Positions 1 through 42,356 of a stretch of 42,356 nt of DNA are shown piece by piece. A program made the position numbers and the translations under genes. The stretch comes from Aurantimicrobium sp. (GTDB lineage Bacteria > Actinomycetota > Actinomycetes > Actinomycetales > Microbacteriaceae), in contig JAIOXH010000002.1 of NCBI GenBank assembly GCA_021741765.1, forward strand, positions 1 through 42,356, in the 5' to 3' direction. Under the pieces are notes generated by a model, which worked only from the letters and a program-made list of their open reading frames with translations, was not told the origin of the DNA and made no database searches. How positions within the stretch are numbered: position 1 is the first letter of the stretch; the number at the start of each line of letters is the position of its first letter.

Positions 1-414
1 GGTCGCCGGGTCGTAAATCTTAAAGGTGGCGTCCAGCGGTGGGTAGCCCGTGTTGCCGGCCCGCATCTGGGTCACGCCCGCCTCGCTCACTTTCGGAAAC
101 GTCGTAGCCGAGTAAAGAAAAACTGTGAGGTCGTAGCCGCCTTCTTCGAGGTAGCGCATAAAGCGAAAGGCGTTCTGATGCCCGCCGCTCGAACGACCCG
201 GAGGCGAAATGACCCAGGCAATCTGTGGTCGACCCGTCACCGAGACCAGGGCTTGGGCGGCAAACTTGCGCGGCCGAGTCCAGTCCGCGGCAATAACGTC
301 CTGGCGGAAGACCGACTGCAGCGGCTTTTCAACGAACGGGTTGACGCGCGAACTTATCCATTTGCCCACGCGCCAGGCGGTTGACGCCACGCCCTCGCAG
401 CGAAGCGTGCTCAC
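1..414 (-). CDS. WsaF-like glycosyltransferase, N-terminal part (runs off the window)
   Basis: The first 138 codons of a minus-strand gene whose 3' part lies outside the window. The predicted protein contains QDVIAADWTRPRKF and RPQIAWVISPPGRSSGGHQN, and more than half of its residues match the complete protein encoded at 13639-14889. It is therefore a paralogue of that WsaF-type (GT4-like, rhamnosyltransferase-related) glycosyltransferase, an enzyme expected to add a sugar to a surface glycan in the cytoplasm. The GTG at 414 is the first ordinary start. Weaker similarity to the paralogue's N-terminus (VTIS against MTII) extends about ten codons upstream, so the true start could be a non-standard codon such as ATT near 435. 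A promoter lies just upstream at 464-492. Acceptor and donor are unknown. Confidence 0.75.
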   Translation of the reverse strand, partial: MSTLRCEGVASTAWRVGKWISSRVNPFVEKPLQSVFRQDVIAADWTRPRKFAAQALVSVTGRPQIAWVISPPGRSSGGHQNAFRFMRYLEEGGYDLTVFLYSATTFPKVSEAGVTQMRAGNTGYPPLDATFKIYDPAT

Positions 415-463
415 CGCCCGAACGAAAACAGAAATTGTAACCCCCCCGGGCGAATTTTTTTCT

Positions 464-492
464 AGCCTACCGCCCCATAGAGGCACGCGCAA
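464..492 (-). promoter_or_regulatory. Promoter of the window-edge glycosyltransferase
   Basis: On the minus strand, TTGCGC (492-487) and TAGGCT (469-464) are separated by exactly 17 bp. This is a good housekeeping-sigma promoter by actinobacterial standards. Transcription would start near 457 and give a leader of about 43 nt that contains a G-rich run before the GTG at 414. The glycosyltransferase therefore has its own promoter and need not depend on the upstream prfA-wecE genes. Confidence 0.5.
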
Positions 493-558
493 TTGCCGTG
501 TTGCTGTTCTCAACACCGCCCGGAGCGCATATTGGCTAGGAGCTCGTCACGGCCGTCG

Positions 559-1611
559 TTATCTAATTCGCCGGCCTAAGTCTTCGCCGGTTTTTTCGTC
601 GCCGGCCCTGCTCGCGCGTTCGACTTCGAGCGAGAATCGCCGGCCGTCGCGATCGCCCAAGGCGCGCCGAATGTTTACCCACTTTTTGGCGAGGTACCAC
701 GGGTTGACTGTCATCCAGTGCAGCTTGGCGCCGAAGGAATAGCGCGGATCACGGACAATGCGTGCGAGGGTGCGCGCGACATCGCGGGCAAGCCGGGCCA
801 GCATGCCGGGCCAACTGATGTCTGGGAGGGGGGCGCCCGCCGCGCTGGCGGCCGCCCGGCGACCGCGCGTCTCGTCAAAAACGCGCTTGCCGTACTCGGC
901 GAAAGTCACGTCGTTCGAGTGTTCGACGGCGGCCCGTGGCTCATAGGCTTTGGCGAGGCCGGCGTTGAGTACATCTCGGGCAAAGGCCAGGTCTTCGGAG
1001 TAGTTCATGTCGCGATAAGGAATCGCACCCAGGAGAACGTCGCGACGAGTGGCCGAGTTCACATCGGAATAAAACAGGTCCTGAGTGTTCAACGTGTCGG
1101 CTGCCCCGGGAGAACACGACACGACCGTGGCGCGGTCAAGCGGTCCACACGCCGCAAACACGCCGTCAATTTCGTATGCCAGCGAGGGAAAGCAGTTGTG
1201 GCGGGCAACCTGTCGACCGAAAACAGCGACGCAGGCGGTCTCGCCCGGCTCCGGGGTGCGGCGCATCGGCTCGAGCAGGCGTTCGAGCCAGTGAGTGTCG
1301 AGGGGAATGGCGTCGTGACTGAGATACGCCACGAACGTGCCCCGGGCGAGGTGCGCGGCCTGATTGCGTGTTCGCCCGTGGCCGAATTCGTGTTGAGGAA
1401 TGGTGACCAGCCGCACCAGCGGGTGGCGGGACACGATTCCGAGCGTGTCGTCGGTCGATCCCGAATCGATGATGAGAATCTCAAACTTTTCGGCAAAATC
1501 TTGGGTTTCGACAGCCGTCAGGAGTCGGTCGAGGTAGGCCGCACCGTTGAACGTGGGGATGAAGACCGTTGCCTCGATGCGGCCGCGTGAATCGGCACCA
1601 ACCGCGGGCAC
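559..1611 (-). CDS. GT2 family glycosyltransferase, rhamnosyltransferase-like
   Basis: A 350-residue GT-A fold protein. The N-terminal strand ATVFIPTFNG (about residues 14-23) and the nucleotide-binding IIDSGSTDD (about 47-55) are typical of GT2. The LSHDAIPLDTHWL segment near residue 100 resembles the 'DAIP' motif of bacterial rhamnosyltransferases, where the Asp binds the metal-nucleotide sugar. It should transfer a sugar, possibly L-rhamnose made by the rml genes at the other end of the window, onto a lipid-linked glycan. The GTG start at 1611 follows the stop of a 30-codon ORF by 2 bases, so translation is probably coupled. Donor specificity is inferred from motif similarity only. Confidence 0.8.
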   Translation of the reverse strand: MPAVGADSRGRIEATVFIPTFNGAAYLDRLLTAVETQDFAEKFEILIIDSGSTDDTLGIVSRHPLVRLVTIPQHEFGHGRTRNQAAHLARGTFVAYLSHDAIPLDTHWLERLLEPMRRTPEPGETACVAVFGRQVARHNCFPSLAYEIDGVFAACGPLDRATVVSCSPGAADTLNTQDLFYSDVNSATRRDVLLGAIPYRDMNYSEDLAFARDVLNAGLAKAYEPRAAVEHSNDVTFAEYGKRVFDETRGRRAAASAAGAPLPDISWPGMLARLARDVARTLARIVRDPRYSFGAKLHWMTVNPWYLAKKWVNIRRALGDRDGRRFSLEVERASRAGDEKTGEDLGRRIR

Positions 1612-1613
1612 GC

Positions 1614-1706
1614 CTATCCGCGCTTCTTCATTTTGAGCGGACGTGCGAAGCCGTCCACCGTGCCCTCATGGCGACGGTCGGTCGCCTCCTGAGAAAAATC
1701 TGACAT
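1614..1706 (-). CDS. Small 30-residue ORF upstream of a glycosyltransferase
   Basis: An ATG at 1706 with a GGAAGG ribosome site a few bases upstream opens a 30-codon frame ending in TAG at 1616-1614, two bases before the GTG of the next glycosyltransferase. The peptide begins MSDFSQEATDRR and ends KMKKRG, so it is polar with a basic tail and no membrane segment. It fills most of the 135-bp gap after the WecE-like gene. It may be a real small protein, or a leader ORF whose translation delivers ribosomes to the downstream gene. I recognise no family. Confidence 0.4.
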   Translation of the reverse strand: MSDFSQEATDRRHEGTVDGFARPLKMKKRG

Positions 1707-1746
1707 GAGACCTTCCGAACGGGGAGGCCGAAATCGGTGGCTGGCC

Positions 1747-2877
1747 TCAGGACTTCTTAAGCGTAGCGACGACGCGAGCAATGTCGGCTTCTGACATACC
1801 GGCCCACAGGGGCAGGCGCAATTGACGAGCCGCGAAATCATCGGTGTTGACCATGGTGCCGGACGTGCGGCCGAAGGCTTGGCCAGCGGGACTCGAGTGC
1901 AGGGGAACATAGTGGAACGTGGCCTGAACGCCCTCGGCGCGCATGCTGGCGAGCACCTCGTCGCGACGCTCGGGGGTGGGCAGCAGCAGCCAGAAAACGT
2001 GGGCCGCGTGAACGCCGCCGGGCGGTTCCATCAGCGTGACACCGTTGGTCGCCGCCCAGTCGGCGAGCTGCTCGCGATACGCGTTCCACACCTCGAAGCG
2101 TGCGGCCTGGATGGTGTCAAACGAGGCCAGCTGCGCATCCAGTACCGCCGCATTGAGCTCCGACGGCAAATAGCTCGAACCCCAGTCGACCCACGTGTAC
2201 TTGTCAACCTGGCCGCGCAGGAACTTTGAGCGGTTCGTGCCCTTCTCGCGCATGACCTCGGCGGGCTCTGTCAACGCATCCGTGCCAAACAGCACAGCAC
2301 CCCCCTCACCGCAGTGAACGTTCTTGGTGTCGTGAAAACTTTGAATGCCCACGTCGCCAATGGTGCCCAATACGCCAGCGGGGGTTGTCACGCCAAGTCC
2401 GTGAGCGTTGTCTTCAATCACACGGAGCTGGTAGCGAGCCGCCAGTTTACCGACGCTGGACATATCCACGGGTACTCCCCCGTAGTGCATCACTTCGATG
2501 GCCCGGGTGCGGTCGGTGATGGCGGCCTCGATCTGATCGGCAGCAATGTTGCCAGTGGCAAGCTCCATGTCGACAAAGACGGGTGTTGCACCGGCGGCCA
2601 CGATGGCCGTCGCCCCGGACGAAAAAGTAAAACTCGGCAGAATCACTTCGTCCCCGGGCTTAACGCCGACGAGTCGAACCGCCATCTCGAGAGCGTGCGT
2701 GCCCGACGTCGTCAGCAGAGCGTGCGCCGCACCCGTCATCTGCTTCAGTCGCGCGGTGGCAGATGCCGTAAACGGGCCATCACCGTGAACATGATCCGTG
2801 GCCAGAACATCGGCGACATTCTGGATCTCCGCGGGCGAGTGAAACGGCCGGGAGAAAAGAATGGGACCCACGGTCAC
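1747..2877 (-). CDS. wecE: dTDP-4-amino-4,6-dideoxygalactose transaminase (WecE/RffA type)
   Basis: A 376-residue DegT/DnrJ/EryC1 PLP enzyme. Lys185 in FHDTKN is the expected PLP Schiff-base lysine and Asp156 the cofactor-binding aspartate. The segment REKGTNRSKFLRGQVDKY (about 210-226) followed by YTWVDWGSSYLPSE is the hallmark of the WecE/RffA subfamily, which aminates C4 of dTDP-4-keto-6-deoxyglucose to give dTDP-Fuc4N. The GTG at 2877 lies four bases after the prfA stop; GTG 2871 is an alternative. The open frame continues upstream through prfA, but that part is a shadow of prfA. The substrate would come from RmlA/RmlB at 39-42 kb. I see no WecD-like acetyltransferase here. Its place directly after prfA is unusual. 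Confidence 0.85.
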   Translation of the reverse strand: MTVGPILFSRPFHSPAEIQNVADVLATDHVHGDGPFTASATARLKQMTGAAHALLTTSGTHALEMAVRLVGVKPGDEVILPSFTFSSGATAIVAAGATPVFVDMELATGNIAADQIEAAITDRTRAIEVMHYGGVPVDMSSVGKLAARYQLRVIEDNAHGLGVTTPAGVLGTIGDVGIQSFHDTKNVHCGEGGAVLFGTDALTEPAEVMREKGTNRSKFLRGQVDKYTWVDWGSSYLPSELNAAVLDAQLASFDTIQAARFEVWNAYREQLADWAATNGVTLMEPPGGVHAAHVFWLLLPTPERRDEVLASMRAEGVQATFHYVPLHSSPAGQAFGRTSGTMVNTDDFAARQLRLPLWAGMSEADIARVVATLKKS

Positions 2878-2881
2878 GAAC

Positions 2882-3955
2882 CTACTCGCTGAGAGCGGCG
2901 AGACGCGACTCCTCGTCGGCCGCAATGCACGACTCGACGACGGGAGCGAGAGCACCGTCCATGACCTGATCGAGGTTGTACGACTTGTATCCCGTGCGGT
3001 GATCGGCGATGCGATTCTCCGGGAAGTTGTACGTGCGGATGCGCTCAGAGCGGTCAACCGTACGAATCTGCGTTTTGCGCGCGGCACTTGCTTCGGCCGC
3101 CGCATCCTCCTGCTGCTTGGCAAGAATGCGAGCCCGCAGCACGCGCATGCCAGCCTCCCGGTTTTGCAGCTGTGACTTTTCGTTTTGCATCGATACGACG
3201 ATGCCGGTGGGAAGGTGCGTGATGCGCACGGCGGAGTCGGTGGTGTTGACACTCTGCCCGCCGGGGCCGCTGGATCGGTAGACGTCGATCTTGAGGTCGT
3301 TCTGGCTGATCTCGACCTCTTCGGGCTCGTCGACCTCGGGAAAGACCAGAACGCCCGCGGCCGACGTGTGAATGCGCCCCTGTGACTCGGTGGCCGGCAC
3401 GCGTTGAACACGGTGCACGCCCCCCTCGTACTTGAGGTGCGCCCATACGCCCAGTGCGGGATCGGGAGAGTTGCCCTTGATGGCAATCTGAACGTCTTTG
3501 TAGCCCCCGAGATCCGACTCCGTGCGATCCAGGATTTCGGTCTTCCACCCCTTTGACTCGGCGTAGTGCAGGTACATGCGCAACAGGTCGGCGGCAAACA
3601 GGGCGCTCTCGGCCCCGCCCTCGCCGGCCTTGATCTCCATGATCACGTCGCGCCCGTCGTCGGGGTCGCGCGGAATCAGCAGACGCCGCAGGCGCTCCTG
3701 CGCAGCCGGAAGCGACTCCTCGAGGGTGGTCACCTCGGTGGCAAAGGCGTCATCTTCTTTAGCCAGTTCGCGCGCCGCAATCAGGTCGTCCTGCATCGCC
3801 AGCAGTCCCTCGTGCGCCGCCTTAATCTGGCTCAACTGCGCGTACCGCCGATTGAGTTTTTTGGCACGCGCCGCATCGGCGTGCACAGCGGGATCCGAGA
3901 GTTGCGTCTGGATCTCGGTGTGCTCGTCGAGAAGAGCGTTAACCGAATCGATCAC
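2882..3955 (-). CDS. prfA: Peptide chain release factor 1
   Basis: A 357-residue class I release factor. The tripeptide anticodon PAT (residues 187-189, in [14 protein letters not shown]) marks RF1, which reads UAG and UAA. The GGQ motif (232-234, in [14 protein letters not shown]) is the catalytic loop that triggers peptidyl-tRNA hydrolysis. Length matches the family. A longer frame starts at 3997, but GTG at 3955, one base after the rho TAA, gives the normal N-terminus and follows an AGGAAA ribosome site. It is co-transcribed with rho, as usual in actinobacteria. The usual next gene, prmC, which methylates the GGQ glutamine, is absent here and is replaced by a WecE-like aminotransferase. 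Confidence 0.95.
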
Positions 3956-3956
3956 G

Positions 3957-5639
3957 TTAGTTTCCTGAGCCCGACTTTTCGTCGAGGGACGCGTCACGCT
4001 GCACCTGCATCAGGAACTCCACGTTCGTGGGGGTGTCGCCGAGCTTGCCCAGCACGTACTCGAGTGCGGAGCGCGCTCCACGGGCGGCTAGGCCGCGACG
4101 GAGCTTCCAGCTGAGAGCAACTTCGTCGCCACCCAGGAGCAGGTCTTCGCGTCGGGTTGCCGATGCGGTCACGTCAACGGCCGGGAAGATGCGCTGATCG
4201 GCAATGGTGCGCGACAGGCGCAACTCACAGTTTGCGTTGTCGTCGAACTCATCGAAGATTGCGCTGTCAACCGCGGATCCCGTCTCGGTCACCACGGAGG
4301 CGATGACGGTGAGCGAGCCACCGTTTTCGATGTTGCGCGCAGCACCGAAGAACTTCTTGGCCGGATACAGGGCCCCTGCGTCGACACTGGAGTTTCCCGC
4401 GCGCGACGCGGAGACGGACGACACGGTGTAGGCGCGACCCAGGGCGGTGAGCGAGTCGAGCAAGAGCACGACGTCCTGACCCAGTTCGACGAGCCGCTTG
4501 GCGCGCTCCACGGCGAGTTCGGCAACCATGGTGTGGTCTTCGGCGGGACGGTCAAACGTCGAAGCAATGACCTCACCCTTGACGGTGCGCTCGGCCTCGG
4601 TGACCTCTTCGGGTCGGGCGTCAACCAGAACAACCATGACGTGAACCTCAGGGTTGTTCGTCGACACGGCTTCGGCAATCTGCAAAAGCACCGCCGACTT
4701 ACCCGACGACGGTCCACCAACAACGAGGCCGCGCTGGCCCTTGCCCACCGGGGCAATAACGTCGATGAGTCGGCCCGTCAGGCGATCCGGAGTGGTCTCC
4801 AGGCGCAGGCGCTCCTGGGGATAGAGCGGCGTCAGCGTGGCGAAGTCCTCGCGGGTAGCTGCCTCTTCCTGTGATTGGCCGTTGATGCTGTCAATGCGAA
4901 CGAGCGCATTGAACTTCTGGCGGCCGAAGTTCTCACCGTCTCGGGGCTGCTTGATCGACCCCACGATGGCGTCGCCGCGACGAAGGTTGTACTTCTTCAC
5001 CTGGCCGAGGGAGACGTACACGTCGTTGGCGCCGGGCAGGTAGCCCGCGGTGCGAACGAACGCGTAGTTTTCGAGAACGTCGAGGATGCCGCCGATGGGC
5101 AACAGAACGTCATCTTCGAGGATCTCTGGCTCGATCTCTTCGCTGAGGCCGCGACCGCGTCGGCGATCCCGCTGACGATTGCGGTTCGATCGGTCGTTGA
5201 GCCCCCCGTCACCGTCGGCATCGCCATCGCTGCTCGGGCCGTTTTGGTTGCCGTTGCCGTTGCGGCTGCGGCTGCGACTACGACTACGCGCGGGGCGCTC
5301 GGAGGTGCCGGTGGAATCGCCGTCGGATGCCGACGCACCGTCGGACTCAGCACTCGCAGCCCCCGCCTTGCTGGAAGGCGAGTTCTCGGCGCCAGCGTCA
5401 GCGGTGCCCTCGGTCTCGGCTTTCTTGCCTCGCGCCCGGCCGCGACGCGGGGCCTCGGGGGCCTCGCTCGCATCGCTTGACCGGGTAGATTCCAAGCCGG
5501 TCACGGTCGCGGATGCCGTCACGGCCTCCGCTGTGGCGAGCGGCTCGGTGGTCGTAGCACGACGCGGCGCTCGGCGACGCGGTGCCTTTTCTTCGGTGGA
5601 CGCAGAATCAGCGGCACTGTTTTCGGTTGTGTCAGACAC
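3957..5639 (-). CDS. rho: Transcription termination factor Rho with altered catalytic and RNA-contact residues
   Basis: A 560-residue Rho. Residues 1 to about 175 are a low-complexity extension ([28 protein letters not shown]) typical of actinobacterial Rho. A normal-looking OB-fold RNA-binding domain follows ([20 protein letters not shown]), then the RecA-like motor. The motor aligns without gaps to E. coli Rho with an offset of 130, but key residues differ. The P-loop is GPSSGKS instead of PPKAGKT. Ala341 replaces catalytic Glu211 (DARPEE for DERPEE). Ala399 replaces Arg269. The Q-loop has Arg413, Asn416 and SS for Lys283, Thr286 and GG. Ala456 replaces R-loop Lys326. DDNAN (466-470) replaces KGTGN. 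Walker Lys314, Asp395, Arg483 and Arg496 (E. coli 184, 265, 353, 366) remain. The GTG start at 5639 follows AAGGAG. It is certainly Rho by descent and position; whether it translocates is doubtful. Confidence 0.93.
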
Positions 5640-5728
5640 AGGTACTCCTTAGTGGTTTGTCCGCACTTACCCACGCCACACGCAGACGACCCTTATGGAC
5701 CGGCGTAATGGGGGAAATGCGAGGGAGA

Positions 5729-5749
5729 CAGAGAAACGTCGTTTCTCTG
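5729..5749. promoter_or_regulatory. Perfect inverted repeat in the rho leader
   Basis: Ten-base arms CAGAGAAACG (5729-5738) and CGTTTCTCTG (5740-5749) surround a single central base. In RNA this gives a strong hairpin of about 8-9 bp with a tiny loop, inside the roughly 150-nt leader predicted for rho. There is no U-run on either strand, so it is not a classic terminator. It may be a protein-binding palindrome or a structure controlling rho expression; Rho is autoregulated through its leader in several bacteria. Confidence 0.5.
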
Positions 5750-5790
5750 AGGAATCAGGTGGGCCAACCTCATGGTCGGCGCATCCTTTT

Positions 5791-5828
5791 GCCAGCCTAA
5801 CAGGTTGGGCGCACGTTGTTAGGCTGGC
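5791..5828. promoter_or_regulatory. Palindromic overlapping divergent promoters for rho and a glycosyltransferase
   Basis: A perfect 12-bp inverted repeat, GCCAGCCTAACA (5791-5802) and TGTTAGGCTGGC (5817-5828), with a 14-bp centre. Rightward it gives CTAACA-17 bp-TAGGCT (-10 at 5820-5825), pointing at the gene starting at 5849. Leftward the mirror copy gives CTAACA (5822-5817)-17 bp-TAGGCT (5799-5794), pointing at rho. Each arm is the -35 of one promoter and the -10 of the other, so the two polymerases would compete for one site. The match to TTGACA is only 4 of 6. Confidence 0.45.
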
Positions 5829-5848
5829 ATCCAAAGGAGTGCCGTCTG

Positions 5849-6733
5849 GTGACCACAGCAAAACCGTCTCGAACATCCGCCGCCCTGCCGGCCGATGTCG
5901 GCATCGTGACCGTGAGTTACAACTCCAGCGGCCAGTTGGAGACGTTCCTCCCCGGCGCCGTAGCGTCGCTGCGCACGCCGTCGCACGTGGTAGTTACCGA
6001 CAACGATTCGGCCGACATTCAGGCAACGACGCAGTTGGCCGCGACGTGGGGGGCGCAGGTCGTTCGCCTCGATCGCAATGCCGGCTACGGAGCGGCCGCT
6101 AACGCCGGAGTCGCTGCCCTGCCTGCCGCCTGCACCGCCGTGCTGATCAGCAATCCCGATGTCACGCTGACGACCGAAACGGTCTCGCGGCTGCGCGACG
6201 CTCTTCTGGCCGACCCCGCCATTGGCATTGTTGGTCCACGCATTCTCAATGCAGACGGCAGCGCTTATCCCTCCGCGCGTGCTATCCCGTCGATTCGCAC
6301 CGGCACCGGACACGCACTTTTTTCGCGCGTGTGGCCGCGCAACCCGTGGACGCGCCGCTATCACTCCGACGCCTTTCGCGGCGACGTCAATACCGATGCG
6401 GGATGGCTGTCGGGTGCCTGTCTGATGTTGCGGCGCTCAACCTTTGAGGCGCTCGGCGGCTTTGACGAGCACTACTTCATGTACTTCGAAGACGTTGACC
6501 TCGGTTACCGGGCCGGTCGGCGAGGACTGCGCAACGTCTACGTGCCCGGCGCCGTCGTGACGCACATCGGTGGCGAAACCACCCGGGTCAATAGACGAGC
6601 GATGCTCGCGGCACACCACGACAGTGCCAAGAAGTTCATCGCCACCAAGTACGCCGGACCCGTCTGGGCCCCGGTGCGTCTCGTCCTCCGGATTGGCCTT
6701 AATCTGCGCCTGCGACTGGAGTCACGCAGTTAG
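5849..6733 (+). CDS. GT2 family glycosyltransferase, RfbF/rhamnosyltransferase-like
   Basis: A 294-residue GT2 enzyme. GIVTVSYNS (about 18-26), VVTDNDSAD, LISNPDV (the metal-binding region) and GGFDEHYFMYFEDVDLGYR (about 205-223) are the standard motifs of bacterial rhamnosyltransferase-like GT2 proteins. No signal or membrane segments are seen. GTG at 5849 is chosen because AAAGGAG lies 9 bases upstream; the frame is open slightly further. It is the only plus-strand gene in the first 11 kb and separates rho from thrB, breaking a normally continuous operon. It is transcribed away from rho from the palindrome at 5791-5828 and runs towards thrB, 56 bases away. Sugar donor and acceptor are unknown. 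Confidence 0.85.
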   Translation: MTTAKPSRTSAALPADVGIVTVSYNSSGQLETFLPGAVASLRTPSHVVVTDNDSADIQATTQLAATWGAQVVRLDRNAGYGAAANAGVAALPAACTAVLISNPDVTLTTETVSRLRDALLADPAIGIVGPRILNADGSAYPSARAIPSIRTGTGHALFSRVWPRNPWTRRYHSDAFRGDVNTDAGWLSGACLMLRRSTFEALGGFDEHYFMYFEDVDLGYRAGRRGLRNVYVPGAVVTHIGGETTRVNRRAMLAAHHDSAKKFIATKYAGPVWAPVRLVLRIGLNLRLRLESRS

Positions 6734-6789
6734 CGTCGTTCACGAAAATCGACGATTGTCGTCTCACCAAGCGGTGATAAGGGGTTCCC

Positions 6790-7710
6790 CTAGGCTGCGT
6801 CGGTGACGGTCGCTCCGCGAAAGTCGACGGCCAGCAGGTGCGGATGCCACGGCGTCTCCTGTTCCGTCGCCACGAGTTCGGCGGCACGCAGGCGGGCGCT
6901 GGGGTCACTGCACAACACCAGGATGCTGGGGCCGGCGCCGGATACGACGGCAGCAAAGCCCGCCGCGCGCAGTTCACGAATCAGCATGCTCGTTTCGGGC
7001 ATGGCTTCGGCGCGATAGTTCTGGTGCAGCTTGTCTTCCGTGGCTTCGAGGAGAAGCTCGGGGCTCTGCGTGAGCGCCGCAATAAGAAGCGCCGAGCGCG
7101 ACACGTTGAAAATAGCGTCTTCGTGAGGAACGTTGGCGGGCTGGAGCGAGCGAGCGAGTTCCGTCGACATGGTGAACTCGGGCACCAGCACGAGCGGCGA
7201 GACCCCCCGGTGCACCATGAGCTTCTTGGAGCGAGGCCCCGCAGGTGTGGTCCACGCGATGGTGAGTCCGCCAAAAAGGGCCGGGGCTACGTTGTCGGGG
7301 TGCCCCTCGAGGTCGGTGGCAAACTGCAACAGCTGGTCGGGGGTCACGTCCACAACTCCATCGAGAAGACCCTTGGCCGCCATGATTCCGCCGACGATGG
7401 CCGCGCCCGACGAGCCCATGCCGCGCCCGTGCGGAATGTTGTTGTGTGCGACGAGGTCGACGCCGGGCATTTTCTGGCCCAACTTGTCAAACGTGTAGGC
7501 CATCGACGTCACGATGAGGTTCGTCTCGTCGGTGGGAACCGTGCCCTGACCCACGCCGATGACCTCAACCGTGGCGCCCGGTTTGTTCCGAACACTCACC
7601 TCGAGTTCGTCGTAAAAGCCCAGCGCGAGGCCGAGCGTGTCAAAGCCCGGTCCGAGGTTGGCCGTGGTGGCGGGAACCCGAACCGTGACGCGGCGGCCCG
7701 CGAGGCTCAC
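6790..7710 (-). CDS. thrB: Homoserine kinase
   Basis: A 306-residue GHMP kinase that phosphorylates L-homoserine with ATP, the step before threonine synthase. The N-terminal VPATTANLGPGFDTLGLAL (about 11-29) and the ATP-binding loop GRGMGSSGAAIVGG are diagnostic, and the C-terminal AVVSGAGPSILVL is the third GHMP motif. The GTG start overlaps the TAG of thrC (TAGTG), so the two are translationally coupled. It is the last gene of the lysA-hom-thrC-thrB unit. In related genomes rho follows on the same strand; here a plus-strand glycosyltransferase intervenes. Confidence 0.95.
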   Translation of the reverse strand: MSLAGRRVTVRVPATTANLGPGFDTLGLALGFYDELEVSVRNKPGATVEVIGVGQGTVPTDETNLIVTSMAYTFDKLGQKMPGVDLVAHNNIPHGRGMGSSGAAIVGGIMAAKGLLDGVVDVTPDQLLQFATDLEGHPDNVAPALFGGLTIAWTTPAGPRSKKLMVHRGVSPLVLVPEFTMSTELARSLQPANVPHEDAIFNVSRSALLIAALTQSPELLLEATEDKLHQNYRAEAMPETSMLIRELRAAGFAAVVSGAGPSILVLCSDPSARLRAAELVATEQETPWHPHLLAVDFRGATVTDAA

Positions 7711-8795
7711 TACTTCAGACCGCCGGCGACCAGACCCAGCACATCGGCAATCGTCGGCACGTCAACGGGAACCGAGGTGGGCGTCACTTCGGATCCGTCG
7801 GCGCGACGCAGGGCCCACTGCGGGTCTTTCAGACCGTGTCCGGTGACCGTGAGCACGACGATGGCGCCCTTGGGAATCTCGCCGGCATCGGAGCGCTCGA
7901 GCAGTCCGGCCACCGAGATGGCGGATGCGGGCTCAACGAAGATGCCCACCTCGGCCGACAATATGCGCTGGGCAGCAAGAATGGTGTCGTCGTCAATGGC
8001 GCCAAAGTAACCGTCGGTCTGTTCGCGAGCCGCCAGAGCCAGCTCCCACGATGCGGGGTTACCAATGCGGATGGCGCTGGCCAGGGTCTCCGGGCTCTTC
8101 ACCACGTGACCAAGAACTATGGGCGCGCTGCCCGCAGCTTGAAAACCAAACATGCGCGGCATCTTTGTGGTGGCCCCGCGCGCCAGCTCCTCGGTGTAGC
8201 CGCGCGAGTAGGCGGTGTAGTTTCCGGCGTTACCCACGGGCATGATGTGAATGTCGGGAGCGTCTTCGAGCACCTCGACAACCTCGAAGGCTGCTGTTTT
8301 CTGCCCTTCGATGCGGTCATTGTTCACCGAGTTCACGAGGTGCACAGGGTAGTTGGCAGCCAGGTCGCGGGCAATGTCGAGGCAGTCATCGAAGTTGCCC
8401 TGCACCTGCAGCAGTTGGCCGTTGTGAGCGACGGCCTGCGACAGCTTGCCCATCGAGATCTTGCCCTCCGGCACTAGGACGGCAGCGGTGATGCCAGCGT
8501 GAGCGGCGTAGGCCGCCGCGGAAGCACTGGTGTTTCCGGTTGAGGCACAGATGACCGCCTTGGCACCGTGCTCGACGGCCTTAGAGATGGCCATCGTCAT
8601 GCCGCGGTCTTTGAACGAGCCCGTAGGGTTCATGCCCTCGTACTTGATGAACACCTTGGCGCCCGTGCGTGCCGATAGAGCTGGTGCGGGGATGAGCGGG
8701 GTGCCACCCTCGCCGAGAGTGATGATCGGCGTCTTGGCGCTCACATCGAGACGATCCGCATACTCGTGCAAGACTCCGCGCCACTGCTTGGCCAT
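7710..8795 (-). CDS. thrC: Threonine synthase
   Basis: A 361-residue fold-type II PLP enzyme converting O-phosphohomoserine to threonine. LGEGGTPL near the N-terminus, the PLP lysine in TGSFKDRGM (about residue 63) and the ASTGNTSASAAAYA loop are family signatures. The length matches the short (about 350-residue) actinobacterial and Bacillus-type class. ATG at 8795 directly follows the hom stop (TAAATG), and the gene ends on thrB's start. Cytoplasmic. Confidence 0.95.
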   Translation of the reverse strand: MAKQWRGVLHEYADRLDVSAKTPIITLGEGGTPLIPAPALSARTGAKVFIKYEGMNPTGSFKDRGMTMAISKAVEHGAKAVICASTGNTSASAAAYAAHAGITAAVLVPEGKISMGKLSQAVAHNGQLLQVQGNFDDCLDIARDLAANYPVHLVNSVNNDRIEGQKTAAFEVVEVLEDAPDIHIMPVGNAGNYTAYSRGYTEELARGATTKMPRMFGFQAAGSAPIVLGHVVKSPETLASAIRIGNPASWELALAAREQTDGYFGAIDDDTILAAQRILSAEVGIFVEPASAISVAGLLERSDAGEIPKGAIVVLTVTGHGLKDPQWALRRADGSEVTPTSVPVDVPTIADVLGLVAGGLK

Positions 8796-10124
8796 TTAGG
8801 CTCCCTCAATTCTCAATACGGACGTTACCGACGTCACTGCCTTTAGCTTTGCCAGGTCGGCAACCGTGGCGGCAAGATCGGATTCTTTGGCTCGGTGCGT
8901 TCCAATAACCAGCGTAGCCGTCTGGCCCTTCGACGCTGCACTGCCCTCGGAGCTAAAGATGCCCTGTTCGACGAGCTCGACCGAAACGCTGTGGTCTGCA
9001 AAAACTTTCGCAACCGAGGCAAGCACACCCGGCTCGTCAGCGACTTCGAGCGTGACGTGGTAACTGGTGGTGATGGCCGAGATGGGAAGCATGGCGTGGT
9101 TGGCGTGCGTCGACTCTGCGAGGCCGGGCCCACCAATGACATGGCGTCTGGCCGCCGACACGAGGTCGCCCAGCACGGCGGAGGCCGTTTCCGGGCCACC
9201 GGCACCAGCACCGTAGAACATGAGTGAACCCGCACCCTCCGCCTCAACAAAGACGGCGTTATTGGCGCCCCGAACCGCAGCGAGCGGGTGGGTTCGCGGA
9301 ATCAGGGCGGGATACACGCGCACCGAAACGCCGTCGATACCGTCGGCAGCGTTATCCAGTCGCTCGGCAATGGCGAGCAGTTTGACGGCGTAGCCGGCCT
9401 TGCTGGCCAACGCGATGACCTCGCCGCTGACCCCCCGGATGCCTTCCCGGTAGACCGACGACAGGTCAATGGTCGTGTGAAACGCGAGACCTGCCAAGAT
9501 GGCGGCCTTCTGTGCGGCATCGAATCCGTCGACATCCGCCGTGGGGTCGGCCTCGGCGTAACCGAGCTCGGTGGCCACAGCGAGGGCCTCGTCAAAGGTC
9601 GACCCCTCCGTATCCATGCGATCCAGAATGAAGTTCGTGGTGCCGTTGACGATTCCCATGATGCGCGTCACATTGTCGCCGGCGAGACTGTCGCGCAGCG
9701 GGCGAATGATCGGAATGGCTCCGGCCACCGCAGCCTCGTAGTACAGCTGAGCGCCCACCCGTTCGGCGAGCGCGAAAAGTTCCGTGCCGTGATTCGCCAG
9801 AAGCGCCTTGTTGGCCGTCACCACGTCGGCGCCGGACTGCAGTGCCGCAGTGATGTAGGTGCGAGCGGGCTCGATACCACCCATGACCTCGATCACGATG
9901 TCGGCGCCCAGAATGAGCGATTCGGCATCCGTAGTCAGCAGGTGTGCGGGGATGGCGGGTGAGCGGGTGGCCTTCAGATCGCGCACGGCGACACCAATAA
10001 GGTCGATGTGCGCACCCACGCGTGCGGCCAATTCGTCGGCGTGATCGATGAGTCGGCGGGCAACGTTTGCTCCCACGGTGCCGCCGCCCAGCAGGGCTAC
10101 GCGAAGACTGCGGTACTCGATCAT
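8796..10124 (-). CDS. hom: Homoserine dehydrogenase
   Basis: A 442-residue NAD(P)-dependent enzyme reducing aspartate semialdehyde to homoserine, the branch point to threonine and methionine. The Rossmann motif is ALLGGGTVGANVARRL (about 10-25). The catalytic region holds ADPTADVDGFDAAQKAAIL with the conserved Asp and Lys. A C-terminal ACT domain (YHVTLEVADEPGVLASVAK, about 355-373) is the usual threonine feedback module. The ATG overlaps the lysA stop (ATGA), which supports an operon. Confidence 0.95.
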   Translation of the reverse strand: MIEYRSLRVALLGGGTVGANVARRLIDHADELAARVGAHIDLIGVAVRDLKATRSPAIPAHLLTTDAESLILGADIVIEVMGGIEPARTYITAALQSGADVVTANKALLANHGTELFALAERVGAQLYYEAAVAGAIPIIRPLRDSLAGDNVTRIMGIVNGTTNFILDRMDTEGSTFDEALAVATELGYAEADPTADVDGFDAAQKAAILAGLAFHTTIDLSSVYREGIRGVSGEVIALASKAGYAVKLLAIAERLDNAADGIDGVSVRVYPALIPRTHPLAAVRGANNAVFVEAEGAGSLMFYGAGAGGPETASAVLGDLVSAARRHVIGGPGLAESTHANHAMLPISAITTSYHVTLEVADEPGVLASVAKVFADHSVSVELVEQGIFSSEGSAASKGQTATLVIGTHRAKESDLAATVADLAKLKAVTSVTSVLRIEGA

Positions 10125-11527
10125 GCGGGGGTCCTCTCGATTCCGGCGTCGCGCGCCAGCAGGTCGTGCTCGGTTTCTCCGCGCACAATCACGCGCGCCT
10201 GACCGTCCACGACAGCAACAACAGCAGGTCTCGCTAGGTAGTTGTAGTTGCTGGCCAGCGAAAAGCAGTAGGCGCCCGTGGCCGGAACAGCCAACACGTC
10301 GTCTACCGCCACATCACCGGGAAGGTAATCGGCATTCACCAGAATATCTCCCGACTCGCAGTGCTTGCCGGCCACTCGCACGAGAACAGGGGCAGCCGAC
10401 GATTCGCGCGAGGCTATACGCACCGCATAGTCACTGCCGTACAGGGCGGGCCGTGCGTTATCACTCATGCCACCGTCCACGCTCACATAGAGTCGCTCGG
10501 CCGAGCCACCGGCTACATCAACCGTGACCGTCTTTGTCGTTCCCACCGTGTAGAGCGTGAGGCCTGCTGTGCCGATGACCGCTCGGCCGGGTTCGATACA
10601 GATGTGCGGAACCGCGACACCCAGGTCACGACAGGTCTCACCCACGACACGTGCCATCTCGGCGGCGATCACCGCAATGTCGGTGGGGCGATCGACCGAC
10701 GTGTACGCAATGCCGAATCCACCCCCGAGGTTGAGTTCGGCAACCGGCCCGCCGGCAAGGAGCTCGGCGTGCAAACCCAACAGCCGCTTGGCTGACTCCA
10801 CGAAGCCGCCGGAATCAAAAATCTGAGAACCGATGTGGCAGTGCAGACCCACAAAGTCAAGCGACGCGTGCGAGCGAATAACCGCAACGATGGCGGGGGC
10901 CTGGGTGATCGACGTGCCAAATTTTTGGTCTTCGTGTGCCGTGGCCAAAAACTCGTGCGTGTGCGCGTGGACGCCGCTGTTCACGCGAAGACGCACGCGC
11001 TGAACGACCCCTGCGGCGGAAGCCACCGCCGCCACCCGCTCGACCTCGACGGCCGAATCCAGCACAATCGTTCCGACCCGAGCTGCCACGGCCCGTTCAA
11101 TTTCGGCCAGGGACTTGTTGTTGCCGTGCAGGCCGATGTTCTCGCCCGAAACGCCGGCCGCCAGTGCAACGGCCAATTCCCCGCCGCTGGCCACGTCAAT
11201 GCGCAAACCAGCGGCCACCATCCAGCGCGCCACCTCGGTAGACAAGAAGGCTTTGCTGGCGTAGTAAACAGAAACGTCGGTGCCGATGGCCGCGAAAGCT
11301 TCGGAAAAGACCGCGCGAATACTCGACGCACGATCGCGCGCCGTCGCCTCGTCAATCACATAGAGCGGGGTGCCAAAATCGCGCGCGAGGTCGGTCACGC
11401 TGACGCCGCCCACACACAGCACGCCCGCATCGTTGCGCGCCACGGAATCCGACCACACGCCGGGCGCAAGGTCGTTGGCGTCGTCGGGCGCGTTGAGCCA
11501 CGCTGGTGCAAGCGGATGGTGAGTCAT
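10121..11527 (-). CDS. lysA: Diaminopimelate decarboxylase
   Basis: A 468-residue fold-type III PLP enzyme that decarboxylates meso-diaminopimelate to lysine. The Schiff-base lysine lies in SVYYASKAFLS (about residue 90). HCHIGSQIF, the glycine-rich LGGGFGIAY, EPGRAVIG and the C-terminal CESGDILV (which completes the active site across the dimer) are all present. The N-terminal extension of about 30 residues is usual in actinobacteria. It normally follows argS, but here 4.5 kb of glycan genes separate them. The divergent galE starts about 150 bp away, so lysA needs its own promoter in 11528-11678. I found no convincing one. Confidence 0.95.
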   Translation of the reverse strand: MTHHPLAPAWLNAPDDANDLAPGVWSDSVARNDAGVLCVGGVSVTDLARDFGTPLYVIDEATARDRASSIRAVFSEAFAAIGTDVSVYYASKAFLSTEVARWMVAAGLRIDVASGGELAVALAAGVSGENIGLHGNNKSLAEIERAVAARVGTIVLDSAVEVERVAAVASAAGVVQRVRLRVNSGVHAHTHEFLATAHEDQKFGTSITQAPAIVAVIRSHASLDFVGLHCHIGSQIFDSGGFVESAKRLLGLHAELLAGGPVAELNLGGGFGIAYTSVDRPTDIAVIAAEMARVVGETCRDLGVAVPHICIEPGRAVIGTAGLTLYTVGTTKTVTVDVAGGSAERLYVSVDGGMSDNARPALYGSDYAVRIASRESSAAPVLVRVAGKHCESGDILVNADYLPGDVAVDDVLAVPATGAYCFSLASNYNYLARPAVVAVVDGQARVIVRGETEHDLLARDAGIERTPA

Positions 11528-11678
11528 GGCAGAACTTTTCGTTTAAGGGGAACACGCCCAGCGAGGGAGCTCGAACCTGCTCGCGCAGAGATTGCGTTTC
11601 GCGCGAACTGCAAAACTCCATTGCGCTTTCCCTACTAAGTTTAGTCGGGACTCGAAGACCACCGGAAAGAAGCGCCAC

Positions 11679-12647
11679 ATGAAATCAGTCTTGGTAGTAG
11701 GTGGGGCCGGCTACATCGGCTCCCACATCGTGGTGGAACTTGTCTCAGCGGGATACAACGTTGTGAGTGTGGATGATTTCTCTTCGGGACTGCCCGGGCG
11801 CGTCGAACACATCCCCAACCTCTCTCTTGACATTGTGAGCGAGAACGCTGTCGCAGTTCTCGCTTCGTTCATGAAGAAGCATCACGTTGATGCCGTCATA
11901 CACCTGGCCGCAAAGAAGAGTGTGCCCGAGTCTGTTCTGTTTCCCGGCATGTATTTCCGTCAGAACGTCGGCGGCCTCATCAACGTGTTGGGCGCTATGC
12001 AAAAGGCTGACGTGAGACAGCTCGTTTTTTCCAGCACGGCCGCCGTTTACGGCGACTGCAACGGGCTCGTCACAGAAGATCACCCCACCATTCCGGTGAG
12101 TCCCTACGGCGATAGCAAACTCATGTGCGAGCAAGTGATCGAGATTGCTGCCAACGCGGGCTCCCTGCGTTCGGTTAATCTTCGCTACTTCAACGTAGCC
12201 GGGGCCGGCAATCCCCTGCTCGCTGACCGAGGCGTAACAAATCTCATCCCCATGGTTTTTGAACGCCTAGCAAAGGGCGATGCCCCACGCATCTTTGGCA
12301 ACGACTATGACACTGCGGACGGCACCTGTATTCGGGATTTCATCCACGTCTCTGACCTCGCGCGGGCTCACGTCCTTGCTCTGGACTTCATCAACAACCC
12401 CGAGAATCCTTCGAGCGATACCTTTAACATCGGCACGGGTAAGGGAACGAGTGTGGCTGAGATTTTGAGGGAAACCCGTGAGGTCACGGGAATCGACGTC
12501 GAGCCCATTGTCGAGCCTCGCCGACCCGGAGATCCCCCTGTGGTCGTAGCGTCACCCGAGAAGGCCTTTAGCCAGCTCGCCTGGACGCCGACTCACTCCG
12601 TGCAGGACATGGTGGCCTCCGCATGGCAAGCCTTTTCGACCAATTAG
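11679..12647 (+). CDS. galE: UDP-glucose 4-epimerase
   Basis: A 322-residue extended SDR. GGAGYIGSH (about 8-16) binds NAD. FSSTAAVYG and the SPYGDSK motif supply the catalytic Ser/Thr-Tyr-Lys. GIDVEPIVEPRRPGDPPVVVAS near the C-terminus is typical of GalE, though I quote only its general shape. It interconverts UDP-glucose and UDP-galactose (or the N-acetyl forms) to feed glycan synthesis. ATG 11679 is chosen over an upstream in-frame start at 11592 because the Rossmann motif starts right after it and GGAAAG precedes it. It is divergent from lysA and overlaps the next gene tail-to-tail by 4 bp. Confidence 0.9.
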   Translation: MKSVLVVGGAGYIGSHIVVELVSAGYNVVSVDDFSSGLPGRVEHIPNLSLDIVSENAVAVLASFMKKHHVDAVIHLAAKKSVPESVLFPGMYFRQNVGGLINVLGAMQKADVRQLVFSSTAAVYGDCNGLVTEDHPTIPVSPYGDSKLMCEQVIEIAANAGSLRSVNLRYFNVAGAGNPLLADRGVTNLIPMVFERLAKGDAPRIFGNDYDTADGTCIRDFIHVSDLARAHVLALDFINNPENPSSDTFNIGTGKGTSVAEILRETREVTGIDVEPIVEPRRPGDPPVVVASPEKAFSQLAWTPTHSVQDMVASAWQAFSTN

Positions 12648-13642
12648 GCGGGTTGGAGAAAGTCGCGAATGATGTCTTGAGCTCCCAAGCCATATCGCTG
12701 GTATCCCCCGGTCTTAATCTCCCGAATTATGGGCCGCCAACGCCGGAATCGTGAGGCCGGATAACCCCGTCGCGCAATCTCGTGAGCGAGTTTTCCCTGC
12801 GCGATTGAGCGCACTCCGGCAACATCGTCGGTGCCGGCCCCAAAGACGGCATGCTCTGTCATTGCTTGAGCGCGCGCAAACAATCTGTTATTTCGAGCCG
12901 AGCGGGGAACCCGAAGGCTAGCCAAGTAGTGCAGGAAATCAAGTTTGCGGGCACCGATTTGATTACCCCCGTGTTGTCTGTAGTCGACCAAGGGCTCCTC
13001 GAGTGTGTCCACCTGACCGCGGACGGCCGCAACCATGCCGAGCCACTCGTCGTGCACCCACGAGGGTGGAAAGGGACGGGATATCTCTAGGGGGAGCCGG
13101 CGAAACATGGTTGCGGCACCGGTAACCAGGTTGCGTCTCAAGAAGACGTCGACGGCACGCCCCGAGTGAAGAGAGTCAAGTTCAACTTTTCCCACGCCAT
13201 AGAGAGAAAACAGTGTTGACCCGAGCGGAGCGCCCTCGGCGTCAACAAGGTTGAGGTTGGAGTGCAAAAGCGTGAGGTCACCACGCGCGTCAAACTCGGC
13301 CGCCATCACGGCCAACTTCTCTGGGTGCCAGCGGTCGTCTTGATCGCACAGGGCTATCAGTTCGCTCGTGCAGGTCGCAATGGCTTGTTCGAAGTTCTTC
13401 GTGACTCCCGCGGGCGTGGGGTTTGCGAGCGTAACAAGCTTGATCTTGTGCGATGACACCGCGTTGAAATCCCCCACAAGCTTCGCAACAATGGCAACCG
13501 TCTCATCGGTGGAGGCATCGTCAGACAACACAATCTCACGAGGCAAACGAGACTGGGCAAGAATGCTGCTCACCTGCTCCGCCACAAACCGCGCGCCGTT
13601 ATGCGTGCAGAGCGCAACTGAGATTGTTGCCGGTGTGCTCAC
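12644..13642 (-). CDS. GT2 family glycosyltransferase
   Basis: A 332-residue GT2 protein. ISVALCTHNGARFVAEQVSS (about 7-26), IVLSDDASTDET and ALCDQDDRWHPEKL (the DxD-like site that binds the nucleotide sugar, near residue 95) place it among rhamnosyltransferase-like enzymes of O-antigen and capsule clusters. No membrane segment is evident. The GTG start overlaps the stop of the upstream glycosyltransferase (GTGA), so the pair are made together. Its 3' end overlaps galE by 4 bp in convergent orientation. Specific sugar unknown. Confidence 0.85.
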   Translation of the reverse strand: MSTPATISVALCTHNGARFVAEQVSSILAQSRLPREIVLSDDASTDETVAIVAKLVGDFNAVSSHKIKLVTLANPTPAGVTKNFEQAIATCTSELIALCDQDDRWHPEKLAVMAAEFDARGDLTLLHSNLNLVDAEGAPLGSTLFSLYGVGKVELDSLHSGRAVDVFLRRNLVTGAATMFRRLPLEISRPFPPSWVHDEWLGMVAAVRGQVDTLEEPLVDYRQHGGNQIGARKLDFLHYLASLRVPRSARNNRLFARAQAMTEHAVFGAGTDDVAGVRSIAQGKLAHEIARRGYPASRFRRWRPIIREIKTGGYQRYGLGAQDIIRDFLQPA

Positions 13643-14889
13643 GAAGAGCGCCTCATTCCCACGAGGCGATCAAAGATACTGACAACGTGCTGGCCCGAGG
13701 CATCCCAGCTCGTGACTCCCGTGGCCTGAGCAATCCTGCGTGAATGCTCGACCTGATCTAGGCGATCAACAGCAGCGATGATGTGGTCTGCGATCACTGA
13801 TGGCGAGGTGGGAAGGAATTCAACGTTCGGGTTGTCACGCAAAGCAATTCGGGTATATCCACCGTCGTTCGTGATGGGCACCGCCCCGCACGCCATGACC
13901 TCCAGGGGCAGTAGGGACGTGCTCGTCATCGAAAACATGAGGCCCACCGCGCAACGATTGTAAAGATCCGGGAGGTCGGCCACTTGCATGCTGCCGTGGT
14001 TGACGAAGGGAAATTTCAAACCCAGTCGCGTAACGTCAGCCCCAACAATATTGATGATGATGTCCGGCCGACGCTCAGCCAATTCCTGAAGCACGAGGAA
14101 GCCAAACTCGCTGGCACGGCGGGGTGTACTGGGTCGCGCATAAAACACAATCTCATTGCGCCTGTCGTCATTTGTGCGCACGTACCGGGTGGAATCGGCC
14201 GCGTAGTCATAAAAGTCGGCCTTCATGCCGAAATCCTTGGTGATTTTGCCACTGAGCCACGGGCCGTTTGTGATGCCGTGGTAGCCGAGACGATAGCTGT
14301 TTTCTGCCACCAGGGAATCCGCGCCCGCCGCATAAAAAAGGGGCTCAAAGTCCTGCGCCCAATAAACTCTGGGCACATCGCGCTCATATCGCCACGCAGC
14401 GTATGCGGTTTGCCAGTCCGTGGCCACAATCACATCGAAGTCTCCGGTGACACCCGCTTCAGCATCGTAGAGTCTGTATTCGGCACGCAGCTGCGGATAG
14501 CCGGTGGTGGAGGCAATCATGTTGCGGGTGCCGTCAAGGCTTATTTTTGGGTACTTGTGTGCAGAGTAAAGAAAAATGGTGATGTCGTAGCCGGCGGCTT
14601 CGAGATATTCCATAAATCGGTACGCATTGATATGGCCCCCACCGGCGCGGTTAGGGGGTGAAATGATCCAACCGATCTGCGGACGCTTCGTGGCCGAAAC
14701 TAAGGGTTGTGCCGAGAAGGTCCGAGGCTGTGTCCAATCCACGGCCACGACATCTTGGGGAAAGACGCTCGCCAGGGGCATCGCCTCAAATCGCCTCGAC
14801 CGCGAGCTGAGCCATTTGGCGGAACGCCATGCTGTTGATTTCACACCCTCATACCTCAGCCCATGACAGAAGCGAGAGATGATCGTCAT
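13639..14889 (-). CDS. WsaF-like glycosyltransferase, paralogue of the window-edge gene
   Basis: A 416-residue protein resembling WsaF-type rhamnosyltransferases. The N-terminal half holds PQIGWIISPPNRAGGGHIN and YWAQDFEPLFYAAG. The C-terminal GT-B half holds IVFYARPSTPRRASEFG, LYNRCAVGLMFSMTSTSLLP and EVMACGAVPITND. The last resembles the GPGTE-like nucleotide-sugar region of GT4. More than half of its first 140 residues match the truncated protein at 1-414, so the two probably arose by duplication. ATG at 14889 has AGGAA upstream. It forms an overlapping pair with the following GT2 gene. Confidence 0.8.
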   Translation of the reverse strand: MTIISRFCHGLRYEGVKSTAWRSAKWLSSRSRRFEAMPLASVFPQDVVAVDWTQPRTFSAQPLVSATKRPQIGWIISPPNRAGGGHINAYRFMEYLEAAGYDITIFLYSAHKYPKISLDGTRNMIASTTGYPQLRAEYRLYDAEAGVTGDFDVIVATDWQTAYAAWRYERDVPRVYWAQDFEPLFYAAGADSLVAENSYRLGYHGITNGPWLSGKITKDFGMKADFYDYAADSTRYVRTNDDRRNEIVFYARPSTPRRASEFGFLVLQELAERRPDIIINIVGADVTRLGLKFPFVNHGSMQVADLPDLYNRCAVGLMFSMTSTSLLPLEVMACGAVPITNDGGYTRIALRDNPNVEFLPTSPSVIADHIIAAVDRLDQVEHSRRIAQATGVTSWDASGQHVVSIFDRLVGMRRSS

Positions 14890-14950
14890 TAGGTTCCTGA
14901 CTCGGGAGATAGGCCACCAAGGCTCATCGAAAAGTACGGCTGAGGTGATT

Positions 14951-14971
14951 GCTCTCTAGTGTATCGAGAGC
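14951..14971. repeat. Inverted repeat upstream of the WsaF-like gene
   Basis: Six-base arms GCTCTC (14951-14956) and GAGAGC (14966-14971) enclose a 9-base centre. Read on the minus strand, the centre contains TACACT, an acceptable -10 element for the gene starting at 14889. It lies in the 103-bp gap between two same-strand glycosyltransferase genes. It may be a weak promoter or operator; there is no T-run for a terminator and no clear -35. Confidence 0.25.
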
Positions 14972-14992
14972 CCTTCACGACAGGGATGTGGA

Positions 14993-16030
14993 TCAAAAAA
15001 TCTCATTGTGGTTCGCCCGAGCAGTGGGGTTAGAGCGAAACCACACGAAGAGAAGAAAGCGCAAAAAAAAGCGAGAGCGAATAGCGAGGAGCACAGCTCG
15101 ACGTTTCGGCGTCAAACCGAGGCTGGAAAATATCTTTCTGGCAACGCGAAACAGTTCCGCCTTGTATTCAGCTGACGCCCCACCTTTCTGCATCGAAATA
15201 GCATCCATCAGAAATGCCCGTGTCATCCTGTCGGAGAGGGCAGCGGTGAAAAGGGCTCGACTTTCGCGATTCGTCGCCAGTTCATCCTGATATTTATCAA
15301 AGAATTTCTCTCGACTTTTGAGAAAACTCGCGTTGCGTGAGGTGTTGCCCGAGTGCACGCGGTAGTTCGTCACCGGTCGTGGCTCGAAGGCAAACGCCCA
15401 ACCGGCGTCAAGCATGCTGATGAAGAGGTCGTCATCTTCGTATCCGCGAAACTGCGTGTCGAACCCCCCGGCCGAGGTGAAGGCCCGCGTGCGAATGAGT
15501 GAGGCCGATGGCAGCATGAAGAGGTCTTGGCCGAGAAACGACAGGACGTTGTCGGCAGGCTGCGCATATTTGGTTTCAGCTAAAACGTTGCCCCTCACGA
15601 CGACACCTGCCCGATCAATCTGACAGAAATCGGAGTACACCCAGCCCAGGCGTTCATCATTCACCAGATGCTCCGAGAGAATCTCGATGTGGTCTGGGGG
15701 CCACGTGTCATCTTGGTCGATGAACGCAATGAATTCTGTCGTCGCTGCCGCAACGCCCGCATTTCGGGCGGCGCCTTGGCCGGAATTTGGCTGCGAAATG
15801 AACCGAACCGGCACCGAGGAGGCACGCTGTGCCAGGAAACGCTCAACGATGGCGACGGAATCATCGGTCGAACCGTCGTCCACGATGATCAGCTCCCGGG
15901 GCGGGCGCGTTTGCGCTAAAACCGAATCGACAGCAACGCGGGTGAGTTCGCCGCCGTTGAAGAGTGCCATGACAACGGTCGTATCAGACTGCGAGCCCTG
16001 TGCCGAGTCCTCGCGGTTTCGTTGAGACAT
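14993..16030 (-). CDS. GT2 family glycosyltransferase
   Basis: A 345-residue GT2 enzyme. TTVVMALFNGGELTRVAVDS, ELIIVDDGSTDDSVAI and the metal-binding FIDQDDTWPPDHIE are clear, and GGFDTQFRGYEDDDLFISML forms the acceptor/catalytic region. A C-terminal basic, aromatic stretch (FFLRFLLFVWFRSN, near residue 325) may be a membrane-associated helix. ATG at 16030 is preferred to GTG at 16036 because AAGGAG then sits 8 bases upstream. It follows argS by about 70 bp on the same strand, so it may be read from the argS promoter. Substrate unknown. Confidence 0.83.
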   Translation of the reverse strand: MSQRNREDSAQGSQSDTTVVMALFNGGELTRVAVDSVLAQTRPPRELIIVDDGSTDDSVAIVERFLAQRASSVPVRFISQPNSGQGAARNAGVAAATTEFIAFIDQDDTWPPDHIEILSEHLVNDERLGWVYSDFCQIDRAGVVVRGNVLAETKYAQPADNVLSFLGQDLFMLPSASLIRTRAFTSAGGFDTQFRGYEDDDLFISMLDAGWAFAFEPRPVTNYRVHSGNTSRNASFLKSREKFFDKYQDELATNRESRALFTAALSDRMTRAFLMDAISMQKGGASAEYKAELFRVARKIFSSLGLTPKRRAVLLAIRSRFFLRFLLFVWFRSNPTARANHNEIF

Positions 16031-16102
16031 CGTCACGACTCCTTAGTGATCCGGGCTGAAAGATTGTCGCCCGAGAAGATTATTTCCTCGGTGCACGGGC
16101 AA

Positions 16103-17767
16103 CTACATGCGTTCGGGGGCAGAAACACCCAGCAGGGTAAGCCCATTGCGAATAACGTGGCCGGTGGCATCATTGAGCCACAGCCGCGTGCGGTGCAGGT
16201 CGGTCACGGCCTCATCGCCATGTGGAAGGACCCGACACGCGCCGTACCACCGGTGGAAGCTTCCCGCCACCTCTTCGATAAATCGCGCCACCCGATGCGG
16301 TTCCCGCAGTTCCGCGGCCTGCCGCACCACGCGCGGAAAATCTTGCAGGGCGGCAATGAGGAGCGACTCTGACTCGTGCGTCAAGAGTTCCGGGGCGAAC
16401 CCGTCGTCGCGGCGAACGCCCGCAGCTTCGGCGTTGCGAGCGACGGCGCAGGTGCGGGCGTGTGCGTACTGCACATAAAAGACCGGGTTGTCGTTCGACT
16501 GGGTCTGCAGAAGGTCCAGGTCAATATCGAGATTGGAGTCTATTGAACTGCGCACGAGGGCGTAGCGCGCGGCGTCCACACCGACCGCCTCAACCAGGTC
16601 ATCAAGCGTCACGATCGTACCTGCGCGCTTACTCATGCGCACAGGCTGGCCATCCTTGACCAGGTTCACCATCTGACCGATCAAAATCTCGAGGCTCTCC
16701 CCGGGGGTGTCACCAAACGCGGCACACATGGCCATGAGGCGGGCAACATATCCGTGGTGGTCGGCGCCCAGCATGATGATGTTGCGCTCAAAACCGCGCT
16801 CGCGTTTGTTGAGGTAGTAGGCGAGGTCGGCCGCGATGTATGCCGGGTTTCCGTCGCTCTTGATGATTACGCGATCTTTGTCGTCACCGAATGCCGTGGT
16901 GCGCAACCACACGGCACCGTCGTCGTCAAAGATGTGCCCCAGCTCGCGCAGGCGCGATACGGCGCGGTCAACGGCACGCGATTCATGAAGCGAGTCCTCG
17001 TGAAAGTACACGTCGAAGTCGACGCCGAAGTCGTGCAGGTTGGCCTTGATGTCACCAAACATCAACTCCACGCCGAGCGACCGAAATACTTCTTGCGCCT
17101 CGCCCTCGGGAAGCGCCGTGATGTCATGGGAGTACGCGGCGACGACGCGTGCAGCGATGTCGCTGATATACGCACCGCCGTATCCGTCTTCGGGTGCCGG
17201 GCGACCGAGGTGAGCAGCCATGAGGCTCCGGGCAAACCGGTCGATTTGCGCACCGTGGTCGTTGAAGTAGTACTCCCGGGTCACGTTCGCACCCTGCGAA
17301 ATCAGGATGCGCGCGAGGCTGTCGCCCACGGCCGCCCAGCGGGTTCCGCCCATGTGAATGGGGCCTGTCGGGTTGGCCGACACAAACTCCAGGTTCATGG
17401 TCACGCCCCGGTGCAGTGAACCGGTTCCGTAGTCGTCACCCGCAGCAACAATGATCCGCGCAAGCTCTCCCGCGGCAGCCGCATCGAGAGTGATGTTAAT
17501 GAAACCTGGTCCGGCCACATCAGCGCCGGCGACACCGTCGACCTGCGCCAACTCCTCGGCAACGGCAACAGCCAGATCACGTGGATTCAGGCCCGACGGT
17601 TTCGCCACCTTGAGGGCCACGCTCGAGGCCCAGTCACCATGGTCACGATTCTTCGGGCGCTCAATGACGATGTCGGCGGCCTCGAGTGATCCGGAGGTCG
17701 TGCCCAACCGATCGCACGCAGCACTCACACACTCAAAAAGGTGGCGAGAAAGTTCATCAGGGGTCAC
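16103..17767 (-). CDS. argS: Arginyl-tRNA synthetase
   Basis: A 554-residue class I synthetase that charges tRNA-Arg. The N-terminal Add-1 domain is followed by the HIGH-type motif [17 protein letters not shown] (about 130) and the KMSKS-type loop [15 protein letters not shown] (about 375). The C-terminal DALR anticodon-binding domain ends the protein ([20 protein letters not shown]). The GTG start at 17767 has no ribosome site; instead TAGACT ends 8 bases upstream, pointing to a leaderless mRNA. In related genomes lysA follows directly; here three glycosyltransferase genes do. A tRNA-Arg gene lies 700 bp away on the other strand. Confidence 0.95.
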
Positions 17768-17775
17768 AACGTCAC

Positions 17776-17781
17776 AGTCTA
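17776..17781 (-). promoter_or_regulatory. Candidate -10 element of argS (leaderless)
   Basis: TAGACT read on the minus strand ends 8 bases before the GTG of argS, so the transcript should begin at or near the start codon. No clear -35 is seen. No Shine-Dalgarno sequence lies before the GTG, which fits leaderless translation, common in actinobacteria. Confidence 0.4.
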
Positions 17782-17826
17782 GTTACGACACGCCCCCGCC
17801 TCTTTCGCATGCGCCCCTCCGAGATG

Positions 17827-17832
17827 TAGCGT
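17827..17832 (+). promoter_or_regulatory. Candidate -10 element of the lipoprotein gene (leaderless)
   Basis: TAGCGT ends 7 bases before the GTG at 17840, which has no ribosome site. Spacing fits transcription starting on the start codon. The -35 region is not recognisable. Confidence 0.4.
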
Positions 17833-17839
17833 TTCGATT

Positions 17840-18430
17840 GTGAACTTTCGTTTGAGAGCTTCGGTGGTCACGTCGCTCGTTGTCGCGACCACCTTTCTGC
17901 TGACGGCATGCCAGTCGTCGGGACCGGAACCCACGACCGCGCCCCCCGCCCCCATCGTTTCCAGTGCCACGCCTACTCCCACCGAAACCACTCCTGAGGG
18001 TGACTATTACCCGTTCGCCGTCGACTGCGCAGATCTGATACCCGAAGACATCATCTTTGGGTTCAACCCCAACTACGTGCTCGACAACGCTGGCGCCATG
18101 GCTTCGGCAAATTCGTCCGATCTCGTCAAAGCAATGGAGGGCACCACCTGCAATTACGTCAACCAGTCGAGCCAGGCGTCGCTCACCATCAGTGTGGCGC
18201 ACCTGACGCCGATCTCAACTCAGGTGCTCAAGGAACAGGCGGCAGCCGCGTTTTCCTCCGTGGAGGTTGGCTCTGAGCCGGGATACTTTGGCACCGTGGC
18301 TGGGAGTGGCGTGTTGCAGGTCTATACGAAAAACGGCTTTTGGTACACGGTGGCAGGCCCCGAAGTGTCCAGCCCCGACGACATCCCCGGTATCACGGAT
18401 CAGCTCAACCGCTTCCTCGCCGGGCGTTAG
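17840..18430 (+). CDS. Small secreted lipoprotein, function unknown
   Basis: A 196-residue protein with a basic N-terminus, a hydrophobic segment and a lipobox LTAC whose Cys24 would be lipidated (MNFRLRASVVTSLVV then FLLTAC). A Pro/Thr/Ser-rich linker (residues 25-55) follows. The mature part has two cysteines (DCADLIPED and GTTCNYVNQ) that could form a disulfide, a layout like DUF3558-type actinobacterial lipoproteins, though I cannot assign the family firmly. It would sit on the outer face of the membrane. It lies between argS (divergent) and tRNA-Arg. A 104-bp piece of a variant copy of this gene lies at 22122-22225. Confidence 0.8.
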   Translation: MNFRLRASVVTSLVVATTFLLTACQSSGPEPTTAPPAPIVSSATPTPTETTPEGDYYPFAVDCADLIPEDIIFGFNPNYVLDNAGAMASANSSDLVKAMEGTTCNYVNQSSQASLTISVAHLTPISTQVLKEQAAAAFSSVEVGSEPGYFGTVAGSGVLQVYTKNGFWYTVAGPEVSSPDDIPGITDQLNRFLAGR

Positions 18431-18435
18431 CACTG

Positions 18436-18456
18436 CTCGAGGCTGATAGCCTTGAG
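18436..18456 (+). other. Stem-loop between the lipoprotein gene and tRNA-Arg
   Basis: CTCGAGGCT and AGCCTTGAG can pair over 9 positions (one G-U) around a 3-base loop. There is no T-run, so termination is uncertain. The 3' arm contains TAGCCT (18447-18452), which could be the -10 of the tRNA gene starting at 18466. Confidence 0.35.
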
Positions 18457-18465
18457 GTCTCCCCT

Positions 18466-18538
18466 GCCCCCGTAGCTCAGGGGATAGAGCGCTGGTTTCC
18501 GGTACCAAAGGTCGGAGGTTCGAATCCTCTCGGGGGCA
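18466..18538 (+). tRNA. tRNA-Arg (anticodon CCG)
   Basis: Seventy-three bases fold as a cloverleaf. Acceptor GCCCCCG pairs with CGGGGGC, the D-stem is GCTC/GAGC, and the anticodon loop TTCCGGT has CCG at 18499-18501. The T-arm is GGAGG-TTCGAAT-CCTCT and the discriminator is A. CCA is not encoded. It reads CGG codons. A T5 run follows at about 18541. A degenerate copy lies at 21047-21119, and the DNA between the two looks inserted. Confidence 0.95.
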
Positions 18539-18936
18539 CTTTTTCGTGGCGTGGGTGGGAGTGAATCAGAACCCCGAAGGTGTGAGTTAGGCCCTCCCCG
18601 CGGCTGGCCTCCACAACGTTCCGTGGCGAAGGTACCTAGCCGCGTAGCCCCAACCTCAAAGTGAAGCTCATCTTCGCGGCGGGGACCCTCCGGGTGCGCG
18701 CAACGAGAATGCCCCCTTGAGTGGCGTTTTTTGTCGGTGCGCACTGTTTGCATGTGAACCAGGCCGCCGACTTCCACGAACTGAAGTGAGGTGCTGAGAA
18801 ACGTTCTTCACTACCCGCATTGTCGGATTCCACAATGTTTCGTCAGGCAAGGAAAGGGAGCCGTGTTGCAAGGCGCCAGTTCCGAGATTCAAAAATTGGC
18901 GGGTTTCCTTGAAAAAATCTCAACTCCGCAGATCCA
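18539..18936. other. Intergenic region after tRNA-Arg, no gene recognised
   Basis: About 400 bp between tRNA-Arg and the acyltransferase. Several minus-strand frames are open, but one contains the well-known artefact peptide produced by reading antisense through a tRNA, and the others have no ribosome site or recognisable family. Composition becomes more AT-rich toward 18.9 kb. It may hold debris from the insertion that brought in the acyltransferase. Confidence 0.5.
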
Positions 18937-20997
18937 CTATTGAGGCTGAGAATGAGGGAGTTGCTTTATCCAAGAGGAAAATTCAGGATAAAGAAAGCGA
19001 GAGGCTTCCCACGTCCAGTGAATCGCGTCGCCCATAATTTGTTCACCCTCATTGATGACCGCGGGACACATTTCTTCAGAGCAAAGGAAATCTTGAGGGT
19101 TCCACACTGTCACCCCGTCGAAGTCCTTGGTCACATCGCGAATCATTTGTGGGAAAAGTCCTTGGCGTGAATTCTGCCACGAGATTGAGGTTGCACCGCA
19201 AGGCTCTGTGCCAGAAGCAATTTTGAACCAACGCTTGAAAAGCGGAGGGTTTAAGCAAGTACTAATGACATTTTCTTGTTGGGGGAACGGCAGGGCAACA
19301 AGGACATTGGGACTGTACGCCTGGAGCTGAGCCAGCCCGTTTTCGGCGGCAGCGGCGAACTGTTCGACAGATTCTCGGTGGGCTGCGCACGACTCAATGT
19401 CTTCCAATGGCGAGCACTCCATGGATCTTCCGCTCGTACGCTCATCACCATGCTGCCGATTCGAAGGCTTGTCAAAGTTTGTATTGACAATGATGCCTGC
19501 GATTTCATGACTTGATAAATATTGATAAATCATCTCTGGGCAGGAGTTGAGTTGAATTGTGCAGCCTCCCGCCCATATTTCGATTGCGTTGAGACCGCTT
19601 TCCTTTGCAGCCAGCGCGACAGCGGGAAAGGAACGCCATGCAAGAGAATCTCCGATTACTGCAATTGTGGGAGTAGTTGACGAGTCAAAAAACGTGCAGT
19701 AAATTTCTACTTCTTTGAAGGCGCAATCATTCAGTACCCTCGTAACCGCGTCTCCGGAGACAGCCACTTCCTCGAAGGGCATAGCCAAGGGCCTTGGGTT
19801 GTTGTTGCCGAGAAACCACTTTGATTGTGCGGAGATTCCTGCACCGAATATGACGATAACCGAACACGTGAGTATTGCAACGGTGGGGACGAGATTCTTC
19901 AGCACCCCGCTCGCACTTTTGAAGGTGATTTGAGCCTCGAGGAAACGAAAACTTGCCATCGCCAGTAATACCGCGAGCCCAACGGCTACCAAAGGTGCCC
20001 ATGGAATTCCAGGCATGATCCAAATTGCCAAAATCAAGAGCGGCCAATGCCACAGGTAGATGCTGTATGACCTGTCGCCAATCCAAATGAGCGGCTTCCA
20101 GGCAAGTCCTTGCGACACGATGCCCTGCTGACCTCCGGAGCCGGCCCAAATTAGGAACGCGGTCCCCAGGCAGGAAAGAATCACGGCAAGGCTGAGATGC
20201 CCGATCAGGTTACTGAGGACGAGGCCTGAAACGAATAGGCCAATTCCTGCCAGAGCCAGGAATGTCCGAACGGGCCTCGACACACCCCGAGGCGATTTCA
20301 GCAGGACGACCAACATTCCTATGCCAAATTCCCAGAAGCGCGTCATGGGCGTGTAAAACGCTATTCCACTGGGGTCGAGCCCAAAAAGCGGGTATGCGCG
20401 GAACACGAGCAAATAGCAGAACAGGGCCACACTGCAGAGACTCAGTATTGAAACAGCTAAAACTGCCCACTTGGCGAATGTCTTGGCTTTTCGTTTTGCC
20501 ACGAAGAGTCCGAACATTATCAAGGGAAACAGCAGATATGTCTGGAACTCAACGCCGAGAGACCAAGTGTGGAGAAGGGGATTCCTGAGGAGCTCTGGGT
20601 TCCAATAACTCTGAAAATTCGAAAGGAAGAAAAAATTTGAACCGAAGATTTCAGACCAGGCGCCAGCTTTAATTATTCCCCACACTTCGACCGGTGGCGC
20701 AAATATAAGACTCAGCCCAAGTGTGAGAGCAATCATGACTGACATCGCCGGCACCAAGCGAATGACTCGTCGCACGATGAACGGAAAATAGTAGCCGCGA
20801 ATAGTGGACCGAGCGTTAAGCGACTTTTGCATCATCGAGGTGATGACGAACCCCGAAATCACAAAGAAGACATCCACCCCAACAAAGCCGCCTGGCATGC
20901 GCCCGATACCGGGAAGATGGTCCATGATTACGAGAATTACCGCAATAGCCCTCAGGCCTTGAACATCAAGTCGTTTTGTGGAGCCCGTGGCCTTCAT
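18937..20997 (-). CDS. OafA-type acyltransferase with SGNH domain
   Basis: A 686-residue membrane protein. The N-terminal half (to about 375) is an acyltransferase-3 domain with about ten membrane segments: RLDVQGLRAIAVILVIMDH with the catalytic His, then FVGVDVFFVISGFVI and LLHTWSLGVEFQTYLLFP. The C-terminal half is a periplasmic/extracellular-type SGNH hydrolase domain with IAVIGDSLAW (nucleophile Ser) and D657AIH660 (Asp/His of the triad). Such fusions O-acetylate surface polysaccharide or peptidoglycan. It is isolated on the minus strand between tRNA-Arg and its decayed copy, and is more AT-rich than argS, which suggests transfer. The polysaccharide made by the genes to its right is a likely substrate. 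Confidence 0.88.
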   Translation of the reverse strand: MKATGSTKRLDVQGLRAIAVILVIMDHLPGIGRMPGGFVGVDVFFVISGFVITSMMQKSLNARSTIRGYYFPFIVRRVIRLVPAMSVMIALTLGLSLIFAPPVEVWGIIKAGAWSEIFGSNFFFLSNFQSYWNPELLRNPLLHTWSLGVEFQTYLLFPLIMFGLFVAKRKAKTFAKWAVLAVSILSLCSVALFCYLLVFRAYPLFGLDPSGIAFYTPMTRFWEFGIGMLVVLLKSPRGVSRPVRTFLALAGIGLFVSGLVLSNLIGHLSLAVILSCLGTAFLIWAGSGGQQGIVSQGLAWKPLIWIGDRSYSIYLWHWPLLILAIWIMPGIPWAPLVAVGLAVLLAMASFRFLEAQITFKSASGVLKNLVPTVAILTCSVIVIFGAGISAQSKWFLGNNNPRPLAMPFEEVAVSGDAVTRVLNDCAFKEVEIYCTFFDSSTTPTIAVIGDSLAWRSFPAVALAAKESGLNAIEIWAGGCTIQLNSCPEMIYQYLSSHEIAGIIVNTNFDKPSNRQHGDERTSGRSMECSPLEDIESCAAHRESVEQFAAAAENGLAQLQAYSPNVLVALPFPQQENVISTCLNPPLFKRWFKIASGTEPCGATSISWQNSRQGLFPQMIRDVTKDFDGVTVWNPQDFLCSEEMCPAVINEGEQIMGDAIHWTWEASRFLYPEFSSWIKQLPHSQPQ

Positions 20998-21046
20998 CGC
21001 AACCCTACTGAGACTGAACGAAGCCTCATCGTTGGAGGCAAATCCA

Positions 21047-21119
21047 TTCCCCGTAGCTCAGGTGATCGAGCGCCGGTTTCCGGTGCCAAAGGTCGGAGGT
21101 CCGAATCCCCACGGGGGCA
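21047..21119 (+). pseudogene. Degenerate second copy of tRNA-Arg(CCG)
   Basis: This 73-base stretch aligns end to end without gaps to the functional tRNA at 18466-18538, with 64 of 73 identical bases by my count, including the anticodon loop TTCCGGT. The changes break the fold. Acceptor positions 1-2 are TT instead of GC, two anticodon-stem pairs are lost, the T-stem has A-C and G-A mismatches, and the T-loop begins TCC. It is unlikely to be functional. It marks the right side of the acyltransferase segment and probably records an integration or recombination event at the tRNA locus. Confidence 0.85.
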
Positions 21120-21222
21120 CTTAAATCTGTTACCTAGCCTAGACCCAAGGACGCATCTCCCTGGCGTTGCGACGAAGAATACTCGAGCTCAGGATCCCGG
21201 GCAGAGTTGCAGTGGCCGACGA

Positions 21223-22023
21223 CTACTTAGCCTTGGTTGACTTTGCGCTTTTCACAATTAGATTTGACGATTTTTTCTCGTGGGGGAGCAGACCGTCGGT
21301 CGCATAAAAATACAGATTTGTTCTCGAGGGGTAAACCGTTTGGAAAACCTCTACGTTCTTGAAGTGAGGCGCGAAGAATCGGGCGAGGTCTTCCTTGTCA
21401 TGAAACTCGTACTCATGTTGATGCAGATGTTTCTCCCCGTGGTCTGCCTCGACGATGGTGTAGCCGCTCACAATCCCGCCCGGGGACAAAACCATTTTTA
21501 TTCTCGCGACCAGGGCGGCAATTTCTTTGGGCGTAAAATGTTCAACGGCCGCGTCCCAAATGATGTTGTCGAAGGGGCCAGCAGGAATATCAGACCTAAT
21601 GTCGCCCAGAATGTAGGTTACATTCGGAGCCTTGTGGTTTCTCTTGGCCCAACGGATTGCTTCAGGATCAAAATCTAGGGCTGTCACGGTACTTGACCGC
21701 AACGAATAAAACATTTTTGAATAAAATCCATCACCGCAACAGAGATCGAGCGTCGAGCCACCCTCCTTCAGCGCAAAACTGGACCAGACACCCCTTTCCA
21801 TCGGTAACGAATTTCTGGTAGCCGGCCAGTAGTAATTCAAGTCGATCTCGTGATCGAAATACTCAGGGTTATCTACACCCCACTCAATCAAGAACTGAAG
21901 CTTGTGGGTCGCGGCAGATAGCCCCCGCGCGCCCTTGCTCATCCAACGGGATATGGCGACTACAGGAAAAGTTCTCTTGATGAACCTGAGGAACGGATGC
22001 GTGCCCTTTTTTTTCTTAGACAA
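21223..22023 (-). CDS. SAM-dependent class I methyltransferase
   Basis: A 266-residue protein. STLDLCCGDGFYSKMF (about 90-105) is motif I, which binds S-adenosylmethionine; VTALDFDPEAIRWAKRN is the acidic motif II loop; DNIIWDAAVEHFTPKEIAAL is the post-motif region. A lysine-rich start (MSKKKKG) suggests nucleic-acid or membrane contact. TTG at 22023 with AGAGAG upstream is the likely start. Similar proteins occur singly in polysaccharide clusters, where they may methylate sugars, but the substrate cannot be told. It is flanked by two duplicated fragments (pseudo-tRNA and a lipoprotein piece), so it is probably part of an imported segment. Confidence 0.75.
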   Translation of the reverse strand: MSKKKKGTHPFLRFIKRTFPVVAISRWMSKGARGLSAATHKLQFLIEWGVDNPEYFDHEIDLNYYWPATRNSLPMERGVWSSFALKEGGSTLDLCCGDGFYSKMFYSLRSSTVTALDFDPEAIRWAKRNHKAPNVTYILGDIRSDIPAGPFDNIIWDAAVEHFTPKEIAALVARIKMVLSPGGIVSGYTIVEADHGEKHLHQHEYEFHDKEDLARFFAPHFKNVEVFQTVYPSRTNLYFYATDGLLPHEKKSSNLIVKSAKSTKAK

Positions 22024-22121
22024 ACTAATCTCTCTGACTTAATCTAATCATCGACGCCCGCAAGTCTATAGGAATGGCGCGCGTTGTCTTGGCATTCTGA
22101 ACTCGAGATTTTCCGGCAGAA

Positions 22122-22225
22122 AACGCGGGCGCCATGGCTTCGGCAAATTCGTCCGATCTCGTCAGAGCGGTGGAGGGCACCACCTGTAATTACGTGAACC
22201 AGTCGAGCCAGGCGTCGCTCACCAT
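22122..22225 (+). pseudogene. 104-bp orphan fragment of the lipoprotein gene
   Basis: Aligns without gaps to 18086-18189, codons 83 onward of the lipoprotein gene, with 6 differences in 104 bases. Four are silent (GCT/GCG, GCA/GCG, TGC/TGT, GTC/GTG) and two are conservative (Lys to Arg, Met to Val). There is no start and no similarity outside the segment. The silent-change pattern suggests it was cut from a working allele of the gene in a related strain, rather than decaying in place after local duplication. Confidence 0.88.
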
Positions 22226-22413
22226 ATCTGATTCGCTTCGGTTTCGTCCTGACGTCGGCTCGTAATGTGAACGTGATTATGAAAGGAACGGCCATGTTTT
22301 TGATTCTTGGATTAACCAGATCTTCTGGATGGTGAGAAATTTAAGGTGGATCGAATTGGTACGATTAGGAATCGATTTACGTAATTGGCTTACCAGCTGG
22401 AAGGCTCCGGAAA
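22226..22413. other. AT-rich leader region before the wbp-type operon
   Basis: The lipoprotein fragment ends abruptly at 22225 and AT-rich DNA follows. It contains a 13-codon ORF with a good ribosome site (AAAGGA, ATG at 22294, TGA at 22333-22335). An open frame from 22329 then runs into the acetyltransferase gene in another register. The promoter of the operon should lie here, but I cannot point to convincing -35/-10 boxes. Confidence 0.4.
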
Positions 22414-23025
22414 TTGAAAAAGTTTGGTCATATCCATGTCACAGCGGACGTTTCAGAGCCAGCCAGCGTTCCCGATTCCACTCGAGTCTGGCACTACGCG
22501 CAGATTCGGGAATCGGCCCAAATCGGGGAAAACTGTGTGATTGGTCGGGGCGCTTACATTGGCACCGGAGTGGTGATGGGTGACTCGTGCAAGATCCAGA
22601 ATTATGCCCTGGTTTACGAACCCGCGATTCTGGGCGACGGTGTTTTTATCGGCCCAGCAGCGGTGCTGACAAATGACCAATTTCCTAGAGCCACAAACCC
22701 TGATCTGACGCTGAAGTTATCACACGATTGGAGTCCGGTCGGGGTGACGATTAAGACGGGCGCTTCGATTGGGGCGAACGCAACGTGCATCGCGCCCGTC
22801 GTCGTTGGTGAGTGGGCGCTTGTAGGATCGGGGGCTGTCGTGACAAAAGACGTTCCGAATTTCGCGCTTGTTGTGGGGAACCCGGCCAAACGAATCCGAT
22901 GGGTGGGGAAAGCCGGTGTGCCACTAGAACCTGGTGAGGCCCCAGGCATGTTTGTTTGCCCAGTCTCGGCCGAGCTCTACCAAGAAATTTCACCCAATGA
23001 ACTTGTAGAGGCGGTTCAATCATGA
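22414..23025 (+). CDS. wbpD: UDP-2-acetamido-3-amino-2,3-dideoxy-glucuronate N-acetyltransferase (WbpD type)
   Basis: A 203-residue left-handed beta-helix acetyltransferase with hexapeptide repeats (ARIGENCVIG-like turns, GTGVVMGDSCKIQN, VGVTIKTGASIGANATC, VVVGEWALVGSGAVVTKDVP). WbpD acetylates the 3-amino group of UDP-GlcNAc(3NH2)A with acetyl-CoA. KIQN, the NDQFPRATN region, NPAKRIRWV and a C-terminal CPVSAELYQ match the WbpD pattern. TTG at 22414 is the start that gives the normal N-terminus, with GGAAGG about 10 bases upstream. Its stop overlaps the next ATG (ATGA). First gene of a four-gene operon that supplies its substrate. Confidence 0.85.
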   Translation: MKKFGHIHVTADVSEPASVPDSTRVWHYAQIRESAQIGENCVIGRGAYIGTGVVMGDSCKIQNYALVYEPAILGDGVFIGPAAVLTNDQFPRATNPDLTLKLSHDWSPVGVTIKTGASIGANATCIAPVVVGEWALVGSGAVVTKDVPNFALVVGNPAKRIRWVGKAGVPLEPGEAPGMFVCPVSAELYQEISPNELVEAVQS

Positions 23026-24098
23026 TTCCAGCAGCAAAACCCTTGATCGGCCGCGATGAACGCCGTGCGGTTGACAAAGTCCTTCGAAGTGGCGGATTAG
23101 CTCAGGGCCCGCAGGTTGCGGCCTTCGAGGAAGAGTATTCAGCGACGGTGTCGGGGGCGCACTGTATCGCTGTGAATTCCGGAACTTCCGCCCTTCATAT
23201 GGCGTTCGTGGCTGCTGGAATTGGCGTTGGTGATGAGGTAATTGTGCCGTCATTTAGTTTTGCCGCGACGGCCAACGCTGTTGCCCTAACGGGAGCTACT
23301 CCGGTTTTTGTCGACGTTGAGGAAGATTATTTCTCGATTGACCCCGGTGCATTCGAGGCAGCCATTACAAAGAAGACCAAGGCCGTCATGCCAGTGCACC
23401 TTTACGGCCACCCGGCCGACATGACCGCAATTGATTTAATAGCAAAAAAACACGGAATCATGATCTTCGAGGACGCGGCTCAAGCTTCTCTCTCCTCAAT
23501 TCACGGTCGCCCCGTTGGAACCTGGGGCGTCGCGGGCTCATTCTCTTTCTATCCGACTAAGAACATGACTAGTGGTGAAGGTGGAATGGTAACGACAATG
23601 GATGCCACTTTTGCCCGAAACGTGAGACTGTATCGAAATCAGGGCATGGAGATTCGATATCAAAATGAGGTCGTGGGATTCAATACACGCATGACGGATA
23701 TTCATGCTGCGATCGGGCGAGTTCAACTCAAGAAGCTTCCGAGGTGGACAAAACAACGCCAAGACAACGCCGCTTTCCTGAGCTCAAACCTCGAGGGAGT
23801 GATTACCCCTCCTGTGGCTCCGGGCGCTGATCACGTTTTTCATCAGTACACGATTCGCATCGTTGATACAGATCGCAATGCGTTTGCAGATGAACTGACG
23901 AAGCGAGGCGTTGGAAACGGCGTCTATTACCCAACCCCTATTCACCGCCTGCCATCCTTCAATCTTCCGCTCTCTCTCCCTGTAACAGAACAGGTCGCAG
24001 CCCAGTGTCTGTCACTTCCCGTTCACCCGGCCCTAAAGAAACGTGACCTTGAAACCATCGTTACTGTCGTGAATGCCGTTGCGAGGGCCGGAATCTGA
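23022..24098 (+). CDS. wbpE: UDP-2-acetamido-2-deoxy-3-oxo-glucuronate 3-aminotransferase (WbpE type)
   Basis: A 358-residue DegT/DnrJ aminotransferase. VNSGTSALHMAFVAAGIG binds PLP phosphate, IFEDAAQA carries the pyridine-N Asp, and Lys180 in FYPTKNMTSGEGG is the Schiff-base lysine. WbpE uses glutamate to aminate C3 of the keto sugar made by WbpB. The subfamily call rests on general similarity and the immediate neighbours: it overlaps the acetyltransferase by 4 bp and abuts the Gfo/Idh dehydrogenase, the exact partners of the P. aeruginosa pathway. Confidence 0.87.
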   Translation: MIPAAKPLIGRDERRAVDKVLRSGGLAQGPQVAAFEEEYSATVSGAHCIAVNSGTSALHMAFVAAGIGVGDEVIVPSFSFAATANAVALTGATPVFVDVEEDYFSIDPGAFEAAITKKTKAVMPVHLYGHPADMTAIDLIAKKHGIMIFEDAAQASLSSIHGRPVGTWGVAGSFSFYPTKNMTSGEGGMVTTMDATFARNVRLYRNQGMEIRYQNEVVGFNTRMTDIHAAIGRVQLKKLPRWTKQRQDNAAFLSSNLEGVITPPVAPGADHVFHQYTIRIVDTDRNAFADELTKRGVGNGVYYPTPIHRLPSFNLPLSLPVTEQVAAQCLSLPVHPALKKRDLETIVTVVNAVARAGI

Positions 24099-25078
24099 TG
24101 GTGCTCCGCGCAGGGGTCCTCGGACTAGGAGTCATGGGGCGACATCATTCGCGAGTTCTTTCCCAGCTAGAAGGCGTTGAATTCGGTGGTGTGTTTGACC
24201 CCGCCGAAGATATCCCCTCACATATTGAAGGGCAACCGATTTTTAACAACCTGGATGAATTTCTTGATCGTGGCTTTGACTACTGCGTTGTTTCGGCCCC
24301 AACGGTTTTTCACCTTAGCCTGGGAAAGGCACTTTCCGAGCGGGGCATCCATGCATTAATTGAAAAGCCCGTCGCTTCTGATTCCAATTCTGCGAACGAG
24401 CTTGTTCAAATTTTTTCTAAAGCAAACCTTGTTGGTGGGGTTGGGCACATTGAGCGATACAACCCCGCTTTACAGTCCATGCGTCAACGCCTTGAAGATG
24501 GCCAGCTTGGTGATATTTTTCAGATTGCCACCCGCCGCCAAGGGCCGTTTCCTGGTCGAATCGCCGACGTTGGGGTAATTAAAGATTTGGCCACTCACGA
24601 CATTGATTTGACAGCGTGGGTTAGTCAGCAGGAGTACGTATCCGTCAACGCACGCACGACTCATAAGAGCGGACGCCCACACGAAGACATGCTTGTTGCC
24701 GTTGCAACACTTAGTAAAGGGACCGTTGCCTCACACGTCGTTAATTGGCTAAGCCCCATTAAAGAACGAACCATAGTTGTCACGGGAGAATACGGAGCCT
24801 TGGTTGCGGATACTCTTACTGCCGATTTGACTTTTTTTGAAAATGGAAAGACCAAGCTTGTTTGGGACGAAGTGTCTTCATTCAGGGGAGTCACGGAGGG
24901 AGATATCACTAGATATGCCCTTGAAAAGCGCGAACCGCTAAAGACAGAACACGAAGCATTTCAGAAGGCAATCTTGACCGGCGACCATTCGGGCATCGTC
25001 AGTCTGGCGGAGGGGCTTCGAGTCGTTGAAATAGCCGAGCGTCTCGTCGCTGATGGACTGAGTCACCGCATCAACTAA
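24098..25078 (+). CDS. wbpB: Gfo/Idh/MocA sugar 3-dehydrogenase (WbpB type)
   Basis: A 326-residue NAD-dependent oxidoreductase. GVLGLGVMGRHHSRVL is the Rossmann motif. EKP (89-91) is the family's catalytic-lysine motif, and DVGVIKDLATHDIDL contains the conserved Asp and His. WbpB oxidises C3 of UDP-GlcNAcA, regenerating NAD with 2-oxoglutarate. ATG shares its first base with the stop of the aminotransferase (TGATG), so translation is coupled. Base composition and codon choice (GTT, ATT, GAA frequent) are more AT-rich than in the argS/thr genes, which hints at acquisition. Confidence 0.85.
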   Translation: MVLRAGVLGLGVMGRHHSRVLSQLEGVEFGGVFDPAEDIPSHIEGQPIFNNLDEFLDRGFDYCVVSAPTVFHLSLGKALSERGIHALIEKPVASDSNSANELVQIFSKANLVGGVGHIERYNPALQSMRQRLEDGQLGDIFQIATRRQGPFPGRIADVGVIKDLATHDIDLTAWVSQQEYVSVNARTTHKSGRPHEDMLVAVATLSKGTVASHVVNWLSPIKERTIVVTGEYGALVADTLTADLTFFENGKTKLVWDEVSSFRGVTEGDITRYALEKREPLKTEHEAFQKAILTGDHSGIVSLAEGLRVVEIAERLVADGLSHRIN

Positions 25079-25102
25079 TGGCTTGAGGCATCGGAGACAG
25101 CA

Positions 25103-26413
25103 ATGATCATTACCGTGGTAGGTATGGGCAAAATAGGCTTGCCTCTTGCAGCACAATTTGCCAGCAAGGGACATCGAGTGCTCGGCGCCGACGTGAACCC
25201 CAGGACAGTTGAACTGATCAACTCTGGAAAAGTGCCGTTTCCTGGTGAGCCGGGCCTGGAGGAACGCATCGCTCAGGCCGTAGATGAGGAGCTTCTTGAG
25301 GCAACGCTCGATACCCCCTGGGCAGTCAGTCAGAGTCGTGCTGTCGTGGTCGTGGTCCCATTGTTTGTTGACGTGGAGGGTACCCCAGACTTCGGCTGGA
25401 TGGATAGCGCAACCGAGAAAATCGGTGAGGGCCTGGTGCCCGGAACTCTCGTCACCTTCGAGACGACACTTCCGGTGGGAACCACTCGCAATCGATTTAC
25501 CCCCGCTCTTGAAAAAGCTTCTGGGCTCCGAGCCGGCGTTGACTTCTGGGTGGCATTTAGCCCCGAGCGGGTATTGACGGGTCGGGTCTTCGAGGACCTC
25601 CGGAAATACCCCAAGTTGATTGGTGGGATTAACTCTGCCAGTGCCAACGCAGCGCTTGATTTCTACAATGCTGTGCTGGATTTTGATGACCGACCGGATC
25701 TGACCAAGCCAAATGGTGTCTGGGACCTAGGCTCTTCGGAGGCGAGTGAGCTTGCCAAGTTGGCAGAAACGACGTATCGAGACGTTAATATTGGCTTGGC
25801 AAATCAATTTGCGCGGTTCGCAGATAAGGCACGCATCGATGTCTATTCCGTTATTGAAGCCTGTAACAGCCAGTTCTTCAGCCACATCCATCAGCCGGGC
25901 ATTGCGGTTGGCGGCCACTGCATCCCCGTCTACCCCCAGATGTATTTGTGGAATGATCCTGAGGCGACCATCGTGCGAGCGGCTCGTGCGGCAAACCGGG
26001 CGATGCCTGCATATGCAGTGGGGGTGCTCGAAGAGAAAATTGGGTCTCTACACGGTAGGCGTGTCGCTGTGCTCGGAGCTGCGTACCGAGGCGGAGTAAA
26101 AGAGACCGCATTCTCGGGCGTATTTGATGTAGTTGACTCGCTCCTGAGTCACGGCGCTGTTCCTTTGGTGCATGATCCGATGTATTCGGACGACGAGCTG
26201 GTGGCGCTCGGCTTTGAGGTCTACCACCTTGGTGACCCCATAGAGGCAGTGATTATTCAGGCAAATCACCTTGAGTACGGCACTTTGCATCCGGAAGACT
26301 TGCCTGGTGCCCGGGCCATCATTGATGGCCGGAAAACGGTTAGTTCTGCCCTTGCAAAGGCCATCCCGACAATTGTTCTTGGCTCTTTCCCCGCAGAGAC
26401 GCCTCACGCCTAG
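25103..26413 (+). CDS. wbpA: UDP-N-acetylhexosamine 6-dehydrogenase (WbpA type)
   Basis: A 436-residue UDP-glucose/GDP-mannose dehydrogenase family protein with the three usual domains. The N-terminal Rossmann fold is ITVVGMGKIGLPLAAQFASK. The catalytic Cys273 lies in VGGHCIPVYPQMY, and the central helix LAKLAETTYRDVNIGLANQF and the UDP-binding domain (VLGAAYRGGVKETAFSG) are present. In this operon it should oxidise UDP-GlcNAc to UDP-GlcNAcA, the first step of the diNAcGlcA pathway. A UDP-ManNAc dehydrogenase (WecC-like) role is the main alternative. It starts 24 bp after the previous gene and overlaps a convergent glycosyltransferase by 4 bp. Confidence 0.87.
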   Translation: MIITVVGMGKIGLPLAAQFASKGHRVLGADVNPRTVELINSGKVPFPGEPGLEERIAQAVDEELLEATLDTPWAVSQSRAVVVVVPLFVDVEGTPDFGWMDSATEKIGEGLVPGTLVTFETTLPVGTTRNRFTPALEKASGLRAGVDFWVAFSPERVLTGRVFEDLRKYPKLIGGINSASANAALDFYNAVLDFDDRPDLTKPNGVWDLGSSEASELAKLAETTYRDVNIGLANQFARFADKARIDVYSVIEACNSQFFSHIHQPGIAVGGHCIPVYPQMYLWNDPEATIVRAARAANRAMPAYAVGVLEEKIGSLHGRRVAVLGAAYRGGVKETAFSGVFDVVDSLLSHGAVPLVHDPMYSDDELVALGFEVYHLGDPIEAVIIQANHLEYGTLHPEDLPGARAIIDGRKTVSSALAKAIPTIVLGSFPAETPHA

Positions 26414-27519
26414 GGGCCGCCCAAAAGCGAAGAAAGAACAGAGGCCCTCATGGTGTAGGTGTGCTCTCTGAGGGTACGGGATTGGCCGTTTCGGGCCACC
26501 TCGCTGAGTCGACTTTCATCTTGGAGAAGTTCGAGTACTGACGCGGCAGCCTCGTCATAATTGTTATAGGCGATTACTTCGCGACCTGGTTCGAAAATCT
26601 CGCTCAGGTTTGATTTGTTTTCGGTTACCAGAGCTGCGCCACTTCCCGTGGCCTCGTACATGCGCATGTTTACTGCGAAATCACCGGCAATCGTTCCGTG
26701 TCGATTCACGACGATCTTGCTGTTTGCCAACAAATTAAACATGTCCTGTCCCCAAGCTTCGCCATGGTAAAAGCTCCGTAACCCGGCTCGATCCAGATCC
26801 TCCAGATTCGCTGGTCCGAAAATGTGCAAACCCGGCGCAACACTGGCAATGGATTGGAGAAGGGGTATCGTCTGCGGTTGATGACGCGAAAAGCTGCCGA
26901 TGAATATCGCATCAATCTTGCGTGAACTGGTCGATTTAAAACTTGCCCACCGTTCATCGAAAGCTAGTGGGATGTAGACAGAATTAACTCCCCATGATTC
27001 GACTTGCGAGACGATGGAAGGCAGAGCAGAAACGATGAGATCGTATTCGAGGAAGTACGATTTCGGTGGCGGAGGAGATGCAATCTCTCCAACCATCATG
27101 CCGGCGTGTTTTTTAAGCTCTCTGGCAAAACTTCTGGGAATGAGGTTCAAATCTTGTATAAACAGAACATCCGGCTTCGTCCTCTTAACCTGATTGAGAA
27201 GCGTTTGATGAACGTGGGGAAAGTAACGTGCCATGGATCGCACGACGGGAATTCTTGAAAGATGTAGGGAGTGGTTCCATCCCTGCTGAATTGGTGTCGC
27301 TAAACCGCTCTCATGTGCCCAAACCGTCTGGATCCCCCGCGCATTTGGCACCGTGATGTTGGAATCCCAGCCCAGCCCGTTCATTGCACTGCTGTATGCC
27401 GCACCTGTTCCAAACCCAGCACTGGTTAATTCTCGAATGTGAGACTCGAAACCCGATTTGAGCTGATGGTGTTCATGAAATCCCAGTGACTTTATAACTG
27501 CGGGATAGTAGGTATCCAC
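26410..27519 (-). CDS. Glycosyltransferase, GT-B fold (CgeB/DUF3880-like)
   Basis: A 369-residue protein. The N-terminal half has alternating Rossmann-like strands (KPDVLFIQDLNLIPRSFA, YDLIVSALPSI). The C-terminal half has DAIFIGSFSRHQPQTIPLL, VNRHGTIAGDFAVNMRMYEA and ATGSGAALVTENKSNLSEIF, the pattern of CgeB-like or 'Glyco_trans_1_2' enzymes that bind the nucleotide sugar late in the sequence. It should act in the cytoplasm on a lipid-linked glycan. The GTG start at 27519 is the first in frame. It converges on the wbpA-type gene. Donor unknown; the neighbouring UDP-diNAcGlcA or dTDP-amino sugar are reasonable guesses. Confidence 0.75.
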   Translation of the reverse strand: MDTYYPAVIKSLGFHEHHQLKSGFESHIRELTSAGFGTGAAYSSAMNGLGWDSNITVPNARGIQTVWAHESGLATPIQQGWNHSLHLSRIPVVRSMARYFPHVHQTLLNQVKRTKPDVLFIQDLNLIPRSFARELKKHAGMMVGEIASPPPPKSYFLEYDLIVSALPSIVSQVESWGVNSVYIPLAFDERWASFKSTSSRKIDAIFIGSFSRHQPQTIPLLQSIASVAPGLHIFGPANLEDLDRAGLRSFYHGEAWGQDMFNLLANSKIVVNRHGTIAGDFAVNMRMYEATGSGAALVTENKSNLSEIFEPGREVIAYNNYDEAAASVLELLQDESRLSEVARNGQSRTLREHTYTMRASVLSSLLGGP

Positions 27520-27682
27520 GAAAAGAATTGACTTAATGACAGACCACCATTAGCTAGTTTCTTGCCTTATGCGGGGCTCTTATTCTAATGACAAGCACAA
27601 CCCTCGTCTGTGAATCCGGGGCCAGGACGCGGTCAACCTGCCCCGTTTCACTGTGCCAGGAGAAAAGAGTCGACCCTCAGAC

Positions 27683-28114
27683 CTATTCGGGGCGCGCCTT
27701 CGTGACTTCCGCCGTGAACGTGTCGAAATCATGAATGTAGTCATGTTCGTCGTAAGTGTGGGACGCCAAAACAATCAAGACCGCATCTGCGGAGTAATCG
27801 AACTGAGCTCCCCAGGTCAATGGCGGTAAGTGTAATCCTTTGGTGGGAGAGTCGAGGGTGAAAACTTGGCGTTGAATGCCATCATCGGCCATCGCCTTAA
27901 CGCTCCCCGCGACACACACCAAAAACTGATGACACACACGGTGGGCATGAATCCCCCGTGGTTCGCCCTCGGGAACTCTCGAAACAACAAACATTCTCTC
28001 CACAACAAAGGGGAGAGAATGGCCTATCTCGGCAACAACAAGCATGCCCCTGCTATCTATGTGCTTTTGGAGATCCACTAGCTGCGGGGTAAAAAACGAC
28101 GGTTTGTCGTTCAT
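27683..28114 (-). CDS. fdtA: dTDP-6-deoxyhex-4-ulose 3,4-ketoisomerase (FdtA/QdtA type)
   Basis: A 143-residue single cupin domain. His56 and His58 in PRGIHAHRVCHQFLVC are the catalytic pair that moves the keto group of dTDP-4-keto-6-deoxyglucose from C4 to C3. LHLPPLTWGAQFDYSADAVL is the second half of the cupin. ATG at 28114 overlaps the stop of the aminotransferase (ATGA) and is preferred to the longer frame from 28135. Unlike WxcM fusions it has no acetyltransferase domain. Whether the product is the galacto (Fuc3N) or gluco (Qui3N) epimer cannot be read from motifs. Confidence 0.87.
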   Translation of the reverse strand: MNDKPSFFTPQLVDLQKHIDSRGMLVVAEIGHSLPFVVERMFVVSRVPEGEPRGIHAHRVCHQFLVCVAGSVKAMADDGIQRQVFTLDSPTKGLHLPPLTWGAQFDYSADAVLIVLASHTYDEHDYIHDFDTFTAEVTKARPE

Positions 28115-29214
28115 AACGTCCTCAATGATTCGCACACGTAGAGAACTTCGTCTTCTGTGAGCTCGGGAAAAAGAGGAAGAGTGAAGATTCGCGTTGCGAG
28201 ATTCTCCGTCACTGCAAGCGGCATCTGTCGGGGATTAAAGCCTGGAATCTTCTGCTGATGATCGGGAATGGGGTAATGAACGTCGGTGCTAATGCCTCTG
28301 GCTTTGAGAGCCCGGCGCGCTGAATCAGGCTCACTGCACTCAACAACAGCCAGGTGAGCAGTAAAGGCGGAATTCGATGTGTTCACCATGCGAAGACCTG
28401 GCGGAACGGCATCCTCGTATTGTTGGTGAATCTGCCGCCTCCGATCGTTTTTCTCGTCCAAAAATGGAAGCTTCGTTCGCAAAATGGCTGCCTGAATTTC
28501 ATCGAGGCGACTGTTGCGGCCATGCGCATGCTCAATCGAGTACTTTGACTCCCAGCCGTATTGCCTCATTTGTCGCACCCGGGTGGCGAGCTCGGAACTA
28601 TCGGTGAAGACAGCACCCCCGTCTCCCAAGGCGCCCAAGTTTTTCGTTGGATAGAAACTTGTCGTTGCGATGTCACCAAAAGACCCGCCCATCGTGTCCC
28701 CCCATCGAGCGCCCAGAGACTGAGCGCAGTCCTCAAGCACGGGTACGCCATGCTTTCTGGCCACCTGCATGAGCTCAGGCATCGGCGCAAGAGCTCCGTA
28801 AAGGTGTGTTACGACGACGGCGGCGGGCAGTTGCTCACAAGCAGCGAAAGCAGCTTCGAGGGATGCGCCAGACATCAGGTGCGAAGAAGGGTCAACGTCC
28901 ACGAAGACCGGTTCGGCCCCGAGCAGTAGAGCAGCCGTGGACGCGTACGCGCCGGCGTTAGCAACCGTAAAGACAACGCTGCCCGCGGTGACGCCCAGCG
29001 CAGACAGTGCAAGCTCTAACGCATCGGTGCCGTTTCCCACGTTCACCGCATAGCTCGTGCCTACGTACCGAGCAATTTCATGCTCAAGGGCATCGTGTTC
29101 CGGGCCAAGGACGAACCAGCCGCTCGAGATCACCCGGTCAATGGCTCCGTCAATGTCGCCGCGAATGCCAGCGAGCCCACGGGAAAGATCGTTGAAAGGG
29201 ATGTCCAGAGCCAT
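28111..29214 (-). CDS. fdtB: dTDP-3-amino-3,6-dideoxyhexose transaminase (FdtB/QdtB type)
   Basis: A 367-residue DegT family PLP enzyme. The start IPFNDLSRGLAG, VNVGNGTDALELALSALG, EDCAQSLGARW (Asp162) and Lys191 in FYPTKNLGALGDGG are all typical. FdtB/QdtB aminate C3 of dTDP-3-keto-6-deoxyhexose. The gene is coupled to the ketoisomerase by a 4-bp overlap, which is the main reason to choose this subfamily over other DegT enzymes. ATG at 29214 has no ribosome site; TAAAGT lies 6 bases upstream, so the mRNA is probably leaderless. Its substrate needs RmlA and RmlB, encoded 10-12 kb away. Confidence 0.87.
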   Translation of the reverse strand: MALDIPFNDLSRGLAGIRGDIDGAIDRVISSGWFVLGPEHDALEHEIARYVGTSYAVNVGNGTDALELALSALGVTAGSVVFTVANAGAYASTAALLLGAEPVFVDVDPSSHLMSGASLEAAFAACEQLPAAVVVTHLYGALAPMPELMQVARKHGVPVLEDCAQSLGARWGDTMGGSFGDIATTSFYPTKNLGALGDGGAVFTDSSELATRVRQMRQYGWESKYSIEHAHGRNSRLDEIQAAILRTKLPFLDEKNDRRRQIHQQYEDAVPPGLRMVNTSNSAFTAHLAVVECSEPDSARRALKARGISTDVHYPIPDHQQKIPGFNPRQMPLAVTENLATRIFTLPLFPELTEDEVLYVCESLRTL

Positions 29215-29550
29215 GCCCTAACTTTACCGCGGGCGGAATTGGAGACCGACAAAGCAAGGGCATGGTGCTTTAACCGCAAGGTGCAAATAGGAGCTCGGCC
29301 TTTAGCGGCATTAGTCCAGTCAGCCGTTGCAGCAACGCCAGTGTTTCCGTAACTCCAGCACCGCAGAAAGGCCTTCACCGCGCGACACACCTTATGCGGT
29401 CTCAGCGAATAGCGTCTGAGCCAACCAGCGGTCCGAGAGGGAATCGAACTCAGGCAAACCAGGCAGCAGTGGCCAAGCGGGAAACCACAAGAATTCTTCT
29501 CTACGCCGAAGAATCCCATTCATTTGCTACCACGTGTTAATGTTGGCGTG
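29215..29550. other. Intergenic region between divergent fdtB and a glycosyltransferase
   Basis: About 335 bp. A fdtB -10 lies at the left end. At 29430-29451 the minus strand reads GAGTTCGATTCCCTCTCGGACC, quoted here in parts: GAGTTCGATT then CCCTCTCGGACC. It resembles the T-loop and 3' end of a tRNA but lacks a matching T-stem and 5' half. No ORF with a recognisable product was found. Confidence 0.4.
29221..29226 (-). promoter_or_regulatory. Candidate -10 element of fdtB (leaderless)
   Basis: TAAAGT on the minus strand ends 6 bases before the ATG at 29214. No Shine-Dalgarno sequence fits in the space, so transcription starting on the ATG is likely. A -35 box is not clear. Confidence 0.4.
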
Positions 29551-30570
29551 ATGATGAATGTGCCGAGAACAAAAGCCGTGGCCTACTGCACCTACTTTGA
29601 CACAGGCTATCTGTCTCGCGGGCTAACGATGATTGAATCCCTGCGAGAACACGGAGACAATTCCCTCGTCTTCATTCTGGCCCTCGACAGCGGAGTCCGT
29701 GACTTCTTCGCGGACTATGGCGATAAAAACATTCGCATCATTTCCCTTCAGGACCTCGAAGAATACGAACCGAAACTTTCAGCTGTGCGACCCCACAGGA
29801 GCCGCATGGAGTTCTATTTCACGTGCACCCCGCTGCTTGTTCGTTTCGTCATGGACCAGATGAAAACACGCAATTCAACAATCATCTACCTCGATGCGGA
29901 CCTATATTTTTTTGATCAGCCCCAGCTTGCTATTGCGTCTCTGGGCGATGGTTCAGTCGGGATAATCGAACACCGCTACCCAAAGAAGTTGGAACGACGT
30001 CTCGCCAAGTACGGACGATTTAACGTGGGATGGGTTGCCTTTGTCGATGACAAAAACGGGCGACAGGTCTTGGACTGGTATGGCAAATCAACTCTCGAGT
30101 GGTGTGGAGATAAACCCCTCGACGGCAAGTATGCGGACCAGGGTTATCTCGACTCATTTCCTCTCTTTGCAGGAGTAACGGTGCTTCGAGAAGGTGCCTT
30201 CAACTTAGCGCCGTGGAACACGGAGTCTCACGATGTGCGCTTCTCCCCTCCCGGGCCCGCAACCGTGGATGGAAGATCGCTTAACTTTTTTCACTTTCAC
30301 GGTCTCCGTTCCTTCGGAGACCAATTTGTGACCGGTCAGATTCTCTACGGCGCCAAACTCACGGAGGCCCTAAAGCAGGGGGTCTATGTGCCCTATATTC
30401 GTCATCTCAGTAAGAACGACGTGGTCGTCGCGGGAGAGTTTGGTGCTCAGGTCGACATTTCGAAACGAGGGCACGGGCTGTCTGGCGTTCTTGGAGGGCT
30501 CCGACGAAAAGCACTTTCCCTGCTTTCATCCTTGACAAAAAACAGTATCCGCCTTCCTCGCAACCCCTAA
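29551..30570 (+). CDS. GT-A (GT8-like) nucleotide-sugar transferase
   Basis: A 339-residue protein. AVAYCTYFDTGYLSRGLTM opens a GT-A fold. IIYLDADLYFF (Asp115, Asp117) is a strong DxD metal-binding motif of the type found in GT8-like enzymes. FNVGWVAFV, KYADQGYLDSFP and FNLAPWN follow the order seen in that group, and HFHGLRSFGDQF is near the end. The start is uncertain: GTG 29548, ATG 29551 and ATG 29554 are adjacent and none has a clear ribosome site. It stands alone, convergent with the next glycosyltransferase, so it has its own promoter. Donor and acceptor unknown. Confidence 0.75.
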   Translation: MMNVPRTKAVAYCTYFDTGYLSRGLTMIESLREHGDNSLVFILALDSGVRDFFADYGDKNIRIISLQDLEEYEPKLSAVRPHRSRMEFYFTCTPLLVRFVMDQMKTRNSTIIYLDADLYFFDQPQLAIASLGDGSVGIIEHRYPKKLERRLAKYGRFNVGWVAFVDDKNGRQVLDWYGKSTLEWCGDKPLDGKYADQGYLDSFPLFAGVTVLREGAFNLAPWNTESHDVRFSPPGPATVDGRSLNFFHFHGLRSFGDQFVTGQILYGAKLTEALKQGVYVPYIRHLSKNDVVVAGEFGAQVDISKRGHGLSGVLGGLRRKALSLLSSLTKNSIRLPRNP

Positions 30571-30619
30571 TCTGCTGGGGTCAGGGCGAGTTGACCGGAG
30601 ACATTGGCACCGTCCAGAC

Positions 30620-31834
30620 TCAGGGTCCATCATTTTTGACTCGCTCTGAAGGATTGCGGCCAGTCATGCCGTCAATTGCACCCCAAAAAGAGGATTGAGC
30701 AAGAGCGCGAGCGTAACGCTGACCACGGTCACGAATTGCTTCGTACTTTTGCGGATTTTCCCTCAGCCGTCTAATCGAACTCTTGAGGTCCCGCGCGCTC
30801 CGAAAATAGACGAACCCGTCTGTCGGAATCGTTAGCGCTGTGAGCTTACGCTCATCCGTCACAAGGAGCGTTCCAAAAAGGGGAGCTTCGAGAACGCGAG
30901 ACTTGACATGCTTTCGGGGCATTCCATGATTTCGACTCAGGTTTATCGTCGCCCACGAGTGGCCAATTGCGGCAGCGTATTCTTCATAGGTTGGTCTCTC
31001 CAACTTCGCCGACCTATGAGGATTAACCACAACGCCAGTCCCAAGGCGCGCAAACTTTGCCAGCTGCTTGATGCGTTCTGGATAAAGACTTCCTAAAAAG
31101 GTAAGGGACTGACGAGCATCCGGTCGGTTTGCAAAGAGAACGCGGCTTTCCAAAAATTTGATGCTCTCCAGCGACGTGGGCAGCAAACCTGGCCCGGAGC
31201 GCGGGAGTCCCTTTCTCAGTTCACGCGGGAACTGATCAGTGGCGTGAACGCTGACATTCGGGTATACCTCGGCAAGCGCTTCAGCGCTGAAAATATGCCA
31301 CCAATAGACCGAATCGTACATAAGAAAAATTAGTTCTCCCGCCCACAACCGCGCGAGAGTCGCTCCTACCCGTGCCCATGAATTGACCTCGCCGTTGGGG
31401 TCTTCTTCGCCATAAAAAATCACATGAGTTGGATCCTGCGCCTCGATGTCTGCGGCCAGTCTCTCCGCCCAGTCTGTATCGCCTGGCGCCACTTGGTGCA
31501 GGAGTACGTGTTGGGACCCATAGCGTTCTCTAGCTGACTGCCATATGTCAAAAAAATAATTGCCCGCTCCGGGTTTCCACACAACATGAACGTCAGCACA
31601 ACTCTGTGGAGACACGATCATGATTCTCTGGATGGGCTTTAGGACCGACCTCTCAAGAGTCTGACGGAACTGCAGATCAGCGAGGGGTGGCCGATAAAGT
31701 CGCTTGTAAATGAATCGAAAAACTAAAAAGGCGCCGGGAATCCTGGCAATCCATCCCATGTGATCGTTTGTCCACGCACCAATAGTGTGGACGAGCTTGC
31801 TTGAGTGGGGCTGCACACTTTGGGGTGCAGTCAT
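30620..31834 (-). CDS. Glycosyltransferase, GT-B-like
   Basis: A 404-residue protein with a basic start and a GT-B-like layout. HVIFYGEEDPNGEVNSW and LIFLMYDSVYWWHIFS lie in the N-terminal half. SLTFLGSLYPERIKQL, GHSWATINLSRNHGMPRKHV and SRVLEAPLFGTLLVTDERK are in the C-terminal half and resemble the nucleotide-sugar region of CgeB-like enzymes. The ATG overlaps the stop of the ABC transporter (ATGA), so it is the last gene of the gmd-ABC-GT operon and probably acts on the same glycan. Specificity unknown. Confidence 0.72.
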   Translation of the reverse strand: MTAPQSVQPHSSKLVHTIGAWTNDHMGWIARIPGAFLVFRFIYKRLYRPPLADLQFRQTLERSVLKPIQRIMIVSPQSCADVHVVWKPGAGNYFFDIWQSARERYGSQHVLLHQVAPGDTDWAERLAADIEAQDPTHVIFYGEEDPNGEVNSWARVGATLARLWAGELIFLMYDSVYWWHIFSAEALAEVYPNVSVHATDQFPRELRKGLPRSGPGLLPTSLESIKFLESRVLFANRPDARQSLTFLGSLYPERIKQLAKFARLGTGVVVNPHRSAKLERPTYEEYAAAIGHSWATINLSRNHGMPRKHVKSRVLEAPLFGTLLVTDERKLTALTIPTDGFVYFRSARDLKSSIRRLRENPQKYEAIRDRGQRYARALAQSSFWGAIDGMTGRNPSERVKNDGP

Positions 31835-33699
31835 TCCTTCTTGTCGTCCCCGAAAGACATGAGCCGGACGTACTCTGCGACCATGGGTACCGTCTTGCGG
31901 AGGTGTGAGAAGCTGCCCGAAGCCACGATCTCTCCCCCATCCACAACGAAAACAACGTCGGAGTGCTGCACCGTGGATAGCCGGTGAGCGATGACAATAA
32001 CTGTGACGTCTTTCCCCAACTCTTTCAGGCTTTGAGATATAAACGCCTCCGAACTGGCGTCGAGCGCACTCGTGGCTTCATCAAGGATGATGAGCTTCGG
32101 CTTGACATAGAGCGCACGCGCGAGCCCCAGTCTCTGGATCTGTCCACCGCTCAGGGAATTTCCTTGACTGCCCACCAAGGTAAAAATTCCCTCCGGCAGG
32201 CTATTCACAAATTCGGAAAGATGAGCTGACCTGAGAGCCTCGGCAACGCGTTCGACGTCAATTTCGTCTGCAGGTGTTCCGAGGGCAACGTTTTCGGCGA
32301 TGGTGCCCGACACCATTCCCGGCGACTGGGGGACGTAGGCAACCAGGTTCTCTGGCAATGGCTTCCGGCGCGAGAGCACTTGCGACCCAATCTGAACAGT
32401 TCCAGCGGTGGGCTCAAGTAGCCCCAAGATGAGGTCGACAAGAGTGGTCTTGCCCGCCCCAGACGGTCCGATAAAAGCAACGTGCTGGCCGGCTTCAATA
32501 TTCAAGGAAATCTTTTTCAGAGCCAACGTGGTTGAGCCGGGATACCTGAAATCAACTTCTTTCACAGCGACGCTCAGACCCGACCTAGTTCGCGCACTCG
32601 GCCTGCGAGAAGTCGATGGGGGCGTCAACTCTGCGTCATCCGATTTCCCCGACGTCTCCTCGATTTCTTGAAGCAGCTGATGCGCCAACAGGGATTGCTC
32701 CGATTGTGTTTTCGCGTTAGCCGCTGAATTCTGGAGGGGAAGAAGTGATGCCATGATTCGCACACCGCCCGTAAGGAATACTCCCACAATGACGAGTCCT
32801 GAGGCTAGTTGCCCCGTAACGAATTGCACGCCAACGAACATGACGACACCGAGCATGAGTGCCGTTTCCACAACGTAGCGAGGCATGCCCGCCAAAAAGT
32901 TCATCATTCCCATGCTGGCCGCCAGGCGGAATCGAACGGCATAAAACTTCTCAACAAAAAAAGACTGGCGATTAAAAATTGTGATTTCACGGTATGCGCC
33001 CACAGTGTCGTCAACGACTACAACGCTATCCATGTTGCCCTCAGCTGCGCCGATACCCGACTTCTTGAGGGCCCGCGATATAGCAATCTGGAGTATTCCA
33101 ATGATGATCGTAAAGTAGAGAATGACAAAGAGCGTGGCCATGGGATCAACGAGAAAAAAGGTTGCCACCACAAGAATGAGAAGCAGCCCTTCGGAAAGAA
33201 AAGTAGAGAGGCTGCCCAGAAGCCCGCCGAAAGCAAACCCCGTCGAACCCATGACGGCCCAGACGACTTCGCCCTTAGAAAAACGCTGCAAGTTACTCAA
33301 ACTTCCGGAGAATAGGTAGCCAGCAATGGTCGCAGCCATTTGGCTTTCCACCCGCGCGACAAAAACCGTTATCGCCTTGCCAAAAATGATTGCGACCACG
33401 GCTTTAAAGACAAAAACCGCAAGGACGACAACAACTAAAGAAATGAGTGATTCTTGGGATACGGCGGGAAGTGGAATCCCCAAAATGACGAGAGGCTTGG
33501 AAGGGTCGAGATTATTCGCCGCCAGGCCTGCCAACAGGCCGATAAGGACAATGCCCGCGACGTCGAGGAACCCAGAAAAAGCCTTGACCGCGACAAGTAT
33601 GAAGTAGATAACTCTTTGGCGTAGAGACATGGCCGCGAGCGACTTGCGAATTGCGGGGAGAACTCTCTGGCCTTTTTCAGGCGTGGCGCCCGATGCCAT
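31831..33699 (-). CDS. ABC transporter, fused membrane and ATPase domains (PglK/MsbA-like glycolipid flippase)
   Basis: A 622-residue half-transporter. About six membrane segments fill residues 30-330 (VIYFILVAVKAFSGFLDVAG and others). The ATPase domain has Walker A GPSGAGKT (411-418), signature LSGGQIQR (516-523), Walker B LIILDE (536-541) and the switch His in VIAHRLSTV. Such proteins next to glycan genes flip lipid-linked oligosaccharides across the membrane, as PglK does. A peptide or lipid exporter is the alternative, but TAATG coupling to gmd and ATGA coupling to a glycosyltransferase favour the glycan role. No Wzx or Wzm/Wzt pair is seen in the window. Confidence 0.85.
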   Translation of the reverse strand: MASGATPEKGQRVLPAIRKSLAAMSLRQRVIYFILVAVKAFSGFLDVAGIVLIGLLAGLAANNLDPSKPLVILGIPLPAVSQESLISLVVVVLAVFVFKAVVAIIFGKAITVFVARVESQMAATIAGYLFSGSLSNLQRFSKGEVVWAVMGSTGFAFGGLLGSLSTFLSEGLLLILVVATFFLVDPMATLFVILYFTIIIGILQIAISRALKKSGIGAAEGNMDSVVVVDDTVGAYREITIFNRQSFFVEKFYAVRFRLAASMGMMNFLAGMPRYVVETALMLGVVMFVGVQFVTGQLASGLVIVGVFLTGGVRIMASLLPLQNSAANAKTQSEQSLLAHQLLQEIEETSGKSDDAELTPPSTSRRPSARTRSGLSVAVKEVDFRYPGSTTLALKKISLNIEAGQHVAFIGPSGAGKTTLVDLILGLLEPTAGTVQIGSQVLSRRKPLPENLVAYVPQSPGMVSGTIAENVALGTPADEIDVERVAEALRSAHLSEFVNSLPEGIFTLVGSQGNSLSGGQIQRLGLARALYVKPKLIILDEATSALDASSEAFISQSLKELGKDVTVIVIAHRLSTVQHSDVVFVVDGGEIVASGSFSHLRKTVPMVAEYVRLMSFGDDKKE

Positions 33700-34727
33700 T
33701 AGCGCGTCACGACCGTATCAATCCAGTGCTCCCCCTGAAGTTTGAGAGCTTGCATGTCGGCCTCTACCATGATGCGAGCCAGCTCTGGGGTGAGCACATT
33801 GGCCGTCCAGCCAAGTTTCTCCTGGGCTCGCGTGGCATCTCCCACCAGAGCGTCCACCTCCGTGGGGCGAAGGTAGCGCTCATCAAATTGCACATGTTTT
33901 TGCCAGTCGATGCCCGCGTGCTCGAACGCAAACGTGAGGAAGTCACGAACCGTGTAATTCGTGCCGGTGGCCACCACGAAGTCCGCGGGCTCGTCCGCCT
34001 GCAGCATGCGCCACATGGCCTCCACGTAGTCTGGCGCGTAACCCCAATCTCGCACAGCATCAAGGTTGCCCAGGTAGAGGGTATCTTGCACCCCGGCCTG
34101 GATGCGGGCGACAGCCCGAGTTATCTTTCGGGTGACAAATGTTTCCCCACGGCGAGGGGATTCGTGGTTGAAGAGAATGCCGTTCACTGCGAACATGCCA
34201 TACGCCTCACGGTAATTCCGTGTCATCCAGTAGGAGTAAAGCTTTGCCGCACCATAGGGCGACCGGGGGTAGAAAACCGTGTCTTCATTTTGGGGCGGAG
34301 GCGTTGCGCCAAACATTTCAGAGCTTGACGCCTGATAGTAGCGCGCGTCGATTCCGACCATGCGCATAGCCTCGAGCAGGCGAATTGATCCGAGCCCCGT
34401 GGTGTTCCCCGTGAATTCGGGTTCGTCGAAACTCACACGAACGTGTGACTGCGCTGCGAGGTTGTAGACCTCGTGGGGCTTCACTGCGTCGAGCAGGGTC
34501 ACCAAACGAGTTCCGTCGCTCAAGTCGCCATAGTGCAAGAAAAGCCTGGTGCCCGCAAGGTGCGGATCATTGTAAAGATGATCGATCCGGCTTGTGTTAA
34601 ACGTAGACGACCTGCGGATAACGCCGTGCACCTCGTAGCCCTTGGCAAGCAAAAGCTCTGCAAGGTAGCTGCCGTCTTGGCCGGTGATGCCCGTAATCAG
34701 AGCCCGTTTGGTATCGCTTTTCGACAT
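33699..34727 (-). CDS. gmd: GDP-mannose 4,6-dehydratase
   Basis: A 342-residue extended [15 protein letters not shown] (13-24) binds NADP, SSSEMFG carries the catalytic Ser/Glu, and Tyr158 and Lys162 in SPYGAAK complete the active site; [14 protein letters not shown] and [11 protein letters not shown] are Gmd signatures. It makes GDP-4-keto-6-deoxymannose, which Fcl (35725-36702, opposite strand) converts to GDP-L-fucose. It is coupled to the downstream ABC transporter and lies 67 bp after a GT2 gene on the same strand. Confidence 0.95.
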
Positions 34728-34794
34728 CGATTCATTTTCTTTTGACTCAGATGAGAAGGTTTGAGGGCAAGTCGACGAACGTCTCCACCAAATC

Positions 34795-35586
34795 TCAGCC
34801 TAGCGCAGAGGCCTTGCGAGCACGGGCATTGATGCGTCCGGCGGCAAAGGATGACGCCCACCGAATCGGAAAACTCCAGACGTAGCTCACCAGACGAATC
34901 GCGGCGGGCAAATGGCGACGCTTGACTGATTCCGACTCGAGGCTGGAAAGTTTTCGATTCGCCACTGTCAGCGACTCCGCGTGCCACCTAAAGGCAGAGA
35001 CTGTCTCGCGCGTCCACACGAACGAACCCCAGGCGCGGAGTCGCAAAAACGCGTCGAGGTCCATGGCGTAACGAAGGTCTGGATCAAAGCCCCCGATTCC
35101 CTGGAGCGCATCAAGTCGCATCATGGTTCCCGGGTGGGGTATCAGGTCGGGGCCCCACGGCAGTAAAAATGTGGCCAATCGACCGGCGTTTGACACGGCA
35201 AGGACGCGTCCTTCGGCATCAATGTAGTCGCAGCCCCCAAAAGCGAGGACGGCTGTGGGGTTCGCCTGAAGAAGGTCTTGGAGCCTCCGCAATCCACCCG
35301 GTCGAAAAAGATCGTCATCACCCATCCAGGCGTAAAAAGTCTCTCCCCGACGAGCTTGCAAGCCGCAGTTGATGGCTTCACTAATTCCGGTTCCCGGATC
35401 GTCCACGAGAGTGGCGCCATATTCCAGGGCCAATGCGCGAGCCTCTTTTGCGCGACCGGGAGTAACTACAACGAGTGACAGGAGAACATCTTGGCGCTGG
35501 GCTCGTATGGCTTTGAGGGTCTCCGTCAACGTATCGATGCGGTCGCCGAGTGTCGGCAAGACCACAAGAATCTCTGCACCGGTCAC
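34795..35586 (-). CDS. GT2 family glycosyltransferase
   Basis: A 263-residue GT2 protein, shorter than most in this locus. [19 protein letters not shown] opens the fold, [18 protein letters not shown] and [16 protein letters not shown] give the metal-binding DDD site, and [18 protein letters not shown] the catalytic region. The frame is open to 35613, but GTG at 35586 has AAGGG 6-7 bases upstream and gives a normal N-terminus. It heads the minus-strand gmd-ABC operon and is divergent from fcl. Sugar unknown; L-fucose is a plausible donor because of the neighbours. Confidence 0.78.
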
Positions 35587-35724
35587 AAAACACCCTTCAG
35601 CACGCCCCTCCAACCCCCAACGGGAGCCGGCGTCAAAAGCCTAGACTCTGTGGAGAGTCGGCCAGTGTTCATCGGCGGCCCTGACAAGATTCACTTCACC
35701 TATTCAAACGAGAGTCGTGCCTAC

Positions 35725-36702
35725 GTGTCCGAGTTGCCGCAGAGCGAAATAGAACCTATTGACCGTTCAGCCAGAGTTTTTGTGGCGGGGCATCGCGGGC
35801 TGGTGGGTAGCGCCGTCTGGCGGCACCTGAGCAAACTAGGGTTCACGAACCTCATCGGGGTATCGTCACGCGATCTTGATCTGCGCAACCGAACCGCCGT
35901 TTTCGATTTTTTTGACAACATAAGACCCGAAGTTGTGGTGGATGCGGCTGCAAGGGTGGGTGGCATCCACGCCAACAACACGTATCCCGCGGAATTTCTC
36001 AGCGACAACCTGCTCATGCAAGTCAACGTGATGGATGCCGCCAATCAGACAGACGTGGATCGGCTCATCTTTCTCGGGAGCTCATGTATCTATCCGAAGT
36101 TTGCCGAGCAGCCCATTCGAGAGGACTCACTTCTAACGGGCGCGCTCGAAGAGACGAATGACGCCTACGCAATTGCCAAGATTGCCGGAATTATGCAGGT
36201 GCAGGCATCGAGAAGGCAGTACGGTCGCCGCTGGATAAGTGCGATGCCAACGAACCTTTACGGACCCGGCGACAACTTTCACGTCGAAAATTCTCACGTC
36301 ATGCCCGGCCTCATCCGGCGCCTGCACGTGGCCAAACAAGAGAATGCTGCCCAGGTCGTTATTTGGGGCACCGGGACACCGCGTCGTGAGTTTTTGCACG
36401 TGGACGACCTGGCGGCCGCCGTTCTCTTTCTCCTCGAGAAATATGACTCCGCTCAAACGATCAATGTTGGCGTGGGAGAAGATGTGTCAATTCGGGAGCT
36501 TGCCGAACTCGTTGCCCACACGGTTGGCTACCAAGGAGAGCTTGTTCAAGATACGTCGAAACCCGATGGCACACCGCGCAAACTTCTCGATGTCTCGCGC
36601 ATCAACACACTTGGCTGGAAAGCGGGAATTCCTCTCGAAGAGGGTATTCAGGAGACATACCAGTGGTTCCTCAACAACATTTCGGACCTCCGGAACAAGT
36701 AG
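35725..36702 (+). CDS. fcl: GDP-L-fucose synthase
   Basis: A 325-residue SDR that epimerises and reduces GDP-4-keto-6-deoxymannose to GDP-L-fucose. FVAGHRGLVGSAVWRHL is the NADP motif. FLGSSCIYPKFAEQPI supplies the catalytic Ser, ETNDAYAIAKIAG the Tyr-x-x-x-Lys pair, and LYGPGDNFH is typical. GTG at 35725 gives the family length (E. coli 321). GTG 35665, with GGAGAG seven bases before it, is a longer alternative adding 20 residues, and the frame is open even further. It pairs with gmd across the divergent GT2 gene. Confidence 0.92.
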   Translation: MSELPQSEIEPIDRSARVFVAGHRGLVGSAVWRHLSKLGFTNLIGVSSRDLDLRNRTAVFDFFDNIRPEVVVDAAARVGGIHANNTYPAEFLSDNLLMQVNVMDAANQTDVDRLIFLGSSCIYPKFAEQPIREDSLLTGALEETNDAYAIAKIAGIMQVQASRRQYGRRWISAMPTNLYGPGDNFHVENSHVMPGLIRRLHVAKQENAAQVVIWGTGTPRREFLHVDDLAAAVLFLLEKYDSAQTINVGVGEDVSIRELAELVAHTVGYQGELVQDTSKPDGTPRKLLDVSRINTLGWKAGIPLEEGIQETYQWFLNNISDLRNK

Positions 36703-36712
36703 ATTTATTGCC

Positions 36713-37450
36713 ATGGCCGTTGACCTCTCCACCACGCTTGTGGTCATGCCGGCGCTCAACGAAGAAGAATCGATTGCGCGCGTGATTCGGGAAGTTTTTG
36801 CTGTTTCTCGCAAGTTGACAATTCTGGTGGTGAATGACGGATCGCAAGACGGTACCGCCCAGGTCGCCAGGGGCGCAGGTGCGCTCGTTGCTTCCCTGCC
36901 TTACAACCTCGGTGTTGGCGGTGCTATGCGGTGCGGTTTTCGGTTTGCGCGAGCTAATGGCTTTGACAATGTTGTGCAGGTGGACGCTGACGGGCAGCAT
37001 GCGCCGGCAGATATTCCACGCTTGATCGCGAGTCTGGCCGACGCCGACCTAGTCCTCGGTGCGCGTTTTGCCGGGGAAGGCGACTATCAGGCTCGCGGGT
37101 TGCGCAGGCTCGCGATGATTGTGTTGGCAAAGGTGCTGAGTCGCACAACTCGAACCACCCTCACAGACACGACGTCGGGTTTTCGCGCTTCCGGTCCACG
37201 GGCCGTGACGCTGTTTGCGCAACACTACCCGGCAGAATATCTGGGCGATACGGTGGAATCACTGGTCATTGCAGCTCGGGCCAACCTCGTGATCCGCCAG
37301 GTACCCGTGGCAATGCGTGAGCGCTCTGGTGGAACGCCATCACAGAGCCCCCTGCGAGCCACGGCCTACCTGGCTAGGGTGGGGATTGGCATGGTCTTCG
37401 CGTTAATCCGCCCCAAAGTTTCGACTCACGCAGAGGAGCACAGTCAATGA
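36713..37450 (+). CDS. GT2 family glycosyltransferase, polyprenyl-phosphate type
   Basis: A 245-residue GT2 of the dolichyl-phosphate mannosyltransferase-like class. TTLVVMPALNEEESIARVI, ILVVNDGSQDGTAQV, NLGVGGAMRCGFRFA and VVQVDADGQHAPADI are diagnostic, and DTTSGFRASG is the usual later motif. Such enzymes move a sugar onto polyprenyl phosphate for use outside the membrane. The ATG at 36713 is 10 bases after fcl's stop, and the end overlaps the next gene (ATGA). With DUF2304 it forms a pair common in surface-glycan clusters. Confidence 0.85.
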   Translation: MAVDLSTTLVVMPALNEEESIARVIREVFAVSRKLTILVVNDGSQDGTAQVARGAGALVASLPYNLGVGGAMRCGFRFARANGFDNVVQVDADGQHAPADIPRLIASLADADLVLGARFAGEGDYQARGLRRLAMIVLAKVLSRTTRTTLTDTTSGFRASGPRAVTLFAQHYPAEYLGDTVESLVIAARANLVIRQVPVAMRERSGGTPSQSPLRATAYLARVGIGMVFALIRPKVSTHAEEHSQ

Positions 37451-37812
37451 GCACGCTGCAGTACGTTTTGGGAATTGTGGCCTCGGTGCTCACTGTGGCT
37501 CTTGTTGTGGAGATGCTCCGCCGCAGACGTTTGCGCGAGCGGCACGCCATCTGGTGGCTTGTCGCGGGAACGTTGGCATTCATCATCAGCGTTTTCCCCC
37601 AATCTCTGGAATGGGCCGCCGGACTTTTAGGATTTGACGCGCCAATAAATTTGGCATTCTTCGCCAGTCTTATTCTTCTCTTCTTGGTTGCGCTGCAGCA
37701 CAGTGCCGAACTCACCAAGGTCGAAAGTCACAATCGAGACCTTGCCGAACAGCTCGCCCTGCTCGAAATCCGCATTCGGGAGCTTGAGGCTGTAAAAGCT
37801 AGGCGGAAATAG
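37447..37812 (+). CDS. DUF2304 small membrane protein
   Basis: A 121-residue protein with about three hydrophobic segments (LQYVLGIVASVLTVALVV, HAIWWLVAGTLAFIISVF, LAFFASLILLFLVAL) and a cytoplasmic C-terminal coiled-coil-like tail (LAEQLALLEIRIRELEAVK). The RRRRLRERHAIWW boundary is typical of DUF2304. These proteins usually sit beside a DPM-like GT2, as here with a 4-bp overlap, and are thought to be its membrane partner. The exact biochemical role is unknown. The 3' end overlaps the convergent DUF2142 gene by 14 bp. Confidence 0.82.
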   Translation: MSTLQYVLGIVASVLTVALVVEMLRRRRLRERHAIWWLVAGTLAFIISVFPQSLEWAAGLLGFDAPINLAFFASLILLFLVALQHSAELTKVESHNRDLAEQLALLEIRIRELEAVKARRK

Positions 37813-39316
37813 TTCGCTCGGATAGCCGGCGCCCTCCATGGCCGGCAAAATACATCACCGCAATAATCACGAGTGCGTAAGAAACTGATCCCACAACCCA
37901 CAGCGCCAAGGGAGAGATGGGCATCGCCCACCACCATTCCGCATTGGCATCGAGGTTGATGACGGACTCGTCGCTCAGACCGTGTGTGTAGCGTTTGAGG
38001 TTAGTGAACAGAGCCAGCGATCCTGCCGGAATTAGCACAACCGCGATAATCCAAGCTTGCGCCCGCGTGAAAGTTACGCCTTTTCGCTCAAAAGCCAACA
38101 GGAGCACCCCGGCGATCACGATAAGCAGCGGAAGGATGTAGCGCGGCTGAACGTTTTCCCCCACATAGTTGAGATTCCTCTGCAACACATACAGGGGAAC
38201 CGCTGCAGCCAAGAATGTGACCGCCGCGGCCGTCCAGACGCGCGACCGGCGACTCTTGCCCAGGGCGAAGAACAGCACCGCCACAATCACTCCGGTTGAA
38301 CCCAATGACACGAGGGTGGGCATCGGCGTGTCAAGCCACCCCAGCCCCCAACCACCGAAAGCGCCCTGCCACAAGAACGGCACGCGCGTAATGTTTCCAA
38401 CGAGCACACCCCATGAAGACCGTTTGTCCGCTGTGCCATCCAGTTCGGGATTTCCGGAACCCAGGCCGTTCGACGCCACTGAGGCTTGCCCCGCGTTTAT
38501 GAAGAATGCAAAAGCAACGCCGGCCATAATTATCGGAATGGCGAGCGCGAAGAAAAACGATCGATCCCGCTTCCAACACAGGGCAATCGCTGCGAGCGAG
38601 CCGACCACAGTGAACGCGGCGGCATCTGCCCGGGCCCCCGATGCAGCAACCACCTCGAGTGCAAACACCGCGCCGAGTAAAACGCGCCGTAGTCCCCATC
38701 CCCGCAGCTTAAGGAAGCCGTAGAGCGCTAGCCACGCAGTGGGCACCGCGGTGATTGCCCACGAGCTGGGATTGTTGGAGGGAATAAGAAACAAGCCAAG
38801 GGGAAGCGTGGTCACCGTCCACATGAGCAGGAGCGGGCGACGGTTCGCCACGGGGAGAAGTAACCACAGCGCGACGCCAGAGAGAACAAAAAAGATTATG
38901 TTCACAAATCGGATGACCATCACAGAAACTTCGATGTTCGGCGACGCAAAGACGTTCATGACGGCGTAATAGACGGGCGGATAGCCGCCGTTCCACGCTC
39001 CATGTGAGGCAAGTACGGTGCGATCATCGGTAAACAGTCCTCGGTCTGCCTGGCAACCTGCGCTCTCATTCGCGTCAAAGGCATAGCACTGAGCCAGTAC
39101 CAGGCCGGCATCAACCCTGCGTTCCGAAGGCTTACTGCCGGGCGCACACAAACCGGGTCGATCACCGCCCGCACACCAAGTGCTGGCGAGATGAAAATTA
39201 TCGTCAGGGCTCGCCCCCACCGGCGACGAAAAAGCCCACGCGCCGAGTGCGACGAAGACGAGAACGGGTAGCGCGGCAATCCAGCGAATTCGGATCATCC
39301 ACAGGGGGAGCTTCAT
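37799..39316 (-). CDS. DUF2142 polytopic membrane protein
   Basis: A 505-residue protein with about eleven hydrophobic segments. After the first segment, an extracellular loop has [18 protein letters not shown], the conserved 'P-E/D-D-HF' style acidic site seen in GT-C enzymes and in DUF2142 proteins, and Cys residues that could pair. It may be a polyprenyl-phosphosugar-dependent transferase working on the outer face, possibly using the product of the plus-strand GT2. That role is inference. ATG at 39316 overlaps the rmlA stop, so it is the third gene of the rmlC-rmlA-DUF2142 operon. Confidence 0.78.
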
Positions 39317-40197
39317 GAGTTCAGGCTACCGTGATGGCTGCGCACGAGCCCCTGAAGGTACGTGCCATAACCGCTCTTTTCGAGTGGCTGAGCCAGACGT
39401 GCCACATCGCCCGCCGTGATCCAGCCGTTGTGCCAAGCAATCTCTTCAATGCATCCAATCTTGTGCCCCTGGCGATCCTCGATCACGCGCACGTATTCAC
39501 TGGCCTGCATCATTGACTCAAACGTGCCGGTGTCGAGCCACGCCGTGCCACGATCGAGGACTTGAACCGACAACTTCCCACTTTTAAGATAGGCCTCGTT
39601 CACCGCGCTAATTTCGAGCTCGCCTCGGTCGCTCGGCACAATAGTTTTTGCAATCTCAAGAACAGAATTGTCATAAAAGTAAAGTCCCGGCACGGCGTAG
39701 TTGCTCTTGGGCCGAGCGGGTTTTTCTTCAATAGATACTGCCTTCATGTCGGCATCGAATTCGACCACGCCATATGCGCCGGGGTTCGACACGTGATAGG
39801 CAAAAACGAGAGCGCCGTCGACCTGGGCGTTGTTGCTCAGGGCCGAACCAAGCCCGGCGCCGTGGAAGATGTTGTCACCCAAAACAAGTGCCACCGAGTC
39901 GGTACCAACAAATGCCTCGCCGATAATGAACGCCTGCGCCAGACCATCGGGAGCGGGTTGCACGGCATATTCAAAGCGCATGCCCAACTCCGACCCGTCA
40001 CCGAGAAGGGCGTGGAATTGGGCTCTGTACTCCGGAGTTGTGATGATGAGCACCTCCCTGATACCCGCCATCATGAGCGTCGACAGGGGGTAGTAAATCA
40101 TTGGTTTGTCATAAATCGGCATGAGCTGCTTGGAGATGCCTTTGGTGATGGGCCACAACCGCGTGCCAGAACCACCGGCCAAAATAATGCCCTTCAT
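39313..40197 (-). CDS. rmlA: Glucose-1-phosphate thymidylyltransferase
   Basis: A 294-residue nucleotidyltransferase joining dTTP and glucose-1-phosphate to give dTDP-glucose, the first step to dTDP-rhamnose. [20 protein letters not shown] (about 6-25) is the nucleotide-binding signature, and [29 protein letters not shown] and [14 protein letters not shown] are all typical of RmlA. Its start overlaps rmlC by 4 bp. The product also feeds the FdtA/FdtB and WecE branches in this window. Confidence 0.95.
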
Positions 40198-40808
40198 CGC
40201 TCGTGACCCCCCTTCATGGCGGCGTAGAAATCCAGCGCATCTTGGAAGGTGGGCAAGAGTCCATCACTCTCGGCCTGCCTCAGCGACGGGGCAGCTCGAT
40301 CCTTGGCCGAGATCAGTAACTCATCAGGTGAAAAAGGAAAATCAAGCGCGATGTCGGAATCCAGGGGATTAATGGCGTGCTCACGTTCAGCGTTGAAGAC
40401 GGCAGTGACGACGTAACTGACCACGGCATCATCGGTGAGTGCGACAAAAGCGTGACCAACACCCTCGGGGATGAAAACACCCGTTCGCGAGTCGCTGTTG
40501 AGGTGAACACTCTCCCACGCGCCGAAGGTCGGCGAGCCGCTGCGAATATCAACAGTGAAGTCCAGCACCGCCCCAGCAACGCAGCTGATGAATTTGGCCT
40601 GACTGGGCGGAAGGTCGGCAAAGTGAATACCCCGGACGACGCCTTTTTTTGACACCGAAAGATTTCCCTGCGCTAGCGGAAAAGCCCGTCCGGTGACGGC
40701 TTCCAGATGGTCAGCGCGAAACCACTCCATGAACGCACCGCGATCATCGGCGAACTGGGTCGATACTATTTCGAAGGCACCAGGCACCCTTAGCTCGCGG
40801 AAATCCAC
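40194..40808 (-). CDS. rmlC: dTDP-4-dehydrorhamnose 3,5-epimerase
   Basis: A 204-residue cupin epimerase. The start region [22 protein letters not shown], given here only for its RmlC-like DxRG site, is followed by [18 protein letters not shown] with the catalytic His and by [19 protein letters not shown]. Length fits RmlC (about 180-205). It inverts C3 and C5 of dTDP-4-keto-6-deoxyglucose. The GTG start has no ribosome site, and TAGAGT ends 7 bases upstream, so a leaderless transcript is likely. It is divergent from rmlB. Confidence 0.92.
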
Positions 40809-40815
40809 GTCTCAA

Positions 40816-40821
40816 ACTCTA
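40816..40821 (-). promoter_or_regulatory. Candidate -10 element of rmlC (leaderless)
   Basis: TAGAGT on the minus strand ends 7 bases before the GTG of rmlC at 40808, with no Shine-Dalgarno sequence between. The -35 region is not obvious. Confidence 0.4.
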
Positions 40822-40837
40822 TCAGCGCGTCCCAAAC

Positions 40838-40843
40838 TAGACT
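40838..40843 (+). promoter_or_regulatory. Candidate -10 element of rmlB
   Basis: TAGACT in the 81-bp divergent gap would start transcription near 40850, giving a leader of about 40 nt with the ribosome site GGAAAGAG (40871-40878) before the TTG start at 40890. No good -35 is seen. Confidence 0.3.
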
Positions 40844-40889
40844 TGCAGATGATTCGCGCCTCATCACCTCGGAAAGAGCTAAAGCCAAC

Positions 40890-41876
40890 TTGAAAATCCT
40901 CGTTACCGGCGGAGCCGGGTTCATCGGCTCCAACTTTGTTCGCCGCACTCTCGAAGATGCCTACCCGGGCCTCGAAGGAGCCGATGTCGTTGTTCTCGAT
41001 GCCCTCACGTACTCGGGCAACCTAGCGAACCTCGCCTCGGTTGCCGACTCTCCGCGCTACAGCTTCGTGCAGGGAGACATTCGCGATGCCGCTCTGCTCG
41101 ATCAGCTTTTTCCCGGCCTCGACGCGGTCGTTCACTTTGCTGCGGAAAGTCACGTTGACCGGTCCGTGCGCGATGCCTCAATTTTTGTCGAGACCAATGT
41201 GGTCGGCACCCAGCGGTTGCTCGACGCGGCGCTGCGCCACAGCCTTCCTCGATTCGTTCACGTCTCTACCGACGAGGTCTACGGGTCAATCGCCGAAGGG
41301 TCATGGGACGAAGATCGCCCGATCGAACCCAACTCGCCGTACTCGGCATCGAAGGCGGGCAGCGACCTTCTGGCGCGCAGTTACGTCAAAACACACGGTC
41401 TCAACCTCTCCATCACTCGGTGTTCGAATAACTACGGACCTTTCCATTTTCCGGAGAAGGTGATTCCGCTCTTCGTGACGAACCTGATCGATGACCTGCA
41501 CGTTCCGCTTTACGGCGAGGGCAACAACATTCGTGACTGGCTTCACGTGGACGACCACTGTCGGGGCATCGCCATGGTGCTCGAGAAGGGTCGTGCGGGC
41601 GAGGTTTACAACATTGGCGGCGGAACAGAGCTGACCAACAAAGAACTCACACAGCTCCTTCTCGACGCAACCGGCAAAGACTGGTCGTACGTTGATCGCG
41701 TTGCCGATCGCCTCGGGCACGACCTGCGCTATTCCGTTGACATATCAAAAATCTCCGAAGAGCTCGGCTACCAGCCGCAGGTGAATTTTTATCAGGGCCT
41801 TGCCGATGTGGTGCAGTGGTACCGCGACAATCGCGAATGGTGGGAGCCGCTCAAAGCTCGCGCCGCCCTGAGCTAG
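40890..41876 (+). CDS. rmlB: dTDP-glucose 4,6-dehydratase
   Basis: A 328-residue extended SDR producing dTDP-4-keto-6-deoxyglucose. VTGGAGFIGSNFVRR (about 5-19) binds NAD; HFAAESHVDRSV, VSTDEVYGS (Asp/Glu acid-base pair) and SPYSASKAGSDLL (Tyr-x-x-x-Lys) are the catalytic motifs, and TRCSNNYGPFHFPEK is typical. TTG at 40890 follows GGAAAGAG by 11 bases. The product is the branch point for rhamnose, 3-amino and 4-amino sugars encoded in this window. Confidence 0.95.
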   Translation: MKILVTGGAGFIGSNFVRRTLEDAYPGLEGADVVVLDALTYSGNLANLASVADSPRYSFVQGDIRDAALLDQLFPGLDAVVHFAAESHVDRSVRDASIFVETNVVGTQRLLDAALRHSLPRFVHVSTDEVYGSIAEGSWDEDRPIEPNSPYSASKAGSDLLARSYVKTHGLNLSITRCSNNYGPFHFPEKVIPLFVTNLIDDLHVPLYGEGNNIRDWLHVDDHCRGIAMVLEKGRAGEVYNIGGGTELTNKELTQLLLDATGKDWSYVDRVADRLGHDLRYSVDISKISEELGYQPQVNFYQGLADVVQWYRDNREWWEPLKARAALS

Positions 41877-41878
41877 TT

Positions 41879-42356
41879 GTGAAGCGCATTCTCATCACGG
41901 GGGCGTCGGGCATGTTGGGGCGCGACGTTCAACTTGTGCTGGGCGCTCGACCCTTCACTGCCCTGTCGCGGAACGAGCTCGACATACTCGATCTCGATGC
42001 GGTGGGTCGGGCCATCTCTGGTCACGACGCGGTGATCAACTGCGCCGCCTACACCGCAGTTGACGACGCCGAAACGCACGAGGCCGATGCTTTTTCCATC
42101 ATCGCCGAAGGTGCACACAATCTGGCGCTGGCTGCTCGTGACGAGGGCGCGACCCTAATTCACGTCTCCACCGACTACGTGTTCAGCGGGCAAGCAACCG
42201 ACCCTTACGGAGAAGAAGACTTGCGCGTCCCGCTCTGCGCCTACGGACGCACCAAGGCGGCCGGCGAAGAGCTCATCCTCGAGACCCACCCAACCGGAAG
42301 CGTCATCGTGCGCACGGCGTGGCTCTACGGGCAACACGGACCAAACTTCGTCTCCA
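41879..42356 (+). CDS. rmlD: dTDP-4-dehydrorhamnose reductase, N-terminal part (cut by window end)
   Basis: The first 159 codons of an SDR. RILITGASGMLGRDVQLVL is the NADPH site, CAAYTAVDDAE is the RmlD-specific loop, and VSTDYVFSG and YGRTKAAGE supply the Thr and the Tyr-x-x-x-Lys. It reduces C4 to give dTDP-L-rhamnose. GTG at 41879 is two bases after the rmlB stop, so the two are one operon. The 3' end lies outside the window. Confidence 0.92.
   Translation, partial: MKRILITGASGMLGRDVQLVLGARPFTALSRNELDILDLDAVGRAISGHDAVINCAAYTAVDDAETHEADAFSIIAEGAHNLALAARDEGATLIHVSTDYVFSGQATDPYGEEDLRVPLCAYGRTKAAGEELILETHPTGSVIVRTAWLYGQHGPNFVS

What the first reader, a model, noticed from the sequence alone, without database searches (positions are those of the whole stretch)
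3957..5639. Rho factor lacking catalytic and RNA-translocation residues
The protein sits at the orthologous rho locus (upstream of prfA) and keeps the N-terminal RNA-binding domain, yet gap-free alignment to E. coli Rho shows changes at residues that are nearly invariant. Catalytic Glu211 is Ala341, Arg269 is Ala399, R-loop Lys326 is Ala456, and P-loop Lys181 is Ser. Q-loop Thr286 is Asn and its following GG is SS. The Lys336-Gly337 region is DDNAN. Walker Lys, Walker Asp and arginine-finger residues remain. The frame is intact and conserved elsewhere, so it is not a decaying pseudogene. It may be a Rho that binds RNA and forms rings but does not hydrolyse ATP or translocate normally. It could also be insensitive to bicyclomycin, whose site includes several of these positions. 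I recall other Microbacteriaceae Rho proteins with the standard residues. A Rho repurposed as an RNA-binding protein would be new.
Basis: partly seen in the sequence, partly recalled or inferred. Interest (0 to 1): 0.85.

Follow-up and report, generated by a model that had tools for sequence, protein, structure and literature searches.

The report
Rho factor that lost its motor
This freshwater actinobacterium's only detected copy of Rho, the ring-shaped motor that ends transcription, has lost the residues it needs to burn ATP and pull RNA but keeps its RNA-binding domain under strong selection, and the same loss has happened independently more than a dozen times in related bacteria.

Summary
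The minus-strand ORF 3957-5639 (560 aa) is the orthologous rho gene (hom-thrC-thrB-rho-prfA) and the only Rho found in this 78%-complete MAG. The catalytic Glu is Ala341. P-loop Lys181, Arg269, R-loop Lys326, Lys336-Gly337 and the Q-loop are all replaced. Walker Lys314, Asp395 and Arg-finger Arg496 remain, and the primary RNA-binding site is essentially intact. The same Glu-to-Ala change made experimentally in E. coli and M. tuberculosis Rho abolishes ATP hydrolysis but not ATP binding or oligomerisation; the M. tuberculosis mutant still binds RNA and cannot terminate. It is not an isolated error or decay: three congeners share the key losses and the protein is under purifying selection. Surveys show single-copy Rho with catalytic lesions in at least 19 of 148 Microbacteriaceae genomes (11 genera, including Pontimonas salivibrio), at least 24 of 142 genomes of a second family, and one acidimicrobial MAG. 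In dead lineages the evolutionary rates invert: the RNA-binding domain becomes the slow part and the motor the fast part. Best reading: Rho recurrently converted into a motor-free RNA-binding protein. What that protein does is inferred, not shown.

The parts
3957..5639 (-). rho gene, 560 aa, GTG start at 5639, stop at 3957-3959; motor-dead Rho
   Evidence: Pfam Rho_RNA_bind and ATP-synt_ab; 481 bits to NCBIfam Rho equivalog TIGR00767, below its 509.45 cut-off; best solved structure M. tuberculosis Rho 7oqh by sequence and fold
5142..5639 (-). N-terminal low-complexity basic/acidic region (aa 1-166), poorly conserved
   Evidence: Translation; 57-98% identity in the genus, dN/dS up to 0.32
4887..5099 (-). 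OB / primary RNA-binding domain (about Ec 50-118), including Y192 (F62), F194 (F64), R196 (R66), D206 (D78), Y208 (Y80)
   Evidence: 35 of 36 family-invariant positions kept; dN/dS 0-0.017 in the genus
4695..4709 (-). P-loop PSSGKS: K181>S311, Walker Lys K184>K314 kept, T185>S315
4614..4622 (-). Catalytic site D340-A341-R342: catalytic Glu211 replaced by Ala341, Arg valve R212 kept
   Evidence: E>A at this site abolishes ATPase in E. coli and M. tuberculosis Rho (PMC4499133)
4443..4457 (-). Walker B Asp D395 (D265) kept, Arg269 replaced by Ala399
4380..4415 (-). Q-loop: P279>V409, T286>N416, G287-G288>S417-S418
   Evidence: P279S/L in E. coli Rho abolishes termination (PMC1950744)
4230..4274 (-). 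R-loop K326>A456 and K336-G337-T338-G339-N340 > DDNAN (466-470)
4152..4154 (-). Arginine finger R496 (Ec R366), kept
2882..3997 (-). prfA (release factor 1), next gene downstream; marks the orthologous rho locus and supplied the tree
6790..10124 (-). thrB, thrC and hom upstream of rho, the conserved actinobacterial order

Best explanation
This is the genome's orthologous (not paralogous) Rho, converted into a pseudo-ATPase. It keeps the fold, the Walker Lys and Asp, the Arg finger and the OB-domain primary RNA-binding site, but lacks the catalytic Glu and the channel residues that grip RNA. It most likely binds ATP and C-rich single-stranded RNA and assembles as an oligomer, but neither hydrolyses ATP nor threads or translocates RNA. 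The cell therefore lacks motor-driven Rho termination. The protein is kept for an RNA-binding role through its OB domain, either a motor-free RNA-binding particle on nascent or free mRNA, or a translocation-independent effect on RNA polymerase. Shown here: the residue losses, single copy, synteny, conservation in the genus, recurrence in other lineages, rate inversion. From published mutants: E>A means no ATPase. Inferred: ring assembly, RNA binding, absence of termination, present role.
For: Residues. Single copy and synteny. Fold prediction: pLDDT 83, pTM 0.84, best match MtbRho at TM 0.86 by query length. Published: EcRho E211A and MtbRho E386A completely lose ATP hydrolysis without loss of ATP binding or oligomerisation, and MtbRho E386A keeps RNA binding (Kd 5.3 vs 3.5 nM) but fails in unwinding and termination (PMC4499133). 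Q-loop P279 mutants cannot terminate (PMC1950744). Selection: dN/dS over the core 0.06-0.11 in the genus; OB 0-0.017 against motor core 0.06-0.12. Rate inversion, amino-acid divergence OB/motor: 2.2-2.8 in canonical Microbacteriaceae, 0.20 in this genus, 0-0.72 in all other dead lineages; OB/RF1 0.42 here against 1.04 in canonical kin. Recurrence. In the second family a nine-species clade has lost both Walker Lys (A/V/T) and catalytic Glu (A/T) yet its OB domain is 99-100% identical between species.
Against: No biochemistry or expression data exist for this protein. The g1 genomes are 78-89% complete, so a second rho could in principle lie in the missing part; the closed or near-closed dead-lineage genomes with a single Rho argue against that as the general answer. 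Retained Walker Lys, Asp, Arg valve and Arg finger leave open weak or rearranged hydrolysis. The motor domain is still conserved (dN/dS about 0.1), so it has some role beyond scaffolding. Coding-strand purine content, which drops in Bacilli that lost Rho (PMC13323073), is no different in dead and canonical lineages, but canonical relatives show no such bias either, so that test was uninformative.
Confidence: 0.68

Rival explanations
1. Relaxed selection: Rho became dispensable in these lineages and the gene is slowly decaying, motor first; the intact frame is only a matter of time.
For: Motor-domain rates rise in all dead lineages. Three genomes (g18, g67) end near Ec residue 345, losing the Arg finger region. 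Loss is recurrent. Rho is known to be dispensable in some bacteria and has been lost in Bacilli (PMC13323073).
Against: Frames are intact across whole genera. The OB domain is as constrained as, or more constrained than, in canonical kin (OB/RF1 divergence 0-0.10 in three dead groups of the second family against 0.58; 0.42 against 1.04 for g1). Motor core dN/dS is still about 0.1 in g1. The same gene remains at the same locus. Some groups (g14, g6, g16) do look more relaxed in the OB domain too (OB/RF1 1.3-2.3), so decay may be true of them.
Confidence: 0.17
2. Still a working, slow motor: another residue replaces the catalytic Glu and a different set of channel residues grips RNA.
For: K184, D265, R212, R366 and R353 are all kept in g1. 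R-loop Lys is a Thr in the active M. tuberculosis Rho (PMC4499133, PMC8828861), so that position alone is not decisive.
Against: E>A alone abolishes hydrolysis in two different Rho proteins including an actinobacterial one (PMC4499133). Here it is combined with loss of K181, R269, the Q-loop and K336-G337, with no new acidic residue at positions 340-342. Other dead lineages have lost the Walker Lys itself.
Confidence: 0.08
3. Translocation-independent terminator: the ring binds RNA polymerase and nascent RNA and inactivates the elongation complex without ATP hydrolysis. (This is one specific form of the motor-free role left open in the best explanation.)
For: E. coli Rho binds RNAP in an open ring before engaging RNA and is proposed to act allosterically at first (summarised in PMC9908020). 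The OB domain is under strong constraint. R221, G225-V227 and the helix at about Ec 242-262 are kept in nearly all dead lineages.
Against: The same structural studies postulate that final termination involves ring closure (PMC9908020). MtbRho E386A does not release transcripts efficiently (PMC4499133). No RNAP or NusG contact was tested here.
Confidence: 0.15

Closest known systems
Transcription termination factor Rho of Mycobacterium tuberculosis (PDB 7OQH)
   Same: Fold, OB primary RNA site, low-complexity N-terminal extension, actinobacterial origin; 495.6 bits by sequence, TM 0.86 by query length
   Different: MtbRho keeps catalytic Glu386, Walker residues and Q-loop and is an active if weak motor; its R-loop Lys is a Thr (PMC4499133, PMC8828861)
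Laboratory mutants EcRho E211A and MtbRho E386A
   Same: Exactly the substitution found here; ATP binding and oligomerisation kept (and RNA binding for E386A), hydrolysis lost (PMC4499133)
   Different: Single engineered changes in otherwise active proteins; here natural, fixed in a genus, with further loss of Q-loop, R-loop, K181, R269 and K336-G337
   Same: Same family and locus, about 67% identical over the core
   Different: All catalytic, P-loop and channel residues intact
Rho paralogue family NF041509 (short form)
   Same: Matches the model at 453.8 bits
   Different: Far below its cut-off of 628; the present gene is the single orthologous copy, not a paralogue

Membership tests
Transcription termination factor Rho (orthologue) | Rho RNA-binding (OB) domain plus RecA-type hexameric ATPase domain | tested here: met
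   Pfam PF07497 83.5 bits and PF00006 82.7 bits, both above cut-off; fold search
Transcription termination factor Rho (orthologue) | Conserved locus next to prfA downstream of hom-thrC-thrB | tested here: met
Transcription termination factor Rho (orthologue) | Score above NCBIfam equivalog TIGR00767 cut-off | tested here: not met
   481 bits against 509.45; a second Rho equivalog model, PRK09376, is passed (444.9 against 315)
Active Rho motor | Catalytic Glu (Ec E211) | tested here: not met
   Ala341
Active Rho motor | Walker A Lys (K184), Walker B Asp (D265), Arg finger (R366) | tested here: met
   K314, D395, R496; lost in several other dead lineages
Active Rho motor | Secondary RNA site: Q-loop and R-loop Lys | tested here: not met
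   P279V, T286N, GG>SS, K326A
Active Rho motor | RNA-stimulated ATPase, helicase, termination | not testable with these tools
   Needs purified protein
Primary-site RNA-binding protein of Rho type | Aromatic/Arg/Asp/Tyr pocket (Ec F62, F64, R66, D78, Y80) | tested here: met
   Y192, F194, R196, D206, Y208, the canonical Microbacteriaceae set

The most novel reading that the evidence does not exclude
Rho has been converted at least a dozen times within Actinomycetota from an ATP-driven terminator into a motor-free RNA-binding factor with a new or previously hidden job, and these species live without motor-driven Rho termination; the conserved OB domain performs a function for which translocation is not needed.
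Probability: 0.5. Interest if true: 0.92.

Novelty: new variant of a known kind. Interest (0 to 1): 0.84.

Why it matters
Rho is taught as an ATP-dependent motor whose catalytic residues are highly conserved across bacteria (so stated in PMC8828861). A set of natural, single-copy, motor-dead Rho proteins under purifying selection, next to motor-competent sister species (in the second family within the same genus), gives a natural experiment. It shows which part of Rho's job does not need the motor, tests whether termination can be translocation-independent, and shows how cells do without active Rho. Several carriers are cultured (Pontimonas salivibrio by exact genome length; closed genomes of the second family), and a canonical relative, Rhodoluna lacicola, is genetically tractable (PMC11577799), so the question can be tested directly.

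Tried and rejected
Assembly or sequencing error: rejected, independent MAGs share the losses. Pseudogene: rejected for g1 (dN/dS 0.06-0.11). Divergent paralogue beside a canonical Rho: rejected as far as the incomplete genome allows; dead-lineage genomes in closed chromosomes also show one Rho. Loss of rho in G003/G004: rejected, prfA is missing or cut there too. Only streamlined small genomes affected: rejected, dead Rho also occurs in 3-5 Mb genomes. Coding-strand purine bias as a read-out of Rho loss: no difference, but no bias in canonical relatives either, so uninformative. DNA-level constraint as the reason for OB conservation: rejected, synonymous divergence in the OB domain is like that of the motor domain. 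Papers: none found in the held library describing motor-dead natural Rho; that library lacks most subscription journals.

Full report
What is in the sequence. The finding lies on the minus strand. The ORF 3957..5639 starts with GTG at 5639 and encodes 560 aa. It matches Pfam Rho_RNA_bind and ATP-synt_ab and is closest among solved structures to M. tuberculosis Rho, by sequence and by predicted fold (mean pLDDT 83, pTM 0.84; TM 0.86 by query length to 7OQH). It scores 481 bits against the curated 509.45 for the NCBIfam Rho equivalog, so it falls below that automatic naming threshold, although it passes a second Rho model. The gene order hom-thrC-thrB-[glycosyltransferase]-rho-prfA identifies it as the orthologous rho locus. 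It is the only Rho in the assembly, which is 1.29 Mb and 78% complete.

Residues. Lost: catalytic E211 (A341), K181 (S311), R269 (A399), R-loop K326 (A456), K336-G337 (D466-D467) and Q-loop P279, T286 and G287-G288. Kept: Walker Lys K184, Walker B D265, Arg valve R212, R353, Arg finger R366, and the primary-site residues Y192, F194, R196, D206 and Y208, which are the normal set for the family.

What the losses mean. In both E. coli (E211A) and M. tuberculosis (E386A) Rho, the identical Glu-to-Ala change completely abolishes ATP hydrolysis without loss of ATP binding or oligomerisation. The M. tuberculosis mutant keeps nM RNA binding but cannot unwind or terminate efficiently (PMC4499133). Q-loop P279 mutants of E. 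coli cannot release RNA (PMC1950744). K326 alone is not decisive: M. tuberculosis has Thr there and is active (PMC8828861, PMC4499133). The combination makes an active motor very unlikely.

Not an artefact. Three further MAGs of the genus (98, 88 and 81% core identity) carry E211A, K326A, the altered Q-loop and the 336-337 change. R269 and K181 are still present in the most distant of them, so the catalytic Glu went first. dN/dS over the core is 0.06-0.11. Two congeners without a Rho hit also lack an intact prfA, so their absence is an assembly gap.

How common it is. Of 150 Microbacteriaceae genomes searched, 148 have a Rho match. All those below 76% identity to a canonical query were fetched and read, except contig-end fragments; those at 79% or more were only partly fetched and otherwise taken as canonical, so counts are minima. 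Lesions in K184, E211, R212, D265 or R366 occur in 19 genomes of 11 genera. Examples are G034 (contig of 1,760,810 bp, the published length of the Pontimonas salivibrio genome, PMC6106888): R212N, K326A, R366S; G019 (927,303 bp, which I recall as the size of Tropheryma whipplei Twist): K184R, E211I; G010: K184V, E211A; and G071/G134, which stop near Ec residue 345 and so lack the Arg finger. Two more cases (g51, and one member of g16) have degraded Q- or R-loops but intact catalytic residues. A class-wide survey led to a second family, f29 (unnamed in the data; I think Nocardioidaceae from genome sizes, unverified). There, 142 of 150 genomes have Rho, and among the 46 read residue by residue 24 have catalytic lesions. 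These include a nine-species clade in which both the Walker Lys (A, V or T) and the catalytic Glu (A or T) are gone. An acidimicrobial MAG has K184A at the same locus, and no second Rho was found in its genome. On a release-factor-1 tree of 104 rows the label needs 13 changes, 9 of them forced by well-supported branches; a denser tree of f29 needs 8, 7 forced. These are single-gene trees, so I say 'more than a dozen' and not an exact number.

Selection after loss. In canonical Microbacteriaceae the OB domain diverges 2.2-2.8 times as much as the motor core. In every dead lineage with at least two members the ratio is between 0 and 0.72 (g1: 0.20). Scaled by release factor 1, the motor core runs roughly 2-11 times faster than in canonical kin. 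The OB domain is slower in g1 (0.42 against 1.04), in g30 and g67 (0.39 and 0.56 against 0.85), and in three groups of f29 (0-0.10 against 0.58). It is near normal in g20/g73 and faster in g14, g6 and g16, where decay may be real. Synonymous divergence is similar in both domains, so the OB constraint is on the protein. Of 216 family-invariant positions, dead proteins depart at 0-3 of 36 in the OB domain (9 and 7 in G019 and G010) but commonly at 20-100 of 164 in the motor domain. Besides the OB domain, R221, G225-V227 and the helix at about Ec 242-262 remain.

Mechanism. Most likely this Rho binds RNA through the OB domain and can bind ATP and assemble, but cannot hydrolyse or translocate; it persists for an RNA-binding role. 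Whether that role is on free mRNA, on nascent RNA as a roadblock or protector, or on RNA polymerase is open; I put about 0.15 on the last. Decay (0.17) and a cryptic motor (0.08) are the main rivals. In lineages that also lost the Walker Lys, ATP binding itself is probably gone, which argues that the shared function does not need nucleotide.

Relation to known systems. By homology and locus it is Rho; by the defining features of the Rho motor it is not an active one. PMC8828861 states that the catalytic residues are highly conserved in divergent Rho factors. I recall from D'Heygere et al. 2013 (not in the held library) that most Rho sequences have canonical motifs. I found no paper in the held library describing natural motor-dead Rho. 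Hence 'new variant of a known kind'; it would become categorically new if a motor-free function is demonstrated.

Noticed in passing
window 5816-6733 (+): A glycosyltransferase gene sits divergently between thrB and rho in all four members of this genus and in some canonical relatives (g59, g83) but not in others (g38, g46).
   Followed up: partly
window 3957-3997: The rho 3' end overlaps the longest possible prfA ORF by 41 bases; the true prfA start is probably downstream of that GTG.
   Followed up: no
L092, L126, L127 (Rho ORFs): Three Rho proteins from two unrelated genera (g18, g67) end at the same place, near Ec residue 345, before the Arg-finger segment.
   Followed up: partly
L142, L166-L173: Nine species of one genus in the second family lack both Walker Lys and catalytic Glu, with different replacements, and carry Cys at the primary-site position F62/Y62; the OB domain is otherwise 99-100% identical.
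   Followed up: yes
L015/L132 (MAG YM.44 / G065): A Rho with all catalytic residues intact but an unusual Q-loop (GAARSTGNGVD), possibly an early stage of motor loss.
   Followed up: no
window 11592-41876: Large surface-polysaccharide gene cluster (sugar epimerases/dehydratases, aminotransferases, glycosyltransferases, O-acyltransferase-like protein, ABC transporter), judged from the ORF translations only.
   Followed up: no
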